DNA of 64,000 nt from an uncultured Tenacibaculum sp. GTDB taxonomy: Bacteria; Bacteroidota; Bacteroidia; Flavobacteriales; Flavobacteriaceae. This document shows, one piece after another, positions 1 to 64,000 of the stretch. The position numbers and the translations under genes are program-made. The DNA is taken from the NCBI GenBank assembly GCA_947492185.1, contig CANLMR010000006.1:1-64000 (forward strand), given 5' to 3'. The notes under the pieces are model-generated. The model saw nothing but the letters and a program-made list of their open reading frames with translations, was not told the origin of the DNA and searched no databases. How positions within the stretch are numbered: position 1 is the stretch's first letter; the number at the start of each line of letters is the position of its first letter.

Positions 1-3000
1 ATTACTACTGTAGCTGTATCTGTATCGCCATCTGCATCTGTGATGGTGTATGTGAAACTGTCTGTTCCGTTAAAGTCAGCGTTTGGTGTGTATACAAATA
101 CTCCGTCTGAAGTCTCTGTTACTGTACCATTAGATGGACCAGTTGTTAAACTGTAGTCTTCTCCATCTCCGCCGTCTCCACCGATATCATCATTAGTACT
201 TACCGTAATGGTAGTACTAGCATCCTCATTTACTGTAGCTGTATCATCTACTGCATCTGGAATAAAATCATCACAAAAACTAAAACCTCCAATACCTGAA
301 CCATGAACTGCTCCATTAGCACAAGTAGAACAGTTTTTCCAAACAATTGTAATGCTTTGAATTCCGCTAGCAGCTTCAAAATTAACACCAATCTGATCAT
401 TAGCACCAACAGTGGAAGAGTTATTAGCATTTATAAAACCTGTAGCACTATCTGTTGTATAAGATGGAGTATCAGATTCAGTAAATGTAGGAAGTATAGT
501 ATTTCCATCACCATCTAAAGCTGTAACCGTGAATGAATCTCCATTAGATCCAGCTCCATTTATATGATAAATATCAAAACCAATTGAATATATATTTGAA
601 CTAAAAGCAATAGTTTGTGTAATTCCTCCACTTTCTGCAATATTACCTGAAGCAAAACCTGTAGTAAAGAATTGAAGTATTTGATCAGACAAAATTCCAG
701 AAGCATCAGTTCCAACATCTGGTGTTAAATTTCCTGAACTATTCCAACTACCTAATGTTCCTGTTTCTCCACTAAATGTGTAGGTAATATTAATACCAGA
801 CCCATCAACATCGTTAAAAGTATTCGTAACCGCACCATCAGGAGTCCAATTAAAAGAATCTATACCATTAGGAGCAAAACCATCCCAATTTAACTCATGA
901 ATAGTAGGTCCTCCACAACTAGGAGTTTGATGTAATGTTACTGGTGTACCAGGTGTGCTACAAATACTAGAACCACTATTAGTAACTGATGAATTCAATA
1001 CTAAACCATAATCGATATTAGTTTCAGTAACTTGACCGTTTCCATCAACTGAAGCCGGAGTACCAGTTCCAAATTGATCACCATCATTACCATCAGCAGT
1101 TGTATCATTATATTGTTCATCAGCATCAGAACATCCGTCTCCATCAGAATCTAAATCTAAATGGTTTGGATCACCATCTCCATCTGTATCTAAGTACGTA
1201 CAATATTCAAAATTATCAAATACAAAAGTTACATTTCCATTATTTGCTACATTATTATCTTGCCTAGCTTTTCTAGTAGTTATTTGAAATGAAGAAACTA
1301 AACCATTAATTTTCACATCTGAATAACTTCTAGTAGCATCACCTCCATTAGTAAACGCTGTAAATGTTGGTGAAGTAGTATTATTACTTATAATTTCATA
1401 CAATAACCCATTAGGGTTAGGATCACCAGGATCTGTATCATTATAACTTCCACTAGGCACTGTAGAAATAGGGTCCATAAAAGGTCCAAAAAACACATTA
1501 TTAGCACCGTTAGGACCTGTTGAAGTAATTGTTACTCTATCACCTTGATCAATACCAGACCATCTAAACTCAACATTAGTAACAGGTTCACTGAAAGTAA
1601 ATGTATAGACAATAGAATCTCCTGCTCCTCCAGAACCTTCATCAACACTATTACCTTGAACCCTAACTCCTGTAGTTCCTTCTGCTTCTAACTGAGTTAA
1701 TGTAGCACCCGTAACTAATGTAGTTAAATCCACATCAACACCATTATGCGTATATATATCGTTAATAAAGCCATCGGTTAATGAACTTCCTGTAGTTCCA
1801 GAATTTATAGAAGCCCCAGCACAATTCAAACCTTCTGTTGTATCTAATATACCATCATTATCGTCATCTAAATCACAATTATCTGGCACACCATCACCAT
1901 CTTCATCTAAAGAATCATCATAACCAGGACAAGCATCTGTAGCGTCAGGAACGCCATCTCCATCACTATCACATTGCGCATCTTTAGTATTAAAATCAGT
2001 AGAAGAACCTACTGCTTGCCCTCCAGACACTAAGTTTGGAACACCGCTACCATCAACTCCTCCTGTAATTTCTCCTGAACTTACTTGAGCTGTTGTAATT
2101 CCTGCAGCACCTTCTATAGCATCAGAACAACCATCGTTATCAGAATCATCATCTAAATAATCTGGTGTACCATCTCCATCTGTATCTTTTTCAAGCGCAG
2201 AGCAAAATGAAAAGTCTCCAAATGCTAAACCTTGATTTCCACTTGGTGTTGCACCTATATTCCTATATCTAAGTTCAAATTTTGTTACCCATTCTTGTAT
2301 TCCATCAATTACAAAGTTAACATCTGTTCCTCCACCTGTTATAACATTACCTACTACAGTTTGACCAGCTGCTGCAGTATATTCTGAAGCATCTAATGTA
2401 TGAGTAGTTCCATCAACTAAAGTGAAAATTACCTCGATTTGATCAGTAAAATTCGTACCAGTATCAACATCAAACAAGGTAAAAGACAAATCATAAACGG
2501 GGTTATCAAATACAAATATATGTCTAGATTCTCCTGTACCAGGAGCTAAAGAAGTTTGTAATAAAGTGTAAATACCTTGCCCTACTGCCCCATAAACGTC
2601 ATTAACTCTATATTGTTGATTTGCAAATGTTGTTGTCAATTCTCTTTGCAAAGTAATCCCTACACCATTAGTAGAAGTTATATTTGGGCTTGTTAAAGGA
2701 TCCTGACCCTCTGTTAAAATTGTTCCTCCAGAAGAATCACCTGAAGTATAATACGTATCCCAATCTACCACAACCGATCCAGAACAAGTACCAAGTTCTA
2801 TTGAATCTAAAATACCATCATTATCATCATCTGCGTCTACTGAGTTGTCAAAAGAATCGCTATCTGAATTTGGAAATGTTGGATCTGCAGGAGGCGTATA
2901 AATACTAGCTTCCCAACCAGCTTCAGTTACACTACCATCTGATGTAAACACAAAATGCAATTGTGTTCCAGATGATGTTATAAATCCGTTAGGAGGTAAA

Positions 3001-3353
3001 AAATCACTACAATAACTCCCTATAAGCGGAGCTGTAGCATCTGCACCATCATAAATAGACAGCAAATCGAAACAACCTGTCCCAAAACCAAAATCCTCAA
3101 TAGAAAAGGTTGAAAGATCAAATTCAACAATAAGCTGCTTACCTGTTGCAGACGTTAGTGTAATTGATTCGTTTTCACTATTACCATATTCACCTCCCGA
3201 ACCTCCAGAGTCCGTAAAAGTAATACTACCAGATATGCTTTGATCAGCATCTGCAATAGTGACTTGTGAAAAAACCTGTGTAAAACACACAAGAAAAAAT
3301 AAAGCAAAGAACAACCTTACTTTAAGGGATTTAATAGGGTAAAAGTTCCTCAT
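1..3353 (-). CDS. Very large secreted CUB/TSP3/cadherin-like surface protein, N-terminal part (3' end outside window)
   Basis: Reading the minus strand from the ATG at 3353, the frame stays open to the left edge, so at least 1,117 codons are present and the C-terminus is missing. Residues 1-30 form a signal peptide (hydrophobic [10 protein letters not shown], then FSQ). About 30-150 is a CUB domain. Acidic DxDxDGxxD calcium-binding thrombospondin type 3 runs lie near 171-186, 388-417, 460-512 and 718-750. They separate beta-rich domains with lectin- or jelly-roll-like composition. From about 1033 a cadherin/Ig-like module begins ([15 protein letters not shown], then [20 protein letters not shown]). 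This architecture is typical of Bacteroidota adhesins exported by the type IX system, whose C-terminal sorting domain would lie off-window. Binding partner unknown. Short reading frames in other phases here are shadows. Confidence 0.9.
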
Positions 3354-3482
3354 AATGACAACTTCTATTTGAAAACTTACATTAACATTCAATACTAATG
3401 TTGTCTAAAAAGAATGAAAAACTAATAAAAGATAGAAACCTTTGTTTTAAAAATGTATGTGGAGTTACAAAAGAATTTAGTA

Positions 3483-3560
3483 GTTCCCTCCGTTTCAGAC
3501 ACTTAAAAGCTAAAGATCCCATCTCAGTAAGTTTTACCAACTTTCTGACAACGGGGGAAC
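3483..3560 (-). ncRNA. Candidate structured 5' leader element of the large surface protein gene
   Basis: On the minus strand, GUUCCC-CCGUU-g-UCAGA (3560-3544) can pair with UCUGA-AACGG-a-GGGAAC (3499-3483). That is 16 base pairs with one bulged base on each side. The enclosed 44 bases hold smaller hairpins (AAGUU/AACUU, and AGAU/AUCU around a GGG loop). A TAnnTTTG box lies just upstream at 3578-3571, so the element would sit at the extreme 5' end of a leader of about 210 nt. I do not recognise a known riboswitch class. It could be a regulatory leader, an mRNA stabiliser or a separate small RNA. Confidence 0.45.
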
Positions 3561-3570
3561 GTAACATTGG

Positions 3571-3578
3571 CAAATATA
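3571..3578 (-). promoter_or_regulatory. Bacteroidota -7 box (TATATTTG) for the large surface protein gene
   Basis: TATATTTG on the minus strand matches TAnnTTTG. It would start transcription near 3564, immediately before the 3483-3560 hairpin and about 210 nt ahead of the ATG. No clear -33 TTG was found at consensus spacing. Confidence 0.45.
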
Positions 3579-3818
3579 TAAAATATTTTTATTCTGAACG
3601 CACATTTGTTTGACACCTTTTTTAAGAAAAGGTCACATTTCCTAAATTAATAGTATTTATTTATGTTTTTTACGGTTGTTATAATAAAAAATTATATTAA
3701 TAACTTCCAAAAATAGCTGTTTAAAGGTTTTAAAAAAAAAAAGGTAGCTTCACTACTGAGTAAAAATTAAAAAGACCTAAAAACACCATTAAAATAAAAA
3801 TTAAAAACTAGATGATTC
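3579..3818. other. A+T-rich intergenic stretch
   Basis: This lies between the desulfurase stop and the surface-protein promoter. It contains homopolymer A and T runs and a short imperfect hairpin (ACCTTTT/AAAAGGT near 3617-3636). Nothing else is recognised. Two short overlapping reading frames at 3382-3613 run across the promoter and leader and are probably not genes. Confidence 0.4.
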
Positions 3819-4967
3819 TCAAAATCTATTTATATTAAGATAACTATAAATAACACTTATAACTTGATCAATTTCTTCTTGAGTTGAAGAAAAACTAAAT
3901 GAAAATCGAATGGAAGTTTTTTGTAATTCATCAAAAGGTAATATTTCTTTTAAAACATGAGAAACCTTTACCCCGCCACTTTGACAAGCACTTCCTGATG
4001 AAGCAGCTATTCCTTTAATATCTAAATTAAATAAAAGCATTTTATCTTGAATCGGAAAACGTACATTAAGAATTTTCGGCACAGCTTTTTCTTTTAATGA
4101 AGAAAGCCCGTTAAAATCAGTTTCAGGAATAACCTCTTTAATTTTCTCACAAAAATAACTTTTAATTCTATTAATATATTCTTCTCTATCTTTCAAACTA
4201 TTAACAGACATCAATAAAGCCTTTTCCATACCTAAAATACCAGGAATATTCTCAGTACTTGACCTAACACCTCTTTCTTGATTCCCTCCTAATAACATCG
4301 GTTTCATAACATGATTTTTTTTAGAATACACAAAACCTACACCTTTAGGCCCATGAAATTTATGTGCGCTAGCAACCAAGAAATCAATAACATTTTTTTT
4401 TAAGTCTATATCTAAATGACCAACAGCTTGAACAGCATCAGTATGAAATAATGCATTATACTGATTACAAAGTTTTGAAACTTTTTCATAAGGCAATACA
4501 TTTCCAATTTCATTGTTAACCATCATTAAACTAACTAGAGTTCTATCATTATCTTCAGACAATAATGTTTCTAACTCATTCAAATCAATAATTCCTTTAT
4601 CATCTAAAGAAACATATTTCACTTCAAGATTATTCTCCTTTTCAAGATTCTCAACAACATTCAACACTGCATGGTGTTCTATTTTCGATGTTATTATTCT
4701 TTTAACTCCTAAATTTTTAACAGCGTTATTCAAAACAAGATTATTTCCTTCAGTACCACTAGAAGTAAAAATTATCTCACTAGAAGCAACTCCAAAAACT
4801 GAAGCTATACTTTTTCTTGCTTTTTCAAGAGCCACCTTAGCTTTACGCCCAAATTGATGAGTAGAAGATGGATTCCCAAAGTTACTTTTCATTGCATCGG
4901 AAATAACATCTATTACTTCATCATACATATAAGTAGTCGCTGCATTATCAAAATAAATTGGTCTCAT
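3819..4967 (-). CDS. Cysteine desulfurase (NifS/IscS family)
   Basis: A PLP-dependent class V aminotransferase-fold enzyme that removes sulfur from cysteine as a persulfide for Fe-S clusters or other thio-cofactors. The 382-residue length is normal. His98/His99 stack on PLP, Asp177 and Gln180 contact the cofactor, Lys203 in SAHKFHGPKG forms the Schiff base, and Cys328 in SSGSACQSG carries the persulfide. No scaffold gene (IscU, SufBCD) is adjacent, so which pathway it feeds is open; the organism may have a separate SufS. The Smr gene lies 30 nt upstream in the same direction and may share a transcript. Confidence 0.9.
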   Translation of the reverse strand: MRPIYFDNAATTYMYDEVIDVISDAMKSNFGNPSSTHQFGRKAKVALEKARKSIASVFGVASSEIIFTSSGTEGNNLVLNNAVKNLGVKRIITSKIEHHAVLNVVENLEKENNLEVKYVSLDDKGIIDLNELETLLSEDNDRTLVSLMMVNNEIGNVLPYEKVSKLCNQYNALFHTDAVQAVGHLDIDLKKNVIDFLVASAHKFHGPKGVGFVYSKKNHVMKPMLLGGNQERGVRSSTENIPGILGMEKALLMSVNSLKDREEYINRIKSYFCEKIKEVIPETDFNGLSSLKEKAVPKILNVRFPIQDKMLLFNLDIKGIAASSGSACQSGGVKVSHVLKEILPFDELQKTSIRFSFSFSSTQEEIDQVISVIYSYLNINRF

Positions 4968-4997
4968 TATTATTTTTTTTTAAACAAAAATACAACT

Positions 4998-5543
4998 TTA
5001 CTGATTTTGAAAAACATAAACCTCAGTTGCACCCATTCCATATTTTTGATAAGAAGCATCAGAATACCTTACATTGTATCTATTTAATAAAAAATGTAAT
5101 TCGGTTTTTAACACTCCTTCTCCAACACCATGAATAAAAACAATTTTGGAGATTCTTTTTTTTACACAATATTCAATTTTTCTTTTTGCAGTCTCTATTT
5201 GAAGTGATAACATATCATAATTATCAAGTCCTTTAGTAGACTTTGTCAACTTCTCAATATGCAAATCTACCTCCATCACAATCTCTTTTTTACTTTTTTT
5301 AAACAAAGTAGATTTCTTCTTTTCACTTCCTTTCAGTTTCTGATTTAAAAAAGAACTATCAACTCTCGTTTTTCTTAATAAACTATCCTGACTCTCACCA
5401 ATTTTCACTAACTCTGATTCTAGAAACCAAAACCCTAAACCATCTACAGTCTTAATCAATATTCTACTTTTTTCAATTTTCGTTACGATTCCTTCAATAA
5501 CATCATCTAAAACAGCCACTTTATTACCGATTTCTAAACACAT
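4998..5543 (-). CDS. Smr domain protein with N-terminal DUF2027-like region
   Basis: 181 residues. Residues 1-50 form a small beta-rich domain (MCLEIGNKVAVLDDVIEG). A basic linker rich in Lys and Ser covers about 60-95. The C-terminal Smr domain from about residue 100 has the two diagnostic motifs: VDLHIE, and IHGVGEGVLK where the HGxG glycines sit. Smr domains (MutS2 C-terminus, SmrA/B) are nucleic-acid endonucleases or binders, some acting on mRNA of collided ribosomes. A stand-alone DUF2027-Smr form is common in Bacteroidota. Substrate here is unknown. It is divergent from the phosphatase-like gene at 5649. Confidence 0.8.
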   Translation of the reverse strand: MCLEIGNKVAVLDDVIEGIVTKIEKSRILIKTVDGLGFWFLESELVKIGESQDSLLRKTRVDSSFLNQKLKGSEKKKSTLFKKSKKEIVMEVDLHIEKLTKSTKGLDNYDMLSLQIETAKRKIEYCVKKRISKIVFIHGVGEGVLKTELHFLLNRYNVRYSDASYQKYGMGATEVYVFQNQ

Positions 5544-5583
5544 ACTTAACCTTAACTTAAAAACAAAAAACTTCTTTCTTTCT

Positions 5584-5591
5584 TAATTTTG
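5584..5591 (+). promoter_or_regulatory. -7 box (TAATTTTG) upstream of the LMW-PTP/ArsC-like gene
   Basis: TAATTTTG fits TAnnTTTG, about 57 nt before the ATG at 5649. No convincing -33 TTG at proper spacing. Confidence 0.35.
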
Positions 5592-5648
5592 CATCCTATA
5601 AGCAATATGCAAAAATACATTAAACCCTCGTTAAAAGAATAATAAATA

Positions 5649-6302
5649 ATGATTAAAACCTCCAAAACAACTACTAGAAATTTCTTTGAAAATGCGCGTC
5701 AAGAGTTAACTCTTACTAAAGAAAGAGAAAACTTATTATCATCTATAACAAACAAGATTACTGAAGAACTAGAAGATCGAGATAAAATCAACATCAACTT
5801 TATTTGCACTCACAATTCTCGCAGAAGCCAAATGGCACAGGTTTGGTCATTTTATGCTAGTGAATACTTTGAATTAGAAAACATATTTTCATTCTCTGGC
5901 GGAACAGAAGTAACTGCTTTTCACAGAAACACTGTAAAATGCCTTCAGAACAACGGTTTTGAATTTAATGTAGATAATTTTTCTCATCAAAACCCAAGAT
6001 ACCTTATCTCTTTCGAAGGATCAAATAAATCAATTTTAGGTTTTTCTAAAACCTACGATGACAACAACAACAATTATCCATACATTGCTGTAACTACCTG
6101 CGATAGTGCTGATCAAAACTGCCCATTTATTCCTGATGCAATTATGCGTTTTCACTTACCGTATATTGACCCAAAAATAGCAGACAACACAGGAAACCAA
6201 AATGAAAAATACTTAGAAACTAGCAAACAAATTGCTGGTGAGTTGTTCTTTATTTTTGAGGAAGTAAAAAAAGTAATTTCAAACAAGCAAACAAAAAATT
6301 AA
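5649..6302 (+). CDS. Low-molecular-weight phosphatase / arsenate reductase-like protein
   Basis: 217 residues. The P-loop CTHNSRRS at 53-60 matches the CxxNxxRS signature of the LMW-PTP and thioredoxin-coupled ArsC fold, with Cys53 as nucleophile. A DP pair (Asp174-Pro175, in YIDPK) could supply the general acid. Cys151 and Cys158 in TCDSADQNCPF resemble the resolving cysteine pair of ArsC-type arsenate reductases. The 45-residue helical N-terminal extension is longer than in minimal ArsC. In Flavobacteriia such proteins often sit with ArsR, ACR3 and DUF6428. Here those partners are absent except a DUF6428 gene at 40452. Arsenate reduction is likely but unproven. Confidence 0.7.
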   Translation: MIKTSKTTTRNFFENARQELTLTKERENLLSSITNKITEELEDRDKININFICTHNSRRSQMAQVWSFYASEYFELENIFSFSGGTEVTAFHRNTVKCLQNNGFEFNVDNFSHQNPRYLISFEGSNKSILGFSKTYDDNNNNYPYIAVTTCDSADQNCPFIPDAIMRFHLPYIDPKIADNTGNQNEKYLETSKQIAGELFFIFEEVKKVISNKQTKN

Positions 6303-6332
6303 CATTATATAAATTTATATAGAAACACTAAT

Positions 6333-7145
6333 TTATATCTCAGTATTCTTATCATAAGGTATACTAGATAAAATATGTTCTATACAAGCAATCCGAGCTT
6401 CTGTTTTTCTGTTTGCCCTTATAATTTTCCATGGAGACAATTCTGTATTTGTCTTTTTAAACATCTTCTTTTTATATATAGTATAATCATCCCATAAATC
6501 CTGAGCTTTTTCATCTACAGAGGTCATCTTCCATTGTTTTAATGGATCGTTTTTTATTTCATCAAACCTTTTTTGCTGCTCCTTTTTAGATATAGACATG
6601 TAAATTTTAACCAAACGAATACCTGATTGCAATATCATTTTTTCAAAACCATTAACCTGTTTCATAAAAACTTTATACTCCTCATCTGTACAAAAACTAT
6701 TTACTGGCTCCACTACAGCTCTATTATACCAACTTCTATCAAACAACACCAATTCTCCTGCCTTAGGAAACTGCTCAACATATCTTTGAAAATACCATTG
6801 ACTTCTTTGCTCTTCTGTAGGTTTAGGTAAAGCTACAATTCGCATGTGTCTAGGATTAATTCTCTCAGTAACTCTTCTGATAGCTCCCCCTTTTCCAGCC
6901 GCATCCCTTCCTTCAAAAAGTATAATTATTCTCTCTCCTTTTTCTATAGCCCAAGTTTGCAACCTAATAATCTCCACCTGAAGCTCTTCCAATTTTTTAA
7001 GGTAATTAACATAACGTAGTGCACGCTCTACATTATAAGGTTGTCTAGACAAAATAGACATTAAACCTTCTTTAGAATTCAACTTTTCAGCTCCTTCTTC
7101 AGTTAATTTAAATCTCTGATTACTAATCTTATTCCCTTTTTCCAT
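6333..7145 (-). CDS. ppk2: Polyphosphate kinase 2 family protein (copy 1)
   Basis: 270 residues. PPK2 enzymes transfer phosphate between polyphosphate and nucleotides in the cytoplasm. Walker A GRDAAGKGG is at 79-87. The Walker B and lid region follows at about 130-150 (LVLFDRSWYNRAVVEPV), with basic residues for polyphosphate. The EGRDAAGKGG signature resembles class I (ADP/GDP-phosphorylating) members. The stop of the upstream paralogue at 7147 is one base away, so the two genes are certainly co-transcribed. The proteins share most of the core, which points to an old tandem duplication. Confidence 0.9.
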   Translation of the reverse strand: MEKGNKISNQRFKLTEEGAEKLNSKEGLMSILSRQPYNVERALRYVNYLKKLEELQVEIIRLQTWAIEKGERIIILFEGRDAAGKGGAIRRVTERINPRHMRIVALPKPTEEQRSQWYFQRYVEQFPKAGELVLFDRSWYNRAVVEPVNSFCTDEEYKVFMKQVNGFEKMILQSGIRLVKIYMSISKKEQQKRFDEIKNDPLKQWKMTSVDEKAQDLWDDYTIYKKKMFKKTNTELSPWKIIRANRKTEARIACIEHILSSIPYDKNTEI

Positions 7146-7146
7146 T

Positions 7147-8004
7147 TTAATCGTTCTGAATTACAGATCTATAATAACGCATTACTATATTAGGATCTGG
7201 GTTTAAATTTGTTAATGCATCTTCCTTTCCATCGTAGTCAAACTTTGACAACACATGCCTTATAGCTTCTAGTCTTGCTACTTTCTTAGTATTAGTTTTT
7301 ATAATAGTCCATGGACAATAAGTCGTATGTGTATTTGTAAACATTTCTTCTTTGTAGTAGGTGTACTTATCCCAAAGCTCCTGCCCTTTTTTATCAACAG
7401 GACTAAACTTCCAATGCTTTAATGGATTATCCATTCTTGCATCAAACCGTTTCAATTGTTCTTTTTTAGTAATTGACAACCAAAATTTAATAACAACCAC
7501 TCCATCTTCATATAACATGTGTTCGAACTCAGGAACCTGGACTAAAAACTTACGATATTGAGCCTCTGTACAGAATTCCATTACCGGCTCTACAACAGCT
7601 CTATTATACCAGCTTCTATCAAAAAAAACTATTTCGCCAGGATTTGGCAATTCTTTTATATATCTCTGAAAATACCACTGACCTCTTTCAACCTCAGTTG
7701 GTTTATTTAAAGCCACTAAACGGGAAGATCTAGGGCTAAGATGCTCCATAAAACGTCTAATATTCCCCCCTTTACCAGCAGCATCTCTTCCTTCAAAAAT
7801 AATTGCTACTCGTTTATTATTTTTAGCAACCCACTGTTGTAGTTTCACTAATTCAATCTGTAAACTTCTTAATTCTTTCTCATAAAATAATTCTTTCTCT
7901 ACTTTTTTAAAAGGAAACTTTTTTTCTGCAATCAAAGTCAACAACTCCTGATTACTTTGTGCTTTTTCAAAATCTTCAACAGTTAATCTAGGTTTATTTT
8001 CCAT
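7147..8004 (-). CDS. ppk2: Polyphosphate kinase 2 family protein (copy 2)
   Basis: 285 residues, first gene of the PPK2 pair. Walker A EGRDAAGKGG is at 71-80 and the FDRSWYNRAVVEPV block follows in the same place as in copy 1. It has about 15 extra C-terminal residues compared with copy 1. Class I-like by motif. Two adjacent class I-like copies may differ in nucleotide preference (ADP versus GDP) or direction; the sequence does not tell which. Confidence 0.9.
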   Translation of the reverse strand: MENKPRLTVEDFEKAQSNQELLTLIAEKKFPFKKVEKELFYEKELRSLQIELVKLQQWVAKNNKRVAIIFEGRDAAGKGGNIRRFMEHLSPRSSRLVALNKPTEVERGQWYFQRYIKELPNPGEIVFFDRSWYNRAVVEPVMEFCTEAQYRKFLVQVPEFEHMLYEDGVVVIKFWLSITKKEQLKRFDARMDNPLKHWKFSPVDKKGQELWDKYTYYKEEMFTNTHTTYCPWTIIKTNTKKVARLEAIRHVLSKFDYDGKEDALTNLNPDPNIVMRYYRSVIQND

Positions 8005-8098
8005 ACACTTGTAATAACAACACTAATGTATAAATTCTTGTTAAGATTTTAATCAATTTTTCATTATTTCACTACCTTTAGCACGGAACATATTTTCT

Positions 8099-9049
8099 AT
8101 GAAAAAAAATATTTTATGCATACTTCTTGTATGCTACACTATAACAAGCCTTTCACAAGTAAAATATAAAAGCGCTTTTAGTATTACAAACGATAATGAC
8201 TTATACATTTCAACTCATCAGGATAGATATTATACAAATGGTTTATTTCTTACTTATAGCTTTGCTAGTAGCATATTAAAAGAAAACCTGTTAAAAAAAA
8301 TATATTCTTTTGAGTTAGGACAAAAACTATACTCTCCTTTTAAAGCAAATGTTACTGATGTCTCTGAACACGACAGGCCTTTTGCTGGTTATCTATATGG
8401 AAGTGCTGGCTTTAAAAAGTTTTACAAAAACAACTCCTATTTTGGATTGTCTGGTGAAATAGGAATACTTGGACCTTCTGCTTATGGAGAACAATCAATG
8501 AATTTTGTTCACAGTATTTACGGATTTAACCCTGCAAATGGATGGAAATATCAAATTAAAGATGCTTTTGCTTTAAATTTTAAAGCAGAATATTTACAAT
8601 CTTTATATAATAAAAGTAAGTTTTTTGATCTAAATTGGAAAAATACTGCAAATATTGGAACAGTTTTTACAGATATTTCCACAGGTTTATTTAGTAGAAT
8701 TGGAACAAAAAAACTACAAAAAACAGCCAACACTGTAGCTTTTAACAGTAATTTAAACCATAAAAATTCTGAATTCAACAACGAAATCGAAACTTTCTTT
8801 TATATAAATCCAATGTTACGATTAGCTGTTTACGATGCTACGATACAAGGAAGCTTTTTAACTGAAAATAATACAGTTACCTATGAATTACGACCATTAG
8901 TTGTAACAACAGAATTTGGGTTTTGGTTTACTTCAAACCGTTTTAATTTTAAATACATGATAGTTCATCATACAAAAAAATTAGAAAGTAAAAATGTACC
9001 AAACGGAAATTTATATGGAGGCATTCAAATCAACTACTTATTCAACTAA
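8099..9049 (+). CDS. LpxR-family outer-membrane lipid A deacylase
   Basis: 316 residues with a signal peptide (1-19, ending SLSQ) and alternating beta-strand pattern to a terminal aromatic-Asn pair (YLFN), as expected for an outer-membrane barrel. Family motifs are present: the ITNDND block near 30-34, DRYYTNG near 42-48, HDRPFAGYLYGSAG near 96-109, and GILGPSAYGEQ with a following His. These are the regions that carry the catalytic Asn/Asp, Thr, His and Glu residues of LpxR. It would remove a 3'-acyloxyacyl group from lipid A. Monocistronic, between the PPK2 pair and dnaN. Confidence 0.8.
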   Translation: MKKNILCILLVCYTITSLSQVKYKSAFSITNDNDLYISTHQDRYYTNGLFLTYSFASSILKENLLKKIYSFELGQKLYSPFKANVTDVSEHDRPFAGYLYGSAGFKKFYKNNSYFGLSGEIGILGPSAYGEQSMNFVHSIYGFNPANGWKYQIKDAFALNFKAEYLQSLYNKSKFFDLNWKNTANIGTVFTDISTGLFSRIGTKKLQKTANTVAFNSNLNHKNSEFNNEIETFFYINPMLRLAVYDATIQGSFLTENNTVTYELRPLVVTTEFGFWFTSNRFNFKYMIVHHTKKLESKNVPNGNLYGGIQINYLFN

Positions 9050-9105
9050 TCAACAATAAAATTAAAAGTGTTGATAAATTAATTTTAAAAATTAACTGAA
9101 TAGAA

Positions 9106-9113
9106 TATCTTTG
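9106..9113 (+). promoter_or_regulatory. -7 box (TATCTTTG) of dnaN
   Basis: TATCTTTG matches TAnnTTTG and would place the transcript start near 9120, about 20 nt before ATG 9141. It overlaps the TTG at 9111, so that upstream codon cannot be the start. Confidence 0.6.
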
Positions 9114-9140
9114 TACATCAAACTACTTTACAAAGAAATA

Positions 9141-10259
9141 ATGAAATTTATTGTATCTAGCTCACATTTATTAAAACAGTTACAAGTTTTAGGTGGGGTT
9201 ATTAATAGTAATAATACATTACCGATTTTAGACAATTTTTTATTTGAGTTATCTGAAAATCAATTAACTGCATCTGCTTCTGACTTAGAAACTACAATGA
9301 GTGCAGTTATTAATGTTGAAAGTACAGATTCTGGATCTATTGCTATTAACGCTCGTTTATTATTAGACACGTTAAAAACATTTCCAGATCAACCTTTAAC
9401 ATTCAAAACTCAAGGAGAAAATACTATTGAAATAAGCTCTGAGCAAGGAAAATATGATATGGCATTTTATAGCGGAGAAGAATTTCCGAAAGCCATTGAA
9501 TTACCATCACCAACAAGTACAGAAATCCCAGCACATGTTTTAGCTACAGCTATTTCTAAAACTATTTTCGCAGCGGGTAACGATGATTTAAGACCTGTAA
9601 TGAGTGGTGTGTTTTTTCAGTTTAACTCTAAAGAATTAACTTTTGTTGCTACAGACGCACATAAATTAGTGAAATACACAAGGAAAGATGTTTCTGCTGA
9701 TAAATCTGCTGAGTTCATTATGCCAAAAAAACCTTTAAACTTATTAAAGGGGATTTTAGGTGGAGCTGATGAAAATGTATTAGTTGAATATAATGACACT
9801 AATGCTAAGTTTACTTTTGACAATGTAGTTTTAGTATGCCGATTAATTGATGGGAAATACCCAAATTATGAAGCCGTAATTCCTAAAGAAAACCCTAATA
9901 AATTGACAGTTGACAGAGCTTCGTTTTTAAACTCTGTTCGTCGTGTTTCTATATTCTCTAGCAAAACAACGCATCAGATAAGATTAAAAATGGCTGGAAC
10001 AGAACTTAATATTTCTGCGGAAGATTTAGATTATGCAAATAAAGCAGATGAAAGATTAAGCTGTGATTATCAAGGTGATGATATGCAAATAGGATTTAAC
10101 TCTCGTTTTTTAAGCGAAATGTTGAATAATTTAAACGCTAACGATGTTCAATTAGAAATGAGTTTACCAAATAGAGCTGGTATTTTAACTCCAATTGATG
10201 GAACTGAAGATGGAGAACATATTACAATGTTAGTTATGCCAGTAATGTTAAACGGATAG
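9141..10259 (+). CDS. dnaN: DNA polymerase III beta sliding clamp
   Basis: 372 residues from ATG 9141 (MKFIVSSSHLLKQLQ), the normal length and N-terminus of DnaN. A TTG at 9111 would add ten residues but lies in the promoter box. The protein shows the three-fold repeated clamp domains and ends with the typical PVMLNG segment after a conserved TEDGEHITMLVMPV. It forms the ring dimer that tethers replicative polymerase to DNA. Not linked to dnaA or recF here, which is usual in this phylum. A strong bidirectional terminator follows. Confidence 0.95.
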   Translation: MKFIVSSSHLLKQLQVLGGVINSNNTLPILDNFLFELSENQLTASASDLETTMSAVINVESTDSGSIAINARLLLDTLKTFPDQPLTFKTQGENTIEISSEQGKYDMAFYSGEEFPKAIELPSPTSTEIPAHVLATAISKTIFAAGNDDLRPVMSGVFFQFNSKELTFVATDAHKLVKYTRKDVSADKSAEFIMPKKPLNLLKGILGGADENVLVEYNDTNAKFTFDNVVLVCRLIDGKYPNYEAVIPKENPNKLTVDRASFLNSVRRVSIFSSKTTHQIRLKMAGTELNISAEDLDYANKADERLSCDYQGDDMQIGFNSRFLSEMLNNLNANDVQLEMSLPNRAGILTPIDGTEDGEHITMLVMPVMLNG

Positions 10260-10280
10260 TTTAATTTTAATATCGATATA

Positions 10281-10314
10281 AAAAAGTCCTGAGTAAAAAA
10301 ACTCAGGACTTTTT
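10281..10314. terminator. Bidirectional intrinsic terminator between dnaN and the lipoprotein gene
   Basis: Perfect 14-bp arms, AAAAAGTCCTGAGT and its complement, around a six-A loop. Flanking A and T runs serve both convergent genes. Confidence 0.85.
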
Positions 10315-10341
10315 CTTTTAATTCAAATACACAAATATTAA

Positions 10342-11325
10342 CTAGTACTGTAATGTTACTGAAACTGTATTTGGATTTGTTGTGTACCAATGTGCCCAAT
10401 GTCTCGACTCTCCTTCTAAAGGAATATATCTTTCTGGTGCCCATGGAAATCCAACAGACCAAGCATATGTTCTTTGCGCAGTATTACAATTACAATATCT
10501 AAACCCTGATGCAGTTGCGACAAAGTTAACTGGTGGAAATCCTGGTGTAGCTCTTACTTCATAAGACATCTCATATTCCAATCTGTTATCTGTTCTAACA
10601 GTTTTCCACCAAGACCACCATAAAAACTTTTTACGTTCCTCTACTTTAGTGTTAGAACCTATAGAGCTATAAAATACCCAAAAACCATCGAACTGACGTG
10701 CTCTCATACGATAATCATTACTGAAATACTGATAGTTTGTTTGAGATCTAGCAACTAAATTCTCTTCACTAGCAGACTTAACATTGTCATGCATATAAAC
10801 AGTTAAATTCTTACTAAATTCTAATGTCCCACCTCTTTTCATTCTTATTTTACCTGCATTATATTGCTCTGTAAAATTATTTATATCTCCTGATCCGGCT
10901 GATGCTGTATATGTATACACAAAATCTCCATCTATTCTAAAAATTTTATCCTCTATTCCTATTTCTCCATTTTCATTTAATAGTAACAGTAACATATCAT
11001 CATCAGAAGCTACAGTTGGAATAGATTTTTCTTCAATCCCTTTTTTATCTGCTTCTTCACTATCTAAATTATAAACTAAAAGCAATGGATTATACAAACC
11101 TTTTTCAGAAAAAGATCTTGCTTCATCTAAATAATCAATATCAGACGAAACTCTTTCTTTAATAAAAGACTGTAATTCCTCTACTCTATCGAAATGTAAC
11201 ATTGGCTTACCTTCTTTTCTTTGGGCAGTTTCAATTGTTTCTTCGGGTGACTTCGTAATAATTTCTTCATCTTTACAACTAACAGCTATAGCAGCTATTA
11301 TAATTAGCATTAAAAATTTTTTCAT
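10342..11325 (-). CDS. Predicted lipoprotein of unknown function
   Basis: 327 residues. Signal peptide with lipobox AVSC, Cys17 as the lipidated residue, followed by the acidic KDEE. An N-terminal third (30-125) is acidic and helical. The C-terminal part is beta-rich and aromatic, with the odd cluster FLWWSWWK near 233-240 and Trp-rich segments to the end (GFPWAP, SRHWAHWY). The acidic start after Cys is compatible with surface export in Flavobacteriia, but the motif is loose. I do not recognise the family. Monocistronic, with its own -7 box about 115 nt upstream. Confidence 0.75.
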   Translation of the reverse strand: MKKFLMLIIIAAIAVSCKDEEIITKSPEETIETAQRKEGKPMLHFDRVEELQSFIKERVSSDIDYLDEARSFSEKGLYNPLLLVYNLDSEEADKKGIEEKSIPTVASDDDMLLLLLNENGEIGIEDKIFRIDGDFVYTYTASAGSGDINNFTEQYNAGKIRMKRGGTLEFSKNLTVYMHDNVKSASEENLVARSQTNYQYFSNDYRMRARQFDGFWVFYSSIGSNTKVEERKKFLWWSWWKTVRTDNRLEYEMSYEVRATPGFPPVNFVATASGFRYCNCNTAQRTYAWSVGFPWAPERYIPLEGESRHWAHWYTTNPNTVSVTLQY

Positions 11326-11440
11326 GATAGTTTTTAATTAAATAGTTTTTAAATTTTACCTACTCGTTCGCTTTTCGGTTATCGCGTTAGTAAAGGTTGA
11401 TCAATCCTTTTTTTTATTTGTCTTTCAAAAAACAACACTG

Positions 11441-11448
11441 CAAACATA
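11441..11448 (-). promoter_or_regulatory. -7 box (TATGTTTG) of the lipoprotein gene
   Basis: The minus strand reads TATGTTTG. This would leave a leader of about 110 nt before ATG 11325. No clear -33 TTG. Confidence 0.4.
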
Positions 11449-11518
11449 GCGGCTCATTAAATTAAATTTCACATGATAACTCCTAGTTTAACACAAGGAA
11501 AAACACTCAGAAAAAAAC

Positions 11519-11551
11519 AGGTAACAAATCTGCTTACCTTTTTAACTTTTT
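11519..11551 (+). terminator. Terminator-like hairpin upstream of parA
   Basis: AGGTAA (11519-11524) pairs with TTACCT (11534-11539) and is followed by a broken T run. It reads on the plus strand although no plus-strand gene precedes it. It may end a short unannotated RNA or be a leader hairpin of parA. Weak, with only 6 bp of stem. Confidence 0.3.
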
Positions 11552-11622
11552 TTGTTAATATCTTACACTTTAATAAGTCATAAATAATTGTATTTTTACG
11601 TTCTGTAAATACACATAACAGT

Positions 11623-12387
11623 ATGGGTAAAATCATTGCAATCGCAAATCAAAAGGGAGGAGTTGGTAAAACTACTACATCAGTAAACTTAGCAGCTTCC
11701 TTAGGTGTTTTAGAAAAAAAAGTATTATTAATTGATGCGGATCCACAAGCTAATGCTACTTCTGGATTAGGTATTGATGTTGAAAGTATTGAGCTTGGTA
11801 CGTATCAAGTTTTAGAACACACAACAAGCGCTAAAAGCACAGTTATTAAAACTGATTCACCTAATGTTGATTTAATTCCAGCTCATATTGATTTAGTTGC
11901 TATTGAAATTGAATTAGTTGATAAAATTGAGCGTGAGTATATGCTTAAAAAAGCATTGACAGAATTGGTTGATGATTACGATTATATCTTAATTGATTGT
12001 GCACCATCTCTAGGCTTAATTACTTTAAACTCTCTAGTAGCTTCTAATTCTGTAATTATACCAATTCAGTGCGAATATTTTGCGCTAGAAGGATTAGGAA
12101 AGTTATTAAACACTATTAAAAGTGTTCAAAAAATACACAACAAAGATTTAGAAATTGAAGGTTTATTACTTACCATGTACGATGCTCGATTACGTTTATC
12201 TAATCAAGTAGTTGATGAAGTTAGAAAACACTTTAGTTCAATGGTTTTTGAAACAGTAGTTCATAGAAATATTCGTTTAAGTGAAGCTCCAAGTTATGGA
12301 GAAAGCATTATTTCATATGATGCAACAAGTAAAGGTGCGGTTAATTATATTAACTTAGCAAATGAAATTATTAATAAGAACAAGTAA
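11623..12387 (+). CDS. parA: Chromosome-partitioning ATPase ParA (Soj)
   Basis: 254 residues. Deviant Walker A KGGVGKTT at 11-18 with its signature Lys, Walker A' DADPQANAT near 39-47, and Walker B YILIDCAPSLG near 121-131. ATP-dependent dimers bind nucleoid DNA and move ParB-parS complexes. First gene of a compact run parA-parB-DUF5683-dapB; parB starts three bases after its stop. This gene order is a conserved chromosomal one in Flavobacteriia, so it is not plasmid partitioning. Confidence 0.95.
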   Translation: MGKIIAIANQKGGVGKTTTSVNLAASLGVLEKKVLLIDADPQANATSGLGIDVESIELGTYQVLEHTTSAKSTVIKTDSPNVDLIPAHIDLVAIEIELVDKIEREYMLKKALTELVDDYDYILIDCAPSLGLITLNSLVASNSVIIPIQCEYFALEGLGKLLNTIKSVQKIHNKDLEIEGLLLTMYDARLRLSNQVVDEVRKHFSSMVFETVVHRNIRLSEAPSYGESIISYDATSKGAVNYINLANEIINKNK

Positions 12388-12390
12388 CAC

Positions 12391-13281
12391 ATGGCAAAAG
12401 CAACTAGGAAGCAAGCATTAGGAAGAGGATTATCTGCTTTGTTAAAAGAAACTGCAGAAGTAAATTCAGCATCTGATAAAAATGCTGATAAAGTTGTAGG
12501 AAGTATTATTGAAATTGATTTAAAATTAATTGAAGTAAATCCATTTCAGCCTAGGACATACTTCGATGAAGAAGCTTTAAATGAGCTTGCAGCTTCTATT
12601 AAAGAACTAGGTGTAATTCAACCTATTACAGTTAGAAAATTATCAGAAAATAAATTTCAATTAGTTTCAGGTGAGCGAAGGTTTAGAGCTTCAAAACTAA
12701 TAGGAAATACAAAAATACCAGCTTATATTCGTATAGCGAATGATCAAGAAATGCTAGAAATGGCATTAGTTGAAAATATTCAACGAAAAAACCTTGATCC
12801 AATTGAAGTCGCATTATCTTATCAACGTCTAATTGATGAAATTAAACTTACCCAAGAAAAATTAAGTGTTAGAGTTGGTAAAAAAAGGTCTACAGTAACT
12901 AATTACTTACGATTATTAAAGCTAGATCCAATCATTCAAACAGGGATGAGAGATGGTTTTATTTCTATGGGACATGGTAGGGCTTTAATAAATATTGACA
13001 GCGAAAAAGATCAGATTGATATTTATGAGAGAATTTTACGTGATAAGTTATCAGTAAGACAAACCGAAGATTTAGTCCGAATTTTAAAATCAGGAGTTTC
13101 TCATAAACCTGAATCAAAGAAAAATACTTTACCAAAAGAAATATCAAACAGTTTGAAGAATTTTAGTGAGTTTTTTAGTGCTAAAATTGATGTTTCTGTA
13201 AACAATAAGGGTAAAGGAAAAATTTCTATTCCTTTTGATTCTCTAGAAGATTTTAATCGTATAAAAAAATTATTAAAATAA
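12391..13281 (+). CDS. parB: Chromosome-partitioning protein ParB (Spo0J)
   Basis: 296 residues. The N-terminal LGRGLSALL segment (10-18) is the ParA-interacting patch. The CTP-binding ParB/Srx domain shows NPFQPR at 50-55 and GERRFRA at 94-100, followed by ENIQRKNLDPIE. The helix-turn-helix for parS is near 155-190 (LSVRVGKKRSTVTNYLRLLKL). A basic dimerisation tail ends the protein. I saw no canonical parS (GTTTCACGTGAAAC-like) in the window. Confidence 0.95.
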   Translation: MAKATRKQALGRGLSALLKETAEVNSASDKNADKVVGSIIEIDLKLIEVNPFQPRTYFDEEALNELAASIKELGVIQPITVRKLSENKFQLVSGERRFRASKLIGNTKIPAYIRIANDQEMLEMALVENIQRKNLDPIEVALSYQRLIDEIKLTQEKLSVRVGKKRSTVTNYLRLLKLDPIIQTGMRDGFISMGHGRALINIDSEKDQIDIYERILRDKLSVRQTEDLVRILKSGVSHKPESKKNTLPKEISNSLKNFSEFFSAKIDVSVNNKGKGKISIPFDSLEDFNRIKKLLK

Positions 13282-13282
13282 T

Positions 13283-13879
13283 TTGAGATACGTAGTTCAC
13301 ATATTTATTGGCTTTCTTTTTTTAAACCTTTCTGTTTTTGCGCAAAAACAAGATTCAATAAAGGTTAAAACTAGATCTCTTCAATATACTCAAATAAAAA
13401 AACCAGAGTACAACCCTTTAAATCCCTCAAGAGCAGCATTTTATTCTGCTATATTTCCTGGTGCAGGTCAAATTTACAATAATAGATACTGGTGGCAGTT
13501 ACCCTTAATTTACGGAGGAATGGCAACTAGTATTTACTTTTATATAGATAATAATAACGAATATCAACGTTTTAGAACTGCCTTTAGAAGAAGAAAAGCA
13601 GGTTTACCAGATGAATTTTCTGATGCTAATGGAGTTCCTTTAATTTCTGATACAGGTTTAGAAAGTGCTCAAAGACAACTACGTCAAAACCGAGATCTTT
13701 CATTATTAACTACGGTATTAATTTATATTTTGCAAATAGTTGAAGCTAGTGTAACTGCTCATTTAATACAATTTGATGATACAGATAGCTTGACACTTAC
13801 ACCTTCTACTATGCCGAATATAAATTACAACGAAGAAAGCACTCACAAACTAGGTTTAACCCTAAAATATTCCTTTTAA
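13283..13879 (+). CDS. DUF5683 membrane-associated protein
   Basis: 198 residues from a TTG codon two bases after the parB stop. No earlier or nearby ATG gives the signal peptide (RYVVHIFIGFLFLNLSVFAQ), so a TTG start is preferred. The conserved core NPSRAAFYSAIFPGAGQIYNNRYWWQLPLIYGG (about 48-80) is typical of DUF5683 and contains a re-entrant or membrane-inserted segment. A second hydrophobic stretch lies near 143-160. Function unknown; the constant link to parAB suggests envelope or division housekeeping. Confidence 0.8.
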   Translation: MRYVVHIFIGFLFLNLSVFAQKQDSIKVKTRSLQYTQIKKPEYNPLNPSRAAFYSAIFPGAGQIYNNRYWWQLPLIYGGMATSIYFYIDNNNEYQRFRTAFRRRKAGLPDEFSDANGVPLISDTGLESAQRQLRQNRDLSLLTTVLIYILQIVEASVTAHLIQFDDTDSLTLTPSTMPNINYNEESTHKLGLTLKYSF

Positions 13880-13881
13880 TT

Positions 13882-14583
13882 ATGAAACTAGCCTTATTGG
13901 GTTATGGTAGAATGGGTAAAGAAATTGAAAAAATTGCCCTAGAACGAGGTCATGAAATTGTAATTAAATCTAACGGAGAAGAAGATTACGATATTACAAA
14001 AGCTGATGTAGCTATTGATTTTAGTATTCCTACTTCTGCATTTAATAACATTTCTAATTGCATTAATAACGCCATCCCTGTGGTATCAGGAACTACCGGA
14101 TGGTTAGATAAATATGATAATGCGATTGAATTATGTAAAGAAAAAAAAGGAGCCTTTATATACGCTTCAAATTTTAGTTTAGGAGTAAATATTTTCTTTG
14201 CTTTAAATGAAAAATTAGCTGCTATGATGAACTCACAAAATCAATACAATGTTGATTTAGAAGAAATTCATCATACTAAAAAATTAGATGCACCTAGCGG
14301 TACTGCGATTACTTTAGCTGAAGGTATAATTGACAATTCCACTAAACAAAAATGGGAATTAGATGGCGAAGTAAATAAAGGCATAATTCCTATAAAAGCC
14401 ATAAGAACTCCAGATGTACCAGGAACACATACGGTTAACTATAATTCTGAAGTAGATTCAGTAGAAATTAAGCATACAGCACACAATCGCAAAGGTTTTG
14501 CTTTAGGGGCAGTAGTTGCAGCTGAATGGTTAATTGGTAAAGAAGGGATATATTCTATGCGAGATGTGTTAAACATTGGTTAA
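13882..14583 (+). CDS. dapB: 4-hydroxy-tetrahydrodipicolinate reductase
   Basis: 233 residues. The N-terminal NAD(P)-binding loop GYGRMG is at 7-12, the GTTGW motif marks the cofactor hinge, and EIHHTKKLDAPSGTA holds the catalytic His and Lys. Reduces the dihydrodipicolinate precursor in lysine and diaminopimelate (peptidoglycan) synthesis. Follows the DUF5683 gene by two bases and is in the same operon. Confidence 0.95.
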   Translation: MKLALLGYGRMGKEIEKIALERGHEIVIKSNGEEDYDITKADVAIDFSIPTSAFNNISNCINNAIPVVSGTTGWLDKYDNAIELCKEKKGAFIYASNFSLGVNIFFALNEKLAAMMNSQNQYNVDLEEIHHTKKLDAPSGTAITLAEGIIDNSTKQKWELDGEVNKGIIPIKAIRTPDVPGTHTVNYNSEVDSVEIKHTAHNRKGFALGAVVAAEWLIGKEGIYSMRDVLNIG

Positions 14584-14654
14584 AAGAAACAAATTTTGAT
14601 AACAAATAAGACCTTACTGCGTCTTATCGATTTTATAAAACAAAACTAAAAATT

Positions 14655-16226
14655 ATGTCATTTACGGGTTGGTTTATTTTATTTTTAACAGTCCAGTTTA
14701 TTCATTTTATTGGAACTTGGAAATTATATGAAAAAGCAGGCAGACAAGCTTGGGAAGCTGCTATTCCTGTATATAATGCTGTTATACTTTTAGGAATTAT
14801 AAAAAGGCCTAAATGGTGGGTTATTTTACTATTCATACCTATTGTTAACCTTATTATGTTTCCTGTTTTATGGATTGAAACCTGTAGAAGTTTTGGATAT
14901 ACCTCTACAAAAGATACTTTTTTAGCGATTTTAACACTAGGATTTTACATTTTATACATCAATTATTTCACTGATTCTACATATAGAAAAGATAGAAGTT
15001 TAGATGCTCCAAAAGGTGTTGGAGAATGGATTAGCTCAATTGCTTTTGCGGTAATAGCTGCAACTATTGTTCATAATTACTTTATTCGTCCTTATGTAAT
15101 TCCATCTTCATCTTTAGAAAAAACATTACTTATTGGAGATTACTTATTTGTAAGTAAATTCCATTACGGTGCACGTGTACCAATGTCTACTGTTGCATTA
15201 CCAATGATTCATGATACAATCCCTGTTATTAAGTCTAAATCATACGTTTTTAGCGACAATTATGAAGAAAGAACTACATCATTCAAAAATAAGTTTCAAT
15301 TGCCTTATATGAGGCTTCCTGGTCTTACTTCTATCAAAAGAAATGATATCGTAGTTTTTGGACAGCCTGCAGATACGCTAAGAGATATGAATGATCTGAA
15401 ACCAGATAGAACATACTACAAGCCTATTGATAAGAAATTAAATTTGGTTAAGCGTTGTGTTGGAATTGCTGGTGATAGTTTAGAAATCAGAGATGGATAT
15501 ATTTTTATAAATGGTAAACGATCTATTTTACCTAAAAGTGCAAAACCTCAATGGTATCACATTGTTGACACGGAAGGTCAAAAATTTAGTGATGCAGCTC
15601 TAAGAAGATATAACGTTAGGTTTAATGAAGCTTACACCACTAGAAATGGAAAATATTTATTAAACCTTACGGATGAAGAAGCAGCTACAATTGCGAAAAA
15701 CCCAATTGTAAAAAGTGTTACTAAAAAAATTGATTCTAAAGATGTATACGACCCTGAAGCATTCCCTCAAAGTGCATTGTATCGTTGGAATAATGATAAT
15801 TTCGGTCCAATTTATATTCCAAAAAAAGGAACTACAGTTGCTATAAATAAAGAAACTATACCTTTATATAAGCGTATAATTAGAGAATATGAGAAAAACG
15901 ATTTGACATTTGTAAATAATGACATTTACATTAATGGTAAAAAAGCCGATAGCTACACTTTTAAGCAAGATTATTATTGGATGATGGGAGATAATCGCCA
16001 AAATTCATTAGATGCTAGAAGATGGGGATACGTTCCTTTTGATCATGTAATAGGTAAACCTATAATGGTATGGTTTAGTGTAGATAATGAAACTGGAAAA
16101 ATTCGTTGGGACAGAATATTTACAACTGTTACCAATGGAGAATCTAAATCATATTTCTGGCTTGGTATTTTATGTGCTGGATTAGTATTATTTTTTGTGT
16201 TTAAACCTAAAAAGAAAAAAGCTTAA
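14655..16226 (+). CDS. lepB: Signal peptidase I, long Bacteroidota form
   Basis: 523 residues, much longer than the usual 250-320. Residues 5-105 form an extra N-terminal membrane region of about three or four helices (a DUF5684-like segment). A further helix at 125-145 precedes the catalytic Ser153 in IPSSSLEKTL, where Leu replaces the common Met. The general-base Lys is in LVKRCVGIAGDSLEI. Box E is MMGDNRQNSLDARRWGYVP near the C-terminus. Long insertions between boxes are typical of Flavobacteriia. A last hydrophobic helix and KPKKKKA tail face the cytoplasm. It cleaves signal peptides at the periplasmic face. Confidence 0.92.
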   Translation: MSFTGWFILFLTVQFIHFIGTWKLYEKAGRQAWEAAIPVYNAVILLGIIKRPKWWVILLFIPIVNLIMFPVLWIETCRSFGYTSTKDTFLAILTLGFYILYINYFTDSTYRKDRSLDAPKGVGEWISSIAFAVIAATIVHNYFIRPYVIPSSSLEKTLLIGDYLFVSKFHYGARVPMSTVALPMIHDTIPVIKSKSYVFSDNYEERTTSFKNKFQLPYMRLPGLTSIKRNDIVVFGQPADTLRDMNDLKPDRTYYKPIDKKLNLVKRCVGIAGDSLEIRDGYIFINGKRSILPKSAKPQWYHIVDTEGQKFSDAALRRYNVRFNEAYTTRNGKYLLNLTDEEAATIAKNPIVKSVTKKIDSKDVYDPEAFPQSALYRWNNDNFGPIYIPKKGTTVAINKETIPLYKRIIREYEKNDLTFVNNDIYINGKKADSYTFKQDYYWMMGDNRQNSLDARRWGYVPFDHVIGKPIMVWFSVDNETGKIRWDRIFTTVTNGESKSYFWLGILCAGLVLFFVFKPKKKKA

Positions 16227-16230
16227 TTTC

Positions 16231-16848
16231 TTGGGATTATTTATACCTACATATTTCTCTCCTATTAGTCAGTATGCTTTTATAAACAAATCTGAAGAAG
16301 TTATTTTTGAATTGGAAGATAACTTTCAAAAGCAAACTTATAGAAATAGGTGCTATATTTATGGAGCTAATGGTAAATTATCATTAAACATCCCTATAAA
16401 ACATAATAAAACCAATCGCAGAAAAAAAACCAAGGATATACTAATTGAAAATAATTTCCCTTGGCAAGACCAACATTTTAAATCATTAAAATCTGCATAT
16501 CAGTCCTCTCCTTTCTACGAATTCTTTGAAGATGACATTGCAAAAATATTTAATAAAAAATACGTATATTTAGTAGACTTAAATATTGATACGTATTTAT
16601 TTGTTACAGATGCTTTACAAATTAGTCAAGAATTTTCTAAAACAAAAGAATATGAATTATCACCACTAGTAAACGATTATAGGGATTTTTCAGTTGCTAA
16701 AAATGGTAGTATATCAATAGAAATGGACAACTACACCCAAATATTTGATGATAAATTTGGGTTTATTTCTAATTTATCAATTTTAGATCTTTTATTTATG
16801 GAAGGTCCAAATTCGGTATCTTATTTAGATAGTGTAAAAATATTTTAA
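16231..16848 (+). CDS. WbqC-like family protein
   Basis: About 205 residues from TTG 16231, five bases after the lepB stop. The frame opens at 16195 inside lepB, but the family N-terminus (LGLFIPTYFSPISQYA) begins here. Conserved features include the early PTYFSPISQYA block, KxTYRNRC, LNIPIKHN and WQDQHFKSLKSAYQSSPFYEFF. WbqC proteins occur in O-antigen or lipid loci, but in Flavobacteriia this one always trails lepB. Enzymatic role not established. Translational coupling to lepB is likely. Confidence 0.8.
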   Translation: MGLFIPTYFSPISQYAFINKSEEVIFELEDNFQKQTYRNRCYIYGANGKLSLNIPIKHNKTNRRKKTKDILIENNFPWQDQHFKSLKSAYQSSPFYEFFEDDIAKIFNKKYVYLVDLNIDTYLFVTDALQISQEFSKTKEYELSPLVNDYRDFSVAKNGSISIEMDNYTQIFDDKFGFISNLSILDLLFMEGPNSVSYLDSVKIF

Positions 16849-16872
16849 TTAGCAACTTTAAAGCTTATACTT

Positions 16873-17487
16873 ATGATAGAAAATGCTTTAATTGGTGAGT
16901 TTTCTCGCTTTTATATGAGCAATATATCCGATGAAGCAATAAATTCATTTTCTAAAACTGTACGTGTTAAAAAATATAAGACAGGAGAAATTTTGATAAA
17001 CAAAGGTACTTCTAAGTTTTATATTATTATTGATGGCATCGTCGCAAGTTTTTCTAAAAATTCACAAAATGACCGTGAGTATATTAGAACTATTCACATA
17101 GAGAATTATGCATTTACTGACTTATTTTATCAAATTGAAGATTTAGATTTAGCTCATATAGATTTAGATAGTAAAACTCCTGAGGACTATTATAAATGTT
17201 TAACCAATTGCACCTTATTAGAAGGTGATTTTAATGATTTTATGAACTTAATTGATGTTAATCATGAAATATCTTTATTATACAATAAAATAAATCAAAC
17301 TCTACTTTTACAAATTTTAAAACGACTAGACAGATTATCCTTATTAGATGCAACAGATCGTTATAAAATTTTAAAGGAAAGAATTCCTCAGATAGAAAAT
17401 TTGATACCTCAGTATCAGATAGCTAGTTACTTAAATATAACTCCTGTTCAATTAAGCAGGATTCGAAAAAAAATATATTCAGTATAA
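16873..17487 (+). CDS. Crp/Fnr-type regulator
   Basis: 204 residues. Residues 20-130 fit a cyclic-nucleotide-binding jelly roll (KKYKTGEILINKGTSKFYIIIDGIVASFS). The C-terminal 50 residues contain a helix-turn-helix (QYQIASYLNITPVQLSRIRKK) with the TPxxLSRIR recognition helix common in Bacteroidota Crp-like proteins. The Arg-Ser cAMP pocket motif is not evident, so the ligand is unknown or absent. Lies 24 nt after wbqC and may be in the same transcript. Target genes unknown. Confidence 0.8.
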   Translation: MIENALIGEFSRFYMSNISDEAINSFSKTVRVKKYKTGEILINKGTSKFYIIIDGIVASFSKNSQNDREYIRTIHIENYAFTDLFYQIEDLDLAHIDLDSKTPEDYYKCLTNCTLLEGDFNDFMNLIDVNHEISLLYNKINQTLLLQILKRLDRLSLLDATDRYKILKERIPQIENLIPQYQIASYLNITPVQLSRIRKKIYSV

Positions 17488-17568
17488 ATTTATAAACATA
17501 GGTTTATGAGTTAAACTAATCATTTACAGTAAATTTGTAAATGAAATATCCCTATTTCGTTTCCCCTT

Positions 17569-17606
17569 AAAAAGACTTGTTTCCCCCTCAAGTTGCAAGT
17601 CTTTTT
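17569..17606. terminator. Bidirectional terminator between the Crp gene and the flippase gene
   Basis: Perfect 11-bp arms (AAAAAGACTTG and its complement) around a 16-base loop, between convergent genes. Confidence 0.75.
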
Positions 17607-17609
17607 ATT

Positions 17610-19094
17610 TTAAATTCTAGTTATTAAGTTATTTATCTGACTAGAAACCTTCAGTTTAATAATTGCGTACCCATAAATTCCAGTAATTAAAACACTTTTA
17701 AGTAGAATATTTATCATTGGATGTATTGAGAGGTTAAATATTTTAATTTCTGGTATATTAAAATTCCAGAAATAGAAACTAAAAAACATAATTACAACTA
17801 GGAAAAATGCAATCCCAGTTTGTTTGGTTAACGGACTCATCTTTAGTTTTTTGTAGACAAACAATAACTTAATGCTATTAAAAACAAAGACTGTAATTAA
17901 CGTAGCTAACGCTAATCCATCTGTACTCATGTCTATTTTCCTATAGAATAATACATTTAAAAAATAAACTGTAAGCGCAGTACCTATTCCTATTGGAAAT
18001 GTAACTTTATAATATTTAGAATTCGAAATAATAGGCCCGTTATTCCCTAAAAACATATTATACATTTTGGCTATAGAAATTAAAAGAACTGCCAAAACCC
18101 CTTGTTCATAACCTTTAGGCATCAACCTAAACAATTCTGAAATATTACAATTGATCAACAAAAAAAACAACCCACCTATTACTAAAAGGTTTATAGAACT
18201 TTTTTTATACAAGTTATCAACTTCTTTAGGGTTATTTTCATTTAATGATTTAGATGTTAATGGTTGTAAAATTTGTCCTAATGCTCTACTAGGAGCTTCT
18301 ATAAAAGAACCAATAAAAACCGCAACAGTATAATAGGCAGCTGCGCTAAATGCTTCTTTACTTGTAACCATTACTTTATCAATATCTAAAATTAAAGCAC
18401 CTGCACTACCTGCAAAAATTATAAATAACGAATAAGAAAGTATTTGTTTGTAGTTACTCGGTAAACTTAAAGATAACTTAGGAAAATACACTTTAAAAGC
18501 GTAAAGCATCATTATAAGTGTTCTTAAAATATAGAAACCTGTAAGACTAAATATAAAATCTGTTTTAGTGATAATACCAAAAGATACAGACAATAATAAT
18601 ATCATAACTACTGCCCTATTATAAAACTCTTTCAAGAAATTACCTACAACAGTTTTTAAGTGAACTTTTGACCAAGCATAAAACACCTCAAAATAAGCAC
18701 AACAAATAGAAACTATATATATTACAATTGTATAGTTTTCTATACCTTTATTTTCATCTGTAATAAAATTACGTATTATAAACTCTTGAATTTCGCTCCA
18801 TAAAAATCCAACAGGAATTCCTGCAAACAAAGGCAAAACCAATGCTATAGACAAGAATTTATCTTTTTCTTTTTTCTCTTTGTAAGCCGAGAAAAATTTA
18901 ATTATGGTATAATGTACTCCTAATGCCATTAATGGCATTATTAAATTTGAATACGATAGCAATACAGTAACTATACCATAAAAATCATCACCTAAAAATC
19001 CTGGGTAAAAAAATATAGTATTTAACCCTCCAATTAAGAAGCCTAAATAAATTACTATTGTGTTTTTAAATGATTGTTTAAATATTATCCCCAA
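17610..19094 (-). CDS. Polysaccharide flippase (Wzx/MOP-like)
   Basis: 494 residues with about 14 hydrophobic segments spread along the length and short basic loops, as in the MOP/Wzx superfamily. It starts with a basic amphipathic segment (MGIIFKQSFKNTIVIYLGFLIGG) typical of oligosaccharide flippases. It would move lipid-linked glycans across the inner membrane. Last gene of a four-gene glycan cluster; its start is four bases after the upstream glycosyltransferase stop. No Wzy polymerase or chain-length protein is seen nearby, so the product may be a short or modified glycan. Confidence 0.82.
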   Translation of the reverse strand: MGIIFKQSFKNTIVIYLGFLIGGLNTIFFYPGFLGDDFYGIVTVLLSYSNLIMPLMALGVHYTIIKFFSAYKEKKEKDKFLSIALVLPLFAGIPVGFLWSEIQEFIIRNFITDENKGIENYTIVIYIVSICCAYFEVFYAWSKVHLKTVVGNFLKEFYNRAVVMILLLSVSFGIITKTDFIFSLTGFYILRTLIMMLYAFKVYFPKLSLSLPSNYKQILSYSLFIIFAGSAGALILDIDKVMVTSKEAFSAAAYYTVAVFIGSFIEAPSRALGQILQPLTSKSLNENNPKEVDNLYKKSSINLLVIGGLFFLLINCNISELFRLMPKGYEQGVLAVLLISIAKMYNMFLGNNGPIISNSKYYKVTFPIGIGTALTVYFLNVLFYRKIDMSTDGLALATLITVFVFNSIKLLFVYKKLKMSPLTKQTGIAFFLVVIMFFSFYFWNFNIPEIKIFNLSIHPMINILLKSVLITGIYGYAIIKLKVSSQINNLITRI

Positions 19095-19098
19095 TTTC

Positions 19099-20379
19099 TT
19101 AGTTTTTGGCTAACTCTTTAATTATAATTGATAGGTTTTTAGTAAGTTCTCTTCTGTGATATTTCTCTACATTAGAAGCTACTGTGTTTAAATTTCCTAA
19201 TTTATACTTTTTGTATAAGTTTTCGATCTCTTCTTTTAAATCTTTTTCGTTTTTATAATCAAAAGTATTACCCGAGTTAGTCTCATTTAATATTGCAGCT
19301 AAATCTCCATCTTCAGGCCCAATAGCTATAATCGGTCTTTTAGCTTGCATATACTCAAAAACTTTTCCTGTTACAATTTCTTTAGCATTAGGAGTATCAT
19401 TAACTACCAATAATAATACTTGAGATTGTTTTTGATACTTTTTTGCTTCTTGATGAGGAATATAATCTATCTGTTGTACATCCTTAAAATTATATCGTTC
19501 TAATTCTTCTTTAATTATTTTCTCATCCAGTTTGCCTATTAATCTTATTTGAAGATCATTAGCAAACTCATTATTGTATTCACTTAACTCAGACAACACT
19601 TTCCATAGTAACTTTGGGTTTCTTGCTGAATTCATAGATCCTATGTGAGAAATAGAAAACTTAGTATCTAAGACTAGATTAGATTTAATTTCATCTGTAT
19701 CATAACCATTAGTTATTACTTCAATAGATTTAGCTTGATTTGTATATTTATCTTTAGATGACTTACTAACCATAATAACCTTATCTGCATTTTTAAATAC
19801 TTTATCTTCTAAACGAAAATGTTTATTCTTTGCATATTTAGAAAGAGGTAATAAATGAAAATAGTCAATGCCAGTCCAAGGGTCTCTAAAATCCGCAATC
19901 CAATTAATTTTTAATTGCTTTTTTAAATGATATCCTATCATGTGCAAACTATGAGGTGGTCCTGTAGTAATAATTGCATCTATTGAATTCTCAGATAAAT
20001 ATTTTTTTAATTTCTTCACTGATGGTTTTATCCAAAACATACGAGCATCAGGAATAAAATAATTTGCTCTTATGTATACTACTACTTTAGATAAAAAAGA
20101 AGGATTTTCATCTAAAAAACCTGCACTCTTCTGCACTTTTCCTTTTTTAAATCTAGCAAGTAAATTATTTGGTTCAAATATTGGACATTTGATTACCTCT
20201 ACATCATTAGGGATATCTTTTTCTAAACTAGGATCTGTTATTGGGTAATTAGCATTTTCAGCAGTAAAAATTACTGGCTCTATATCAAAATCTCTAAGGT
20301 ACTTAGTAAATTTAAGCCAACGCTGAACCCCAGCACCCCCTGCTGGAGGCCAATAATATGTAATGATTAAAACTTTCAA
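19099..20379 (-). CDS. Glycosyltransferase family 4
   Basis: 426 residues, GT-B fold. The N-terminal YYWPPAGGAGVQRW (8-21) is a Gly-rich acceptor loop. The C-terminal donor half has EYMQAKRPIIAIGPEDGDLAAIL in the position of the GT4 EX7E nucleotide-sugar motif. Probably adds a sugar to a lipid-linked glycan; donor unknown. Overlaps the upstream GT gene by four bases (ATGA), so translation is coupled. Confidence 0.85.
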   Translation of the reverse strand: MKVLIITYYWPPAGGAGVQRWLKFTKYLRDFDIEPVIFTAENANYPITDPSLEKDIPNDVEVIKCPIFEPNNLLARFKKGKVQKSAGFLDENPSFLSKVVVYIRANYFIPDARMFWIKPSVKKLKKYLSENSIDAIITTGPPHSLHMIGYHLKKQLKINWIADFRDPWTGIDYFHLLPLSKYAKNKHFRLEDKVFKNADKVIMVSKSSKDKYTNQAKSIEVITNGYDTDEIKSNLVLDTKFSISHIGSMNSARNPKLLWKVLSELSEYNNEFANDLQIRLIGKLDEKIIKEELERYNFKDVQQIDYIPHQEAKKYQKQSQVLLLVVNDTPNAKEIVTGKVFEYMQAKRPIIAIGPEDGDLAAILNETNSGNTFDYKNEKDLKEEIENLYKKYKLGNLNTVASNVEKYHRRELTKNLSIIIKELAKN

Positions 20380-21560
20380 TTAACGTTTTTATATAATGCT
20401 AATAACTCTTTAGATGTGATGTCCCAAGTGTAACGGTTTCTGACAAAATTTCTTCCATTACTCCCCAACTCTTCTCTTAATTCAAAGTTATTATACAAGG
20501 TTAGCAATTTACTAGAAAAATCATCAATATCTCTATCTTTATGTACTAATCCTGAATTTACTTTTTCTATCATTTCTTTTTGAGCTGTAGCATTACTCAC
20601 TAATAATGGCTTTCCTAAACTCATATATTGAAATATCTTATTGGCATAGGCTACATCATGTTGTTTACTTCTATGTAATGGAGATAAACAAACATCACTA
20701 GCTATTATATAAGACGGAAATTTTTTAACATTTTTCCATCCTTCAAAATCAACATAATCTTCAATATTTAATTCTCTAACTTTATTTTTTAACAAATAAT
20801 CTGTAGTACTAGAACCTACTATAACCAGTTTTATGTTTGGTATTTTTTCTTTTAGCTTTGGAATACTACTTATAGTAGTTAACAAACCTCTTCTTGTATG
20901 CGTATCCCCTAAATAAAGAAGGGTGAAATTATCGGTGTATTTACTTATTAATTCCTCATCAAATTCTGCTTCTAAATAAAAAGATTTACTAATTGTATTA
21001 GAAACCAATATTACTTTTTCGGAATTATTTGTTCTTTCTTTTAACTGTTCAACCAATTGAGGAGATACACTTATTATATTAGTTGCTTCTTGTATAAATT
21101 CATCTTCTTTTTTCTTCCATTTTTTTGGAGAGATAATATATTTTCCGGGAAACTTTTGAAGGTGAGGATAAAACTTCATATTATCTGGTATATTATCATG
21201 TATATCCAACACAACGGGTAGATTAAAACTTTTATTTGCCCAAAAAACTGCCTCAGCAATTCTTATATCATGACAATGAATAATCTCAATCTTATTTTCT
21301 TTTAAAAAATTTTTAATTCTCTTTTTCATCAAAATAGAGTAAAAAGGAACTGTATATGTAAGCGCAGAAAGTTTATATTCTATCTTATTACTAAGATATC
21401 GTCTAATTTTGATTGCATTAATTTCTTCATTCCTTTTTTGATTATTATAACTTAAACAAAAAAGAAATACTTCATGTCCATCTCTAATTAACTCAATAGC
21501 TTCATTTTCTACCCTAGGATCAGGAGGAAAAACATTATCAAGTATCATCCCTATTCTCAT
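20376..21560 (-). CDS. Glycosyltransferase family 4
   Basis: 394 residues, GT-B fold. N-terminal MILDNVFPPDPRVENEA is a classic GT4 start. CHDIRIAEAV follows mid N-domain. The C-terminal donor-binding motif lies in KIFQYMSLGKPLLVSNATAQKEMIEKVNSGLV. A YTWDITSKELL tail is typical. Overlaps both neighbours by four bases, giving a tight operon with the methyltransferase and the second glycosyltransferase. Sugar specificity unknown. Confidence 0.87.
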   Translation of the reverse strand: MRIGMILDNVFPPDPRVENEAIELIRDGHEVFLFCLSYNNQKRNEEINAIKIRRYLSNKIEYKLSALTYTVPFYSILMKKRIKNFLKENKIEIIHCHDIRIAEAVFWANKSFNLPVVLDIHDNIPDNMKFYPHLQKFPGKYIISPKKWKKKEDEFIQEATNIISVSPQLVEQLKERTNNSEKVILVSNTISKSFYLEAEFDEELISKYTDNFTLLYLGDTHTRRGLLTTISSIPKLKEKIPNIKLVIVGSSTTDYLLKNKVRELNIEDYVDFEGWKNVKKFPSYIIASDVCLSPLHRSKQHDVAYANKIFQYMSLGKPLLVSNATAQKEMIEKVNSGLVHKDRDIDDFSSKLLTLYNNFELREELGSNGRNFVRNRYTWDITSKELLALYKNVN

Positions 21561-22090
21561 AGGCTCTTCTTTTCAGCAGAAACAGCATAATATCTTGGAG
21601 TAAACCTTCTTAATATTGGTCTAAATCCTAATTTATTAACAGGACTAATCCATTTACTTTTCTCTTTGATTTCCCACCCGGATTTTTCTAATAACCAATC
21701 AAACTGCCAATCTTCAAACTCATGATAGTGTCTATCCCACATATCTGTTTTACTCCTGTAAGCAGATGCAAACCATAATTTCAAAGGAACTGTGGTAATT
21801 AGTTTATCACAATCTATTTCTCTTAAAATATTAAAAGGTGAAATTAAATGTTCAAACACTTCAAATGAAGTTACAGCATCTACCTTAAAATTTTTAACTA
21901 CCTCTGGCATAAAATCAAAATCCTCACCATTAGTATTAAAAACTGTATATCCATGACTTTCCATAATCTCACTAAAATCATTTCTAACTCCTAGATCTAA
22001 TATAGTAGCGGGTGCAGGTAAACTTTTCTTTAAGAATTCAATTGTTTTATTATATCGGTACACTTTATGTGCAGGAAGTTTTTTTTGCAT
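21557..22090 (-). CDS. Class I SAM-dependent methyltransferase
   Basis: 177 residues. Motif I is TILDLGVRNDF (about 34-44), an atypical form of the Gly-rich loop with only one Gly retained. Motif III/IV is VDAVTSFEVFEHL, followed by ITTVPL. The WQFDWLLEKSGWEI segment fits the Methyltransf_11/23 C-terminal region. First gene of the glycan operon, so a sugar or lipid-carrier intermediate is a plausible substrate (inference). A -7 box lies just upstream. Confidence 0.75.
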   Translation of the reverse strand: MQKKLPAHKVYRYNKTIEFLKKSLPAPATILDLGVRNDFSEIMESHGYTVFNTNGEDFDFMPEVVKNFKVDAVTSFEVFEHLISPFNILREIDCDKLITTVPLKLWFASAYRSKTDMWDRHYHEFEDWQFDWLLEKSGWEIKEKSKWISPVNKLGFRPILRRFTPRYYAVSAEKKSL

Positions 22091-22111
22091 TTACTTGTAG
22101 TTATAGTATAA

Positions 22112-22119
22112 CAAATCTA
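22112..22119 (-). promoter_or_regulatory. -7 box (TAGATTTG) of the glycan operon
   Basis: The minus strand reads TAGATTTG about 22 nt before ATG 22090. A TTG lies 25 bases further upstream, slightly beyond the usual range. Confidence 0.5.
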
Positions 22120-22161
22120 TACATTCAGACACTAAATTTCCACACAATTTTGTATAAAATT

Positions 22162-22190
22162 AAAAAAGGAACATAAAATGTTCCTTTTTT
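22162..22190. terminator. Perfect intrinsic terminator between two divergent genes
   Basis: 13-bp arms, AAAAAAGGAACAT and its complement, around a three-base loop. T runs follow on both strands. No annotated gene reads into it from either side. Confidence 0.8.
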
Positions 22191-22247
22191 ATATAGAAGT
22201 TCTTTATCAATGCGCTTTCCCTCCCTGAGTTATACGTATTTTTCAGT
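22162..22247 (-). ncRNA. Candidate small RNA upstream of the glycan operon
   Basis: The minus strand has a TAGATTTG box at 22261-22254. About 85 nt further on is the perfect terminator at 22190-22162. The RNA between would carry an unpaired G-rich stretch (CUCAGGGAGGGAAAGCG) and no sensible reading frame. The operon's own -7 box lies beyond the terminator, so this would be an independent transcript. No -33 box and no homologue recognised. Confidence 0.4.
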
Positions 22248-22368
22248 TATAAACAAATCTACTCTTTAATGGTTTCTATAAAAAATTTTATATTGCACTT
22301 TTTATAAAATGCACATACAATTAACGGCATTTTAACAACCAGATAAACTAAAATTAAATCCTCTAAAA

Positions 22369-24057
22369 TTGAAATTAAAGTTTTTTACTTTATTATTCAT
22401 TGTTACTAACTTGTGTTTCAGTCAAACTGAAAACAATCTTCATAACAAGATTGAAAAATTTAAAGACACCAATTTAGACAGCCTTCTTTTTTATGCTAAG
22501 AAAGGAAAATATTCCAATTCTGTATGCGAACAATTGGTTGGAGAAAATGCTGAAGCATATTATTATTATAGATTTGAAAATTATGAAAAAGTAATTTCAT
22601 TAATTGAAAAGATCTTAACTAAGTATGATTCTTTATCTGAAAAAGAACAAAATGATCTATGTGCTATACAAATAAAAGTAAGCACTTATAATAGATTGTT
22701 TTGGACATATAAAAACTTAGAACAATATGAAGCTGCTTATCAACAACTCATAAAATCTTCTGATTTCATAAGCACTCTTACTAATGAAAATTTTGACAGT
22801 TTTAATTCTTTAATAAACATAGAAATATCAAAAGCTCTAATAAAAAAGGAATTAAAATTAGAAGATGATGCAAAGCAAATTTTAAAAAATTTAATTTTAA
22901 AAATAAATTTAAAACAGAAAACAAATAAAGATAGTGCTCAATATAATAGATTAGTGAAAATAAAAGCCAACACTTATAATTTATTAGGAAAAACATACAT
23001 GGGGATAAACAAAAGAACAAACAAAAAAGATTTGTTAGATTCTGCCTCTCTTTATTTTAATAAAGCTTATGAAAATGCTAAATCTTTCATTCCTCCTCAT
23101 CCTGACTCTGACTTAATGTATGCATTTAGAAGAACAGAAGTGTTGATAGCTAAAAAAGATTTTAATAGAGCTTTGAGCTTAATAAACAACTACTCTAAAG
23201 TTAATAATGGTATAGATATTAATCAATATAAATATTTAAATAAAGCAATTTGTTTTCATAATCTTAACAAAACAGATTCAGCTATTTATTTTTCAAATAA
23301 ACTTTTAACCGACTATTCTCTTAAAAAGAGTTATTTAATTTCTGTTTATGATATTTTATCCAACCAGTATTTAAATACAAATCAATTAGATAGTGCTTAT
23401 AAATATTCTAAATTAACTTTAAACGAGTTCAACTTAGCAAGAGAAAACAAACAGAAAACTTATCAATTATTATACGATAATGATATTGAAAAAATTACCC
23501 ATCTCAATAACACAATTTTAAAAAAAGAAAAAAAGAAAAACATAAAAACTATTTTCTTTTACACCTTAACTCTTTTAATAATTTCATCTTTATTTTTAAT
23601 TAAAAGAAAGAAATATAAAAAAGAAATTTCACAAAAAACCGACGAGCTTAAATTAAACGAAACAATAGAAGAAAAAGAAAAAACTCAAAAAGTAAATTAT
23701 AATATTGAGGAAGCACTAGAAAAGAAAATTATTGAAAAAATTAAAGCAATCGATACTAACCATGATTACTTAAAACATGATTTCTCAATCAACTCTATAG
23801 CCGAAAATTTACAAACTAATTCGACATATATCTCCTTTGTGTTCAACCAACAACATGAAGTAACATTTAAGCAATATTACACCAAAAAGAAAATTGAATA
23901 TGCTGTAAAACTTCTAAATAGTAGTAATATTTATAGACGATTTTCTATCGAGGGGCTAGCAAAAGAAGTTGGATATACAAATGCTTCTGCTTTTACCAGG
24001 GCTTTTAAAAAACAAATGGGAGTTACTCCATCAGCTTACATTAAAGACTTAAGTTAA
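22369..24057 (+). CDS. TPR-containing membrane-anchored AraC-type regulator
   Basis: 562 residues from TTG 22369; no early ATG would keep the signal peptide (LKFFTLLFIVTNLCFSQ). Residues 25-370 are helical and TPR-like. One transmembrane helix at about 394-408 (IFFYTLTLLIISSLFLI) is followed by a Lys-rich coiled linker. The C-terminal AraC domain (about 460-560) ends with the second helix-turn-helix FSIEGLAKEVGYTNASAFTRAFKKQMGVTPSAY. This is a one-component sensor type common in Bacteroidota: periplasmic TPR sensor, cytoplasmic DNA-binding domain. Ligand and targets unknown. Its 3' end overlaps the convergent yfhO gene by 17 bases. Confidence 0.85.
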   Translation: MKLKFFTLLFIVTNLCFSQTENNLHNKIEKFKDTNLDSLLFYAKKGKYSNSVCEQLVGENAEAYYYYRFENYEKVISLIEKILTKYDSLSEKEQNDLCAIQIKVSTYNRLFWTYKNLEQYEAAYQQLIKSSDFISTLTNENFDSFNSLINIEISKALIKKELKLEDDAKQILKNLILKINLKQKTNKDSAQYNRLVKIKANTYNLLGKTYMGINKRTNKKDLLDSASLYFNKAYENAKSFIPPHPDSDLMYAFRRTEVLIAKKDFNRALSLINNYSKVNNGIDINQYKYLNKAICFHNLNKTDSAIYFSNKLLTDYSLKKSYLISVYDILSNQYLNTNQLDSAYKYSKLTLNEFNLARENKQKTYQLLYDNDIEKITHLNNTILKKEKKKNIKTIFFYTLTLLIISSLFLIKRKKYKKEISQKTDELKLNETIEEKEKTQKVNYNIEEALEKKIIEKIKAIDTNHDYLKHDFSINSIAENLQTNSTYISFVFNQQHEVTFKQYYTKKKIEYAVKLLNSSNIYRRFSIEGLAKEVGYTNASAFTRAFKKQMGVTPSAYIKDLS

Positions 24058-26446
24058 TATTTTTTCTTACAAAAAAGAAAAAAGCTACTGGTAATAAAAA
24101 CATTAAGACAAAGCATATTAAAGATATAACACTACCTTTATTAATAACAGTAGGTTCAAACTTAAATTCAATCGTATGTTTACCCGCTTCTAAAGGCATT
24201 CCTCTTAAAACATAATTTACCTGATAATGTGGTGTTAATTTTCCATCTATATACGCATTCCACCCATTTTTATAATAAATCTCTGAAAAAACAGCAAATT
24301 GTCCTTTTGTTGAATTACTATTATAAACTAAATAGTTAGTACCATTCTTTTTAAGAGTAATAGTAGCTAAAGAATCCTTTTCATAATTCATCACCTCTCC
24401 TTTAAACAAATCTTTTCTTACTACAGCTTCTTTTTTAGTTTTAATACTATCCAATGCTATAATTTCTTCATTAGCTGAATTTACACCCAAAAGTTTATTT
24501 ACAAACCATGCATTTCCATTAGCTTCTTTATTTTCTTGAACTTGAGAATCACTTACAATAAAATACTTGGTATTTAGCATGTTTAAAATCTCCAAATTAT
24601 TTTTAGCTATTTGATATTCAAAAAGTTCATTATATCGCATCATTTTAGCTGCATGGTAACCACCAATAGAGTTATGAAAATAAGAAGTACGACCTTCATT
24701 CATTGGGTTTACTGAAAAATTAGCTACCCTATAATTAGATTTGTCTTGTAAAATTTGTAAATCTGCTTTATTCGCTGTAAAAGGTTTTTGTACTTTTCTT
24801 GCAGAAGTAAAATCTTCTTTATTCACATATTTAGAATCAACTGATATTAAATCGAATAATATCAACACTGCTAACGCTACAATCGTATAATCTCTTTTTA
24901 TTTTTTTAGATATAAACAACCATAAAGCAACAGCTGCTAATAATATCAGTAACATAGATCTTAAACTATCATAAAATAACATTGACTTTCTGTCGGAAAT
25001 TAATGCATCAATTAAACCAGGTAATTGTTCATACTGACCATCTCTTATCCCAGTAAAACTTGAAGACATATATGCCAATAAAAAACCTAAAACTACTAAA
25101 CCTCCAGAAAAAGTTATTGCTTTTTTCAATCCATTAACTTTTTCTTCTACTCCAATTTTATCTGATAAAAATTCTTTTAATCCTAGAAATCCTAAAACTG
25201 GAATACATAATTCTGCTATTACTTGAATTGAAGAAACAGCTCTAAATTTATTATATAAAGGAAAATAATCTATAAACAGATTAGTTAGGAATGAAAAGTT
25301 TCTACCCCAACTCATTATAATAGAAAAAATAGTCGCAGAAATTAACCAATACTTTAAACGTCCTTCAACAAAAAATATTCCTAGAAAAAATAAAAATATT
25401 ACAATTGCTCCAATATAAGCAGGTGCCTCAACAATAGGTTGATCTCCCCAATATGTTAAAACTTGATTTGAATATTCTTTAGCAACTTGACTTCCCGATT
25501 TACTTTCTATTTCTTTATAAAAATTAGAACTTTCGCTTAATTTCTCTACTGTTCCACCTCCCATATAACGAGGCACTAGTAAATTAAATGTTTCTAAAAC
25601 ACCATAACTATATTCTGTTATATAACTCTTATCTAAACCATTAGTTTTTTCTTTAGGTGTTCCATCAGGATTTATTGTTAACTCAGATTTTCCACGAGTA
25701 CTATAATTAGCATACTCTTTTGTAGCCATTAATCTAGAAGCATTCGCTCCTAAACCTAAAATAAAAGCTAATAGAATAATACCTACTTTTAAAATAAAAG
25801 TAGAAATCTTCTTATTCTTTAAAGCTTCAATTAATTCTACTATTCCTAAAATTAGTAAACAAAAACCTAAATAATAAGTCATTTGTATATGATTAGTCGC
25901 TATTTCTAGTGCCATTCCTAATGATGCCAAAATAAAACCAATCAAATATTTCTTTTGAAAAACATACAAAACTCCAGCAATCACAACAGGCATATAAGCA
26001 ATAGCATGTGCTTTAGCATTATGACCAGCTCCAAAAATTATGATTAAGTATGTAGAAAAACCAAAGGATAAACTTCCTAATATTGCTAATTTCCAATCTA
26101 CTTTTAACGCGTTTAATAAAACAAAAAAACCTAAAAAGTACAGAAATAAATAATCAGCAGGTCTAGGTAAAAACCGAAGTAAACTATCTATTTTCTTCAT
26201 AAAATCATTCGGGAAATAAGTACTAACTTGGTAGGCAGGCATTCCACTAAATGCATTACCTAGCCAATATGGTTCTTCTCCGTTTTCTTTTCTATAGTCT
26301 ACTATCTCTTTAGACATTCCTCTAAATTGAGTAATATCACTTTGTTTAATCTGTTTTCCAGAAAGAACAGGATTAAAATATAATAATGACGCAACAATAA
26401 ATACAATTATTGCACCTATGTAAGGTAAAAACTTGTTGATTTTCAT
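24041..26446 (-). CDS. YfhO-family multi-spanning membrane protein
   Basis: 801 residues. N-terminal helix 10-28, a periplasmic loop with DITQFRGMSKEIVDYR and GNAFSGMPAYQ, then about a dozen further hydrophobic segments to residue 530. A large extracytoplasmic beta-rich domain follows (550-770), with a last helix and a basic end. This matches YfhO/GT-C type proteins, which in Gram-positives glycosylate lipoteichoic acid and in Bacteroidota are thought to act on surface glycans or lipids. Activity unproven here. The DUF4834 gene is two bases upstream. Confidence 0.85.
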   Translation of the reverse strand: MKINKFLPYIGAIIVFIVASLLYFNPVLSGKQIKQSDITQFRGMSKEIVDYRKENGEEPYWLGNAFSGMPAYQVSTYFPNDFMKKIDSLLRFLPRPADYLFLYFLGFFVLLNALKVDWKLAILGSLSFGFSTYLIIIFGAGHNAKAHAIAYMPVVIAGVLYVFQKKYLIGFILASLGMALEIATNHIQMTYYLGFCLLILGIVELIEALKNKKISTFILKVGIILLAFILGLGANASRLMATKEYANYSTRGKSELTINPDGTPKEKTNGLDKSYITEYSYGVLETFNLLVPRYMGGGTVEKLSESSNFYKEIESKSGSQVAKEYSNQVLTYWGDQPIVEAPAYIGAIVIFLFFLGIFFVEGRLKYWLISATIFSIIMSWGRNFSFLTNLFIDYFPLYNKFRAVSSIQVIAELCIPVLGFLGLKEFLSDKIGVEEKVNGLKKAITFSGGLVVLGFLLAYMSSSFTGIRDGQYEQLPGLIDALISDRKSMLFYDSLRSMLLILLAAVALWLFISKKIKRDYTIVALAVLILFDLISVDSKYVNKEDFTSARKVQKPFTANKADLQILQDKSNYRVANFSVNPMNEGRTSYFHNSIGGYHAAKMMRYNELFEYQIAKNNLEILNMLNTKYFIVSDSQVQENKEANGNAWFVNKLLGVNSANEEIIALDSIKTKKEAVVRKDLFKGEVMNYEKDSLATITLKKNGTNYLVYNSNSTKGQFAVFSEIYYKNGWNAYIDGKLTPHYQVNYVLRGMPLEAGKHTIEFKFEPTVINKGSVISLICFVLMFLLPVAFFFFVRKNINLSL

Positions 26447-26448
26447 AG

Positions 26449-26730
26449 TTAGTCTATTTCTTCAAAATCAATATACTCTCCTACTGACTTATCACTCTCT
26501 TTTGATTGATTTGGGGTTTTATCTATAGTAGTTTCACCTACTTTAACATTTTCTTTTTTTTGAGTAGCTCCGTATTGTTTTTGAGCTTTTTCTTGCATCT
26601 TTTGCATCGCTTTTTTCATTAAATAAGGTGCAAAAAGTTTTGCTAAAAATTTTAGTGTATAATACACTAAAAGAATGATTAATATTGTTCTTAAAAAGTT
26701 CATAGGTCCAGCTTGATGTATCTCTGTCAT
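26449..26730 (-). CDS. DUF4834 small membrane protein
   Basis: 93 residues. One transmembrane helix (about 13-34, FLRTILIILLVYYTLKFLAKLF), a basic amphipathic helix, then a hydrophilic Lys/Glu-rich tail ending EYIDFEEID. An internal ATG at 26703 is possible, but the upstream start fits family members that carry a short leader before the FLRT motif. Function unknown. Constant neighbour of yfhO in Flavobacteriia. Confidence 0.75.
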   Translation of the reverse strand: MTEIHQAGPMNFLRTILIILLVYYTLKFLAKLFAPYLMKKAMQKMQEKAQKQYGATQKKENVKVGETTIDKTPNQSKESDKSVGEYIDFEEID

Positions 26731-26824
26731 ACTATTATTGCTAAAAAAGCTATCAAAAATAACAATTTGAACTAAAACCTTACGTTAATAATCCTGTAAA
26801 CTTATTAGATTGATAATTTTACTG

Positions 26825-26832
26825 TATGTTTG
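26825..26832 (+). promoter_or_regulatory. -7 box (TATGTTTG) of the outer-membrane protein gene
   Basis: TATGTTTG with a TTG 12 bases upstream, tighter than usual. Predicts a transcript start near 26839, favouring ATG 26860 as the start codon. Confidence 0.5.
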
Positions 26833-26859
26833 TAATACGTGTAAATGTTTGCGTTGAAT

Positions 26860-28185
26860 ATGATCAAAAAAATTTTTAGTGTCGTAGTATTGTTGTTGTT
26901 TTCAATTGTACAGGCACAATACACGGAAGTAATTAATTCGAATAAACCTGGTTTCTCTGAAAGCCCATATAGTGTTGGCACAGGAGTTTATCAGTTTGAA
27001 AGTAGTATTTTTCATAGAGGTACTTCGGCAATACCTACATTTAGTAATCCTAAAGCTACTGGATTAGAACTTCATTATAGAATGGGGTTGTTAGATGAAT
27101 TTTTAGAAGTAAGTTTAACTACGGCTCTTCAACAAAATCAATTTGCTTTTGTTAATGTTTTTGAATCTACTAGATCTGAATTTGGATTAGGACAATTTAC
27201 CTTAGGAGCTAAATATTTAGTATATAAACCAAAATACAAAGATCGATCTAAAGAAATTAGAAGCTGGAAAAAAAGACATTCATTTGATTGGTCAAGATGG
27301 ATTCCTCATGTAGCAGTATACGGTGGATTAAACTTTGGGTCGTTCTTAAGTGATTTTCATTCAAGAGGAGGTATAACACCTAAATTTGGTGTTCTTCTAC
27401 AAAATGAATTCTCTCATAAATTAAATGTTGTTACCAACATTCATTATAATTACATCGGTGGTTATTTACCTGAACTTTCTTATGTTGTTACAGGAACATA
27501 TAATTTTAGTGACAAATGGTCTGGTTTTGCAGAACATCAAGCATTGTTCAACGAACAAGAAAACCAAAGTAATTTAGGTTTAGGAGCAGCATATTTATTT
27601 AATAACAATTTACAAATAAACTCTTCTTTAAGAGCTACTTTCCAAGAAAACAGTACAGGATTATATACAAGCATTGGAGTTTCTTATAGAATAAATAAAC
27701 ATATAGATAAATATGTTGAATTAGATGAATTTGGGAACAAAATTGAAGGAGATGATGTACAAACTTATAATAAAGGATTCTTTGGTAGGTTAATAGATAA
27801 GATTAAAAACTTATTTAAGAAAAAAGATAAAACTGGTCCTCAACTTGAAACTGAAAAAACAGAGGAGGAATTAGAAAAACAAGAAGAAGGCAGAAAGAGA
27901 ACTCGACAAAAATCTATTCTTGACGATATCACTAAAAAAGATAAAAAAGCCAAGAAAAAAACAACTAAAGCGAAAGAAAAAGCGGCTAAAAAGAAAACTA
28001 AAGAAGAAGAAAAGGCTAAGAAAAAATTAGAAAAAGAAAAACTAAAAGAAGAAAAAAGAAAAAAGAAAGAACAAGAAAAACTTGAAAAAGAAATTAAAAA
28101 ATTAGAAGAAGAAATTAAAAAGGAAGAAGAAAAAGAGAAAAAGGAAAAAGAAGAGAAAGAAAAAGAAAAAAACGATAGCGAATAG
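26860..28185 (+). CDS. Outer-membrane beta-barrel protein with long Lys/Glu tail
   Basis: 441 residues from ATG 26860. An ATG at 26845 is too near the predicted transcript start. Signal peptide MIKKIFSVVVLLLFSIVQAQ. Residues 20-285 alternate like an outer-membrane barrel and resemble the transporter/MetA-type (phenol degradation) barrel family seen in Flavobacteriia, with PGFSESPYSVGTGVYQFE at the N-terminus and GLYTSIGVSYRIN at the end of the barrel. The last 120 residues are almost only Lys, Glu, Arg and Ala, predicting a long charged helix or disordered tail in the periplasm. Function unknown. Confidence 0.75.
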   Translation: MIKKIFSVVVLLLFSIVQAQYTEVINSNKPGFSESPYSVGTGVYQFESSIFHRGTSAIPTFSNPKATGLELHYRMGLLDEFLEVSLTTALQQNQFAFVNVFESTRSEFGLGQFTLGAKYLVYKPKYKDRSKEIRSWKKRHSFDWSRWIPHVAVYGGLNFGSFLSDFHSRGGITPKFGVLLQNEFSHKLNVVTNIHYNYIGGYLPELSYVVTGTYNFSDKWSGFAEHQALFNEQENQSNLGLGAAYLFNNNLQINSSLRATFQENSTGLYTSIGVSYRINKHIDKYVELDEFGNKIEGDDVQTYNKGFFGRLIDKIKNLFKKKDKTGPQLETEKTEEELEKQEEGRKRTRQKSILDDITKKDKKAKKKTTKAKEKAAKKKTKEEEKAKKKLEKEKLKEEKRKKKEQEKLEKEIKKLEEEIKKEEEKEKKEKEEKEKEKNDSE

Positions 28186-28209
28186 TTAATATAATTATAC
28201 TTTTGTTGT

Positions 28210-29331
28210 ATGATTCAACTAAAAGAAATACATTCTAAAAAGGAAATAAAACAATTTGTTTTATTTCCTTTTTCATTATATAAAACTAACAAATACTGGG
28301 TTCCTCCTATAATTAACGATGAAGTAAATAGTTTTGATAAAACTAAAAACCCGGTGTTTGAAAATGCAGATGCTCGTTTTTTTGTAGCCATGCAAAATGA
28401 TAAAATTGTTGGACGAGTAATTGCTATTATTAACAAATATGAGATTGAACAACAAGGCATAAAAAAAATGAGATTTGGTTGGTTTGATGTTATTGATGAC
28501 ATTGAAGTTACTAAAGTGCTTTTAAACAAAGTACAAGAAATTGCTAAAGAAAATAATTTAAAATACGTTGAAGGACCAGTTGGATTTAATAATCTAGATA
28601 AAACAGGGGTTTTAATAGACGGATTTGATGAATTAGGAACAATGATTACCTGGTATAATCATCCTTATTATAAAGATCATTTAGAACAACTTGGTTACAG
28701 AAAGGAAAAAGAATATTTAGAAAATAAATTCCTCTACGAAGACATTAAAATTGAAAGACATGTAAAAGCAGGAAGGATTCTAAAAAAAAGGTATAAGTTA
28801 AAAGAATTGAACTTCACAAAAACTAAAGACATTATGCCTTATGTGGATGAAATGTTTGAATTGTTCAGTAAAAGTTATTCTAAACTTTCTACTTATGTTC
28901 CAATTTCAGATTCGCAGATCGAGTATTTTAAAAAGAAATATATTAGTTTTATAAATCCTGAATATATAAAGTTTGTAATGCATGAAGAAACTAATAAACT
29001 AGTTGCTTTTGCCATTACTATGCCGTCATTTTCTAAAGCTTTACAAAAGGCAAAGGGAAAATTATTTCCATTTGGCATATTCCATTTACTAAATGCTAGA
29101 AAAAATTCTAAAGATGTTACTTTTTATCTGATTGGTGTAGATCCTGAATATCAAAATAAAGGAGTAACTGCAATTTTATTTGAGGAGTTCCATAAATCTT
29201 TTGGAGAAAGAAACATTAAAAACTGTATTAGAACTCCAGAACTAGAAGACAACACTGCTATCCATAAATTATGGTCGCAATTTAATCCCAGAACACATAA
29301 AAGAAGAAGAACTTATCGCCTAGACATATAA
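28210..29331 (+). CDS. GNAT-like N-acetyltransferase family protein
   Basis: 373 residues. The N-terminal half carries an acyltransferase-like region (FFVAMQNDKIVGRVIAIIN, KYVEGPVGFNNLDKTGVLIDGFDE). The C-terminal half has a GNAT core with FYLIGVDPEYQNKGVTAILFEEFHKSF, where QNKGV corresponds to the acetyl-CoA P-loop. Two-lobed members of this size are common and uncharacterised in Bacteroidota. Its TAA overlaps the rsmE ATG by one base, so the two are coupled. Confidence 0.75.
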   Translation: MIQLKEIHSKKEIKQFVLFPFSLYKTNKYWVPPIINDEVNSFDKTKNPVFENADARFFVAMQNDKIVGRVIAIINKYEIEQQGIKKMRFGWFDVIDDIEVTKVLLNKVQEIAKENNLKYVEGPVGFNNLDKTGVLIDGFDELGTMITWYNHPYYKDHLEQLGYRKEKEYLENKFLYEDIKIERHVKAGRILKKRYKLKELNFTKTKDIMPYVDEMFELFSKSYSKLSTYVPISDSQIEYFKKKYISFINPEYIKFVMHEETNKLVAFAITMPSFSKALQKAKGKLFPFGIFHLLNARKNSKDVTFYLIGVDPEYQNKGVTAILFEEFHKSFGERNIKNCIRTPELEDNTAIHKLWSQFNPRTHKRRRTYRLDI

Positions 29332-30035
29332 TGCAACTTTTTTTTAATCCAAATATTAACGAGAGTACCGAAGAAATTCTTTTTAGCAAAGAAGAAAGTC
29401 GTCACATAATTAAAGTATTACGAAAAAAACAAGGAGATATACTTTATATAACAAACGGAAAAGGTTACTTATTTTCTGCAGAAATTATTATTGAAAGTGA
29501 CAAAAAATGTCTTTCTAAAATAGTTAACACAAAGTACAGAAAGAAAGAATGGTCATACACTTTACATGTAGCTATTGCTCCAACAAAAAACATCGATCGA
29601 CTAGAATGGTTTATTGAAAAAGCTACTGAAATAGGTATAGATGAAATCACTCCAATTGTCTGCGAAAATTCTGAGCGAAAAGTAATAAAACACGATCGAC
29701 TTCAAAAAATAATGATTTCAGCTGTAAAGCAATCTTTAAAATTTAATGCCCCAAAGTTAAATCAATTAGTAAAATTCAACGACTTTATAAAAACTCAAAA
29801 AGAAGGTGATTTATTAATTGCACATTGTAATGAAGGAGAAAAGAAAATATTAAAGTCATTTATTTTTTCAGAAAAGAAAATAACTATCTTAATTGGCCCT
29901 GAAGGTGATTTTTCTCTTAAAGAAACTCAAAAAGCTATTCAAGCTAAATTTATCCCTATAACTTTAGGAGATAGCCGTTTAAGAACAGAAACAGCTGGTT
30001 TAGTAGCTGTTCATAGTGTTAGTTTTTTACACTAA
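29331..30035 (+). CDS. rsmE: 16S rRNA m3U1498 methyltransferase
   Basis: 234 residues. N-terminal PUA-like domain (ESRHIIKVLRKKQGD) and a C-terminal SPOUT knot with ITILIGPEGDFS and LGDSRLRTETAGL, the SAM-binding trefoil loops. Methylates N3 of U1498 in the decoding region of 16S rRNA. Length is normal for the family. Confidence 0.93.
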   Translation: MQLFFNPNINESTEEILFSKEESRHIIKVLRKKQGDILYITNGKGYLFSAEIIIESDKKCLSKIVNTKYRKKEWSYTLHVAIAPTKNIDRLEWFIEKATEIGIDEITPIVCENSERKVIKHDRLQKIMISAVKQSLKFNAPKLNQLVKFNDFIKTQKEGDLLIAHCNEGEKKILKSFIFSEKKITILIGPEGDFSLKETQKAIQAKFIPITLGDSRLRTETAGLVAVHSVSFLH

Positions 30036-30192
30036 AAAATGATAATCCCATTGGAGTTTAATCTTTTTTTGACTACTTTTAAATATCAAATTCTTACTTT
30101 TAGTGAAGTAAAATTACAGATTTAACACCTCCTTTTTACATTTATTTTACTAAATTTAAGTATCAAAAAAAACAATCTAATTACTAATCAGC

Positions 30193-31350
30193 TTGAGTAC
30201 TGCAGACTTTTTTAACATGTTCTTGCTAATAAGTGCAATACATGGATTTGCACTTTGTTTTATCATGTTTTTCTCAAAATATGGTAGAGATAAAAGTTTA
30301 CTGTTTTTAAACTTAATGATATTAACTATATCTCTTAACAATTTTCAATCTTGGGCTTTAGAAAGAAATTTGTTTCAGCATAAATTCATGTTAGATTATA
30401 TACAGATTCCTTGGCATTTTTTAAGTGCTCCTTTCTTTTATGCTTTCCTGATTAATTATTTAGATATTTATAATAAATCTAGAAGAATTCTAAAATACTT
30501 TATCATCATTTTTGTTGTAATGTGTGTTGCTCAAATATCATTTGTATTAAGTTACTCAATAGGTGGTGGTACAAAAGATGAATTAAATTACATATATGAA
30601 AGATATACATCTATTGAAGAATTAATTAGTTTTATTGGCTCTATTTCAGTTTTTGCCTATTCATTTTACATTCTTAGAGGAAAGAAAAAATTATTTACTA
30701 AAATATTAACCTACGATAATTTAAAATGGATTTATAACTTCTTTAAACTTACCTTACTAGTATATGTTTTATGGGTATTTGCTCTAGTAATTAAGTTTAG
30801 TTTAAATTTTACAGGTTTTATATATTCTTATTACCCACTAAGAATCTCTACAACTGTTATCATTTTTATTCTTGGTTATCAAGGATTAAGGTACTTACGT
30901 ATTTTAAAAGAGCGTAAAAATATCCGTGAAAATATAGATACTGAAAGTATTGATATAATTATTGAAAATGAAGATGACGTTAAATTAGGTAATAATGAAA
31001 ATAAATATGAATCTCAATTTTTAGAAATTGATAAATTCATTAAATCACAGAAAATATACTTACAGCCTAAATACACATTACAAAACTTATCTGGAGATTT
31101 AAATATTGGATCCAGCACATTATCTGCATCCATAAATAAAAATGCTAAAAAGAGTTTTGTTGATTATATTAATGAAATGAGAGTAAAACAAGCTAAAAAA
31201 TTTTTGCTCGATCATAAATATGAAGGTTATACTATTGCTTCAATAGGTTTAGAGTCTGGTTTTAACTCTAAATCTGCTTTTTATGATGTTTTTAAAAAAC
31301 ATACAGGAATGACACCGTTAGCTTTCAAAAATAATAATTTCAAAAAATAA
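30193..31350 (+). CDS. Membrane-bound AraC-type regulator
   Basis: 385 residues from TTG 30193; ATG 30217 is an alternative that also keeps the first helix. Seven hydrophobic segments occupy residues 8-240. A short acidic linker (TESIDIIIENEDDVKLGNNE) leads to an AraC helix-turn-helix domain of about 95 residues ending EGYTIASIGLESGFNSKSAFYDVFKKHTGMTPLAF. A 7-helix sensor fused to AraC is a widespread Bacteroidota design with unknown signals. The palindrome and small-RNA region starts 29 nt downstream and is a candidate target (inference only). Confidence 0.83.
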   Translation: MSTADFFNMFLLISAIHGFALCFIMFFSKYGRDKSLLFLNLMILTISLNNFQSWALERNLFQHKFMLDYIQIPWHFLSAPFFYAFLINYLDIYNKSRRILKYFIIIFVVMCVAQISFVLSYSIGGGTKDELNYIYERYTSIEELISFIGSISVFAYSFYILRGKKKLFTKILTYDNLKWIYNFFKLTLLVYVLWVFALVIKFSLNFTGFIYSYYPLRISTTVIIFILGYQGLRYLRILKERKNIRENIDTESIDIIIENEDDVKLGNNENKYESQFLEIDKFIKSQKIYLQPKYTLQNLSGDLNIGSSTLSASINKNAKKSFVDYINEMRVKQAKKFLLDHKYEGYTIASIGLESGFNSKSAFYDVFKKHTGMTPLAFKNNNFKK

Positions 31351-31378
31351 AAATCTTATTAGTTTTATAATTAACCTA

Positions 31379-31409
31379 TCCTAAAACATCCATATTGGAT
31401 GTTTTAGGA
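31379..31409. promoter_or_regulatory. 31-bp palindrome, site 1 (candidate operator)
   Basis: Perfect 13-bp arms, TCCTAAAACATCC and its complement, separated by ATATT. It ends 21 bp before the TATATTTA box of the first RNA candidate. No T run follows, which argues against a simple terminator of the AraC gene. Confidence 0.55.
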
Positions 31410-31444
31410 CTACTATTAATTCTTAGATTTTATATTTACCATAA

Positions 31445-31581
31445 ATTAAGAATAAATACAATATTTAAGTTTTAATAGTGTATTTATTACTTAACGTAGT
31501 ATTTAAAGAATATAGAGAGGTAATACGTCTCTCTATGAAGAGGGAAAAGCTCAAACACTGTTTTATTACAGTGTTTTTTTT
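31445..31581 (+). ncRNA. Candidate small RNA 1 of a tandem pair
   Basis: An imperfect -7 box (TATATTTA, 31431-31438) precedes it. The RNA would have a 10-bp hairpin (31451-31460 with 31479-31488) whose loop begins AUAUUUAAG, then the linker ACUUAACG. An 8-bp hairpin follows (31512-31519 with 31529-31536, AUAGAGAG arms). It ends with an 8-bp terminator stem (31553-31560 with 31569-31576) and a T run. No convincing reading frame. First-hairpin loop, linker and a GA-rich stretch resemble those of the second candidate. Confidence 0.5.
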
Positions 31582-31592
31582 ATACAAAGTTG

Positions 31593-31623
31593 TCCTAAAT
31601 CGTCCAAATCAGATGATTTAGGA
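31593..31623. promoter_or_regulatory. 31-bp palindrome, site 2 (candidate operator)
   Basis: TCCTAAATCGTCC and AGATGATTTAGGA around AAATC. 11 of 13 arm positions pair. Same 13-5-13 layout and same outer half-site (TCCTAAA/TTTAGGA) as site 1, 214 bp away. Ends 22 bp before the TATCTTTG box of RNA candidate 2. Confidence 0.55.
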
Positions 31624-31645
31624 GTCGAGTTGCTCTTTCCTTATT

Positions 31646-31653
31646 TATCTTTG
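31646..31653 (+). promoter_or_regulatory. -7 box (TATCTTTG) of small RNA candidate 2
   Basis: Exact TAnnTTTG match. A TTG at 31630-31632 is only 13 bases upstream, and the right arm of palindrome 2 occupies the region where a -33 element would normally sit. Confidence 0.6.
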
Positions 31654-31659
31654 TATCGA

Positions 31660-31757
31660 AACTTACATAAACCAGTAAATATATTTAGGGATTATTATTT
31701 ACTACTTTACTTCACGAACAAAGAGGCACCATTGAGAAGGGAATGGTGCTTTTTTTT
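31660..31757 (+). ncRNA. Candidate small RNA 2 of a tandem pair
   Basis: Predicted from the -7 box to a strong terminator (GCACCATT 31726-31733 with AATGGTGC 31742-31749, then eight T). It holds an 8-bp hairpin AGUAAAUA/UAUUUACU (31674-31681 with 31696-31703) whose loop carries UAUUUAGG, and the linker ACUUUACUUCACG. The GAGAAGGGAA loop of the terminator resembles GAAGAGGGAA in candidate 1. No coding potential seen. Confidence 0.55.
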
Positions 31758-31797
31758 ATTTCTTAATTATCCTATCTTGCATTAAAATTAAATAACA

Positions 31798-32436
31798 ATG
31801 AAGAAAATTTCATTTCTTTTATTATTATATACTTTCATAGTACAATCGCAAGAAATTGGAATATTAAAATATCAAGGTGGAGGAGATTGGTATTCAAATC
31901 CAACCTCATTACCTAATTTGATCAAATTCACAAATCAATATTGTAAAACATCTATAGATAATAATATAGCTACAGTTACCCCAAGTAGCATTGATGTCTT
32001 TAATTATCCTATTTTGTTCTTAACAGGACATGGAAATGTATATTTCGATAGTGATGACATCGAAAATCTTAAAAATTATTTAATATCTGGTGGTTTTTTA
32101 CACGTTTCCGACAATTATGGGCTTGATAAGTATATTAGAAGAGAGCTAAAGAAAATATTCCCAAAATTAGCATTACAAGAAATCCCTAAAAATCATCCTA
32201 TATATAATCAAACTTTTTCTTTTCCTAATGGCTTACCTAAAATTCATGAGCATGATAAAAAAGCACCACAAGGATTAGGTTTGTTTTATAAAGGTAGACT
32301 TGTAGTTTTTTATGATTATGAAAGTGATTTAAGTGATGGATGGGAAGATCAAATCGTTCATAAAAATCCACAAGAAATACGTTTAAAAGCTTTAAAAATG
32401 GGTGCTAATATTATTGAATATGCTTTTAAAAATTAA
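31798..32436 (+). CDS. DUF4159 secreted protein
   Basis: 212 residues with signal peptide (1-17, ending VQSQ). The family block YQGGGDWYSNPTSLPNLIKF is at about 24-43. A class I glutamine-amidotransferase-like core follows: ILFLTGHGNVYFDSDDIENLKNYLISGGFLHVSDN (GHG and GG turns as in ThuA-like folds). YDYESDLSDGWED is conserved near the C-terminus. Role unknown; DUF4159 genes are often near MoxR/vWA proteins elsewhere, but not here. It lies 40 nt after the small-RNA terminator, so it must have its own promoter. Confidence 0.8.
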   Translation: MKKISFLLLLYTFIVQSQEIGILKYQGGGDWYSNPTSLPNLIKFTNQYCKTSIDNNIATVTPSSIDVFNYPILFLTGHGNVYFDSDDIENLKNYLISGGFLHVSDNYGLDKYIRRELKKIFPKLALQEIPKNHPIYNQTFSFPNGLPKIHEHDKKAPQGLGLFYKGRLVVFYDYESDLSDGWEDQIVHKNPQEIRLKALKMGANIIEYAFKN

Positions 32437-32447
32437 CTTTTAAGCTT

Positions 32448-32966
32448 CTACACTGTTTTTCCATAGTAGTTTAAATCTACCAATTCTCCTTTTGTAGTTT
32501 TATAATCTTTAGTTATAACTCCTTCCAATTTAAACCCACAGCGTAATGCAAGCTGAATACTTCTAGTATTCTCATCTGCAATTCGACAGAATAACTTTTT
32601 AAATTGATGAATATTAACCACTTTACCTATTAGATGGTTAAAACTTTCAGTTATGATTCCTTTTCCTTCAAAATTAACATCTATAAAAGCTCCTAACTCA
32701 GCTTTGGGTATATTCCAATCAATATTCTTAAAATCAATAAATCCAATTGGTGCTCCCTTTTTATTAAAAATCAGGTAAGGTAAATATACTTTTAGTATTA
32801 TTTTTTCTTCAATATTTTTACAGTAATCAATTGTTTCTTGAAGTGTTCGAGTACACTTCATGGTTCCTGCAAAATAATCCTCTAATCTATCTTTATTCCT
32901 TTGTAATAACTCAAAAAAAGGAATTGCGTCTTTTTGTGATATTAATCTAATAGTATAATCTTTCAT
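32448..32966 (-). CDS. GNAT acetyltransferase, RimJ/RimL-like
   Basis: 172 residues. Starts YTIRLISQKDAIPFFELLQRNKDRLEDYF, as in RimJ/RimL and ribosomal-protein N-acetyltransferases. The core ELGAFIDVNFEGKGIITESFNHLI includes the acetyl-CoA loop (EGKGI), and the C-terminal RIADENTRSIQLALRCGFKLEGV is diagnostic. Could acetylate a protein N-terminus or a small amine; substrate unknown. Downstream of a Crp gene in the same direction, with a 59-nt gap. Confidence 0.85.
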   Translation of the reverse strand: MKDYTIRLISQKDAIPFFELLQRNKDRLEDYFAGTMKCTRTLQETIDYCKNIEEKIILKVYLPYLIFNKKGAPIGFIDFKNIDWNIPKAELGAFIDVNFEGKGIITESFNHLIGKVVNIHQFKKLFCRIADENTRSIQLALRCGFKLEGVITKDYKTTKGELVDLNYYGKTV

Positions 32967-33025
32967 TTACTTTCTTTTATAAACTGTAAATTAATAATAG
33001 AATACAAAATAGACATTGATTCAAA

Positions 33026-33562
33026 TCATGTTTTTTTTAATCTACTTAATGTCTCTGGAGCCATTCTTAAGTATGAAGCTATATGTTTATGTGGTATTTT
33101 CTGAAAAAGCTTTGGATTTCGCTCTAAAGCTTTTAAATAACGTTCTTCCGGGGAATTTAACAACAACTCCTTTTCACGTTCGAATTGATAGATTATTAAA
33201 TCCTCTAATACTTTATTCCACAGTTTTACATATTTGATATTAGAATTCAAAAAACTCTCAAATTCTTCTTTTGATAGATAGAAAATTTCCGTTTTTTTTA
33301 TTGCTTGGATTTCAAGATTGGATTTATTATTCGAAATAAAACTATCTAATGCAGTAATGATAGAATCTTCATAACCGAAATAAAGAATGTACTCTACTTC
33401 TTTATGAACAAAGTAAACCTTTACACTTCCTGAAATAATGAAATAAACATTATTGTCAAATGTATCAGCTAATTTAATGAACTCTTCTCTTTTGAAAGTT
33501 TTTTTCTTTACTAAAACTTCCTCGTTAAGAATACACTCCTTTAATAACTGATACGATTTCAA
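33026..33562 (-). CDS. Crp/Fnr-type regulator
   Basis: 178 residues, slightly short for the family. Jelly-roll at 15-110 (NNVYFIISGSVKVYFVHKEVEYILYFGYEDSII). C-terminal helix-turn-helix IPHKHIASYLRMAPETLSRLKK, the standard Bacteroidota Crp-like recognition helix. No cAMP-type RxS pocket is visible. Targets unknown; it sits 11 nt after the GH3 fusion gene, so co-transcription with it is likely. Confidence 0.85.
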   Translation of the reverse strand: MKSYQLLKECILNEEVLVKKKTFKREEFIKLADTFDNNVYFIISGSVKVYFVHKEVEYILYFGYEDSIITALDSFISNNKSNLEIQAIKKTEIFYLSKEEFESFLNSNIKYVKLWNKVLEDLIIYQFEREKELLLNSPEERYLKALERNPKLFQKIPHKHIASYLRMAPETLSRLKKT

Positions 33563-33573
33563 AATTTGAAATA

Positions 33574-36495
33574 TTAATTGATAATAGCGTTTTGAATAGC
33601 TTTTTGAATTTTAGTTCTAACATTACTTTTAACTAACTTTCTATTTTTCATCGTAGGATAAACTCTATTAGATAGAAAAACAAATAAGATTCCTGAATCA
33701 GGATCAGCCCAAGTATATGTTCCAGTAAAACCACTATGACCAAAACTTCTATCAGAAACACAACCACAAGTAGGTTTTTCTTTAGGATTAATCTGAGGTT
33801 TATCAAATCCTAAACCTCTTCTATTTCGAACATGTGAATAATATCTTTTATTGAATTTTTCAATAGTTTCTGGTTGTAAATATTGCGTTCCTCCATAATA
33901 TCCTTCTTGTAAATACATTTGCATAATTTTAGCCACATCATTTGCATTTGCAAATAATCCAGCATGTCCTCCTACTCCACCTTGCATAGCCGCTCCCATA
34001 TCATGCACATAACCTCTTAATAATTGGTTTCTAAAATAATCATCTTTCTCGGTTGGTACTACCTCTTTCCAGTTGAACTTTTTTAATGGTAAATAAGATG
34101 TTCTATTTAAACCTAAAGATCTATAAAACTCATCTTGAACTACTTTATTTAACGAGCTTCTATACTTTTTTTCTATAACATCTTTTAAAATATAATAACC
34201 TAAATCACTATACTTATATCCTATTCGTTCTCTTAAATCGGAGTCTTTAATAAATGTTTTAATAGAATCTTTATATGAGGTTTTTAAATATAAGTTTTTA
34301 GCTACTTTAATATTATATTTTCTAGATTTCTTTTTACGATATAAATCTTTTGAAAGCTTACCTGTAACTGAATCTAATGTTTGTATATAAAAAGGAATCC
34401 AAGATTTTAGTTGTGCGTAATGAGATAATATTTGCTTTAAATTCAATGCTTCTTTATTACTTTCTTTATACGATGGTAATAAATTATCTAAATCTGAAAA
34501 CAATGAAAGTTTCTTATTCTCTTCCAATTTCATAACAACAGGTAGTGTTGCCAAAATTTTAGTTAAGGATGCTAAATCATAAATATCTGAATCTTTAATT
34601 TTTCTTCTCTTTTTATCTGTTTGATATCCAAAACTTTTATTGTAAACAACTTTACCATTCCTTGCTACTATTACCTGACCTCCAGGCGCCATTTTTTGTT
34701 TTAAAATAGTATCAATATAACGATCTATTGATTCTAATTTCTTTGAAGATAAACCTACAGCTTCAGGAATTGTATATCCTAATCTTTTTAATGAATGTAA
34801 TTCTATTCCTCCTCCGGCTTTAAAGTTTTCATTAATAGAAACTGGTAATTTACCTTTAATATCAAATGCCCCAAATAAAGCCTGGGCCGAAAACTCTTGA
34901 GATAATTTACTATTCTGATATGAAACGACAACTCCATCAATATTCTTAAAAGTTTTAATTTGAAGTAAACTATATGGGCTAGCAAAAACATCTAACAAAA
35001 CTTCATTGTTCCTTGCGATTTCTTGTAGCCATACTAAATCTTTATTAGTAAACTTATATCCTTTCCAAGGGTTCTTATTAGATTTATGAAAACCAATAAT
35101 TACTAAGTTATACTTTTTTAGTTTTTGTAATAACCCTCCTAAATTCTCATCAGAGACAACATCTACCTTAGTATATTTTTTAAGAGATTCAACGAAGTAA
35201 TTTCCTTTATCATCACCTAGTTGAACATAAGCTATTTTCTTTTGTTCTAAATGTTTTAATGGGATGGTATTAAAATTATTCTTAACAACAGTTATTGAGT
35301 TTTTTATAAGCTCTCGATGCAACAATTCATCCTCTATAGTATTTAAATCTTCAAGAAGGTTTTCTTCAACTATTGGCTCAAAATTATTTAAACCTGCCAA
35401 GTACTTTGCTTTTAAAATTTTTCGAACCGAAAAATCTAATCTTTCTTCTGATAACTCTCCTTTTTCTATAGATGTTTTAAATAATGTTATTGTGTTTGGA
35501 ATATCTTGAGGAATTAAAAGAATATCATTTCCCGCTTTAAATGCCGCTAGATTAATTTCTGCAGGAGTAGCGTAATCTGCAGCTCCTTTCATATTTAATC
35601 CATCAGTAAAAATTAATCCTTGAAAACCTAGTTTATTTTTTAATATATTAGTTACTACGTTTTCTGATAAAGATGATGGCAAATTAGAATTTACTTCTAA
35701 AGATGGTATGCTTAAGTGAGCAGTCATAACACTTGCTACACCAGCATCAAATTGTTTTTTAAACGGATATAATTCTATTGAGTCTATTCTTTTTTCAGAA
35801 AAACTTATGGTAGGTAAGGTTAAATGAGAATCTGTAGCTGTATCTCCATGTCCTGGGAAATGCTTTGCATTTGCTAGCACACCAGCTTCTTGCATTCCTT
35901 TTGTAAAAGCAATTGATTTATCTGCAACACTTTCTTTAGATTCTCCGAAAGATCTATTTCCTATAATTGGATTATTAGGGTTAGTATTAATATCTACTAC
36001 TGGAGCAAAATTAACATGAATACCAACTCTTTTACATTGTTCTCCAATACGTTTTCCTACTTGCTCTAATAATTTATTATTTTGAATAGAACCTAATGTC
36101 ATATTCCAAGGAAATCTATATGTATTTTTCAAGCGCATATCCAATCCCCATTCTCCATCAAAACCAATTAACAAAGGTACTTTTGATGTTATGCCTTGAT
36201 ATTTATTGGTCAAAGCAACTTGTTTCTCTGGAGTTCCTTTCATAAAAATTAAATTACCTACATGATATTTCTTAATCATATCAGTAATAAATTGTTCGTG
36301 TGAAGCATCTTTATTTGAATATGCTTGAATCATGAACAATTGACCTACCTTTTCCTCAACTGTCATAGTATTTATAATACTATCCACCCATTCCTTCTGA
36401 AGTATATATTGCTTAGCTTTTAACGGATCTACTTGTTGAGCATTAACCGTAACTATAAAAAATAAAGTCAATAAAAATAGTACTCTTTTATTCAT
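33574..36495 (-). CDS. GH3 beta-N-acetylglucosaminidase-like / serine beta-lactamase-like fusion
   Basis: 973 residues, signal peptide 1-20. Residues 35-370 are a GH3 N-domain with the NagZ-type His/Asp motif KHFPGHGDTATDSH and the nucleophile region IFTDGLNMKGA. About 390-570 is a GH3 C-domain-like region. From about 600 a class C beta-lactamase/PBP4*-like serine hydrolase follows: SLTK as SxxK, YSDLGYYIL in the place of the YxN motif, and GHSGFTG as the HxG equivalent. NagZ-like domains release GlcNAc from muropeptides; the second half may be a peptidase or esterase. The fusion is common in Bacteroidota and suggests periplasmic cell-wall turnover. Confidence 0.88.
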   Translation of the reverse strand: MNKRVLFLLTLFFIVTVNAQQVDPLKAKQYILQKEWVDSIINTMTVEEKVGQLFMIQAYSNKDASHEQFITDMIKKYHVGNLIFMKGTPEKQVALTNKYQGITSKVPLLIGFDGEWGLDMRLKNTYRFPWNMTLGSIQNNKLLEQVGKRIGEQCKRVGIHVNFAPVVDINTNPNNPIIGNRSFGESKESVADKSIAFTKGMQEAGVLANAKHFPGHGDTATDSHLTLPTISFSEKRIDSIELYPFKKQFDAGVASVMTAHLSIPSLEVNSNLPSSLSENVVTNILKNKLGFQGLIFTDGLNMKGAADYATPAEINLAAFKAGNDILLIPQDIPNTITLFKTSIEKGELSEERLDFSVRKILKAKYLAGLNNFEPIVEENLLEDLNTIEDELLHRELIKNSITVVKNNFNTIPLKHLEQKKIAYVQLGDDKGNYFVESLKKYTKVDVVSDENLGGLLQKLKKYNLVIIGFHKSNKNPWKGYKFTNKDLVWLQEIARNNEVLLDVFASPYSLLQIKTFKNIDGVVVSYQNSKLSQEFSAQALFGAFDIKGKLPVSINENFKAGGGIELHSLKRLGYTIPEAVGLSSKKLESIDRYIDTILKQKMAPGGQVIVARNGKVVYNKSFGYQTDKKRRKIKDSDIYDLASLTKILATLPVVMKLEENKKLSLFSDLDNLLPSYKESNKEALNLKQILSHYAQLKSWIPFYIQTLDSVTGKLSKDLYRKKKSRKYNIKVAKNLYLKTSYKDSIKTFIKDSDLRERIGYKYSDLGYYILKDVIEKKYRSSLNKVVQDEFYRSLGLNRTSYLPLKKFNWKEVVPTEKDDYFRNQLLRGYVHDMGAAMQGGVGGHAGLFANANDVAKIMQMYLQEGYYGGTQYLQPETIEKFNKRYYSHVRNRRGLGFDKPQINPKEKPTCGCVSDRSFGHSGFTGTYTWADPDSGILFVFLSNRVYPTMKNRKLVKSNVRTKIQKAIQNAIIN

Positions 36496-36581
36496 AAAAT
36501 CTTACACGCGTTTTACGTTAGAGAATTTTTTCTCTAGTTATTAATTCGAAATAACAGGGATTATAATTATAAGAACAATAG

Positions 36582-37067
36582 TTATACCAAAAAACGGTTA
36601 TGCCAGCTTTCTTTTGCTGAAACTTCCCATTTATTTTCAAACTCTTCTTTGGTATTTACCATATTATTAAAAACTACTGTTTCTGAATTTATCTTTTTTT
36701 CTTTTGCAAATTCCTGAAAATCTGATAGCTTCACAATATTGATTCTGTCTCCATCTTTAAACGAAACATTTAACTTATCCATTAAGTCAATTGTTAATTC
36801 TTCTTCCAAAGATTTAATAAAACGTACTGAGGCATCAATAGAACATCCTGAAGCATCATTAAAACTTTCATCTAAAGCAATTACTAAGAATTGGTTATAT
36901 TTAATTGTAAATGACCCTTTTAAATCATCTCCGTGTCTTGTCCATTGATCAATAAATAAAATCGCCTTAGCAGAAATAATTTCTATTTCTTCCTGCGTTA
37001 ATTCACGATTAGATTGATATATCCAAACCCTTGAACTGTTTGGTAACTCTCTATACGATACGTACAT
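36582..37067 (-). CDS. Conserved hypothetical protein
   Basis: 161 residues. Compact alpha/beta with VWIYQSNRELTQEEIEII, FIDQWTRHGDDLKGSF and DASGCSIDASVRFIKSLE. Homologues in Flavobacteriia are often labelled ABC transporter ATPase, but no Walker motif is visible, so that label should not be used. One base after the exonuclease gene and clearly co-transcribed with it. Function unknown. Confidence 0.75.
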   Translation of the reverse strand: MYVSYRELPNSSRVWIYQSNRELTQEEIEIISAKAILFIDQWTRHGDDLKGSFTIKYNQFLVIALDESFNDASGCSIDASVRFIKSLEEELTIDLMDKLNVSFKDGDRINIVKLSDFQEFAKEKKINSETVVFNNMVNTKEEFENKWEVSAKESWHNRFLV

Positions 37068-37068
37068 G

Positions 37069-37905
37069 CTATCTTAAATTAAATTTTTGTTGTAAAGCTT
37101 TAAGCTTTTCCTCATCTGTCATTGTATCTGTTGCTGTTTTAGCTTCAGACATTCTTTCTTTAATAAGTCGTAACACTTTTTTTGTGTACAATGGAAAATC
37201 CGCTTGTTGAATCCAAGAATTATAACCTGGATTTTCTTTTAACACATCCTCAACTCTTCGTCCTTTATATTTTCCAAAAGAGAAAATTTCTTTTTGGTCA
37301 TCATCAAACAAAATAAATCCAGCAAAGTCTGCTCTTTTTGTATGTGACGAATATTCGCTCAATGAATCTACAGAGTTTTCAATATCTTCATATTTATCTA
37401 ACTGAGCTTTTAATATCTCATAAGTGGCCATAGTATCAGCCTCAGCAGAATGAGCATCTTCTAAATCTTTTCCACAATAAAATTTGTATCCAGCACTTAA
37501 AGTTCGTTGTTCTTTTTTATGGAAAATTACCTGAACATCAATAGCTTTTCTATTTTCCATATCAAAATCTATCCCCACTCTTAATAACTCCTCAGCTAAA
37601 AGCGGAATATCAAATCTATTAGAATTAAAACCTGCTAAATCAGCATCGCCAATCATTTGATTTATTGTATTAGCCAATTCTTTAAATGTAGGCTCATTAA
37701 CTACTTTTTCATTTGTTATACCATGAACTGCAGTTACATGTGCAGGGATTTCAATTTCTGGATTTACCAACCAAGTTTTACTTTCCTTTGTGCCATTAGG
37801 AAAAATTTTTAAAATTGAAATTTCTACAATTCGATCTGTTGCTATATTTATTCCCGTTGTTTCCAGATCAAAAAAAACTATAGGCTTAGTAAGATTTAAC
37901 TCCAT
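37069..37905 (-). CDS. DEDDh 3'-5' exonuclease (DnaQ-like)
   Basis: 278 residues. Exo I VFFDLETTGIN (10-20) gives the DxE pair, HGITNEKV and GFNSNRFDIPLL are Exo II, and HSAEADTMATYEIL is the Exo III His/Asp region. The C-terminal part (IFSFGKYKGRRVEDVLKENPGYNSWI) is a DUF3820-like putative-quorum-sensing/exonuclease tail. Could act as a proofreading subunit or an RNase T-like enzyme. Follows the PPK2 gene by nine bases. Confidence 0.88.
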   Translation of the reverse strand: MELNLTKPIVFFDLETTGINIATDRIVEISILKIFPNGTKESKTWLVNPEIEIPAHVTAVHGITNEKVVNEPTFKELANTINQMIGDADLAGFNSNRFDIPLLAEELLRVGIDFDMENRKAIDVQVIFHKKEQRTLSAGYKFYCGKDLEDAHSAEADTMATYEILKAQLDKYEDIENSVDSLSEYSSHTKRADFAGFILFDDDQKEIFSFGKYKGRRVEDVLKENPGYNSWIQQADFPLYTKKVLRLIKERMSEAKTATDTMTDEEKLKALQQKFNLR

Positions 37906-37914
37906 TTAGGTAAT

Positions 37915-38769
37915 TTATTCATTATTTAACTGAGCTTTAAACTCATCTATTTTATCCATTAGTTTTGGCTCTAATACAGGTTCTTTAAAGTCGTATTTTT
38001 TAAATTCTTCAAGAATTATATTTGCGACAATTAAACGTGCTGTAGGTTTATCATCCGCAGGCACAACAAACCAAGGTGCATAATCTGTAGAAGTTCTATT
38101 AATAGCATCTTCATAAAATTCTTGATACTTATCCCAAAGTTTACGTTCTTTTAAATCACCTGCTGAAAATTTCCAATTCTTTTCAGGTATATTTAACCTA
38201 CGTAACAATCTATTTTTCTGTTCATTTTTTGATAGATGCAAAAAGAATTTTAAAATAATAGTTCCATTAGCGGCAATATGATTTTCAAATTCATTAATTC
38301 TTTTCATTCTATCATGATAAAAATCATCGTTTAAATCATCTAAACTTTTAACAGTAGGAATATTTTCAGAAAAAACATATTGAGGATGAACTCTAGTTAC
38401 TAAAACATTTTCATAATGTGTTCTATTAAAAACACCGACTTTTCCTTTAGCTGGTAATGCAATATAATGTCTCCATAAAAAATCATGCTTTAATTCTAAC
38501 TCAGTAGGTACTTTAAAACTATGTACCTCTACTCCTCTAGCATTAAATTGCTTAAACACTTCTCTAACTAAACTATCCTTACCAGAAGTATCCATACCTT
38601 GTAAACAAATAAGCGCACTATATTTACCTTCAGCATACATTGTATTTTGTAAATCAGCAATTTTCTTTCTTACCTTTTTTAGTTTCTTTTCTGCATCGGC
38701 AATAGGTTCGTAAGTAGAAATATTATTTAGCTTAACAGGCTCTAAAACCTTATATTTTTTCATATTCAT
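37915..38769 (-). CDS. ppk2: Polyphosphate kinase 2 family protein, class III-like
   Basis: 284 residues, a third PPK2 in the window but clearly of another subgroup. Walker A is GMDTSGKDS (58-66) instead of GRDAAGKGG, and the B-region reads GVFNRTHYENVLVTRVHP. These are features of class III enzymes that can phosphorylate both AMP and ADP. First gene of an operon with the exonuclease and the 161-residue protein. ATG 38769; an internal ATG two codons later is also possible. Confidence 0.88.
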   Translation of the reverse strand: MNMKKYKVLEPVKLNNISTYEPIADAEKKLKKVRKKIADLQNTMYAEGKYSALICLQGMDTSGKDSLVREVFKQFNARGVEVHSFKVPTELELKHDFLWRHYIALPAKGKVGVFNRTHYENVLVTRVHPQYVFSENIPTVKSLDDLNDDFYHDRMKRINEFENHIAANGTIILKFFLHLSKNEQKNRLLRRLNIPEKNWKFSAGDLKERKLWDKYQEFYEDAINRTSTDYAPWFVVPADDKPTARLIVANIILEEFKKYDFKEPVLEPKLMDKIDEFKAQLNNE

Positions 38770-38881
38770 CTACATTTTCAATTTATAGGATAAATGTAAC
38801 AAAAATATTACTGAATTTAGAGAGTTTTGTAAGTCTTTAACAAGGAAACCTACTTATTAGAAAATTAAATCTTATATCATT

Positions 38882-39601
38882 TTGAATCGAATACTTTTAA
38901 TCTTTTTTCTATTATCCTTTTCTTTGTTTTCTCAACAAAAACCTGTAGTAGTTTTAGAGTTATTCACCTCTCAAGGTTGTTCTAGTTGTCCATCAGCAGA
39001 TGATGCATTATATCGAATTAAAGAAAAATTAGATCCTGAAACTGTAATTCCAATAGCTTACCATGTGGATTACTGGAATTATATTGGTTGGAAAGATCCT
39101 TTTTCTAAAAAAAGTTTTACCGATAAGCAAAGATATTACGGTCAAAAATTTAGAAGTAACTCTATTTATACTCCTCAATTAGTAATTAACGGAAATGAAC
39201 ATTTAGTAGGATCTAATGAAGTTACTATTCATAAAAAAATCAAACAATATCTGAAAAGAAAGGCTTCAAATAGTATTTCTTTATCCAATGTTAAAAAAGA
39301 AGATAATTCTATTTCTTTCAACTATTCAATTCAAGGAGACATAAAAGACAAATACCTCGAAGCTATTCTTATTATTAATGATAGAAAGACAAAAGTAAAG
39401 CGTGGTGAAAATAGAAATAGAACCTTATACAATTCGAATATAGCCGTTTCTGAAAAAGTGATTTTTCTTACTGATAAAAATTCAGGAGCTTTAAATATTA
39501 CAATACCTGAAGTGGTTGTAAATGATGATACTTTACGATTAACTGTTATCATAAAAGATCAAAATCTTTCTGTTACTGGTGGTACACAAATCGCATTATA
39601 A
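38882..39601 (+). CDS. DUF1223 secreted thioredoxin-fold protein
   Basis: 239 residues from TTG 38882, the only codon that preserves the signal peptide (ILLIFFLLSFSLFSQ). The thioredoxin-like core VVLELFTSQGCSSCPSAD contains a CxxC pair (about 33-36). HVDYWNYIGWKDPFS and YTPQLVINGNEHLVGS are the DUF1223 signature blocks. Likely periplasmic; redox role inferred from the fold only. Divergent from the PPK2 operon. Confidence 0.85.
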   Translation: MNRILLIFFLLSFSLFSQQKPVVVLELFTSQGCSSCPSADDALYRIKEKLDPETVIPIAYHVDYWNYIGWKDPFSKKSFTDKQRYYGQKFRSNSIYTPQLVINGNEHLVGSNEVTIHKKIKQYLKRKASNSISLSNVKKEDNSISFNYSIQGDIKDKYLEAILIINDRKTKVKRGENRNRTLYNSNIAVSEKVIFLTDKNSGALNITIPEVVVNDDTLRLTVIIKDQNLSVTGGTQIAL

Positions 39602-39708
39602 AATCAACTTTATTTGATTGTTTTTTTCTTGATACCTATCGAGATTTAAAATTGTTTTTCTTATTTACTTTAACACTTACAGTATAATTTTAAGCATAAT
39701 TATTACTT

Positions 39709-40224
39709 ATGAAGAAAACTGTTATTATAAAAGCTAGCTCTAAAAGAGAAGGAAATACACAAAAAGTTGTAGATTATTTAAATAGCAACTCAGGTTTTGA
39801 TGTTATTGATTTAATCGATAAAAAAATTGGGCATTTTAACTATGAATTTAAAAATGCTGAAGATGATTTTTTACCCTTAATGGAAGAAATTATTAGTAAA
39901 TATGATATTATAATTTTTGCCACTCCAGTGTATTGGTATTCAATGAGTGGATTGCTAAAAGTTTTTTTTGATCGTTTATCTGATTTACTTCATTACAAAA
40001 AGGAATTAGGTCGAAAAATGAGAGGCAAAAAAATGGCCATGATTAGTAATTCAGGAGAAAACGACAGAAGAATTGGATTTGAAATGCCTTTCATTGAAAG
40101 TGCAAAATACTTAGGTATGGAGTATATTGATGATGTCCACGCTTGGTTTAGTACAAATTCAAATGAATTACATATTGAAGCAAAACAAAAGATTGATGAT
40201 TTTAGAAAAAAATTGCTATCGTAA
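39709..40224 (+). CDS. Flavodoxin-like NAD(P)H-dependent oxidoreductase
   Basis: 171 residues. N-terminal FMN phosphate loop IKASSKREGNTQK, then IIFATPVYWYSMSGLLKVFFDRLSDLL, the NADPH-dependent FMN reductase signature. MAMISNSGEND provides a third flavin-contacting loop. Probably reduces a quinone, dye or metal; substrate unknown. Apparently monocistronic, with a small basic gene 42 nt downstream. Confidence 0.87.
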   Translation: MKKTVIIKASSKREGNTQKVVDYLNSNSGFDVIDLIDKKIGHFNYEFKNAEDDFLPLMEEIISKYDIIIFATPVYWYSMSGLLKVFFDRLSDLLHYKKELGRKMRGKKMAMISNSGENDRRIGFEMPFIESAKYLGMEYIDDVHAWFSTNSNELHIEAKQKIDDFRKKLLS

Positions 40225-40266
40225 AGAACAGCGTGTATTTTTGCTTTTCAAATAGTTATAGGAATA

Positions 40267-40428
40267 ATGTCCAAAAAAGGTAAAGCAAAGAATACAGTTA
40301 ATAAAGCAAAACACACTAAACTTATGCAACAAAAGAAAAATAAGCTTAGAGAAGAAAAGCTACAACATAAAGCACGCTTGAAGGCCATTATAAAGAAAGT
40401 TAACGAACAAAAAAATAGTGAAGAGTAA
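40267..40428 (+). CDS. Small basic protein, 53 residues
   Basis: An open frame shorter than usual annotation cutoffs: MSKKGKAKNTVNKAKHTKLM at the start and KKVNEQKNSEE at the end. About a third of residues are Lys or Arg, with no hydrophobic segment, and it is predicted to be one amphipathic helix. It lies between two plus-strand genes with sensible spacing. Such Lys-rich mini-proteins exist in Bacteroidota and could bind nucleic acid or ribosomes (inference). The longer reverse frame over the same bases is a shadow. Confidence 0.6.
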   Translation: MSKKGKAKNTVNKAKHTKLMQQKKNKLREEKLQHKARLKAIIKKVNEQKNSEE

Positions 40429-40451
40429 TACTCACATAACAAAACGAAAAG

Positions 40452-40925
40452 ATGAAATTATCAGAAATAAAACAGCATTTATCTAAATTAGAAACAATAG
40501 CTTTCCAATTACCAAATGGAGATTTAGTTCCAGAACACTTTCATGTAACTGAAGTAGGAAAAGTTACTAAGCATTTTATTGATTGTGGAGGAGTTTTACG
40601 CAAGGAAGAACGCGTGAACTTTCAATTATGGAATGCTAATGATTACAATCATAGATTACATCCTGAGAAATTAGTTCATATTATTGAGCTATCAGAAAAG
40701 ACATTAAATTTGAAAGATGTTGAAATTGAAGTAGAATATCAAGGAGAAACAATAGGGAAATATGGATTAGGATTTGATGGAAACGTTTTTTTACTAACCA
40801 ATACCGCAACGGCTTGTTTAGCTCAGGATCAATGTGGGGTAACTCCACAACCAAAGCTCAAAGTTCGTCTTTCAGATCTACAAAATCAAAACACTTCCTG
40901 TGATCCGAGTTCTGGGTGCTGTTAA
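40452..40925 (+). CDS. DUF6428 family protein
   Basis: 157 residues. I recognise the family block ETIAFQLPNGDLVPEHFHVTEVG, DCGGVLRKEERVNFQLW and YDHR-like DYNHRLHPEKL. The last 30 residues are Cys-bearing (CLAQDQCG and the terminal CDPSSGCC), a probable metal or metalloid site. In many Bacteroidota this gene is beside ArsR and an ArsC/LMW-PTP-like gene. Here the ArsC-like gene is about 35 kb away at 5649. An arsenic-related role is suggested, not shown. Confidence 0.75.
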   Translation: MKLSEIKQHLSKLETIAFQLPNGDLVPEHFHVTEVGKVTKHFIDCGGVLRKEERVNFQLWNANDYNHRLHPEKLVHIIELSEKTLNLKDVEIEVEYQGETIGKYGLGFDGNVFLLTNTATACLAQDQCGVTPQPKLKVRLSDLQNQNTSCDPSSGCC

Positions 40926-41015
40926 CAAGACAAATCTACCCCTTAAAGACAGCAATTATTCTCTTTATTTTAAAAAGTTTATATTCGCGCCAGAATAACC
41001 CCTTACATAATAAAC

Positions 41016-41369
41016 ATGAAAGCGTTTAAAAAGTTCTTTACATTTTTAATTTTAATTTCATTAACATTTTTTGCAGCTTGTTCTGAATGTGATAATGAAA
41101 ACCCAAGAGCCAGAGTCTCAAATATGGGTACTGAAGAAGTTAGTGTACAGGTAAAAACTTCAGGAGGTAATACCGAAAACATCAATAATATTGAACCAGG
41201 TAAAGCTTCGGAATATAGAAGTTATGCTCCAGGACAAATTACGTATACAATAGTTTTAAAAAACAACCAAGAGGTCGTAGAACTAGTAGAAATGGATTTC
41301 TGTTCTGATTATGAAATAATTATTAATGAAGACAATACAGTGATAACTACCTCAATTGATAGAGAGTAA
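41016..41369 (+). CDS. Small predicted lipoprotein
   Basis: 117 residues. Signal peptide with lipobox FFAAC, Cys22 lipidated, followed by SECDNENPRARVSN. The rest is a single beta-sandwich-like domain (VSVQVKTSGGNTENINNIEPGKASEYRSY) resembling small Ig-like or Big domains. A Cys at about 101 may pair with Cys25. No known family. Monocistronic, with a terminator directly after. Confidence 0.72.
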   Translation: MKAFKKFFTFLILISLTFFAACSECDNENPRARVSNMGTEEVSVQVKTSGGNTENINNIEPGKASEYRSYAPGQITYTIVLKNNQEVVELVEMDFCSDYEIIINEDNTVITTSIDRE

Positions 41370-41390
41370 TTACCAAAAGCATAAAAAAAT

Positions 41391-41418
41391 AAAAAGCGCC
41401 TTTCTAGGCGCTTTTTTT
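41391..41418. terminator. Bidirectional terminator between the small lipoprotein and ndh
   Basis: 10-bp arms, AAAAAGCGCC and its complement, around TTTCTA, with a T run on the plus strand and an A run before the left arm. Confidence 0.85.
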
Positions 41419-42718
41419 ATATATCATTTTTAAATGAATATTCATTCTTCTTTTTATATGGTCTAATAATCAATCTTGTTTCTCTATCAAAACGAACATA
41501 ATTATATACCCAATTCAAGAAAACAACCGCTTTATTTCTAAAACCTATAAGTGAAAATAAATGAACAAACATCCATACAAACCAAGCAAAAACTCCTTGA
41601 AATTTCCATTTAGGAAGATCTACTACAGCTTTATTCCTTCCAATAGTTGCCATTGAACCTTTATCATTATAAACAAAAGCTTTCATTGCTTTACCTTTTA
41701 ATTCTGCCAAGATATTTTTAGCTAATAATTTTCCTTGTTGAATAGCTGGTTGTGCCATCATCGGATGTCCATAAGGGAATTTTTCTGAATGCATACAAGC
41801 AACATCTCCTATAGCAAATATATTTTCGTGTGGACTTACTCTGTTGTAGCTATCTACTTTATATCTAGCTGCTCTTTCAACAACACATTCTGCCTCTAAT
41901 CCATTAATTGATTCCCCTTTCACACCAGCTGCCCATATTACGGTAGCCGATTTAAAATGATCTTCCCCGTTAGTTGAAACAACATCTCCATCATAATCCA
42001 AAACCCGTAAATTTTTCCATACATCAACTCCAAGTTTAATTAAAAAATCTTCGGCTTTTTCAGAAGCTTTTTCACTCATTCCTTTTAATATACACCCCGA
42101 ACTTTGGATTAAATTAATTTTCATTAAACGGATATCTAAATCGGGATAATCTTTAGGTAAAATGCCTTTTTTCATTTCTGCTAAAGCTCCAGCTAGTTCA
42201 ACACCTGTTGGTCCACCCCCTACTATTACAAAGTTCATTAACTTCTTTCGCTCCTCTAAATCAGAAGTTAGTAAAGCTTCTTCAAAATTCTCTAATATTA
42301 AACTTCTAATATTTAATGATTGAGGAATCGATTTCATTTCCATGGTATATTTTTCAATATTTGTATTACCAAAGAAATTTGTAGTTGACCCAGTAGCAAT
42401 TACTAAATAATCGTAATCTAAACTCCCAATAGAAGTATGAATTTCTTTTTTCTCTGCATTGATATTAGTAACCTCAGCTAGTCGAAAATAAAAGTTTTCA
42501 ATATCATTAAATCGTTTTCTTAATGGAAAAGCAATACTGTCAGGCTCTAATCCACCTGTAGCTACTTGATACAATAAAGGCTGGAATGTATGATAATTAT
42601 GTTTATCTAAAAGTACAACTTGTAGCTCTTCATTCTCTAATCCTTTTGCAGCTGCTAATCCAGCAAAACCTCCTCCAATAATTACTACTCTTGGAAAACT
42701 GGTTTGAGGTATATTCAT
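41417..42718 (-). CDS. ndh: Type II NADH dehydrogenase (NDH-2)
   Basis: 433 residues. FAD-binding VVIIGGGFAGLAAAKGL at about 10-26, the second dinucleotide fold MNFVIVGGGPTGVELAGALAEM near 160-180 for NADH, and the FAD motif FAIGDVAC. The C-terminal FVWMFVHLFSLIGF region gives a membrane-associated amphipathic/helical anchor, as in Bacteroidota NDH-2. Transfers electrons from NADH to menaquinone without proton pumping. A -7 box lies about 30 nt upstream. Confidence 0.9.
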   Translation of the reverse strand: MNIPQTSFPRVVIIGGGFAGLAAAKGLENEELQVVLLDKHNYHTFQPLLYQVATGGLEPDSIAFPLRKRFNDIENFYFRLAEVTNINAEKKEIHTSIGSLDYDYLVIATGSTTNFFGNTNIEKYTMEMKSIPQSLNIRSLILENFEEALLTSDLEERKKLMNFVIVGGGPTGVELAGALAEMKKGILPKDYPDLDIRLMKINLIQSSGCILKGMSEKASEKAEDFLIKLGVDVWKNLRVLDYDGDVVSTNGEDHFKSATVIWAAGVKGESINGLEAECVVERAARYKVDSYNRVSPHENIFAIGDVACMHSEKFPYGHPMMAQPAIQQGKLLAKNILAELKGKAMKAFVYNDKGSMATIGRNKAVVDLPKWKFQGVFAWFVWMFVHLFSLIGFRNKAVVFLNWVYNYVRFDRETRLIIRPYKKKNEYSFKNDI

Positions 42719-42740
42719 AGACCTTAAATTTTTAGGAATA

Positions 42741-42748
42741 CAAATTTA
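42741..42748 (-). promoter_or_regulatory. -7 box (TAAATTTG) of ndh
   Basis: TAAATTTG on the minus strand, about 22 nt before ATG 42718. Confidence 0.5.
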
Positions 42749-42811
42749 CAAAAGTGAATACATAATTATATATTGTTTTATTTCTTTATTTTTAAACCAA
42801 AAAAAATATTT

Positions 42812-43435
42812 ATGAAATTCTTGTTTGCAATTATCTTCTGTCTAGGAATAGGATATTTAATTCGTTGCTTTTTAAACAAAACTACAAATGAAACAACTCC
42901 AAAGAAAAAAGATTTTGAAATTAAATTGAATAAAGAGTTTTTAGAAAGGAATAAGACCGAAGTTGAAAAATTAAAACTACCAAAATACATACATACCATA
43001 TATAAAGGAAACGTAGATCAAGAATTACCTTTTGGGGACTGGAACAAACCAGTTACCTTTTCTTATATGACTAATGAAGAATTAAGCCATTATAATTTAC
43101 ACTACAGAATTGTTCCTATTATAGAAGATTATGCTGTATATGCTTTTGATAAAAAACGAGAATCCTTCTTAGAGTTTCATGTAGAAGATACTAAGCATTA
43201 CGATGAGTACCCTATTCAAAACTGGCAACAATTTTTAACCAATATTGTATATAAATGGTATAATTTACATATGATTGATGAAGATCAAAGTAAACTTCCC
43301 AAAATAAAAAAAGCTGCAGAATTATTAGAATACGAACATTTTGATTCACTCATCAAATTATTAGATAACAATATCGAAGCTGATTTAAATACTTTAGAAA
43401 ATGAAATAGAAAAGTTAAAAACAAAAATGAGTTAA
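42812..43435 (+). CDS. Hypothetical membrane-anchored protein
   Basis: 207 residues from ATG 42812. An ATG at 42773 adds 13 residues before the signal or anchor and seems less likely. One N-terminal helix (KFLFAIIFCLGIGYLIRCF), then a soluble domain with YNLHYRIVPIIEDYAVYAFDKKRESFLEFHVED, which may be a SUKH/SMI1-like or similar fold, and a helical acidic C-terminus. I cannot assign a family. Possibly paired with the next gene, 103 nt away. Confidence 0.6.
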   Translation: MKFLFAIIFCLGIGYLIRCFLNKTTNETTPKKKDFEIKLNKEFLERNKTEVEKLKLPKYIHTIYKGNVDQELPFGDWNKPVTFSYMTNEELSHYNLHYRIVPIIEDYAVYAFDKKRESFLEFHVEDTKHYDEYPIQNWQQFLTNIVYKWYNLHMIDEDQSKLPKIKKAAELLEYEHFDSLIKLLDNNIEADLNTLENEIEKLKTKMS

Positions 43436-43538
43436 TCATTATCTCTTTATTTTAAAATAAAAAAACATGTTTTTCCTGTTTTTTAAAACCATAATATTTT
43501 ATAGTTTTACTTTTGAAAAAAGATTTTTTTAAAACATT

Positions 43539-43967
43539 ATGCTTAAGTTTTTTAAGAAAAAGAAACAGAAAGAATTTAACATTCACTGTTCAACCGATTA
43601 TCTAAAAATAAATGAACACTTATTAAACTTCCCCTGCATATATAGTGATTTATTAACCGTTTTTGGAGAACCTACAAGAAGAATAGATAGTAGCAACGTA
43701 TATCTCATTTGGGATGATTATGGTTTTTCTTGCAGTATCAATGATAAGAATGAAATTTTATCATTAAGTGTTTACCAAGGAAACAATAGTCCGAGTGAAT
43801 ATGTTCCTAAAAAAGGGTTTACTGGTAAGTTGTTTTTAGAAAATGAGGATATTACCTTTAATGAATTCAGTAAAATAGGATTAGGAAAAATAGCTATCCA
43901 TAGATTAGGAAGTGAAAGTGAAACACGCTTTGGCTTTAGTATTGGGGTAAATAATGATTATAAATAA
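43539..43967 (+). CDS. Hypothetical protein
   Basis: 142 residues, cytoplasmic by composition. Starts with a very basic FKKKKQKEF segment and has LLTVFGEPTRRIDSSNVYLIWDDYGFSCS, reminiscent of immunity-type DUF families (for example DUF7738-like). No signal or membrane segment. Convergent with yjbQ, with one base between the two stops. Function unknown; a toxin-antitoxin or immunity idea is speculative since no toxin is adjacent. Confidence 0.6.
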   Translation: MLKFFKKKKQKEFNIHCSTDYLKINEHLLNFPCIYSDLLTVFGEPTRRIDSSNVYLIWDDYGFSCSINDKNEILSLSVYQGNNSPSEYVPKKGFTGKLFLENEDITFNEFSKIGLGKIAIHRLGSESETRFGFSIGVNNDYK

Positions 43968-43968
43968 A

Positions 43969-44391
43969 TTACACACCGAATACTGTAATTACAATTTTGC
44001 GATTACCACCATAATTTCTATGTTCTCCAAGATAAATTCCTTGCCATGTTCCTAAATTTAATTTTCCGTTGGTTATAGGAATTAGAACTTGGCAGCCTAA
44101 CATAGAAGACTTAATATGTGCTGGCATATCATCTGAACCTTCATAATCATGCTTATAGTAAGGCATGTTTTCGGGAATCATTTTATTGATATGAGTTTCA
44201 AAATCCATACGAACAGTAGGATCAGCATTTTCATTTATTGTTAAACTCGCAGAAGTATGCTTAATAAATGCTTGGAATTGTCCTATTGAAATTTCAACTA
44301 TATCTGGAAGTTCTTTAACTAACAATTCAGTTATCAAATGATAGCCTCTTTCAAAGCTAGGTAAAACAATTTCTTTTTGGTAAAACTTCAT
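43969..44391 (-). CDS. YjbQ / UPF0047 family protein
   Basis: 140 residues, normal for the family. Signature blocks: FIKHTSASLTINENADPTVRMD, PYYKHDYEGSDDMPAHIKSS and LNLGTWQGIYLGEHR. YjbQ proteins have weak thiamine-phosphate synthase activity, but their true role is uncertain. Separated from dnaK by a strong terminator. Confidence 0.88.
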   Translation of the reverse strand: MKFYQKEIVLPSFERGYHLITELLVKELPDIVEISIGQFQAFIKHTSASLTINENADPTVRMDFETHINKMIPENMPYYKHDYEGSDDMPAHIKSSMLGCQVLIPITNGKLNLGTWQGIYLGEHRNYGGNRKIVITVFGV

Positions 44392-44404
44392 GGTTAAAAA
44401 TAAA

Positions 44405-44436
44405 AAAACCAGTTGTAAAATTTAACAACTGGTTTT
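44405..44436 (-). terminator. Terminator of dnaK
   Basis: 12-bp arms, AAAACCAGTTGT and its complement, with an eight-base loop. On the minus strand a run of seven T follows the stem. Confidence 0.85.
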
Positions 44437-44458
44437 AGTTTTTATCTAATTTAAAATG

Positions 44459-46360
44459 CTACTTCACTTCTTCGAAGTCAACATCTTCTACATTATCACT
44501 ATTATCAGCTGTTTCTGCATTACCTTCTGGTTGTGCTCCTGCAGCTCCTCCTGCTTGTTGTTGAGCAGCATACATTTCTTCTGATGCTACTTTCCAAGCT
44601 TCGTTAATTTTTTCCATTGCAGCATCAATAGAAGCTAAATCTTTACTCTCATGAGCTTTCTTTAATTCTTCTAAAGCGCTTTCAATTGGAGCTTTTTTAT
44701 CTTCAGATAATTTATCACCAAACTCTTTTAATTGCTTCTCCGTTTGGAAGATCATAGAATCAGCTCCATTAATCTTATCGATAGTTTCTTTAGCTTTTGC
44801 ATCTGCATCTGCATTAGCCTCAGCATCAGCTTTCATTCTTTGGATTTCTTCATCTGTTAATCCAGAAGAAGCTTCGATACGAATATTTTGCTCTTTATTA
44901 GTTCCTTTATCTTTAGCAGAAACGTTAATAATTCCGTTTGCATCAATATCAAAAGTAACTTCAATTTGTGGAACTCCTCTTTGTGCTGGTGGAATTCCGT
45001 CTAAATGGAAACGACCAATAGTTTTATTATCTGCCGCCATTGCTCTTTCACCTTGTAATACGTGAATTTCTACAGATGGTTGATTATCTGCTGCTGTAGA
45101 GAAAACTTGTGATTTTTTTGTTGGAATTGTTGTATTTGCATCAATTAACTTCGTAAATACATTACCCATTGTTTCAATACCTAATGATAATGGAGTAACA
45201 TCTAATAAAAGTACATCTTTAACATCACCTGTTAACACTCCTCCTTGAATTGCAGCTCCTAAAGAAACAACCTCATCAGGATTCACTCCTTTACTAGGTG
45301 ATTTTCCGAAAAACTTCTCTACTGCTTCTTGAATTGCAGGAATACGAGTAGAACCACCTACTAAAATTACTTCATCAATATCTGAAGTAGATAAATCTGC
45401 ATTTCTTAAAGCAGTTTGACATGGCTCGATAGTTCTTTTTACTAAATCATCAATTAGCTGCTCAAACTTAGCTCTACTTAAAGTTCTAACTAAGTGCTTT
45501 GGTCCTGAAGCCGTTGCAGTAATATATGGTAAATTAATCTCTGTTGAAGTTGTACTAGACAACTCTATTTTAGCTTTCTCAGAAGCTTCTTTCAAGCGTT
45601 GTAAAGCCATTGGATCTTTACGTAAATCCATATTTTCCTCAGCTTTAAACTCCTCTGCTAACCAATTGATAATTTTCTCATCAACATCATCACCTCCTAA
45701 ATGCGTATCACCATCAGTAGCTAATACTTCAAAAACTCCATCTCCTAATTCTAAAATAGAAACATCATGTGTACCTCCTCCAAAATCAAACACAACAATT
45801 TTCTTATCTGAATCAGCTTTATCTAATCCGTAAGCTAAAGCAGCAGCTGTTGGTTCGTTAATAATACGACGAACTTTTAATCCTGCAATTTCTCCAGCTT
45901 CTTTAGTAGCCTGACGTTGTGCATCATTAAAATATGCTGGTACAGTAATAACTGCTTCTGCAACATCTTGACCTAAATAATCTTCAGCCGTTTTTTTCAT
46001 TTTTTGTAACACCATTGCAGAAATCTCTTGCGGCGTGTATAAACGATCGTCAATTTTCACTCTTGGCGTATCATTATCTCCTTTCACAACATCATACGGT
46101 ACTCTATCCGCTTCCTTTTGAGATTCAGAATACTTATTTCCCATAAAACGTTTAATCGAATAAACAGTTTTTGTTGGGTTTGTTACAGCCTGACGTTTAG
46201 CAGGGTCTCCAACTTTACGTTCTCCTCCTTCTACAAAAGCTACTACAGAAGGTGTAGTTCTTTTTCCTTCAGAGTTAGGAATTACTACTGGCTCATTTCC
46301 TTCCATCACAGAAACACAAGAGTTGGTAGTACCTAAATCTATTCCTATAATTTTACTCAT
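44459..46360 (-). CDS. dnaK: Hsp70 chaperone DnaK
   Basis: 633 residues. [17 protein letters not shown] phosphate loop at 4-20, [17 protein letters not shown] second loop, the [16 protein letters not shown] linker at the start of the peptide-binding domain, and the C-terminal [10 protein letters not shown] tail. One oddity: the hydrolytic-loop motif reads GGGTHDVS where GGGTFDVS is usual, so Phe is replaced by His. No dnaJ or grpE adjacent. Control region discussed separately. Confidence 0.97.
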
Positions 46361-46410
46361 AACTTTATTATATATTTTATTTTTTATTCAAAATTTTACG
46401 AAAAGGAAAT

Positions 46411-46483
46411 GTCAAAGGTCATGCCAACGCTTTTTTTAATTTGTTTTGACAGTTTATCACAGAAATTAATGACAGGGTGACAG
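46411..46483 (-). promoter_or_regulatory. dnaK: dnaK control region: promoter-like box and three TGACAG repeats
   Basis: On the minus strand TTGGCATGACCTTTGAC (46427-46411) resembles both a sigma-54 -24/-12 element (TGGC-N7-TTGA, with GA instead of GC at -12) and a TAnnTTTG box with one mismatch (GACCTTTG). Three plus-strand TGACAG copies lie upstream at 46447, 46470 and 46478. Which sigma factor applies cannot be told. Confidence 0.35.
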
Positions 46484-46516
46484 TTTAACGAGACTTAAAA
46501 CTATAAAAAGAGGATA

Positions 46517-47125
46517 TTAAAGTGGGGAATCTTTATATAATTTATATACAGTTTTTATATTTACGTAAGTTCTCTTAAGAATTTTAGCACGAATTGTTTC
46601 TTCATCAAAAAAAGCAGCTTTTTTTATCCCTTCTTTTAAAAGCGGGGCTAAATAATTATTAGAATCGGTTTTCATTAAATACCAATGCGTCTTCTTTAAT
46701 CTATCTTTTCCTTTAGATTTATATAAATGATATGTATTCGTTAAAAACTTATCAATAGTAACATAAGAAATACCGGATTCTTCTTTAACTTCTCTTATAG
46801 CCGTTTCTTCTATATCTTCATTATTTTCGATTCTCCCTTTTGGTAAATCCCACTTATTAGCTCTAAAAATGAATAAAACTTCTTTTTGGGAATTTACTAC
46901 TAATCCTCCTCCTGCTTTTTTTAATCTATAATCAGCACTAAATTTATCCCAAATTTCTTGTAAGTTTGAAGTGAATATATAAACGCCTTTTAATTTACCT
47001 GCTTTTACCTGTTCAATAACATCTTTTAATATAATATCTTTGTAATTCAACACAAGAAAATCTTCATCTTTAATTAATGAAGATGTGAAAATTATAGGTC
47101 TATCATTCACAAAAACTTTATACAT
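46517..47125 (-). CDS. NUDIX hydrolase
   Basis: 202 residues from ATG 47125 (MYKVFVNDRPIIF); an ATG at 47146 would add seven residues and overlap pyrE. Nudix box GRIENNEDIEETAIREVKEESGI (Gx5Ex7REVxEExGI) complete. The N-terminal 70 residues (KVFVNDRPIIFTSSL, VFIFTSNLQEIWDKFSADY) form a Bacteroidota-specific extension. Preceded by WDLPKGR, typical of ADP-ribose or (d)NTP type Nudix enzymes; substrate unknown. Divergent from pyrE, with only seven bases between start codons. Confidence 0.87.
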   Translation of the reverse strand: MYKVFVNDRPIIFTSSLIKDEDFLVLNYKDIILKDVIEQVKAGKLKGVYIFTSNLQEIWDKFSADYRLKKAGGGLVVNSQKEVLFIFRANKWDLPKGRIENNEDIEETAIREVKEESGISYVTIDKFLTNTYHLYKSKGKDRLKKTHWYLMKTDSNNYLAPLLKEGIKKAAFFDEETIRAKILKRTYVNIKTVYKLYKDSPL

Positions 47126-47128
47126 TTG
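47121..47128 (+). promoter_or_regulatory. -7 box (TACATTTG) immediately before pyrE
   Basis: TACATTTG ends four bases before ATG 47133, predicting a leaderless or nearly leaderless transcript. It overlaps the first codon of the divergent NUDIX gene. Confidence 0.5.
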
Positions 47129-47132
47129 CGCT

Positions 47133-47774
47133 ATGATTTTAAACAAAGATACTGCAAAAAAAACCGCTGAACTTTTATTACAAGTAAAAGCTATTAAACT
47201 GAGCCCAAATGAACCATTTACTTGGGCATCTGGATGGAAATCTCCAATTTACTGTGATAATAGAGTTACATTATCTTATCCAGCAGTTCGTAATTTTTTA
47301 AAAGAAAAAATTGCAAAATTAGTTGAAGAAAAATATGGAAAACCAGATGTAATTGCAGGAGTAGCAACTGGAGCTATTGCTATTGGTGTTTTAGTTGCAC
47401 AAGAATTAGGCGTGCCTTTTGTTTATGTAAGACCAGAACCTAAAAAACATGGAAGAAAAAACCAAATTGAAGGTTTTATTGAAAGTGGCCAAGATGTGGT
47501 AGTTGTGGAAGATTTAATTAGCACAGGAAAAAGTAGTTTAAATGCTATTAAAGCATTAAAAGAAGCAAATGTCACTGTTAAAGGTATGGTGGCCATATTT
47601 TCTTACGGTTTTTCTATTGCTACTGAAGCTTTTGAAGAAAGTAATTTAGATTTTTCTACACTAAGTAATTATGAAGTTTTATTAGAACAAGCTTTAGAAA
47701 GTAATTACATTAATGAGAAAGAAATAATCACACTTGAGAGCTGGAGATTAGACCCAAGCAATTGGAAACAATAA
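47133..47774 (+). CDS. pyrE: Orotate phosphoribosyltransferase
   Basis: 213 residues from ATG 47133 (MILNKDTAKKTAELLL), the normal family start. The frame opens at 47085, but that would run through the divergent NUDIX gene. PRPP-binding loop VVVVEDLISTGKSSLNA and catalytic-loop KKHGRKNQIEG are intact. Forms orotidine monophosphate in pyrimidine synthesis. The SRPBCC gene follows after 26 bases, a conserved pairing in Flavobacteriia. Confidence 0.93.
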   Translation: MILNKDTAKKTAELLLQVKAIKLSPNEPFTWASGWKSPIYCDNRVTLSYPAVRNFLKEKIAKLVEEKYGKPDVIAGVATGAIAIGVLVAQELGVPFVYVRPEPKKHGRKNQIEGFIESGQDVVVVEDLISTGKSSLNAIKALKEANVTVKGMVAIFSYGFSIATEAFEESNLDFSTLSNYEVLLEQALESNYINEKEIITLESWRLDPSNWKQ

Positions 47775-47800
47775 ATTAATGATATAAAATAAACTCAACA

Positions 47801-48190
47801 ATGAATATTGAAGGAAATAACATAACAGTTAATAAATCACAACAAGATTTATATGAATTTCTTACTCAACTTGAAAATTTTAAACAATTAATGCCTGAAA
47901 ACACTGAGAAATTTGAAGTAGATGGTGAATCTTTTGTTTTTGGATTAAAAGGAATGCCAGAGATTCGTTTAGTTATGAAAGAAAAAACAGAATTCTCTAA
48001 TGTTACTTTAGGAGCAGCAAGTAGTAAATTACCTTTTACTTTAGCTGCAGAAATTGAAGCAGTTTCAGATAACGAAAGTAAAGCTCAATTAAAATTTGAA
48101 AGTAGCTTTAACCCTATGATGGCAATGATGGTAAAAAAACCATTAACTACGTTTATCAATACACTTACAGAAAATTTAGAAAAGTTATAA
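47801..48190 (+). CDS. SRPBCC-fold (START-like) protein
   Basis: 129 residues. Small helix-grip fold: the N-terminal strand NITVNKSQQDLYEFLTQLENF, mid strands FEVDGESFVFGLKGMPEIRLVMKE, and the long C-terminal helix PLTTFINTLTENLEKL. Probably binds a hydrophobic ligand; partner unknown. Always downstream of pyrE in this group, without an obvious functional link. Confidence 0.75.
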   Translation: MNIEGNNITVNKSQQDLYEFLTQLENFKQLMPENTEKFEVDGESFVFGLKGMPEIRLVMKEKTEFSNVTLGAASSKLPFTLAAEIEAVSDNESKAQLKFESSFNPMMAMMVKKPLTTFINTLTENLEKL

Positions 48191-48192
48191 CA

Positions 48193-48927
48193 TTAGGCAA
48201 ATGAAACTTCTTTGAGGGCAAACTCTCTAATTGTTTCATCGCTTAATTCTATTTGGAGTTTTCCATTTTTAGAGTTTACTCCAATAATTTTTCCCATAAA
48301 AAAAACATTCTCGGTATCTTTAAACATACTTGGAGTGTTTTTTTTGTACAATACACTTAAATAATGTTCTTCTAAAGAGTCATATTTTTTATTCTTTAAT
48401 AAATCTAGGCTAATTTTGAGTTTATTTAAAAATCTAACCAACAATTCGTCTAAATCAAATTCCTCTTCCAAAATCATTTTTAAAGATGATGCTTCTGGTA
48501 AATATTCTGGGAAAAATTCTTGATTTACATTCAAACCGATACCAATAATAGATGCGTTAATCATTTTTCCTTTCAAAATGTTTTCTATCAGTATACCACA
48601 AATTTTCTTTTTCTCTGACAGAATGTCGTTAGGCCATTTAACTGACAATTTGGGAATATTTAAAGTCTCAAGTGTATCAAACATGGCAATTGCTACCGCA
48701 TAATTTAAAAAAGTTTGATCTTGAATTTCTAGATTATCAAACATTGCATACACACTAAACATTAGATTCTTACTGGGCTCAGATATCCAAACTGTGTTCA
48801 TCTGCCCTCTACCAGAAGTTTGCTTTTCGGTAACAACTACAGTAAAGTCATTAAGTTTAGAATTTACTGACAAATCTTTTAAAAAAGAATTTGTAGACGC
48901 AGTGGCATTGAGTTTGATTATTTGCAT
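48193..48927 (-). CDS. birA: Biotin--[acetyl-CoA-carboxylase] ligase
   Basis: 244 residues. TSGRGQMNTVW (biotin and ATP loop), LSVKWPNDI and GIGLNVN signature segments. C-terminal small domain at 195-240. No N-terminal helix-turn-helix, so it is a ligase only, not a repressor of biotin synthesis. Convergent with the SRPBCC gene and divergent from rsfS. Confidence 0.92.
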   Translation of the reverse strand: MQIIKLNATASTNSFLKDLSVNSKLNDFTVVVTEKQTSGRGQMNTVWISEPSKNLMFSVYAMFDNLEIQDQTFLNYAVAIAMFDTLETLNIPKLSVKWPNDILSEKKKICGILIENILKGKMINASIIGIGLNVNQEFFPEYLPEASSLKMILEEEFDLDELLVRFLNKLKISLDLLKNKKYDSLEEHYLSVLYKKNTPSMFKDTENVFFMGKIIGVNSKNGKLQIELSDETIREFALKEVSFA

Positions 48928-48984
48928 ATATATTTATTATTGTAACTCGTTTTAATAATACATAAATTACTCGCAAAAAAATAA

Positions 48985-48992
48985 TAACTTTG
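48985..48992 (+). promoter_or_regulatory. -7 box (TAACTTTG) of the rsfS-ftsH run
   Basis: TAACTTTG matches TAnnTTTG, about 20 nt before ATG 49012. Confidence 0.5.
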
Positions 48993-49011
48993 CTAAAATT
49001 AAAAATTTTTA

Positions 49012-49380
49012 ATGACAAAAAAACAAGCAAGTACAGACGAATTAATCGCTACTATAATTAAGGGGATAGATGATGTAAAAGGAGAAAATATTCAACTTTT
49101 AGACTTGAGAGAAATTGACAACACCGTATGTGATTATTTTGTAATTTGCACAGGAAATTCAAACACACAAGTTAACGCTATATCGGGTTCGGTTCATAAA
49201 GTAGTTAGTAAAGAACTAAAAGATAAACCTTTTAATGTTGAGGGTCAAGGAAATTCTGAATGGGTTTTAATGGATTATGTGAATGTTGTTGTTCATATAT
49301 TTCAGAAGCATGTTCGAGACTATTACGACATTGAAAGTCTTTGGGGAGATGCTAAGATTACCGAAATAAGCCCAGCTTAA
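49012..49380 (+). CDS. rsfS: Ribosome silencing factor
   Basis: 122 residues, the RsfS/Iojap length. Family signatures DYFVICTGNSNTQVNAI, EGQGNSEWVLMDYVNVVVHIF and RDYYDIESLWGDA are complete. Binds L14 on the 50S subunit and blocks subunit joining under starvation. First gene of the rsfS-ftsH-LUD-cdsA-ACBP run. Confidence 0.93.
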   Translation: MTKKQASTDELIATIIKGIDDVKGENIQLLDLREIDNTVCDYFVICTGNSNTQVNAISGSVHKVVSKELKDKPFNVEGQGNSEWVLMDYVNVVVHIFQKHVRDYYDIESLWGDAKITEISPA

Positions 49381-49411
49381 TCCTTATAATCCTTAAACTC
49401 TCCAAATTCTT

Positions 49412-51364
<1,953 letters not shown>

Positions 51365-51370
51365 CTTTTA

Positions 51371-51964
51371 ATGAATTTTTTAAGAAAGTTATTTAGCTCA
51401 TATAAAGAATCAGGCAAGGATAGTTATATTAGAAAGCAACCTGTAAAACTATCACTTGATGATTCTTTTGTGCATCATTTTATTAATAAAGGGGGTAAAT
51501 TTTTGTACTGTACAAAAATTGAAGAAGTAATTGATAACCTTCAGAATATTTTAAAGGAAAACAAGTGGAGTACTTTATCTTGTAATGATTTAGATTTACT
51601 AAAGCTTACTCAAAAAATAGATATTTCTATTGATGAAACTTTAAAAAATGGACATCCAATTTTTGTTTCTTGTGAACATTTAATTGCTAATTCTGGAGAG
51701 ATTTTATTTTCATCCAATCAAATAGCTAGTCATAAACTAGCCTCTTTATCTGATAATTTTATTGTTTATGCTACTACCAGCCAACTTGTAAAAAATATTA
51801 GTGAAGGATTAACTGGCATTAAAGCTAATTTCAGAGGAAATATACCGACTAATATAAGTTCTGTAAAGAACTATTCGTTAACCGATAAGGAAGAAGATGA
51901 TTTTTTGAATTATGGCAACATCAACTCAAAAAATTTATACCTATTATTATTCGAAGACTTATAA
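51371..51964 (+). CDS. LUD-domain (LutC/YkgG-like) protein
   Basis: 197 residues. The core FVSCEHLIANSGEILFSSNQIASHKLASLSDNFIVYATTSQLV is the LUD block. In lactate-utilisation systems LutC works with LutA/LutB; neither is present here. In Flavobacteriia a single LUD gene sits between ftsH and cdsA, so its role may be quite different. Sandwiched six and two bases from its neighbours. Confidence 0.8.
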   Translation: MNFLRKLFSSYKESGKDSYIRKQPVKLSLDDSFVHHFINKGGKFLYCTKIEEVIDNLQNILKENKWSTLSCNDLDLLKLTQKIDISIDETLKNGHPIFVSCEHLIANSGEILFSSNQIASHKLASLSDNFIVYATTSQLVKNISEGLTGIKANFRGNIPTNISSVKNYSLTDKEEDDFLNYGNINSKNLYLLLFEDL

Positions 51965-51966
51965 AC

Positions 51967-52764
51967 ATGAGCAATTTTTATACTAGAATTATTTCGGCAA
52001 TTGTTTATGCGGCTATATTTATTTTTGCAATTGTTTTTTCATCTGATACATATATAGGTTTAATAACTTTTTTTGGAAGTGTATGTCTATGGGAATTTTC
52101 TAAGATTATAAAACTTCAAAATGCAGTTTTACCAATTATTTCATTAATCGCTATAATAGCACTTAATTATTTAAAAGTATTAGATACAGATAAGATTATA
52201 TACTTATTAATATTTTGTCTGTTACACTCTGTTTATTTAATTATAGATTTATATCAAAAAAATTATAGTAATAGAAATCATTTTCTAAAATCTTTCACTA
52301 CCATAAGTTATTTAGTTTTACCTTTTCTATTTCTCTCTTTTTTACCTTTTTTAAATGGCAATTACCAACCTAAACTAATTATCTACACTATTATAATAAT
52401 TTGGACTAATGATAGTTTTGCTTATTTAGTTGGTAAGAATTTTGGAAAGAACAAACTTTTTGAACGTATTTCACCAAAAAAAACAATTGAAGGATTTATT
52501 GGTGGATTTTTATTTTCTGTTTTTGCAGGTTTTTTAATCGGACGTTATTCTGGTATACTTACTGTTCAAAATTGGTTAATATTAGCTATAATAACTTCTA
52601 TATTCGGAACATTTGGTGATTTAGTAGAAAGTAAATTTAAACGTCAAGCAAATGTAAAAGACAGTGGAACTATTATGCCTGGACACGGTGGACTCTTAGA
52701 TCGTTTAGATAGCTTGTTTTTCCTCGCTCCCTTTGTATATTTGTATATACATTATGTAATCTAA
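51967..52764 (+). CDS. cdsA: Phosphatidate cytidylyltransferase
   Basis: 265 residues, seven or eight membrane segments. The C-terminal CDP-diacylglycerol synthase signature ESKFKRQANVKDSGTIMPG followed by HGGLLDRLDS is intact. Makes CDP-diacylglycerol, the precursor of all bacterial phospholipids, in the inner membrane. Linked to an acyl-CoA-binding protein gene four bases downstream. Confidence 0.93.
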   Translation: MSNFYTRIISAIVYAAIFIFAIVFSSDTYIGLITFFGSVCLWEFSKIIKLQNAVLPIISLIAIIALNYLKVLDTDKIIYLLIFCLLHSVYLIIDLYQKNYSNRNHFLKSFTTISYLVLPFLFLSFLPFLNGNYQPKLIIYTIIIIWTNDSFAYLVGKNFGKNKLFERISPKKTIEGFIGGFLFSVFAGFLIGRYSGILTVQNWLILAIITSIFGTFGDLVESKFKRQANVKDSGTIMPGHGGLLDRLDSLFFLAPFVYLYIHYVI

Positions 52765-52767
52765 AAA

Positions 52768-53034
52768 ATGGATTCCGATTTAGATAAACAATTTAATGAA
52801 GCTTTTAAAAAAGCATCAACAACTAAACAAAAATTAGCTCCTGATGTTTTGTTGAAACTTTATGCCTATTATAAACAAGCTAGTAGAGGTGATAACTTCT
52901 CTCTTAATGCAAATATTAATGAAGATGGTTTAAAAAATGCTTTTAAATTTAATGCTTGGACACAATTAAAAGGAATGAATGAGGAAGAAGCTAAAAAAAA
53001 TTATATCGAATTGGTTAATTCAATTATTAAATAA
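52768..53034 (+). CDS. Acyl-CoA-binding protein (ACBP)
   Basis: 88 residues, the four-helix ACBP length. LYAYYKQASRGDN and KFNAWTQLKGMNEEEAKKNYIELV contain the Tyr, Lys and Trp residues that cradle the CoA moiety. Best known in eukaryotes but regular in Flavobacteriia. Placement after cdsA suggests acyl-chain supply for phospholipid synthesis (inference). Confidence 0.9.
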   Translation: MDSDLDKQFNEAFKKASTTKQKLAPDVLLKLYAYYKQASRGDNFSLNANINEDGLKNAFKFNAWTQLKGMNEEEAKKNYIELVNSIIK

Positions 53035-53109
53035 AATATAACAATAAAGAAAGATTACTTTACAGCGTAATCTGAAGTAAATTTCCGATCAATCTTTAAA
53101 TCAATTATA

Positions 53110-53751
53110 ATGAACAAATTTTCAACTATTCTATTTGCTCTTATTTTTAGCAGTGTTTTGCTTACTTCATGCAAATCTGAAGCAAAAAAAGAAACCCAAA
53201 AAGAAGAAACTACAACAGTAGAAAAAACCGAATCAACTGCACCATATTCTTTAAAAAATGCTGATAACAGCATTAATTTTACTGCTTATAAAACATCAGC
53301 AAAAGTTCCAGTTAATGGTACTTTCAAAAAAATAGAAATCACTAAAGGAGGTAATGGTAACTCAGTAAAAGAAGCTATTAATGGAGCTGAATTTAATATT
53401 CCAATAAGTAGTTTAGAAACGAAAGATAATGGAAGAAACTTAAAAATTAGAAAGTTCTTTTTTGGTGTAATGGAAAACACCGTTTCTTTAACTGGAAAAC
53501 TAACTATTGAAACTGATAGTACTGGTACAGCTGATTTTAAAATGAATAATGTATCTCAAAAACTTCCTTTTACATATGTTATAAATGGTAAAGTGTTTAG
53601 TATGAGTACAACTATGGATATTGCAAAGTGGAATGCTCAAAATGCTGTAGATTCTTTAAATATTGCTTGTAAAGATTTACATAAAGGAGAAGATGGTGTT
53701 TCTAAAACATGGAGTGAAGTAGCAATTAAAGCTAGCTCTACTTTTAAATAA
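53110..53751 (+). CDS. YceI-like lipoprotein
   Basis: 213 residues. Signal peptide with lipobox VLLTSC, Cys21 lipidated, then a Lys/Glu/Thr linker (22-45). The remaining domain is a lipocalin-like barrel: NSINFTAYKTSAKVPVNGTFKKIEI, ISSLETKDNGRNLKIRKFFFGV and KMNNVSQKLPFTYVI fit the YceI family, which binds isoprenoid quinones or similar lipids. Envelope-located. Ends at a clear terminator. Confidence 0.85.
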   Translation: MNKFSTILFALIFSSVLLTSCKSEAKKETQKEETTTVEKTESTAPYSLKNADNSINFTAYKTSAKVPVNGTFKKIEITKGGNGNSVKEAINGAEFNIPISSLETKDNGRNLKIRKFFFGVMENTVSLTGKLTIETDSTGTADFKMNNVSQKLPFTYVINGKVFSMSTTMDIAKWNAQNAVDSLNIACKDLHKGEDGVSKTWSEVAIKASSTFK

Positions 53752-53773
53752 AAAAGTTAAAAATATATTATGC

Positions 53774-53799
53774 GAAAGCCTCAGGATTCTGAGGCTTTC
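53774..53799. terminator. Terminator between the YceI gene and the kynurenine cluster
   Basis: 11-bp arms, GAAAGCCTCAG and its complement, around GATT, between convergent genes. Confidence 0.85.
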
Positions 53800-53805
53800 T
53801 TATTT

Positions 53806-54888
53806 CTAGTTCAATATTTTATCTACTAATTTTTTCTTCTTTTCATTATCATTTCCAAAGAGCCATTGCATTACATTATCTTCCCACATTTCATTTTTTT
53901 GTTGCTCAGTTATAATTTCTCTATTAATAGCTAAATCTAATATTTTACCTGGATAAGAAGATTGTTTGTCACTCTCCATTTCACCCAAAGGGTAAGGATC
54001 ATCTAAACCAATAAGAATTTGATTTGTTCCTTGATTTTTAATTAATAGTTCTAAAGAACCTGTATCGTGTACTAAGGTATCAAAAAAGATATTCTTATGC
54101 CCAACTGCTTTTCTTGGATGAATTTTTCCTTCAAATAAGTCTGATCTTCCGTCAAAACCTTGAATTCTTCTACCTAAATTCATTTGTGCTAATTGACCAC
54201 CATGAGCAAAGCAAATTCTCATATTCGAATACTTCTCATAATAACCGTTTAAAGTTAAAAAATGATACGCATCTGCACATTGAGCCAACATCCAAATTAA
54301 ATGAAAACGCCAACTAGTATTTTCAAGTTTTATAAATTTCTCACCATCATAAGGATGAACTTCTACTGCTAAGTTATACTTATCTGCTAATTCAAATATT
54401 GGTTCGTTTTCTTCATCAAAGATACAACGCCAAGTACCTATTGTATCCATGTAATGTGTTGGCAGACATAATAAATTCATTCCTAGTTGTTCAACACAAC
54501 GTTCTATTTCCCAGCAAGCTCCTCTTACAAAACCTGGATGCACTACAAAACCACAAGTAAATTTACTAGGATGATCTTCTTGAATTCGTGCATTAAAATC
54601 ATTTTGAAAACGTAAGGCTTGTTTCATTTCCTCTAAGCGAAGTCCATTACCATATAATTGAGATAAATTTAAAACAACCGCATGGTCTATTTTAAAATGA
54701 TCCATCCATTCTAATTTCTCATTTAAGAAGAAACTCGAATCTGTAACTGGTCTTTTCCAGTTTTTTTGGAGCATAAATTTTTTATCTTCATCCACCCAAA
54801 AAATCCCTTTATCTTTCATGAATTTAGGAATTTGCTCAGGATAAGGAAGTAAATGAGAATGTCCGTTAATACGTAGTTTACGTTTCAT
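53806..54888 (-). CDS. 2-amino-3-carboxymuconate-6-semialdehyde decarboxylase (ACMSD-like amidohydrolase)
   Basis: 360 residues, amidohydrolase superfamily. Metal ligands: HSH in RINGHSHLLPY (9-11 region), His in LAVEVHPYDGE, His in ICFAHGGQ, and Asp in ILIGLDDPYPLGE. The N-terminal 50 residues and the WMDHFKIDHAVVLNLSQLYGN block match ACMSD. Converts the unstable ring-cleavage product of 3-hydroxyanthranilate to 2-aminomuconate semialdehyde. The start overlaps the thioesterase gene stop by one base. Third gene of a haaO-thioesterase-ACMSD operon. Confidence 0.88.
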   Translation of the reverse strand: MKRKLRINGHSHLLPYPEQIPKFMKDKGIFWVDEDKKFMLQKNWKRPVTDSSFFLNEKLEWMDHFKIDHAVVLNLSQLYGNGLRLEEMKQALRFQNDFNARIQEDHPSKFTCGFVVHPGFVRGACWEIERCVEQLGMNLLCLPTHYMDTIGTWRCIFDEENEPIFELADKYNLAVEVHPYDGEKFIKLENTSWRFHLIWMLAQCADAYHFLTLNGYYEKYSNMRICFAHGGQLAQMNLGRRIQGFDGRSDLFEGKIHPRKAVGHKNIFFDTLVHDTGSLELLIKNQGTNQILIGLDDPYPLGEMESDKQSSYPGKILDLAINREIITEQQKNEMWEDNVMQWLFGNDNEKKKKLVDKILN

Positions 54889-55295
54889 TAATTTTTAGTT
54901 TTTAAGCAAATCATAGTTCCTTGTAATGTAGCAAAAATAATTTCTTCTTTTTCATCTGTAATTTTAGCCTCACAAAACACTAAAGTTTTTCCTGTTTTTA
55001 TAACTGTACCCGTAGCTATGATTACATCTGTAATTGCTGGTCGTAGTAAATTAGTTTTAAATTCTACTGATAACACATCAGAACCTTCAGGCATAGTGGT
55101 TAATGCTGCATAACCACAAGCAACATCCATTAAACTAGTTAATACTCCTGCATGAAAAAAATTATGTTGTTGTGTTAAACCCTCATGTTTATCGCAGCGA
55201 ATTTTTAATAATCCAGGTTCAATGTGTGAAATTTTAGCACCTAAGGTTTTCATAAAACCTTGTTTATTAAAACTTCTTTTTGCTTCCTCGATCAT
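54888..55295 (-). CDS. PaaI-type hotdog thioesterase
   Basis: 135 residues from ATG 55295 (MIEEAKRSFNKQGFM); an in-frame start at 55334 lies inside the upstream gene and is unlikely. Hotdog-fold motifs NFFHAGVLTSLMDVACGYAALTT and FKTNLLRPA are typical of PaaI. Would hydrolyse an acyl- or aryl-CoA. None of the classical kynurenine steps needs it, so it may rescue trapped CoA esters from the lower pathway. Overlaps haaO by one base. Confidence 0.82.
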   Translation of the reverse strand: MIEEAKRSFNKQGFMKTLGAKISHIEPGLLKIRCDKHEGLTQQHNFFHAGVLTSLMDVACGYAALTTMPEGSDVLSVEFKTNLLRPAITDVIIATGTVIKTGKTLVFCEAKITDEKEEIIFATLQGTMICLKTKN

Positions 55296-55822
55296 TAACT
55301 TATTTTCTTTGGAGCTTCCATTACGGTACCACAATTTTCACAAGTGCATTTTTCTTTATCAGAATAATACTTGTCGAAAATTATAGGCATATCTGTTTCA
55401 ATATTATCTAAAGCAAACTCTTCTCTATATAAAGGAGTTCCACAATTTTCACAATACCATTCTAATGCATCTAACATTCCTTCAGAACGTGGATACTCAA
55501 TAACTAAACCAACCGTGTTTTCTTTTCGTTGAGGAGAATGAGGCACTTTTGCTGGCAGTAAATAAATATCTCCTTCATTAATTTTAACATCTACCATCTC
55601 TCCTTTACCATCAATAACTTTTAACACCATATCTCCTTCCACTTGATAGAAAAATTCTGGTGTTTCATTATAATGATAATCTTTTCTGCTATTTGGTCCT
55701 CCAACAACCATTACTATATATTCTCCATTATCCCAAACCTGTTTGTTTCCTACTGGTGGTTTTAATAAATGACGGTGTTCATCTATCCATTTTTTAAAGT
55801 TTAGAGGCTGTACTAAATTCAT
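55295..55822 (-). CDS. haaO: 3-hydroxyanthranilate 3,4-dioxygenase
   Basis: 175 residues. Cupin core with DYHYNETPEFFYQVEGDMVL (Fe ligands His and Glu), LPAKVPHSPQR (third ligand His), and the C-terminal rubredoxin-like CENCGTPLY and CTCENCGTV cysteine pairs that distinguish bacterial from animal enzymes. Opens the ring of 3-hydroxyanthranilate. First gene of its operon, 171 bp from the divergent lipoprotein gene. Confidence 0.95.
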   Translation of the reverse strand: MNLVQPLNFKKWIDEHRHLLKPPVGNKQVWDNGEYIVMVVGGPNSRKDYHYNETPEFFYQVEGDMVLKVIDGKGEMVDVKINEGDIYLLPAKVPHSPQRKENTVGLVIEYPRSEGMLDALEWYCENCGTPLYREEFALDNIETDMPIIFDKYYSDKEKCTCENCGTVMEAPKKIS

Positions 55823-55993
55823 ATGTTAGTTTTAATGCGTTATAAATTTAAGTAAAAGTGGAAAGAAATTAGAAAAGTTAACCTAAATAAATTTTCAAGC
55901 ATTTATAAATACAGAATATTACCTACTATTAGGTATATGATATAGACTGTACTTTTTTCAAATTTGTTACCAGAAATAATAATACATATTTAA

Positions 55994-56761
55994 ATGAAAC
56001 ACATAAAGTTAAGCATATTAGTTTTTATAACGTTTTTAGTTTCTTGCTCAAACGAAGATTCTGATTCGATTACCTTTAATTTCACTTACACTTTTAGTCC
56101 AAATTCTGCAAATGATTCAGAATCTACCTCTTCAGTTGTTGTTTACGATCAAAATGGAGATGATATAGGAGGCTCAGATTTAGCTTTTCTTACTGGAATT
56201 AAATCTGGAGAAACAAAAAGCGTTGATGTTACTGTTGATAAAGGTGGAATTTTACAGTTTTCAGGCTTTACCAAAGATGGATTCAAAAGAGTTTTTACAG
56301 ATAAAGAGGTTAGTAATGGTGATTTTGTTTCTTGGAATTCTGCCAATAATAAAGCTTTTGTTACCAGTTCTAGTTCTGGTGATGGAGCAAATACTGATAG
56401 CTGTAGAGATTGGCTTGAGTATAATACAGAATGTCTAAGTGGAATTCCTGATGGGACCGGATCTTCTAAACCAGGGCTTAGATCTAGAGTATGCAGAATA
56501 TCAGATACTAGCACTGATATTAAAGTAAGAACCGAAATTGAAGCTATTAATGGAGGAATTGACAATATTAATTTTTACAAAGGATTGAAAATTTTTTATG
56601 GAGATGGTAGTGTTGTGACAATTTCTAAGGAACAATTCAATCAACAAGGAATAATAATTAAAGAATATACAGCAAGTAAAGCATCAATTAACAATCAAGG
56701 GAAAGACTGGGATGAATTACCATCAAGTGCCTATCTTGTTGTTTGGTGTGAAAACAACTAA
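55994..56761 (+). CDS. Predicted lipoprotein of unknown function
   Basis: 255 residues. Lipobox FLVSC (Cys18) followed by the acidic SNEDSDS, which is compatible with surface display in Flavobacteriia. A Ser/Asp/Thr-rich beta domain follows (30-130, FNFTYTFSPNSAND, VTVDKGGILQFSGF). Then a Cys-containing region (DSCRDWLEYNTECLSG, RVCRISD) with probable disulfides. No recognised family. It is on the opposite strand to the whole kynurenine cluster and splits it in two; with its own terminator it looks like an independent insertion. Confidence 0.7.
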   Translation: MKHIKLSILVFITFLVSCSNEDSDSITFNFTYTFSPNSANDSESTSSVVVYDQNGDDIGGSDLAFLTGIKSGETKSVDVTVDKGGILQFSGFTKDGFKRVFTDKEVSNGDFVSWNSANNKAFVTSSSSGDGANTDSCRDWLEYNTECLSGIPDGTGSSKPGLRSRVCRISDTSTDIKVRTEIEAINGGIDNINFYKGLKIFYGDGSVVTISKEQFNQQGIIIKEYTASKASINNQGKDWDELPSSAYLVVWCENN

Positions 56762-56778
56762 ACTTTGTTCTATATAAA

Positions 56779-56817
56779 AAACACCAAACTAAAACATTTT
56801 ACTTTAGTTTGGTGTTT
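56779..56817. terminator. Bidirectional terminator between the lipoprotein and SDR genes
   Basis: 15-bp arms, AAACACCAAACTAAA and its complement, with a nine-base loop. It isolates the 57-63 kb kynurenine operon from the lipoprotein gene. Confidence 0.85.
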
Positions 56818-56849
56818 GTTTTATTTAAGTAGGTATACTACAAAAAATA

Positions 56850-57626
56850 TTATAATGATTTTGTTCTACCACCATCAACAGGCACATTAATTCCGTTGAT
56901 AAAGCTTGCTCTTTCGCTAGCTAAAAACACAATTGCGTTAGCAACCTCTTCCGGCTGTGCAAAACGTTTGGCAGGCGCAGCATTTTTCATAGTTTGAATT
57001 ACTTCTTCAACAGGTTTCCCTGTTTTATTCGCTTTATTATTTATAATTTCATTCAAACGTTCAGTTGCAGTTGCTCCAGGTAATACATTGTTTACTGTAA
57101 CTCCAAACTGTCCCAATTCATTTGCCATAGTTTTAGACCAATTTGCCACCGCTCCACGAATGGTGTTAGAAACACCTAATCCGTCTAAAGGTTGTTTTAC
57201 TGAAGTTGAAATAACATTAATTACTCTACCATAACCTTCTTTTTTCATAAAAGGTGCTAAAGTTTGCACTAAAATATGATTACATTTTAAATGCATTGTA
57301 AAAGCTCTTTCAAATTCACTTAATTGCGCATTAAAAACAGGACCTCCTGCTGGGCCTCCTGTATTATTTATTAAAATATGATAGTTAACTTCTGAAGCTT
57401 CAATTTTAGTTTTTAAATCTTCAGGATTTGTAAAATCTGCAACTATATACTTATGCTTTTGATTATTATTAGGAAGTTCTTTTAAAACTGCCTTTAATTT
57501 ATCTTCATTACGAGCAACTAAAGTAACATTCACTCCTTCTTGAGCTAAACTAATAGCAGTTGCTTTTCCTATACCTTGTGTGCTTCCACATACTAAGGCG
57601 TTTTTATTTTGAATTTTTAAATCCAT
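56850..57626 (-). CDS. SDR-family protein with non-canonical active site
   Basis: 258 residues, Rossmann fold. Cofactor loop CGSTQGIGKA at about 13-22 and NNTGG are normal, and the catalytic-region Ser is present (VINVISTSV). The YxxxK pair is not: the aligned segment reads SNTIRGAVANWSK, giving Ser for Tyr and Arg for Lys. Related SDRs with SN-x-x-R are known as a subgroup of uncertain activity. Last gene of the kynurenine operon, seven bases after the dehydrogenase. It may be an isomerase/hydratase-like or regulatory member of the pathway (inference). Confidence 0.8.
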   Translation of the reverse strand: MDLKIQNKNALVCGSTQGIGKATAISLAQEGVNVTLVARNEDKLKAVLKELPNNNQKHKYIVADFTNPEDLKTKIEASEVNYHILINNTGGPAGGPVFNAQLSEFERAFTMHLKCNHILVQTLAPFMKKEGYGRVINVISTSVKQPLDGLGVSNTIRGAVANWSKTMANELGQFGVTVNNVLPGATATERLNEIINNKANKTGKPVEEVIQTMKNAAPAKRFAQPEEVANAIVFLASERASFINGINVPVDGGRTKSL

Positions 57627-57633
57627 TTATATT

Positions 57634-59085
57634 CTAGTATTGTATACATATATTTTTAGGCTCAGTAAAAAAGCGTAACGCTTCAAAACCTCCTTCTCTA
57701 CCTACTCCACTTGCTTTTACTCCTCCAAAAGGAGTTCTTAAATCACGTAATAACCATGTATTTACCCAAACAATTCCTGCTTGTAATTCTTGAGTCATTT
57801 TCATAGTTCTATTTAAATTATTAGTCCATAATGTAGCCGATAAACCATAAGATATATTATTCGCTAAAGCTAATGCTTCTTCTTCAGTTTTAAATGACAT
57901 AATTGTAACTACTGGACCAAATATTTCTTCCTGATTTAATTTACATTGATTACTTTTTACTTCTATAATTGTAGGTTCTAAGTAATATCCATTCTCACAA
58001 TTATTGACTGTAACTCTGTCACCTCCAAACAAAACCTTACCTCCTTCTTGTTCAGCAATATCAATATAAGATTTCACCTTTTCAAGATGTGGTTTAGACA
58101 CCAAAGCACCAACATTAGTTCCTGAATCAAAAGGATTTCCAACTTTTAATTCACTAACTTTTTGTATAAAATCTTTTTTGAATTTTTTATAAATAGACTC
58201 TTCTACAAAAATTCTACTTCCACATAAACATATTTGTCCTTGATTTGCAAAAGAAGATTTCACAGTAGTTTCTAACATTTTATCATAATCACAATCTGCG
58301 AAAATTATATTCGGGTTTTTCCCTCCTAACTCTAACGACAATTTCTTAAACATTGGAGCAGCTGTTCTTGCAATATGAGCTCCTGTTGATGTTCCTCCTG
58401 TAAATGATATTGCTTTAATACTAGGATGAGAAACAATTGCTTGTCCGGCTGAATTACCCAATCCATGGACAATATTTAAAACACCTTTAGGCAAACCTGC
58501 TTCATTACAAATTTCCCCTAATAAAAAAGCTGTCATCGGGGTTACTTCACTAGGTTTAGCCACTACACAATTTCCAGCAGCAATTGCCGGAGCAATTTTC
58601 CAAGTAAAAAGATATAATGGTAAATTCCACGGAGAAATACACCCTACTATTCCAATTGGTTGACGTAGAGTTAAGTTTATAGCATTTAAACCAACACTTT
58701 CATGAGCTTCTGAAGCAAACTGTGTTATAGCATTTGCAAAAAATTGAAAGTTAGATGAGGCTCTAGGAATATCAATTGCTTTGGCTAAGGATAATGGTTT
58801 CCCGTTATCTTTTGATTCTGCTTCAGCTAAAAAATCTAATTTTTCTTTTATAAGTCTTGCTATTTTAGACAAAATAGCACTTCTTTCATCTAACGTAGTT
58901 TTTGACCAAGAAGGAAAAGCTTTCTTTGCTGCTTGGTATGCTTTTTCAACATCTTCTTCAGTTGAATTTGGAATTTGTCCGTAAACCTCTCCAATAGATG
59001 GATTGTAATTATTAATCCATTTATTTTTAATTGGATTTACAAATTCTCCGTTGATGTAATTTTTTATTTGATTACTCATCCACAA
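57634..59085 (-). CDS. Aldehyde dehydrogenase, probable 2-aminomuconate semialdehyde dehydrogenase
   Basis: 483 residues. Catalytic Cys in NQGQICLCGSR, general-base Glu in LSLELGGKNPN, NAD loop SFTGGTSTGAHIA, and the Asn in SPWNLPL. The context (ACMSD, haaO, RidA) points to oxidation of 2-aminomuconate semialdehyde to 2-aminomuconate; sequence similarity to 2-hydroxymuconate semialdehyde dehydrogenases fits. Start 59085 (MWMSNQIKNY); the Met at codon 3 is also possible. Three bases downstream of the DUF6090 gene. Confidence 0.88.
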   Translation of the reverse strand: MWMSNQIKNYINGEFVNPIKNKWINNYNPSIGEVYGQIPNSTEEDVEKAYQAAKKAFPSWSKTTLDERSAILSKIARLIKEKLDFLAEAESKDNGKPLSLAKAIDIPRASSNFQFFANAITQFASEAHESVGLNAINLTLRQPIGIVGCISPWNLPLYLFTWKIAPAIAAGNCVVAKPSEVTPMTAFLLGEICNEAGLPKGVLNIVHGLGNSAGQAIVSHPSIKAISFTGGTSTGAHIARTAAPMFKKLSLELGGKNPNIIFADCDYDKMLETTVKSSFANQGQICLCGSRIFVEESIYKKFKKDFIQKVSELKVGNPFDSGTNVGALVSKPHLEKVKSYIDIAEQEGGKVLFGGDRVTVNNCENGYYLEPTIIEVKSNQCKLNQEEIFGPVVTIMSFKTEEEALALANNISYGLSATLWTNNLNRTMKMTQELQAGIVWVNTWLLRDLRTPFGGVKASGVGREGGFEALRFFTEPKNICIQY

Positions 59086-59087
59086 TA

Positions 59088-59834
59088 TTAATTTCTTGGG
59101 TTCACAGGAATTCCTTGTCCTAAAATTTTATTAAGTGAGAGATAAAATTCTTTTATAATTTCACGGACTTCTATTATTCTATAAATATAATTTTCAAAAG
59201 CTTCCCTATTTTTAACATTTATTGATATATACTTTTTATAATCACACGTATTTAAAGTAGGTCCATTTTTCTTTTGATGGTATTTTAATAAAATAATATT
59301 ATTATTTATTAGGTGATTTCTAACCTCTCCAATATTCTCTAAATACTCCCAGCTTGCTCTTTCAAAAATATCATTATACTTATAAAACATATTAATATTA
59401 TGTTTCAGTTCATTGTTTTCTATTTTTGAAAAAACGCCTTCATTAACCATCTCAACATAAGTACTCTTATTATTTAATACTGTTTCTAGTTTTTCAAAAT
59501 CTAAAAGATCTGAAATAAATTTTTCGCAATCTATTTTTTCAGTTGAATTATTTATTTGAGAAATCAATTTTAGCCCTGTTTCTCTTTGACTAGTATAACG
59601 ATTTATCAAGATACTAATATCTATACTATCTTGAAAAATTTCTTGTCGTAAGCTCTTTAATTTTTTTTTGATTAAGTTTCTTTCGTTTTTTTGAGTATTA
59701 TAGTCATTTAATGTAATTGCTATTAGAATACCTATAACTACTAAAATTATTTCTCCAATAGCATATTTAAAATAGCTTTTTATTTTTCCTTCTGATAGTA
59801 ATCTTTTTCTTACTTTTCTGTAAAATTTAATCAT
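59088..59834 (-). CDS. DUF6090 membrane protein
   Basis: 248 residues. Starts with the family block [41 protein letters not shown]. One transmembrane helix at about 28-45, then a helical domain of about 200 residues. DUF6090 genes are numerous and mobile-looking in Flavobacteriia, and their role is unknown. It is inserted between RidA and the dehydrogenase within the catabolic operon, overlapping RidA by four bases, so it is co-expressed even if it is not a pathway enzyme. Confidence 0.82.
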
Positions 59835-60238
59835 ACTTCTTTCTTCTTATAAGCCATAACTTTAATCTCAACAACCAAGTCTGGATGTGGTAATTGATGT
59901 ACTGCTACAGTTGTTCGAGTAGGTCCTGTTGCTTTATCGAAAAACTCTGCATATGCTTTGTTATATCCTGCAAAGTCATTCATGTTTACTAAAAATGCAG
60001 TAACATCTACAACATCTTTTAAACTAGCTCCAACTGTTTGTAAATTTCGATCAATGTTCTTTAATACTTCTCTTGTTTGAATTTCAACATTCAACTTTTT
60101 AGTATTCATTTCATCAATTAACTCTACTCCTGCAATCGTGTTATCTGGTTTTCTTGAACTAGTTCCCGAAACAAATATAAAATCACCGACTACTTTTACA
60201 TGCGGATACGCCCCTCTTGGTGTTACTTTTTTTTCCAT
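59831..60238 (-). CDS. RidA-family deaminase, probable 2-aminomuconate deaminase
   Basis: 135 residues. Signature [26 protein letters not shown] with the catalytic Arg and Glu. The [24 protein letters not shown] start is typical of the aminomuconate-deaminase branch rather than housekeeping RidA (which begins near YSQAV). Would release ammonia from 2-aminomuconate to give 4-oxalocrotonate. A general enamine deaminase is the alternative, but the context favours the pathway role. Confidence 0.82.
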
Positions 60239-60249
60239 TATTATTTATA

Positions 60250-60314
60250 AATGTCAAACTGAATTTATTCCAATTTCTCATAATGAGATTCCGAAACAAG
60301 TTCGGAATGACGAG
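60250..60314. repeat. Dispersed-type inverted repeat between RidA and DUF1697 genes
   Basis: The core CATAATGAGATTCCGAA, five bases ACAAG, then TTCGGAATGACGAG has an 8-bp inverted repeat (ATTCCGAA/TTCGGAAT). The preceding GTCAAACTGAATTTATTCC looks like a companion half. I recognise this from intergenic repeats of Tenacibaculum-like genomes; only one copy is seen in this window. Confidence 0.5.
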
Positions 60315-60842
60315 TTAAATTATTTTATTTACTAAATCCCATAACTTTAACGTAGTTTTTAAATTACGTGTTGTTGAACTTACATTTAGTTTTTTCTCTA
60401 ATGTATTATTTGTCAGTTTAGTTTTTCCGAATCCTGAAGGACAATACAAATACACCAAATCATTTACTATCTTATACCTATCCTCATTTATTCCCTTTAC
60501 TTCTATTTCTGTTTGAGAAGTTTTAGTACTTAAAAAACTAAACGCAACTATTTTTTCATTTTCTAATGAAAACGGATAATTATCTATAGCCAATTTCCAT
60601 TCTTCTGGTGTTCTGATTATAACAGGTATATCGTAATCAAATTCTTTTTTAATAGCTTTATGAATAGTCAGGATTATTTCTTCTTTAGACAACTCAGATT
60701 GTAAAATAATATTTCCACTTTGTATATAAGTTGACACATTGGAGTACTTCAATTTCACTAATAGTTCTCTCAACTCTTTCATAGGTAGCTTATTTTTACC
60801 TGAAACATTGATTCCTCTTAATAAAACTATATACGTGTTCAT
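60315..60842 (-). CDS. DUF1697 protein
   Basis: 175 residues. Family opening TYIVLLRGINVSGKNKLPMKELRELL, then VSTYIQSGNIILQS and PVIIRTPEEW. Ferredoxin-like repeats predicted; function unknown. Begins in the stop of kmo (one-base overlap), so it is co-transcribed, but nothing ties it to kynurenine. The dispersed repeat directly follows its stop. Confidence 0.85.
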   Translation of the reverse strand: MNTYIVLLRGINVSGKNKLPMKELRELLVKLKYSNVSTYIQSGNIILQSELSKEEIILTIHKAIKKEFDYDIPVIIRTPEEWKLAIDNYPFSLENEKIVAFSFLSTKTSQTEIEVKGINEDRYKIVNDLVYLYCPSGFGKTKLTNNTLEKKLNVSSTTRNLKTTLKLWDLVNKII

Positions 60843-62254
60843 TATTGTAAACCTGCTATCTTATCTTCTTCTAAAATATCATTTGTTTCCTCTTGTACTT
60901 TTTTAAGCACAATTTTTAATTCTGCTGAAGTCATATCTTCTGAGGTAGAAACTGCTTCATCTGCTATTAAATTTAGTAAAGCTTTATCCTGTGCTCTTCC
61001 TTTTTTTAAAGCTTCATTATACCCTATATTCTCATTGAAAGTAACTAATGAATATTTAGAAAAATACTCTTTGGGGAAGTTTTTTTCTAAATCCATTTCT
61101 ATTTTCCTCTTTTGCTTGAACAATGGATTTGCTACATGATCTCTCATTTCGTAATAATTATCAATAGCCAAATCAGCAATTGCATCAGTATCTTTCTTTC
61201 TGGTTTTTTGATATACATTAAAAACCGCTTCCCAATCTCCGTCAACCTCATCTAAAACTGAATCAAAAACACTAACATCTTCAAATGAAGCATTCATTCC
61301 CTGACCATAAAAAGGAACAATCGCATGCGCTGCATCTCCCATTAATAAAGTTTTGTTTTGAAACATCCAAGGAGAACATTTTACTGTCCCTAAAGCTCCG
61401 GTAGGATTATTAAAAAACTCATCTTTGATACTTGGAATCAAAGCCAAAGCATCTGGGAATTGAGTTTCGAAAAACTCTGCTACTTTCTTCTCTGTGGTTA
61501 AGTTTTCAAAATTATACTCACCTTCTTTATAGCTTAAAAATAAGGTAACCGTGAAACTTCCATCTAAATTAGGTAAAGCAATTAGCATGTATTCCCCTCT
61601 AGGCCAAATATGCAAATGATCTTTACTGATTTGATGATTTCCATTTTTATCGGCAGGAATTTCTAATTCTTTATAGCCATGAGTTAAGTATTCTTGACTG
61701 TAACTAAATAAAAACTTCTTTTCTAAATAATAACTTTTACGAAGAATAGAACCTGCTCCATCTGTACCAAAAATCAAATCTGCATCAACAGCAAATTCTT
61801 CTTTAGTATCATAACTTTTAAAATTGGCTACTGTATTCTCTACATCTACTGAAAGACATTTACTATTAAAATGAATATTTACATTTTCATGTTTTTCTGC
61901 CTCATCAAGTAATAATGAATTCAAATCTTGACGTGAAATAGAATTTATGTACTCTCCTTCTCTACCAGAATAATTGGAATTGAATGTATTTCCTTCTATA
62001 TCATGAATTAATCTTCCGTACATAGGAATGCAAATTTCTCGAGCTTTCTCTTCTACATCTGCTAAACGCAATGCTTTAAATCCTCGATCAGACAAAGCAA
62101 GATTTATAGAACGACCAGCAGAAATATCAACTTTTCTTAAATCTGGTCTACTTTCATAAATTTCTACTCTAAATCCACGTTGTGCTAAACGTAAGGCTAA
62201 TAAACTTCCACATAGTCCAGCTCCTACAATTAGTATTTTATCTTGTTTATTCAT
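60842..62254 (-). CDS. kmo: Kynurenine 3-monooxygenase
   Basis: 470 residues. FAD fold ILIVGAGLCGSLLALRLAQRGF at 7-28, DG motif FGTDGAGSILR, GD motif LLMGDAAHAIVPFYGQGMNASFED. The C-terminal hydrophobic tail that anchors the eukaryotic enzyme to mitochondria is absent, as expected. Hydroxylates kynurenine with NADPH and oxygen. Starts one base after the kynU stop, so the two are a unit. Confidence 0.95.
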   Translation of the reverse strand: MNKQDKILIVGAGLCGSLLALRLAQRGFRVEIYESRPDLRKVDISAGRSINLALSDRGFKALRLADVEEKAREICIPMYGRLIHDIEGNTFNSNYSGREGEYINSISRQDLNSLLLDEAEKHENVNIHFNSKCLSVDVENTVANFKSYDTKEEFAVDADLIFGTDGAGSILRKSYYLEKKFLFSYSQEYLTHGYKELEIPADKNGNHQISKDHLHIWPRGEYMLIALPNLDGSFTVTLFLSYKEGEYNFENLTTEKKVAEFFETQFPDALALIPSIKDEFFNNPTGALGTVKCSPWMFQNKTLLMGDAAHAIVPFYGQGMNASFEDVSVFDSVLDEVDGDWEAVFNVYQKTRKKDTDAIADLAIDNYYEMRDHVANPLFKQKRKIEMDLEKNFPKEYFSKYSLVTFNENIGYNEALKKGRAQDKALLNLIADEAVSTSEDMTSAELKIVLKKVQEETNDILEEDKIAGLQ

Positions 62255-63517
62255 TTACAACAAGGTTTTTAAAAGTGCAACCATTTTATATACATCCTCA
62301 AAACTATTATACATAGGTACTGGAGCACATCTAATTACATCTGGTTCGCGCCAATCTGTTATGATATTATTTTCTGTAAGTTTTTTATGTAAACTTTTAT
62401 CTGCATTTTTTACTTGAATAGATAACTGACATCCTCTTTCTTTAGGTTCAGAAGGGGTAATTATCTTAATTCGATCAGTATTAATTTCATTAATTAAATA
62501 CTCAAAATAACCTGTTAACTTTTCAGATTTTTCTCGTAAAGCATCCATACCAACTTTATCAAATAAATCTAACGAAGAACGAATTGCTGCCATTGATAAA
62601 ATTGGCGGATTTGATAATTGCCAACCTTCAGCCCCAGGCATAACATCAAAAGGTTGACGCATATTAAAACGTGTTTCTTTGTTATGATTCCACCAACCAG
62701 CAAAACGTGGTAAATCTTTATTGTGAGCATGCTTTTCGTGAACAAATAATCCTGACAAACTTCCAGGGCCAGAATTTAAATATTTATAGGTACACCAAGC
62801 AGCAAAATCAACTCCACTTTCATGAAGGTCTGGATTAATATTTCCCGCTCCGTGAGCTAAATCAATTCCAACTACACAATCTTTTGCATGTCCAATTTCG
62901 GCAATACGTTTAAGGTCTAAATATTGTCCAGTATAATAATTTACCCCTCCAATTAAAAGCAAAGCAATTTCATCACCATTCTCTTCAACTATTTGTTCTA
63001 AATCGTCAATATTTAATAACTCTTCACCTTCTCTTGGCTTCCATTCAATTAATCCTTCTTCTGGATCAACACCATGAAACTTTAGCTGTGATTGAACAGC
63101 ATATCTATCAGAAGGAAAAGCATCACTTTCAATTACTATTTTGTATTTCTTTTTTGTAGGTTGATAAAAAGACACCATTAACAAATGAAGGTTAGTAGTT
63201 AAAGTATTCATTACCACAACTTCTATTGGTTTTGCTCCTACGATTTTAGCCATTTTATCCGTTAAAAACTCATGATATGGCATCCAAGGGTTTTGAGCTT
63301 CAAAATGTCCTTCTACTCCATATTTAGCCCAATCATCTAATTCTTGCTGAATGTACTCTTGTGTTTGCTTAGGTTGCAACCCTAAAGAATTTCCTGTAAA
63401 ATATAACCAGTCATTATCTTTTTTATCTTTAGGAATATGGAATTCATTTCGCAAATAAGCTAATGAATCTTCTTTATCTAATTTTCTCGCGTAGTCTAAC
63501 GAATTTTCGTAGTTCAT
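62255..63517 (-). CDS. kynU: Kynureninase
   Basis: 420 residues from ATG 63517 (MNYENSLDYARKLD). A TTG at 63538 lies within the -7 promoter box and cannot be used. PLP enzyme: AAWCTYKYLNSGPGS holds the Schiff-base Lys, NTLTTNLHLLM the phosphate cup, and GIDLAHGAGN the cofactor Asp. Cleaves 3-hydroxykynurenine (or kynurenine) to 3-hydroxyanthranilate (or anthranilate) and alanine. First gene of the kynurenine operon. Confidence 0.95.
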   Translation of the reverse strand: MNYENSLDYARKLDKEDSLAYLRNEFHIPKDKKDNDWLYFTGNSLGLQPKQTQEYIQQELDDWAKYGVEGHFEAQNPWMPYHEFLTDKMAKIVGAKPIEVVVMNTLTTNLHLLMVSFYQPTKKKYKIVIESDAFPSDRYAVQSQLKFHGVDPEEGLIEWKPREGEELLNIDDLEQIVEENGDEIALLLIGGVNYYTGQYLDLKRIAEIGHAKDCVVGIDLAHGAGNINPDLHESGVDFAAWCTYKYLNSGPGSLSGLFVHEKHAHNKDLPRFAGWWNHNKETRFNMRQPFDVMPGAEGWQLSNPPILSMAAIRSSLDLFDKVGMDALREKSEKLTGYFEYLINEINTDRIKIITPSEPKERGCQLSIQVKNADKSLHKKLTENNIITDWREPDVIRCAPVPMYNSFEDVYKMVALLKTLL

Positions 63518-63535
63518 CAAAGGTTGATTTTGTCT

Positions 63536-63543
63536 CAAATATA
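63536..63543 (-). promoter_or_regulatory. -7 box (TATATTTG) of the kynurenine operon
   Basis: TATATTTG on the minus strand. A TTG lies about 10 bases upstream, closer than the usual 17-23. It predicts a short leader before ATG 63517. Confidence 0.55.
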
Positions 63544-63778
63544 GTAAAACCCAAGGAGTTTTTTAAAGTCTTGAATATAGAGTCATTGTATATTATTTTC
63601 CTTTTAGAAACATAAAACTTACTCTCTATTTTAGCCAAAAAATTATAAAAACGAATTCCATTACCAAAATACAGGCTTTTATGCCTTTCTTTTACTCCCT
63701 TATGGATATATTAAATAATAATTTTTTCTTTTTCTATAATTTTAAGTTATTAAAAACTAACTAAATACTTTTAATATT

Positions 63779-64000
63779 ATGAAATTCTTTAAATTAATTT
63801 TCCCTTTTTTATTAGGTTTGATGTTAATTACATCCTGTAAAAAAGAAAAAAAGGAAATAAAGAAAATAGAAAAAGAGATAGAAACGTACGTTAAAAACGA
63901 AATTAAAGATTTATGTACGGCAAATTCATCTTGGTTTACAATTGACCCAACAACAGGAAAAAGGAAAACTAAAGCTCCAAAAGAAGGGAAATCAAGTGTT
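63779..64000 (+). CDS. Predicted lipoprotein, start only (runs off right edge)
   Basis: First 74 codons visible. Signal peptide FKLIFPFLLGLMLITSC with Cys20 as lipid anchor, followed by a strongly charged Lys/Glu stretch (KKEKKEIKKIEKEIE). Then NEIKDLCTANSSWFTIDPTTGKR begins a folded domain. Family not recognisable from the fragment. Confidence 0.7.
   Translation, partial: MKFFKLIFPFLLGLMLITSCKKEKKEIKKIEKEIETYVKNEIKDLCTANSSWFTIDPTTGKRKTKAPKEGKSSV

Follow-up and report, generated by a model that had tools for sequence, protein, structure and literature searches.

A probable AraC-family membrane switch with small-RNA output at the rsmE-DUF4159 locus of Tenacibaculum

Behind an AraC-family gene of an uncultured Tenacibaculum sp. 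lie two palindromes of the same build, each followed by a short terminated stretch, which raises the question of what is made from these stretches, what controls them and how such an arrangement could have arisen. The locus was studied in a window of 64,000 nucleotides (the whole stretch of DNA analysed) on contig C6 of a 3.39-Mb genome whose named relatives are Tenacibaculum. Its order is rsmE (29331-30035), the AraC-family gene, palindrome 1, RNA 1, palindrome 2, RNA 2 and a DUF4159 gene (31798-32436); coordinates of the features under study are collected in Table 1.

Table 1. Observed and predicted features between rsmE and the DUF4159 gene, in window coordinates.
Feature	Position	Strand	Evidence
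AraC-family regulator, probably membrane-bound	30193-31350	+	HTH_18 60.7 bits; AlphaFold model; orthologues at the same place
Palindrome 1, a 31-bp site at about -64 to -34 and candidate operator through which AraC would act on RNA 1	31379-31409	.	R2 64.7 bits
-7 promoter element TATATTTA of RNA 1	31431-31438	+	Starts 21 bp past palindrome 1; consensus TANNTTTG (PMC6847099)
RNA 1, a predicted RNA of ~139 nt with a 5' hairpin, a second hairpin (hairpin 2), a purine linker GAAGAGGGAAAAG and a terminator	31443-31581	+	Fold z -4.96; R3; compensatory changes
Palindrome 2, a 31-bp site and candidate operator through which AraC would act on RNA 2	31593-31623	.	R2 59.5 bits
-7 promoter element TATCTTTG of RNA 2	31646-31653	+	Starts 22 bp past palindrome 2
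RNA 2, a predicted RNA of ~100 nt with a conserved 5' stretch AAACUUACAUA, a hairpin whose loop is UUUAGGGAUU and a terminator whose loop is GAAGGGA	31658-31757	+	Fold z -4.48; R1; alignment

An earlier note on this DNA had described the palindromes, their TCCTAAA/TTTAGGA outer half-sites, the 214 bp between them and the spacing of the -7 elements, all of which we find as described. The palindromes are 81% identical, and the genome scan that the note proposed listed them as the only places matching TCCTAAA-N17-TTTAGGA without a mismatch. Allowing up to three mismatches gives 864 sites per strand, and the reversed control gives 807; only the exact sites therefore stand out. Palindromes of 13-5-13 layout pairing at 13 of 13 positions number three in the window (20 first-order Markov sequences average 0.0), and two of the three are unrelated in sequence (22161-22191 and 28240-28270, the latter inside a reading frame); at 11 or more pairs there are eight against 3.9 expected, and palindrome 2, with 11 pairs, is therefore not striking on its own. 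The Bacteroidota promoter consensus in the available part of PMC6847099 is TTTG/TANNTTTG, with the element numbered -12 to -5, and from this numbering follow the predicted starts near 31443 and 31658 and the position of palindrome 1 relative to its start.

Terminator hairpins start at 31553 and 31720, and a scan of 30000-33500 found three terminator sites, one of them the reverse of another, where 0.5 were expected. None of 200 shuffles folded as well as either RNA, and for a version of RNA 2 that is 5 nt longer (z -4.28) one of 200 did. Judged from their sequence, both predicted transcripts have their own promoter and their own terminator and are free of a conserved reading frame, as is proper to Rho-independent small RNAs; the earlier note, too, had taken them for small RNAs. 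Its remark that no described family resembles them also stands: Rfam gave no gathering match in the window, and its covariance models, FopS included, found nothing on the RNAs in eight loci at E up to 1.

The covarying homologues on which that note had made its proposal depend were found for RNA 1. In an alignment (A3) using 39 of 48 rows, 93.4% of the cells of hairpin 2 and the terminator are paired and 13 of 17 pairs have changed on both sides, a result that may be flattered by the omission of short or divergent rows (L099, L115, L148, L149, L158, L160, L161, L162 and L183). Changes on both sides fill 85 cells, where shuffles average 27.4 and sliding leaves 1-17, and hairpin 2 and the terminator of RNA 1 thus show conserved structure with compensatory changes. 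L155, cut at a false early terminator, was omitted from the alignments, and row L184 of alignment A6 has wrong coordinates. RNA 2 of the core clade has a mean column identity of 85% over 15 copies, in which AAACUUACAUA, GUAAAUA, AGGGAU and UAUUUACU are invariant. The RNA 1 model (R3) scores 88.1 bits and the RNA 2 model (R1) 115 bits on the respective RNAs of the window, each of which belongs to the model's own training set.

Short purine motifs recur in these RNAs. AGGG is present in 69 of 78 transcripts (11.5 in mononucleotide shuffles) and AAGGGG in 38 (0.6 in such shuffles); GAARARGRRRR, chosen after the alignment had been viewed, lies near the end of RNA 1 in 44 of 49 cases against 0.06 in shuffles. 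The exposed motifs are AAGGGG/UAGGGA in loops and GAAAAAGGAAAAG-like stretches ahead of the RNA 1 terminator, and in two RNA 2 molecules of deep clades that were folded AAGGGG occupies the loop of an inner hairpin and occurs again in the linker.

The earlier note had further seen a shared 5' hairpin in the two RNAs and taken them for paralogues under one regulator. The loop and linker letters it cited are present, but the 5' domains of the window's pair are no more alike than chance: in a terminator-free alignment test of 26 genomes with 200 shuffles each, 30 of 200 scored as high for the window. The count was 0 for L102 and L105, 1 for L087, 7 for L100 and L101, 13 for L103 and at least 30 for the other 20. 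Paralogy by covariance model was rejected, since R1 listed no match on RNA 1 in the window and R3 reaches up to 42 bits on RNA 2, no better than its opposite-strand matches of up to 43 bits. The pair in the window does not show paralogy; a count of 0-1 of 200 was reached in three of the 26 genomes, and most gave no signal. The other half of that claim, two RNA genes under one regulator, is favoured by the comparisons that follow.

To survey the genus we used R2, a model of box plus promoter built from 71 sites, together with matches to the AraC protein at E 1e-60. Of 166 genomes, 71 have an AraC match, and all 52 that R2 matches at E 0.01 are among them, giving a tally of 52 with both, none with the box alone, 19 with AraC alone and 95 with neither; because box and AraC gene share one locus, this co-occurrence is by itself weak evidence of binding. 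Among the 52 is G013, whose match, to a type-B site (see below), is borderline at E 0.009. At E 0.001 R2 matched one of 299 genomes of the family, the window's own; both searches ran stricter filters that miss weak matches. All three R2 matches in the window's genome lie at the AraC locus. Nothing in the window upstream of araC was matched by R2, and autoregulation of araC through the same box was rejected on that ground.

The stretch behind AraC was examined in 69 of the 71 AraC genomes (30 loci and 39 stretches). It contains 80 sites that score at least 23 of 28 against the box consensus, and 78 of these, from 50 genomes, give a terminated transcript: one per genome in 24, two in 24 and three in 2. 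The remaining two are a chance match and a site (L099) ahead of a lipoprotein-like gene. At L099 and at L046 (T. adriaticum) a second box of the AraC locus precedes a lipoprotein-like gene and not an RNA. The -7 element lies 22 bp past the box at 64 of the 78 sites and 21 bp past it at 14, a spacing that is partly selected because the best match within 18-26 bp past the box was taken as the element; 68 of the elements fit TAHHTTTR (54 at 22 bp, 14 at 21 bp).

For comparison, 46 loci (6 + 40) have no AraC gene at this place, one of them (L303) being just 211 bases long; G264, G272 and G222 in this set have an AraC homologue elsewhere. R2 found nothing in the 46 at E 0.1, and in 45 of them no R3 match improved on E 0.13. 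The end of rsmE lies 34-216 bp ahead of DUF4159 in 28 of the 40 and was not recognised in 12. The exception is G264 (L132:1263-1413), where AraC gene and box are lost and an RNA 1 with a GAAGGGG loop is kept (51 bits, E 6e-7); as R3 reaches 43 bits on opposite strands, this call leans also on hairpins and motif seen by eye.

Behind the AraC gene the number of RNA genes ranges from one to ten. Tenacibaculum sp. M341 (L044:5488-8312) has nine tandem copies of RNA 2 (by R1) at a period of 328 bp, every one with its own 41-bp box, and one RNA 1 (by R3). In copies 3-9 of this array the linker contains a CCCC run, and the terminator loop of copies 3-8 has lost its GGG. Boxes measure 31 or 32 bp, 41 bp in this one nine-copy array and 51 bp at one site (in G208), the 32-bp boxes being those of G208 and G210. 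The gap between half-boxes changes by about whole helical turns, so that in the length variants, which represent few independent events, both half-boxes still face the same side of the helix, as they should if a dimeric protein binds them.

The AlphaFold model of the AraC protein (mean pLDDT 81.3) has seven long helices (residues 3-250) followed by a C-terminal AraC DNA-binding domain (residues ~270-383). Both profile (HTH_18, cut-off 33.6 bits) and fold match the AraC domains, and the C-terminal double-HTH domain places the protein among the AraC/XylS regulators; its probable membrane nature was judged from the sequence. A Foldseek search for the identity of the 7-TM domain gave just loose receptor-like matches, which we took as uninformative. 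Nineteen named Tenacibaculum contigs carry an orthologue; the scan found the box on 18, and the nineteenth (L048) has a visible one. Both boxes are present at the locus of T. skagerrakense DSM 14836 (L037).

In the AraC tree the proteins with this box (type A) form one clade (support 97/92), save L091, a misread row whose long branch distorts the drawn root; G207, labelled 'none', has a type-B box. Clade B, a second group in the genus, sits mostly at the same rsmE-DUF4159 locus. Its box is of 32 bp and of the type TCCAGAATTTCTT...GAAATTCTGGA, about 22 bp from TAATTTGG-like elements, and precedes protein genes, one product of which matches DUF3575. We call clade B related and not sister to clade A because the tree sets four further paralogues beside A and the drawn root is unreliable. 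Boxes of types A and B have TCC and an A-rich outer part in common and differ in the inner part. Ten positions of the DNA-binding domain are specific to A or B; among them, T309 and N315 of the first recognition helix become K, whereas the second (359-369) is nearly common to both (366 is V/T; 362 and 365 vary). The first recognition helix differs more between A and B proteins than the second does, and some specific residues lie outside it, one (366) in the second. We infer that HTH2 may read the outer and HTH1 the inner half of the box.

R2 also found 12 sites unlinked to this locus, all of which were fetched and all of which occur in genomes that have the AraC gene. Eight (L215, L216 and L219-L224, in eight genomes) precede a third RNA of roughly 55-75 nt with a UCCCCC run and a strong terminator; three (G210, G208 and the type-B site of G013) lie ahead of lipoprotein-like genes, the lipobox being judged by eye; and one (G002, E 0.008) is equivocal. 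The third RNA adjoins phnA in all five genomes where phnA was seen (G008, G217, G218, G237 and G239), and a check of phnA in 30 genomes did not find it in the other 27; in the window's genome the contig ends there. Upstream of phnA in G017 (L240) two half-boxes are separated by about 90 bp and may form a split or looping site. A role of the third RNA as antisense to the GGGG loops is unsupported: of the eight genomes that have the third RNA, seven showed an RNA 1, and in none of the seven does it contain GGGG. Two of its loci carry an S16-Flavobacteria ribosomal protein leader (RF03138) above gathering score on the minus strand (L216:1759-1793 and L219:1791-1825).

The reading we prefer is that of an AraC-type one-component membrane switch with RNA output, in which the regulator probably activates a family of small RNAs; promoter anatomy, terminators, conservation and the coupling of box and AraC gene point to it at the level of sequence. 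Going by anatomy and comparison, the AraC protein would sense a signal in the membrane or outside, bind the palindrome as a dimer at a position immediately ahead of the -33 region and activate short Rho-independent transcripts, whose copy number would shift by tandem duplication. In the window's genome the regulator appears to act through this box only by RNA, since its two promoters are the only R2 matches; boxes elsewhere that precede OMP-like or lipoprotein-like genes were also counted for this reading. The least certain step is the last, in which the RNAs would most likely base-pair with messages of envelope proteins without Hfq. No single seed rule fits, because several RNA 1 genes of clade A are without the GGGG hairpin and the unlinked RNA of eight genomes has a C-run.

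Could the RNAs instead be decoys, their repeated exposed GGG/GGA motifs in loops and linkers titrating an RNA-binding protein as RsmX/Y/Z do CsrA/RsmA? We regard this as unlikely. A short purine motif is indeed repeated in loop and linker, a palindrome upstream of tandem RNAs is like the Gac/Rsm layout, and the M341 array suits titration. However, profiles for CsrA (PF02599), Hfq (PF17209) and RRM_1 (PF00076) found no match in the genome, where the same profiles matched 3, 5 and 2 of 14 control genomes (one of the latter two a Bacteroides), so that the decoyed protein would be some other; moreover, a long linear 5' stretch is retained in core-clade RNA 2, a feature that suits a pairing seed better.

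That some other factor reads the box, the AraC gene being merely its neighbour, we hold to be distinctly improbable. AraC-type proteins often read asymmetric or direct sites, AraC binding is here just predicted, and a Crp-like gene (cNMP_binding) lies in the window at 33026-33562. Against another factor speak the co-occurrence tally, the confinement of unlinked boxes to genomes with AraC, the boxes of different sequence behind related AraC genes in other genera, and G264, where the box is gone with AraC though RNA 1 stays. It is these comparisons, with the clade-specific boxes and the joint loss in G264, that favour the membrane AraC protein as regulator, which the earlier note had named as one candidate.

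The transcripts are very improbable as short messages for small peptides: a closed frame of at least 15 aa (ATG, GTG or TTG start; up to 45 aa) occurs in 23 of 77, with one of 26 aa in RNA 2 of L088, but the longest such frame starts with ATG in just 6 of 77, frames differ between relatives by eye, and base changes in RNA 1 preserve stems. No likelier is the reading that the palindromes act as RNA (a terminator or 3'-end hairpin of AraC, with the transcripts as read-through), which the earlier note had in part offered against itself and which we rejected: palindrome 1, 29 bp past the AraC stop, has a predicted folding energy of -18.6 kcal/mol, but it is followed by no U run, each RNA 2 copy of M341 has its own box, boxes also stand at unlinked places, and the half-box gap varies in helical turns.

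If an AraC-driven RNA output is accepted, the relatives of the regulator may tell how it arose. Seventeen related AraC genes lie outside clade A (L072-L085, of which one is from Tenacibaculum and 13 are from other genera, and L086, L056 and L057), and 13 have a TCC..GGA box right behind the gene, 18-83 nt past the stop: a 31-bp TCC..GGA box in six and TCCGAAATTATCGTTGGAC at up to two mismatches in seven, these boxes being partly defined after they had been seen. Elsewhere in each of these loci the best likeness to TCCGAAATTATCGTTGGAC has six mismatches, and in L072, L074, L075 and L077 neither box type is clear. The window genome's own paralogue, L086 (C7:11645-12730), is, like L073, L078, L080-L085 and others, a 7-helix AraC with its own TCC..GGA box past the stop. 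Protein frames come next in most of the 17 loci, and R3 at E 0.05 matched in none. An operator behind its own gene seems to be a habit of this AraC family, the putative RNA output being found in clade A only. The switch would be old and the RNA output looks new, since the differing TCC..GGA boxes of the related genes nearly all precede protein genes.

Traces of a source may be visible in clade-B or related loci, where GAARARGRRRR stands shortly ahead of DUF4159 in 6 of 16 (0.03 in shuffles). It sits there in a UUGAAAAAGRGAA-like stretch followed by a terminator, in the 3' UTR (L164, L170, L173, L176, L182 and L184). R3 matches ahead of DUF4159 in G020 (E 5e-6), G248 (0.003) and G213 (0.007); these three matches run partly across coding sequence and rest mainly on motif plus terminator. 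A fourth weak match among these loci is located elsewhere. The likeness of its purine motif and terminator to the 3' UTR of operons under related AraC proteins suggests that RNA 1 may descend from a messenger tail. In G060 (L073, another genus) a 31-bp box is followed by a short remnant that has no 50-aa frame, then by UUAGGGGAACAAA and a terminator; by eye the remnant resembles the two ends of an outer-membrane protein gene, and it is perhaps a messenger turning into RNA, a possible intermediate. It is possible, if still tentative, that the small RNAs were born from such a tail, the coding part having gone and operator, promoter and 3' UTR being left to stand alone and then copied into arrays of up to ten, so that a membrane receptor would speak through RNA without an Hfq, CsrA or RRM protein; the homology of messenger tail and RNA is putative, and so is the direction of the change.

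Several known systems share parts of this design. In SgrR/SgrS, GcvA/GcvB and OxyR/OxyS a small RNA lies beside the gene of its own regulator, and here too a transcription factor, probably dedicated, adjoins its RNAs; those RNAs, unlike these, are single copies under soluble regulators and without a tandem array. The RsmX/Y/Z RNAs of pseudomonads, under GacA, have a palindromic upstream activating site and exposed GGG/GGA motifs, and a regulator acting through small RNAs from a palindromic site is likewise what we propose. Gac works through RsmY/Z (PMC4132741, in the available part). The present genome differs in giving no CsrA match and in having an AraC protein with a membrane part and not a response regulator.

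As described in the available part of PMC4132741, LhrC1-5 of Listeria are multicopy, near-identical small RNAs under one envelope-responsive regulator, LisRK; control by one regulator is predicted here. LhrC differs in its two-component regulator, in the UCCC motif that acts on Shine-Dalgarno sequences and in binding Hfq, against a 7-helix AraC, purine motifs and no Hfq match. With several copies and a repeated exposed motif, LhrC would be the best work-alike, with neither homology nor membership claimed. Within the phylum, FopS of Bacteroides pairs with susC-type messages and belongs to a multicopy, bile-salt-responsive family; FopS/GibS, with RbpB, resemble the present RNAs as multicopy Bacteroidota RNAs with a single-stranded 5' region and a terminator (PMC11697453, in the part available). 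They are tied to RbpB, and that part describes no adjacent regulator or palindrome, whereas here there is neither an RRM_1 nor an Rfam match; FopS may be regarded as nearest in the phylum, membership not being claimed. In open-licence literature on small RNAs in Tenacibaculum, Flavobacteriia and Bacteroidota, nothing on an AraC-palindrome small-RNA system was among the matches listed.

Marine Tenacibaculum probably convert a cell-surface signal into regulatory RNA. The Bacteroidota are, by the available part of PMC6847099, a phylum without Shine-Dalgarno use, and in a genome without an Hfq, CsrA or RRM_1 match the action of small RNAs is a live question. The locus combines in little space a regulator of its own, a clear operator and natural variants in copy number (1, 2, 3 and 10). 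It also offers a natural loss, with the RNA kept and the regulator lost, and relatives in which a switch of the same kind drives protein genes, so that the action and the origin of small RNAs in Flavobacteriia become directly testable there.
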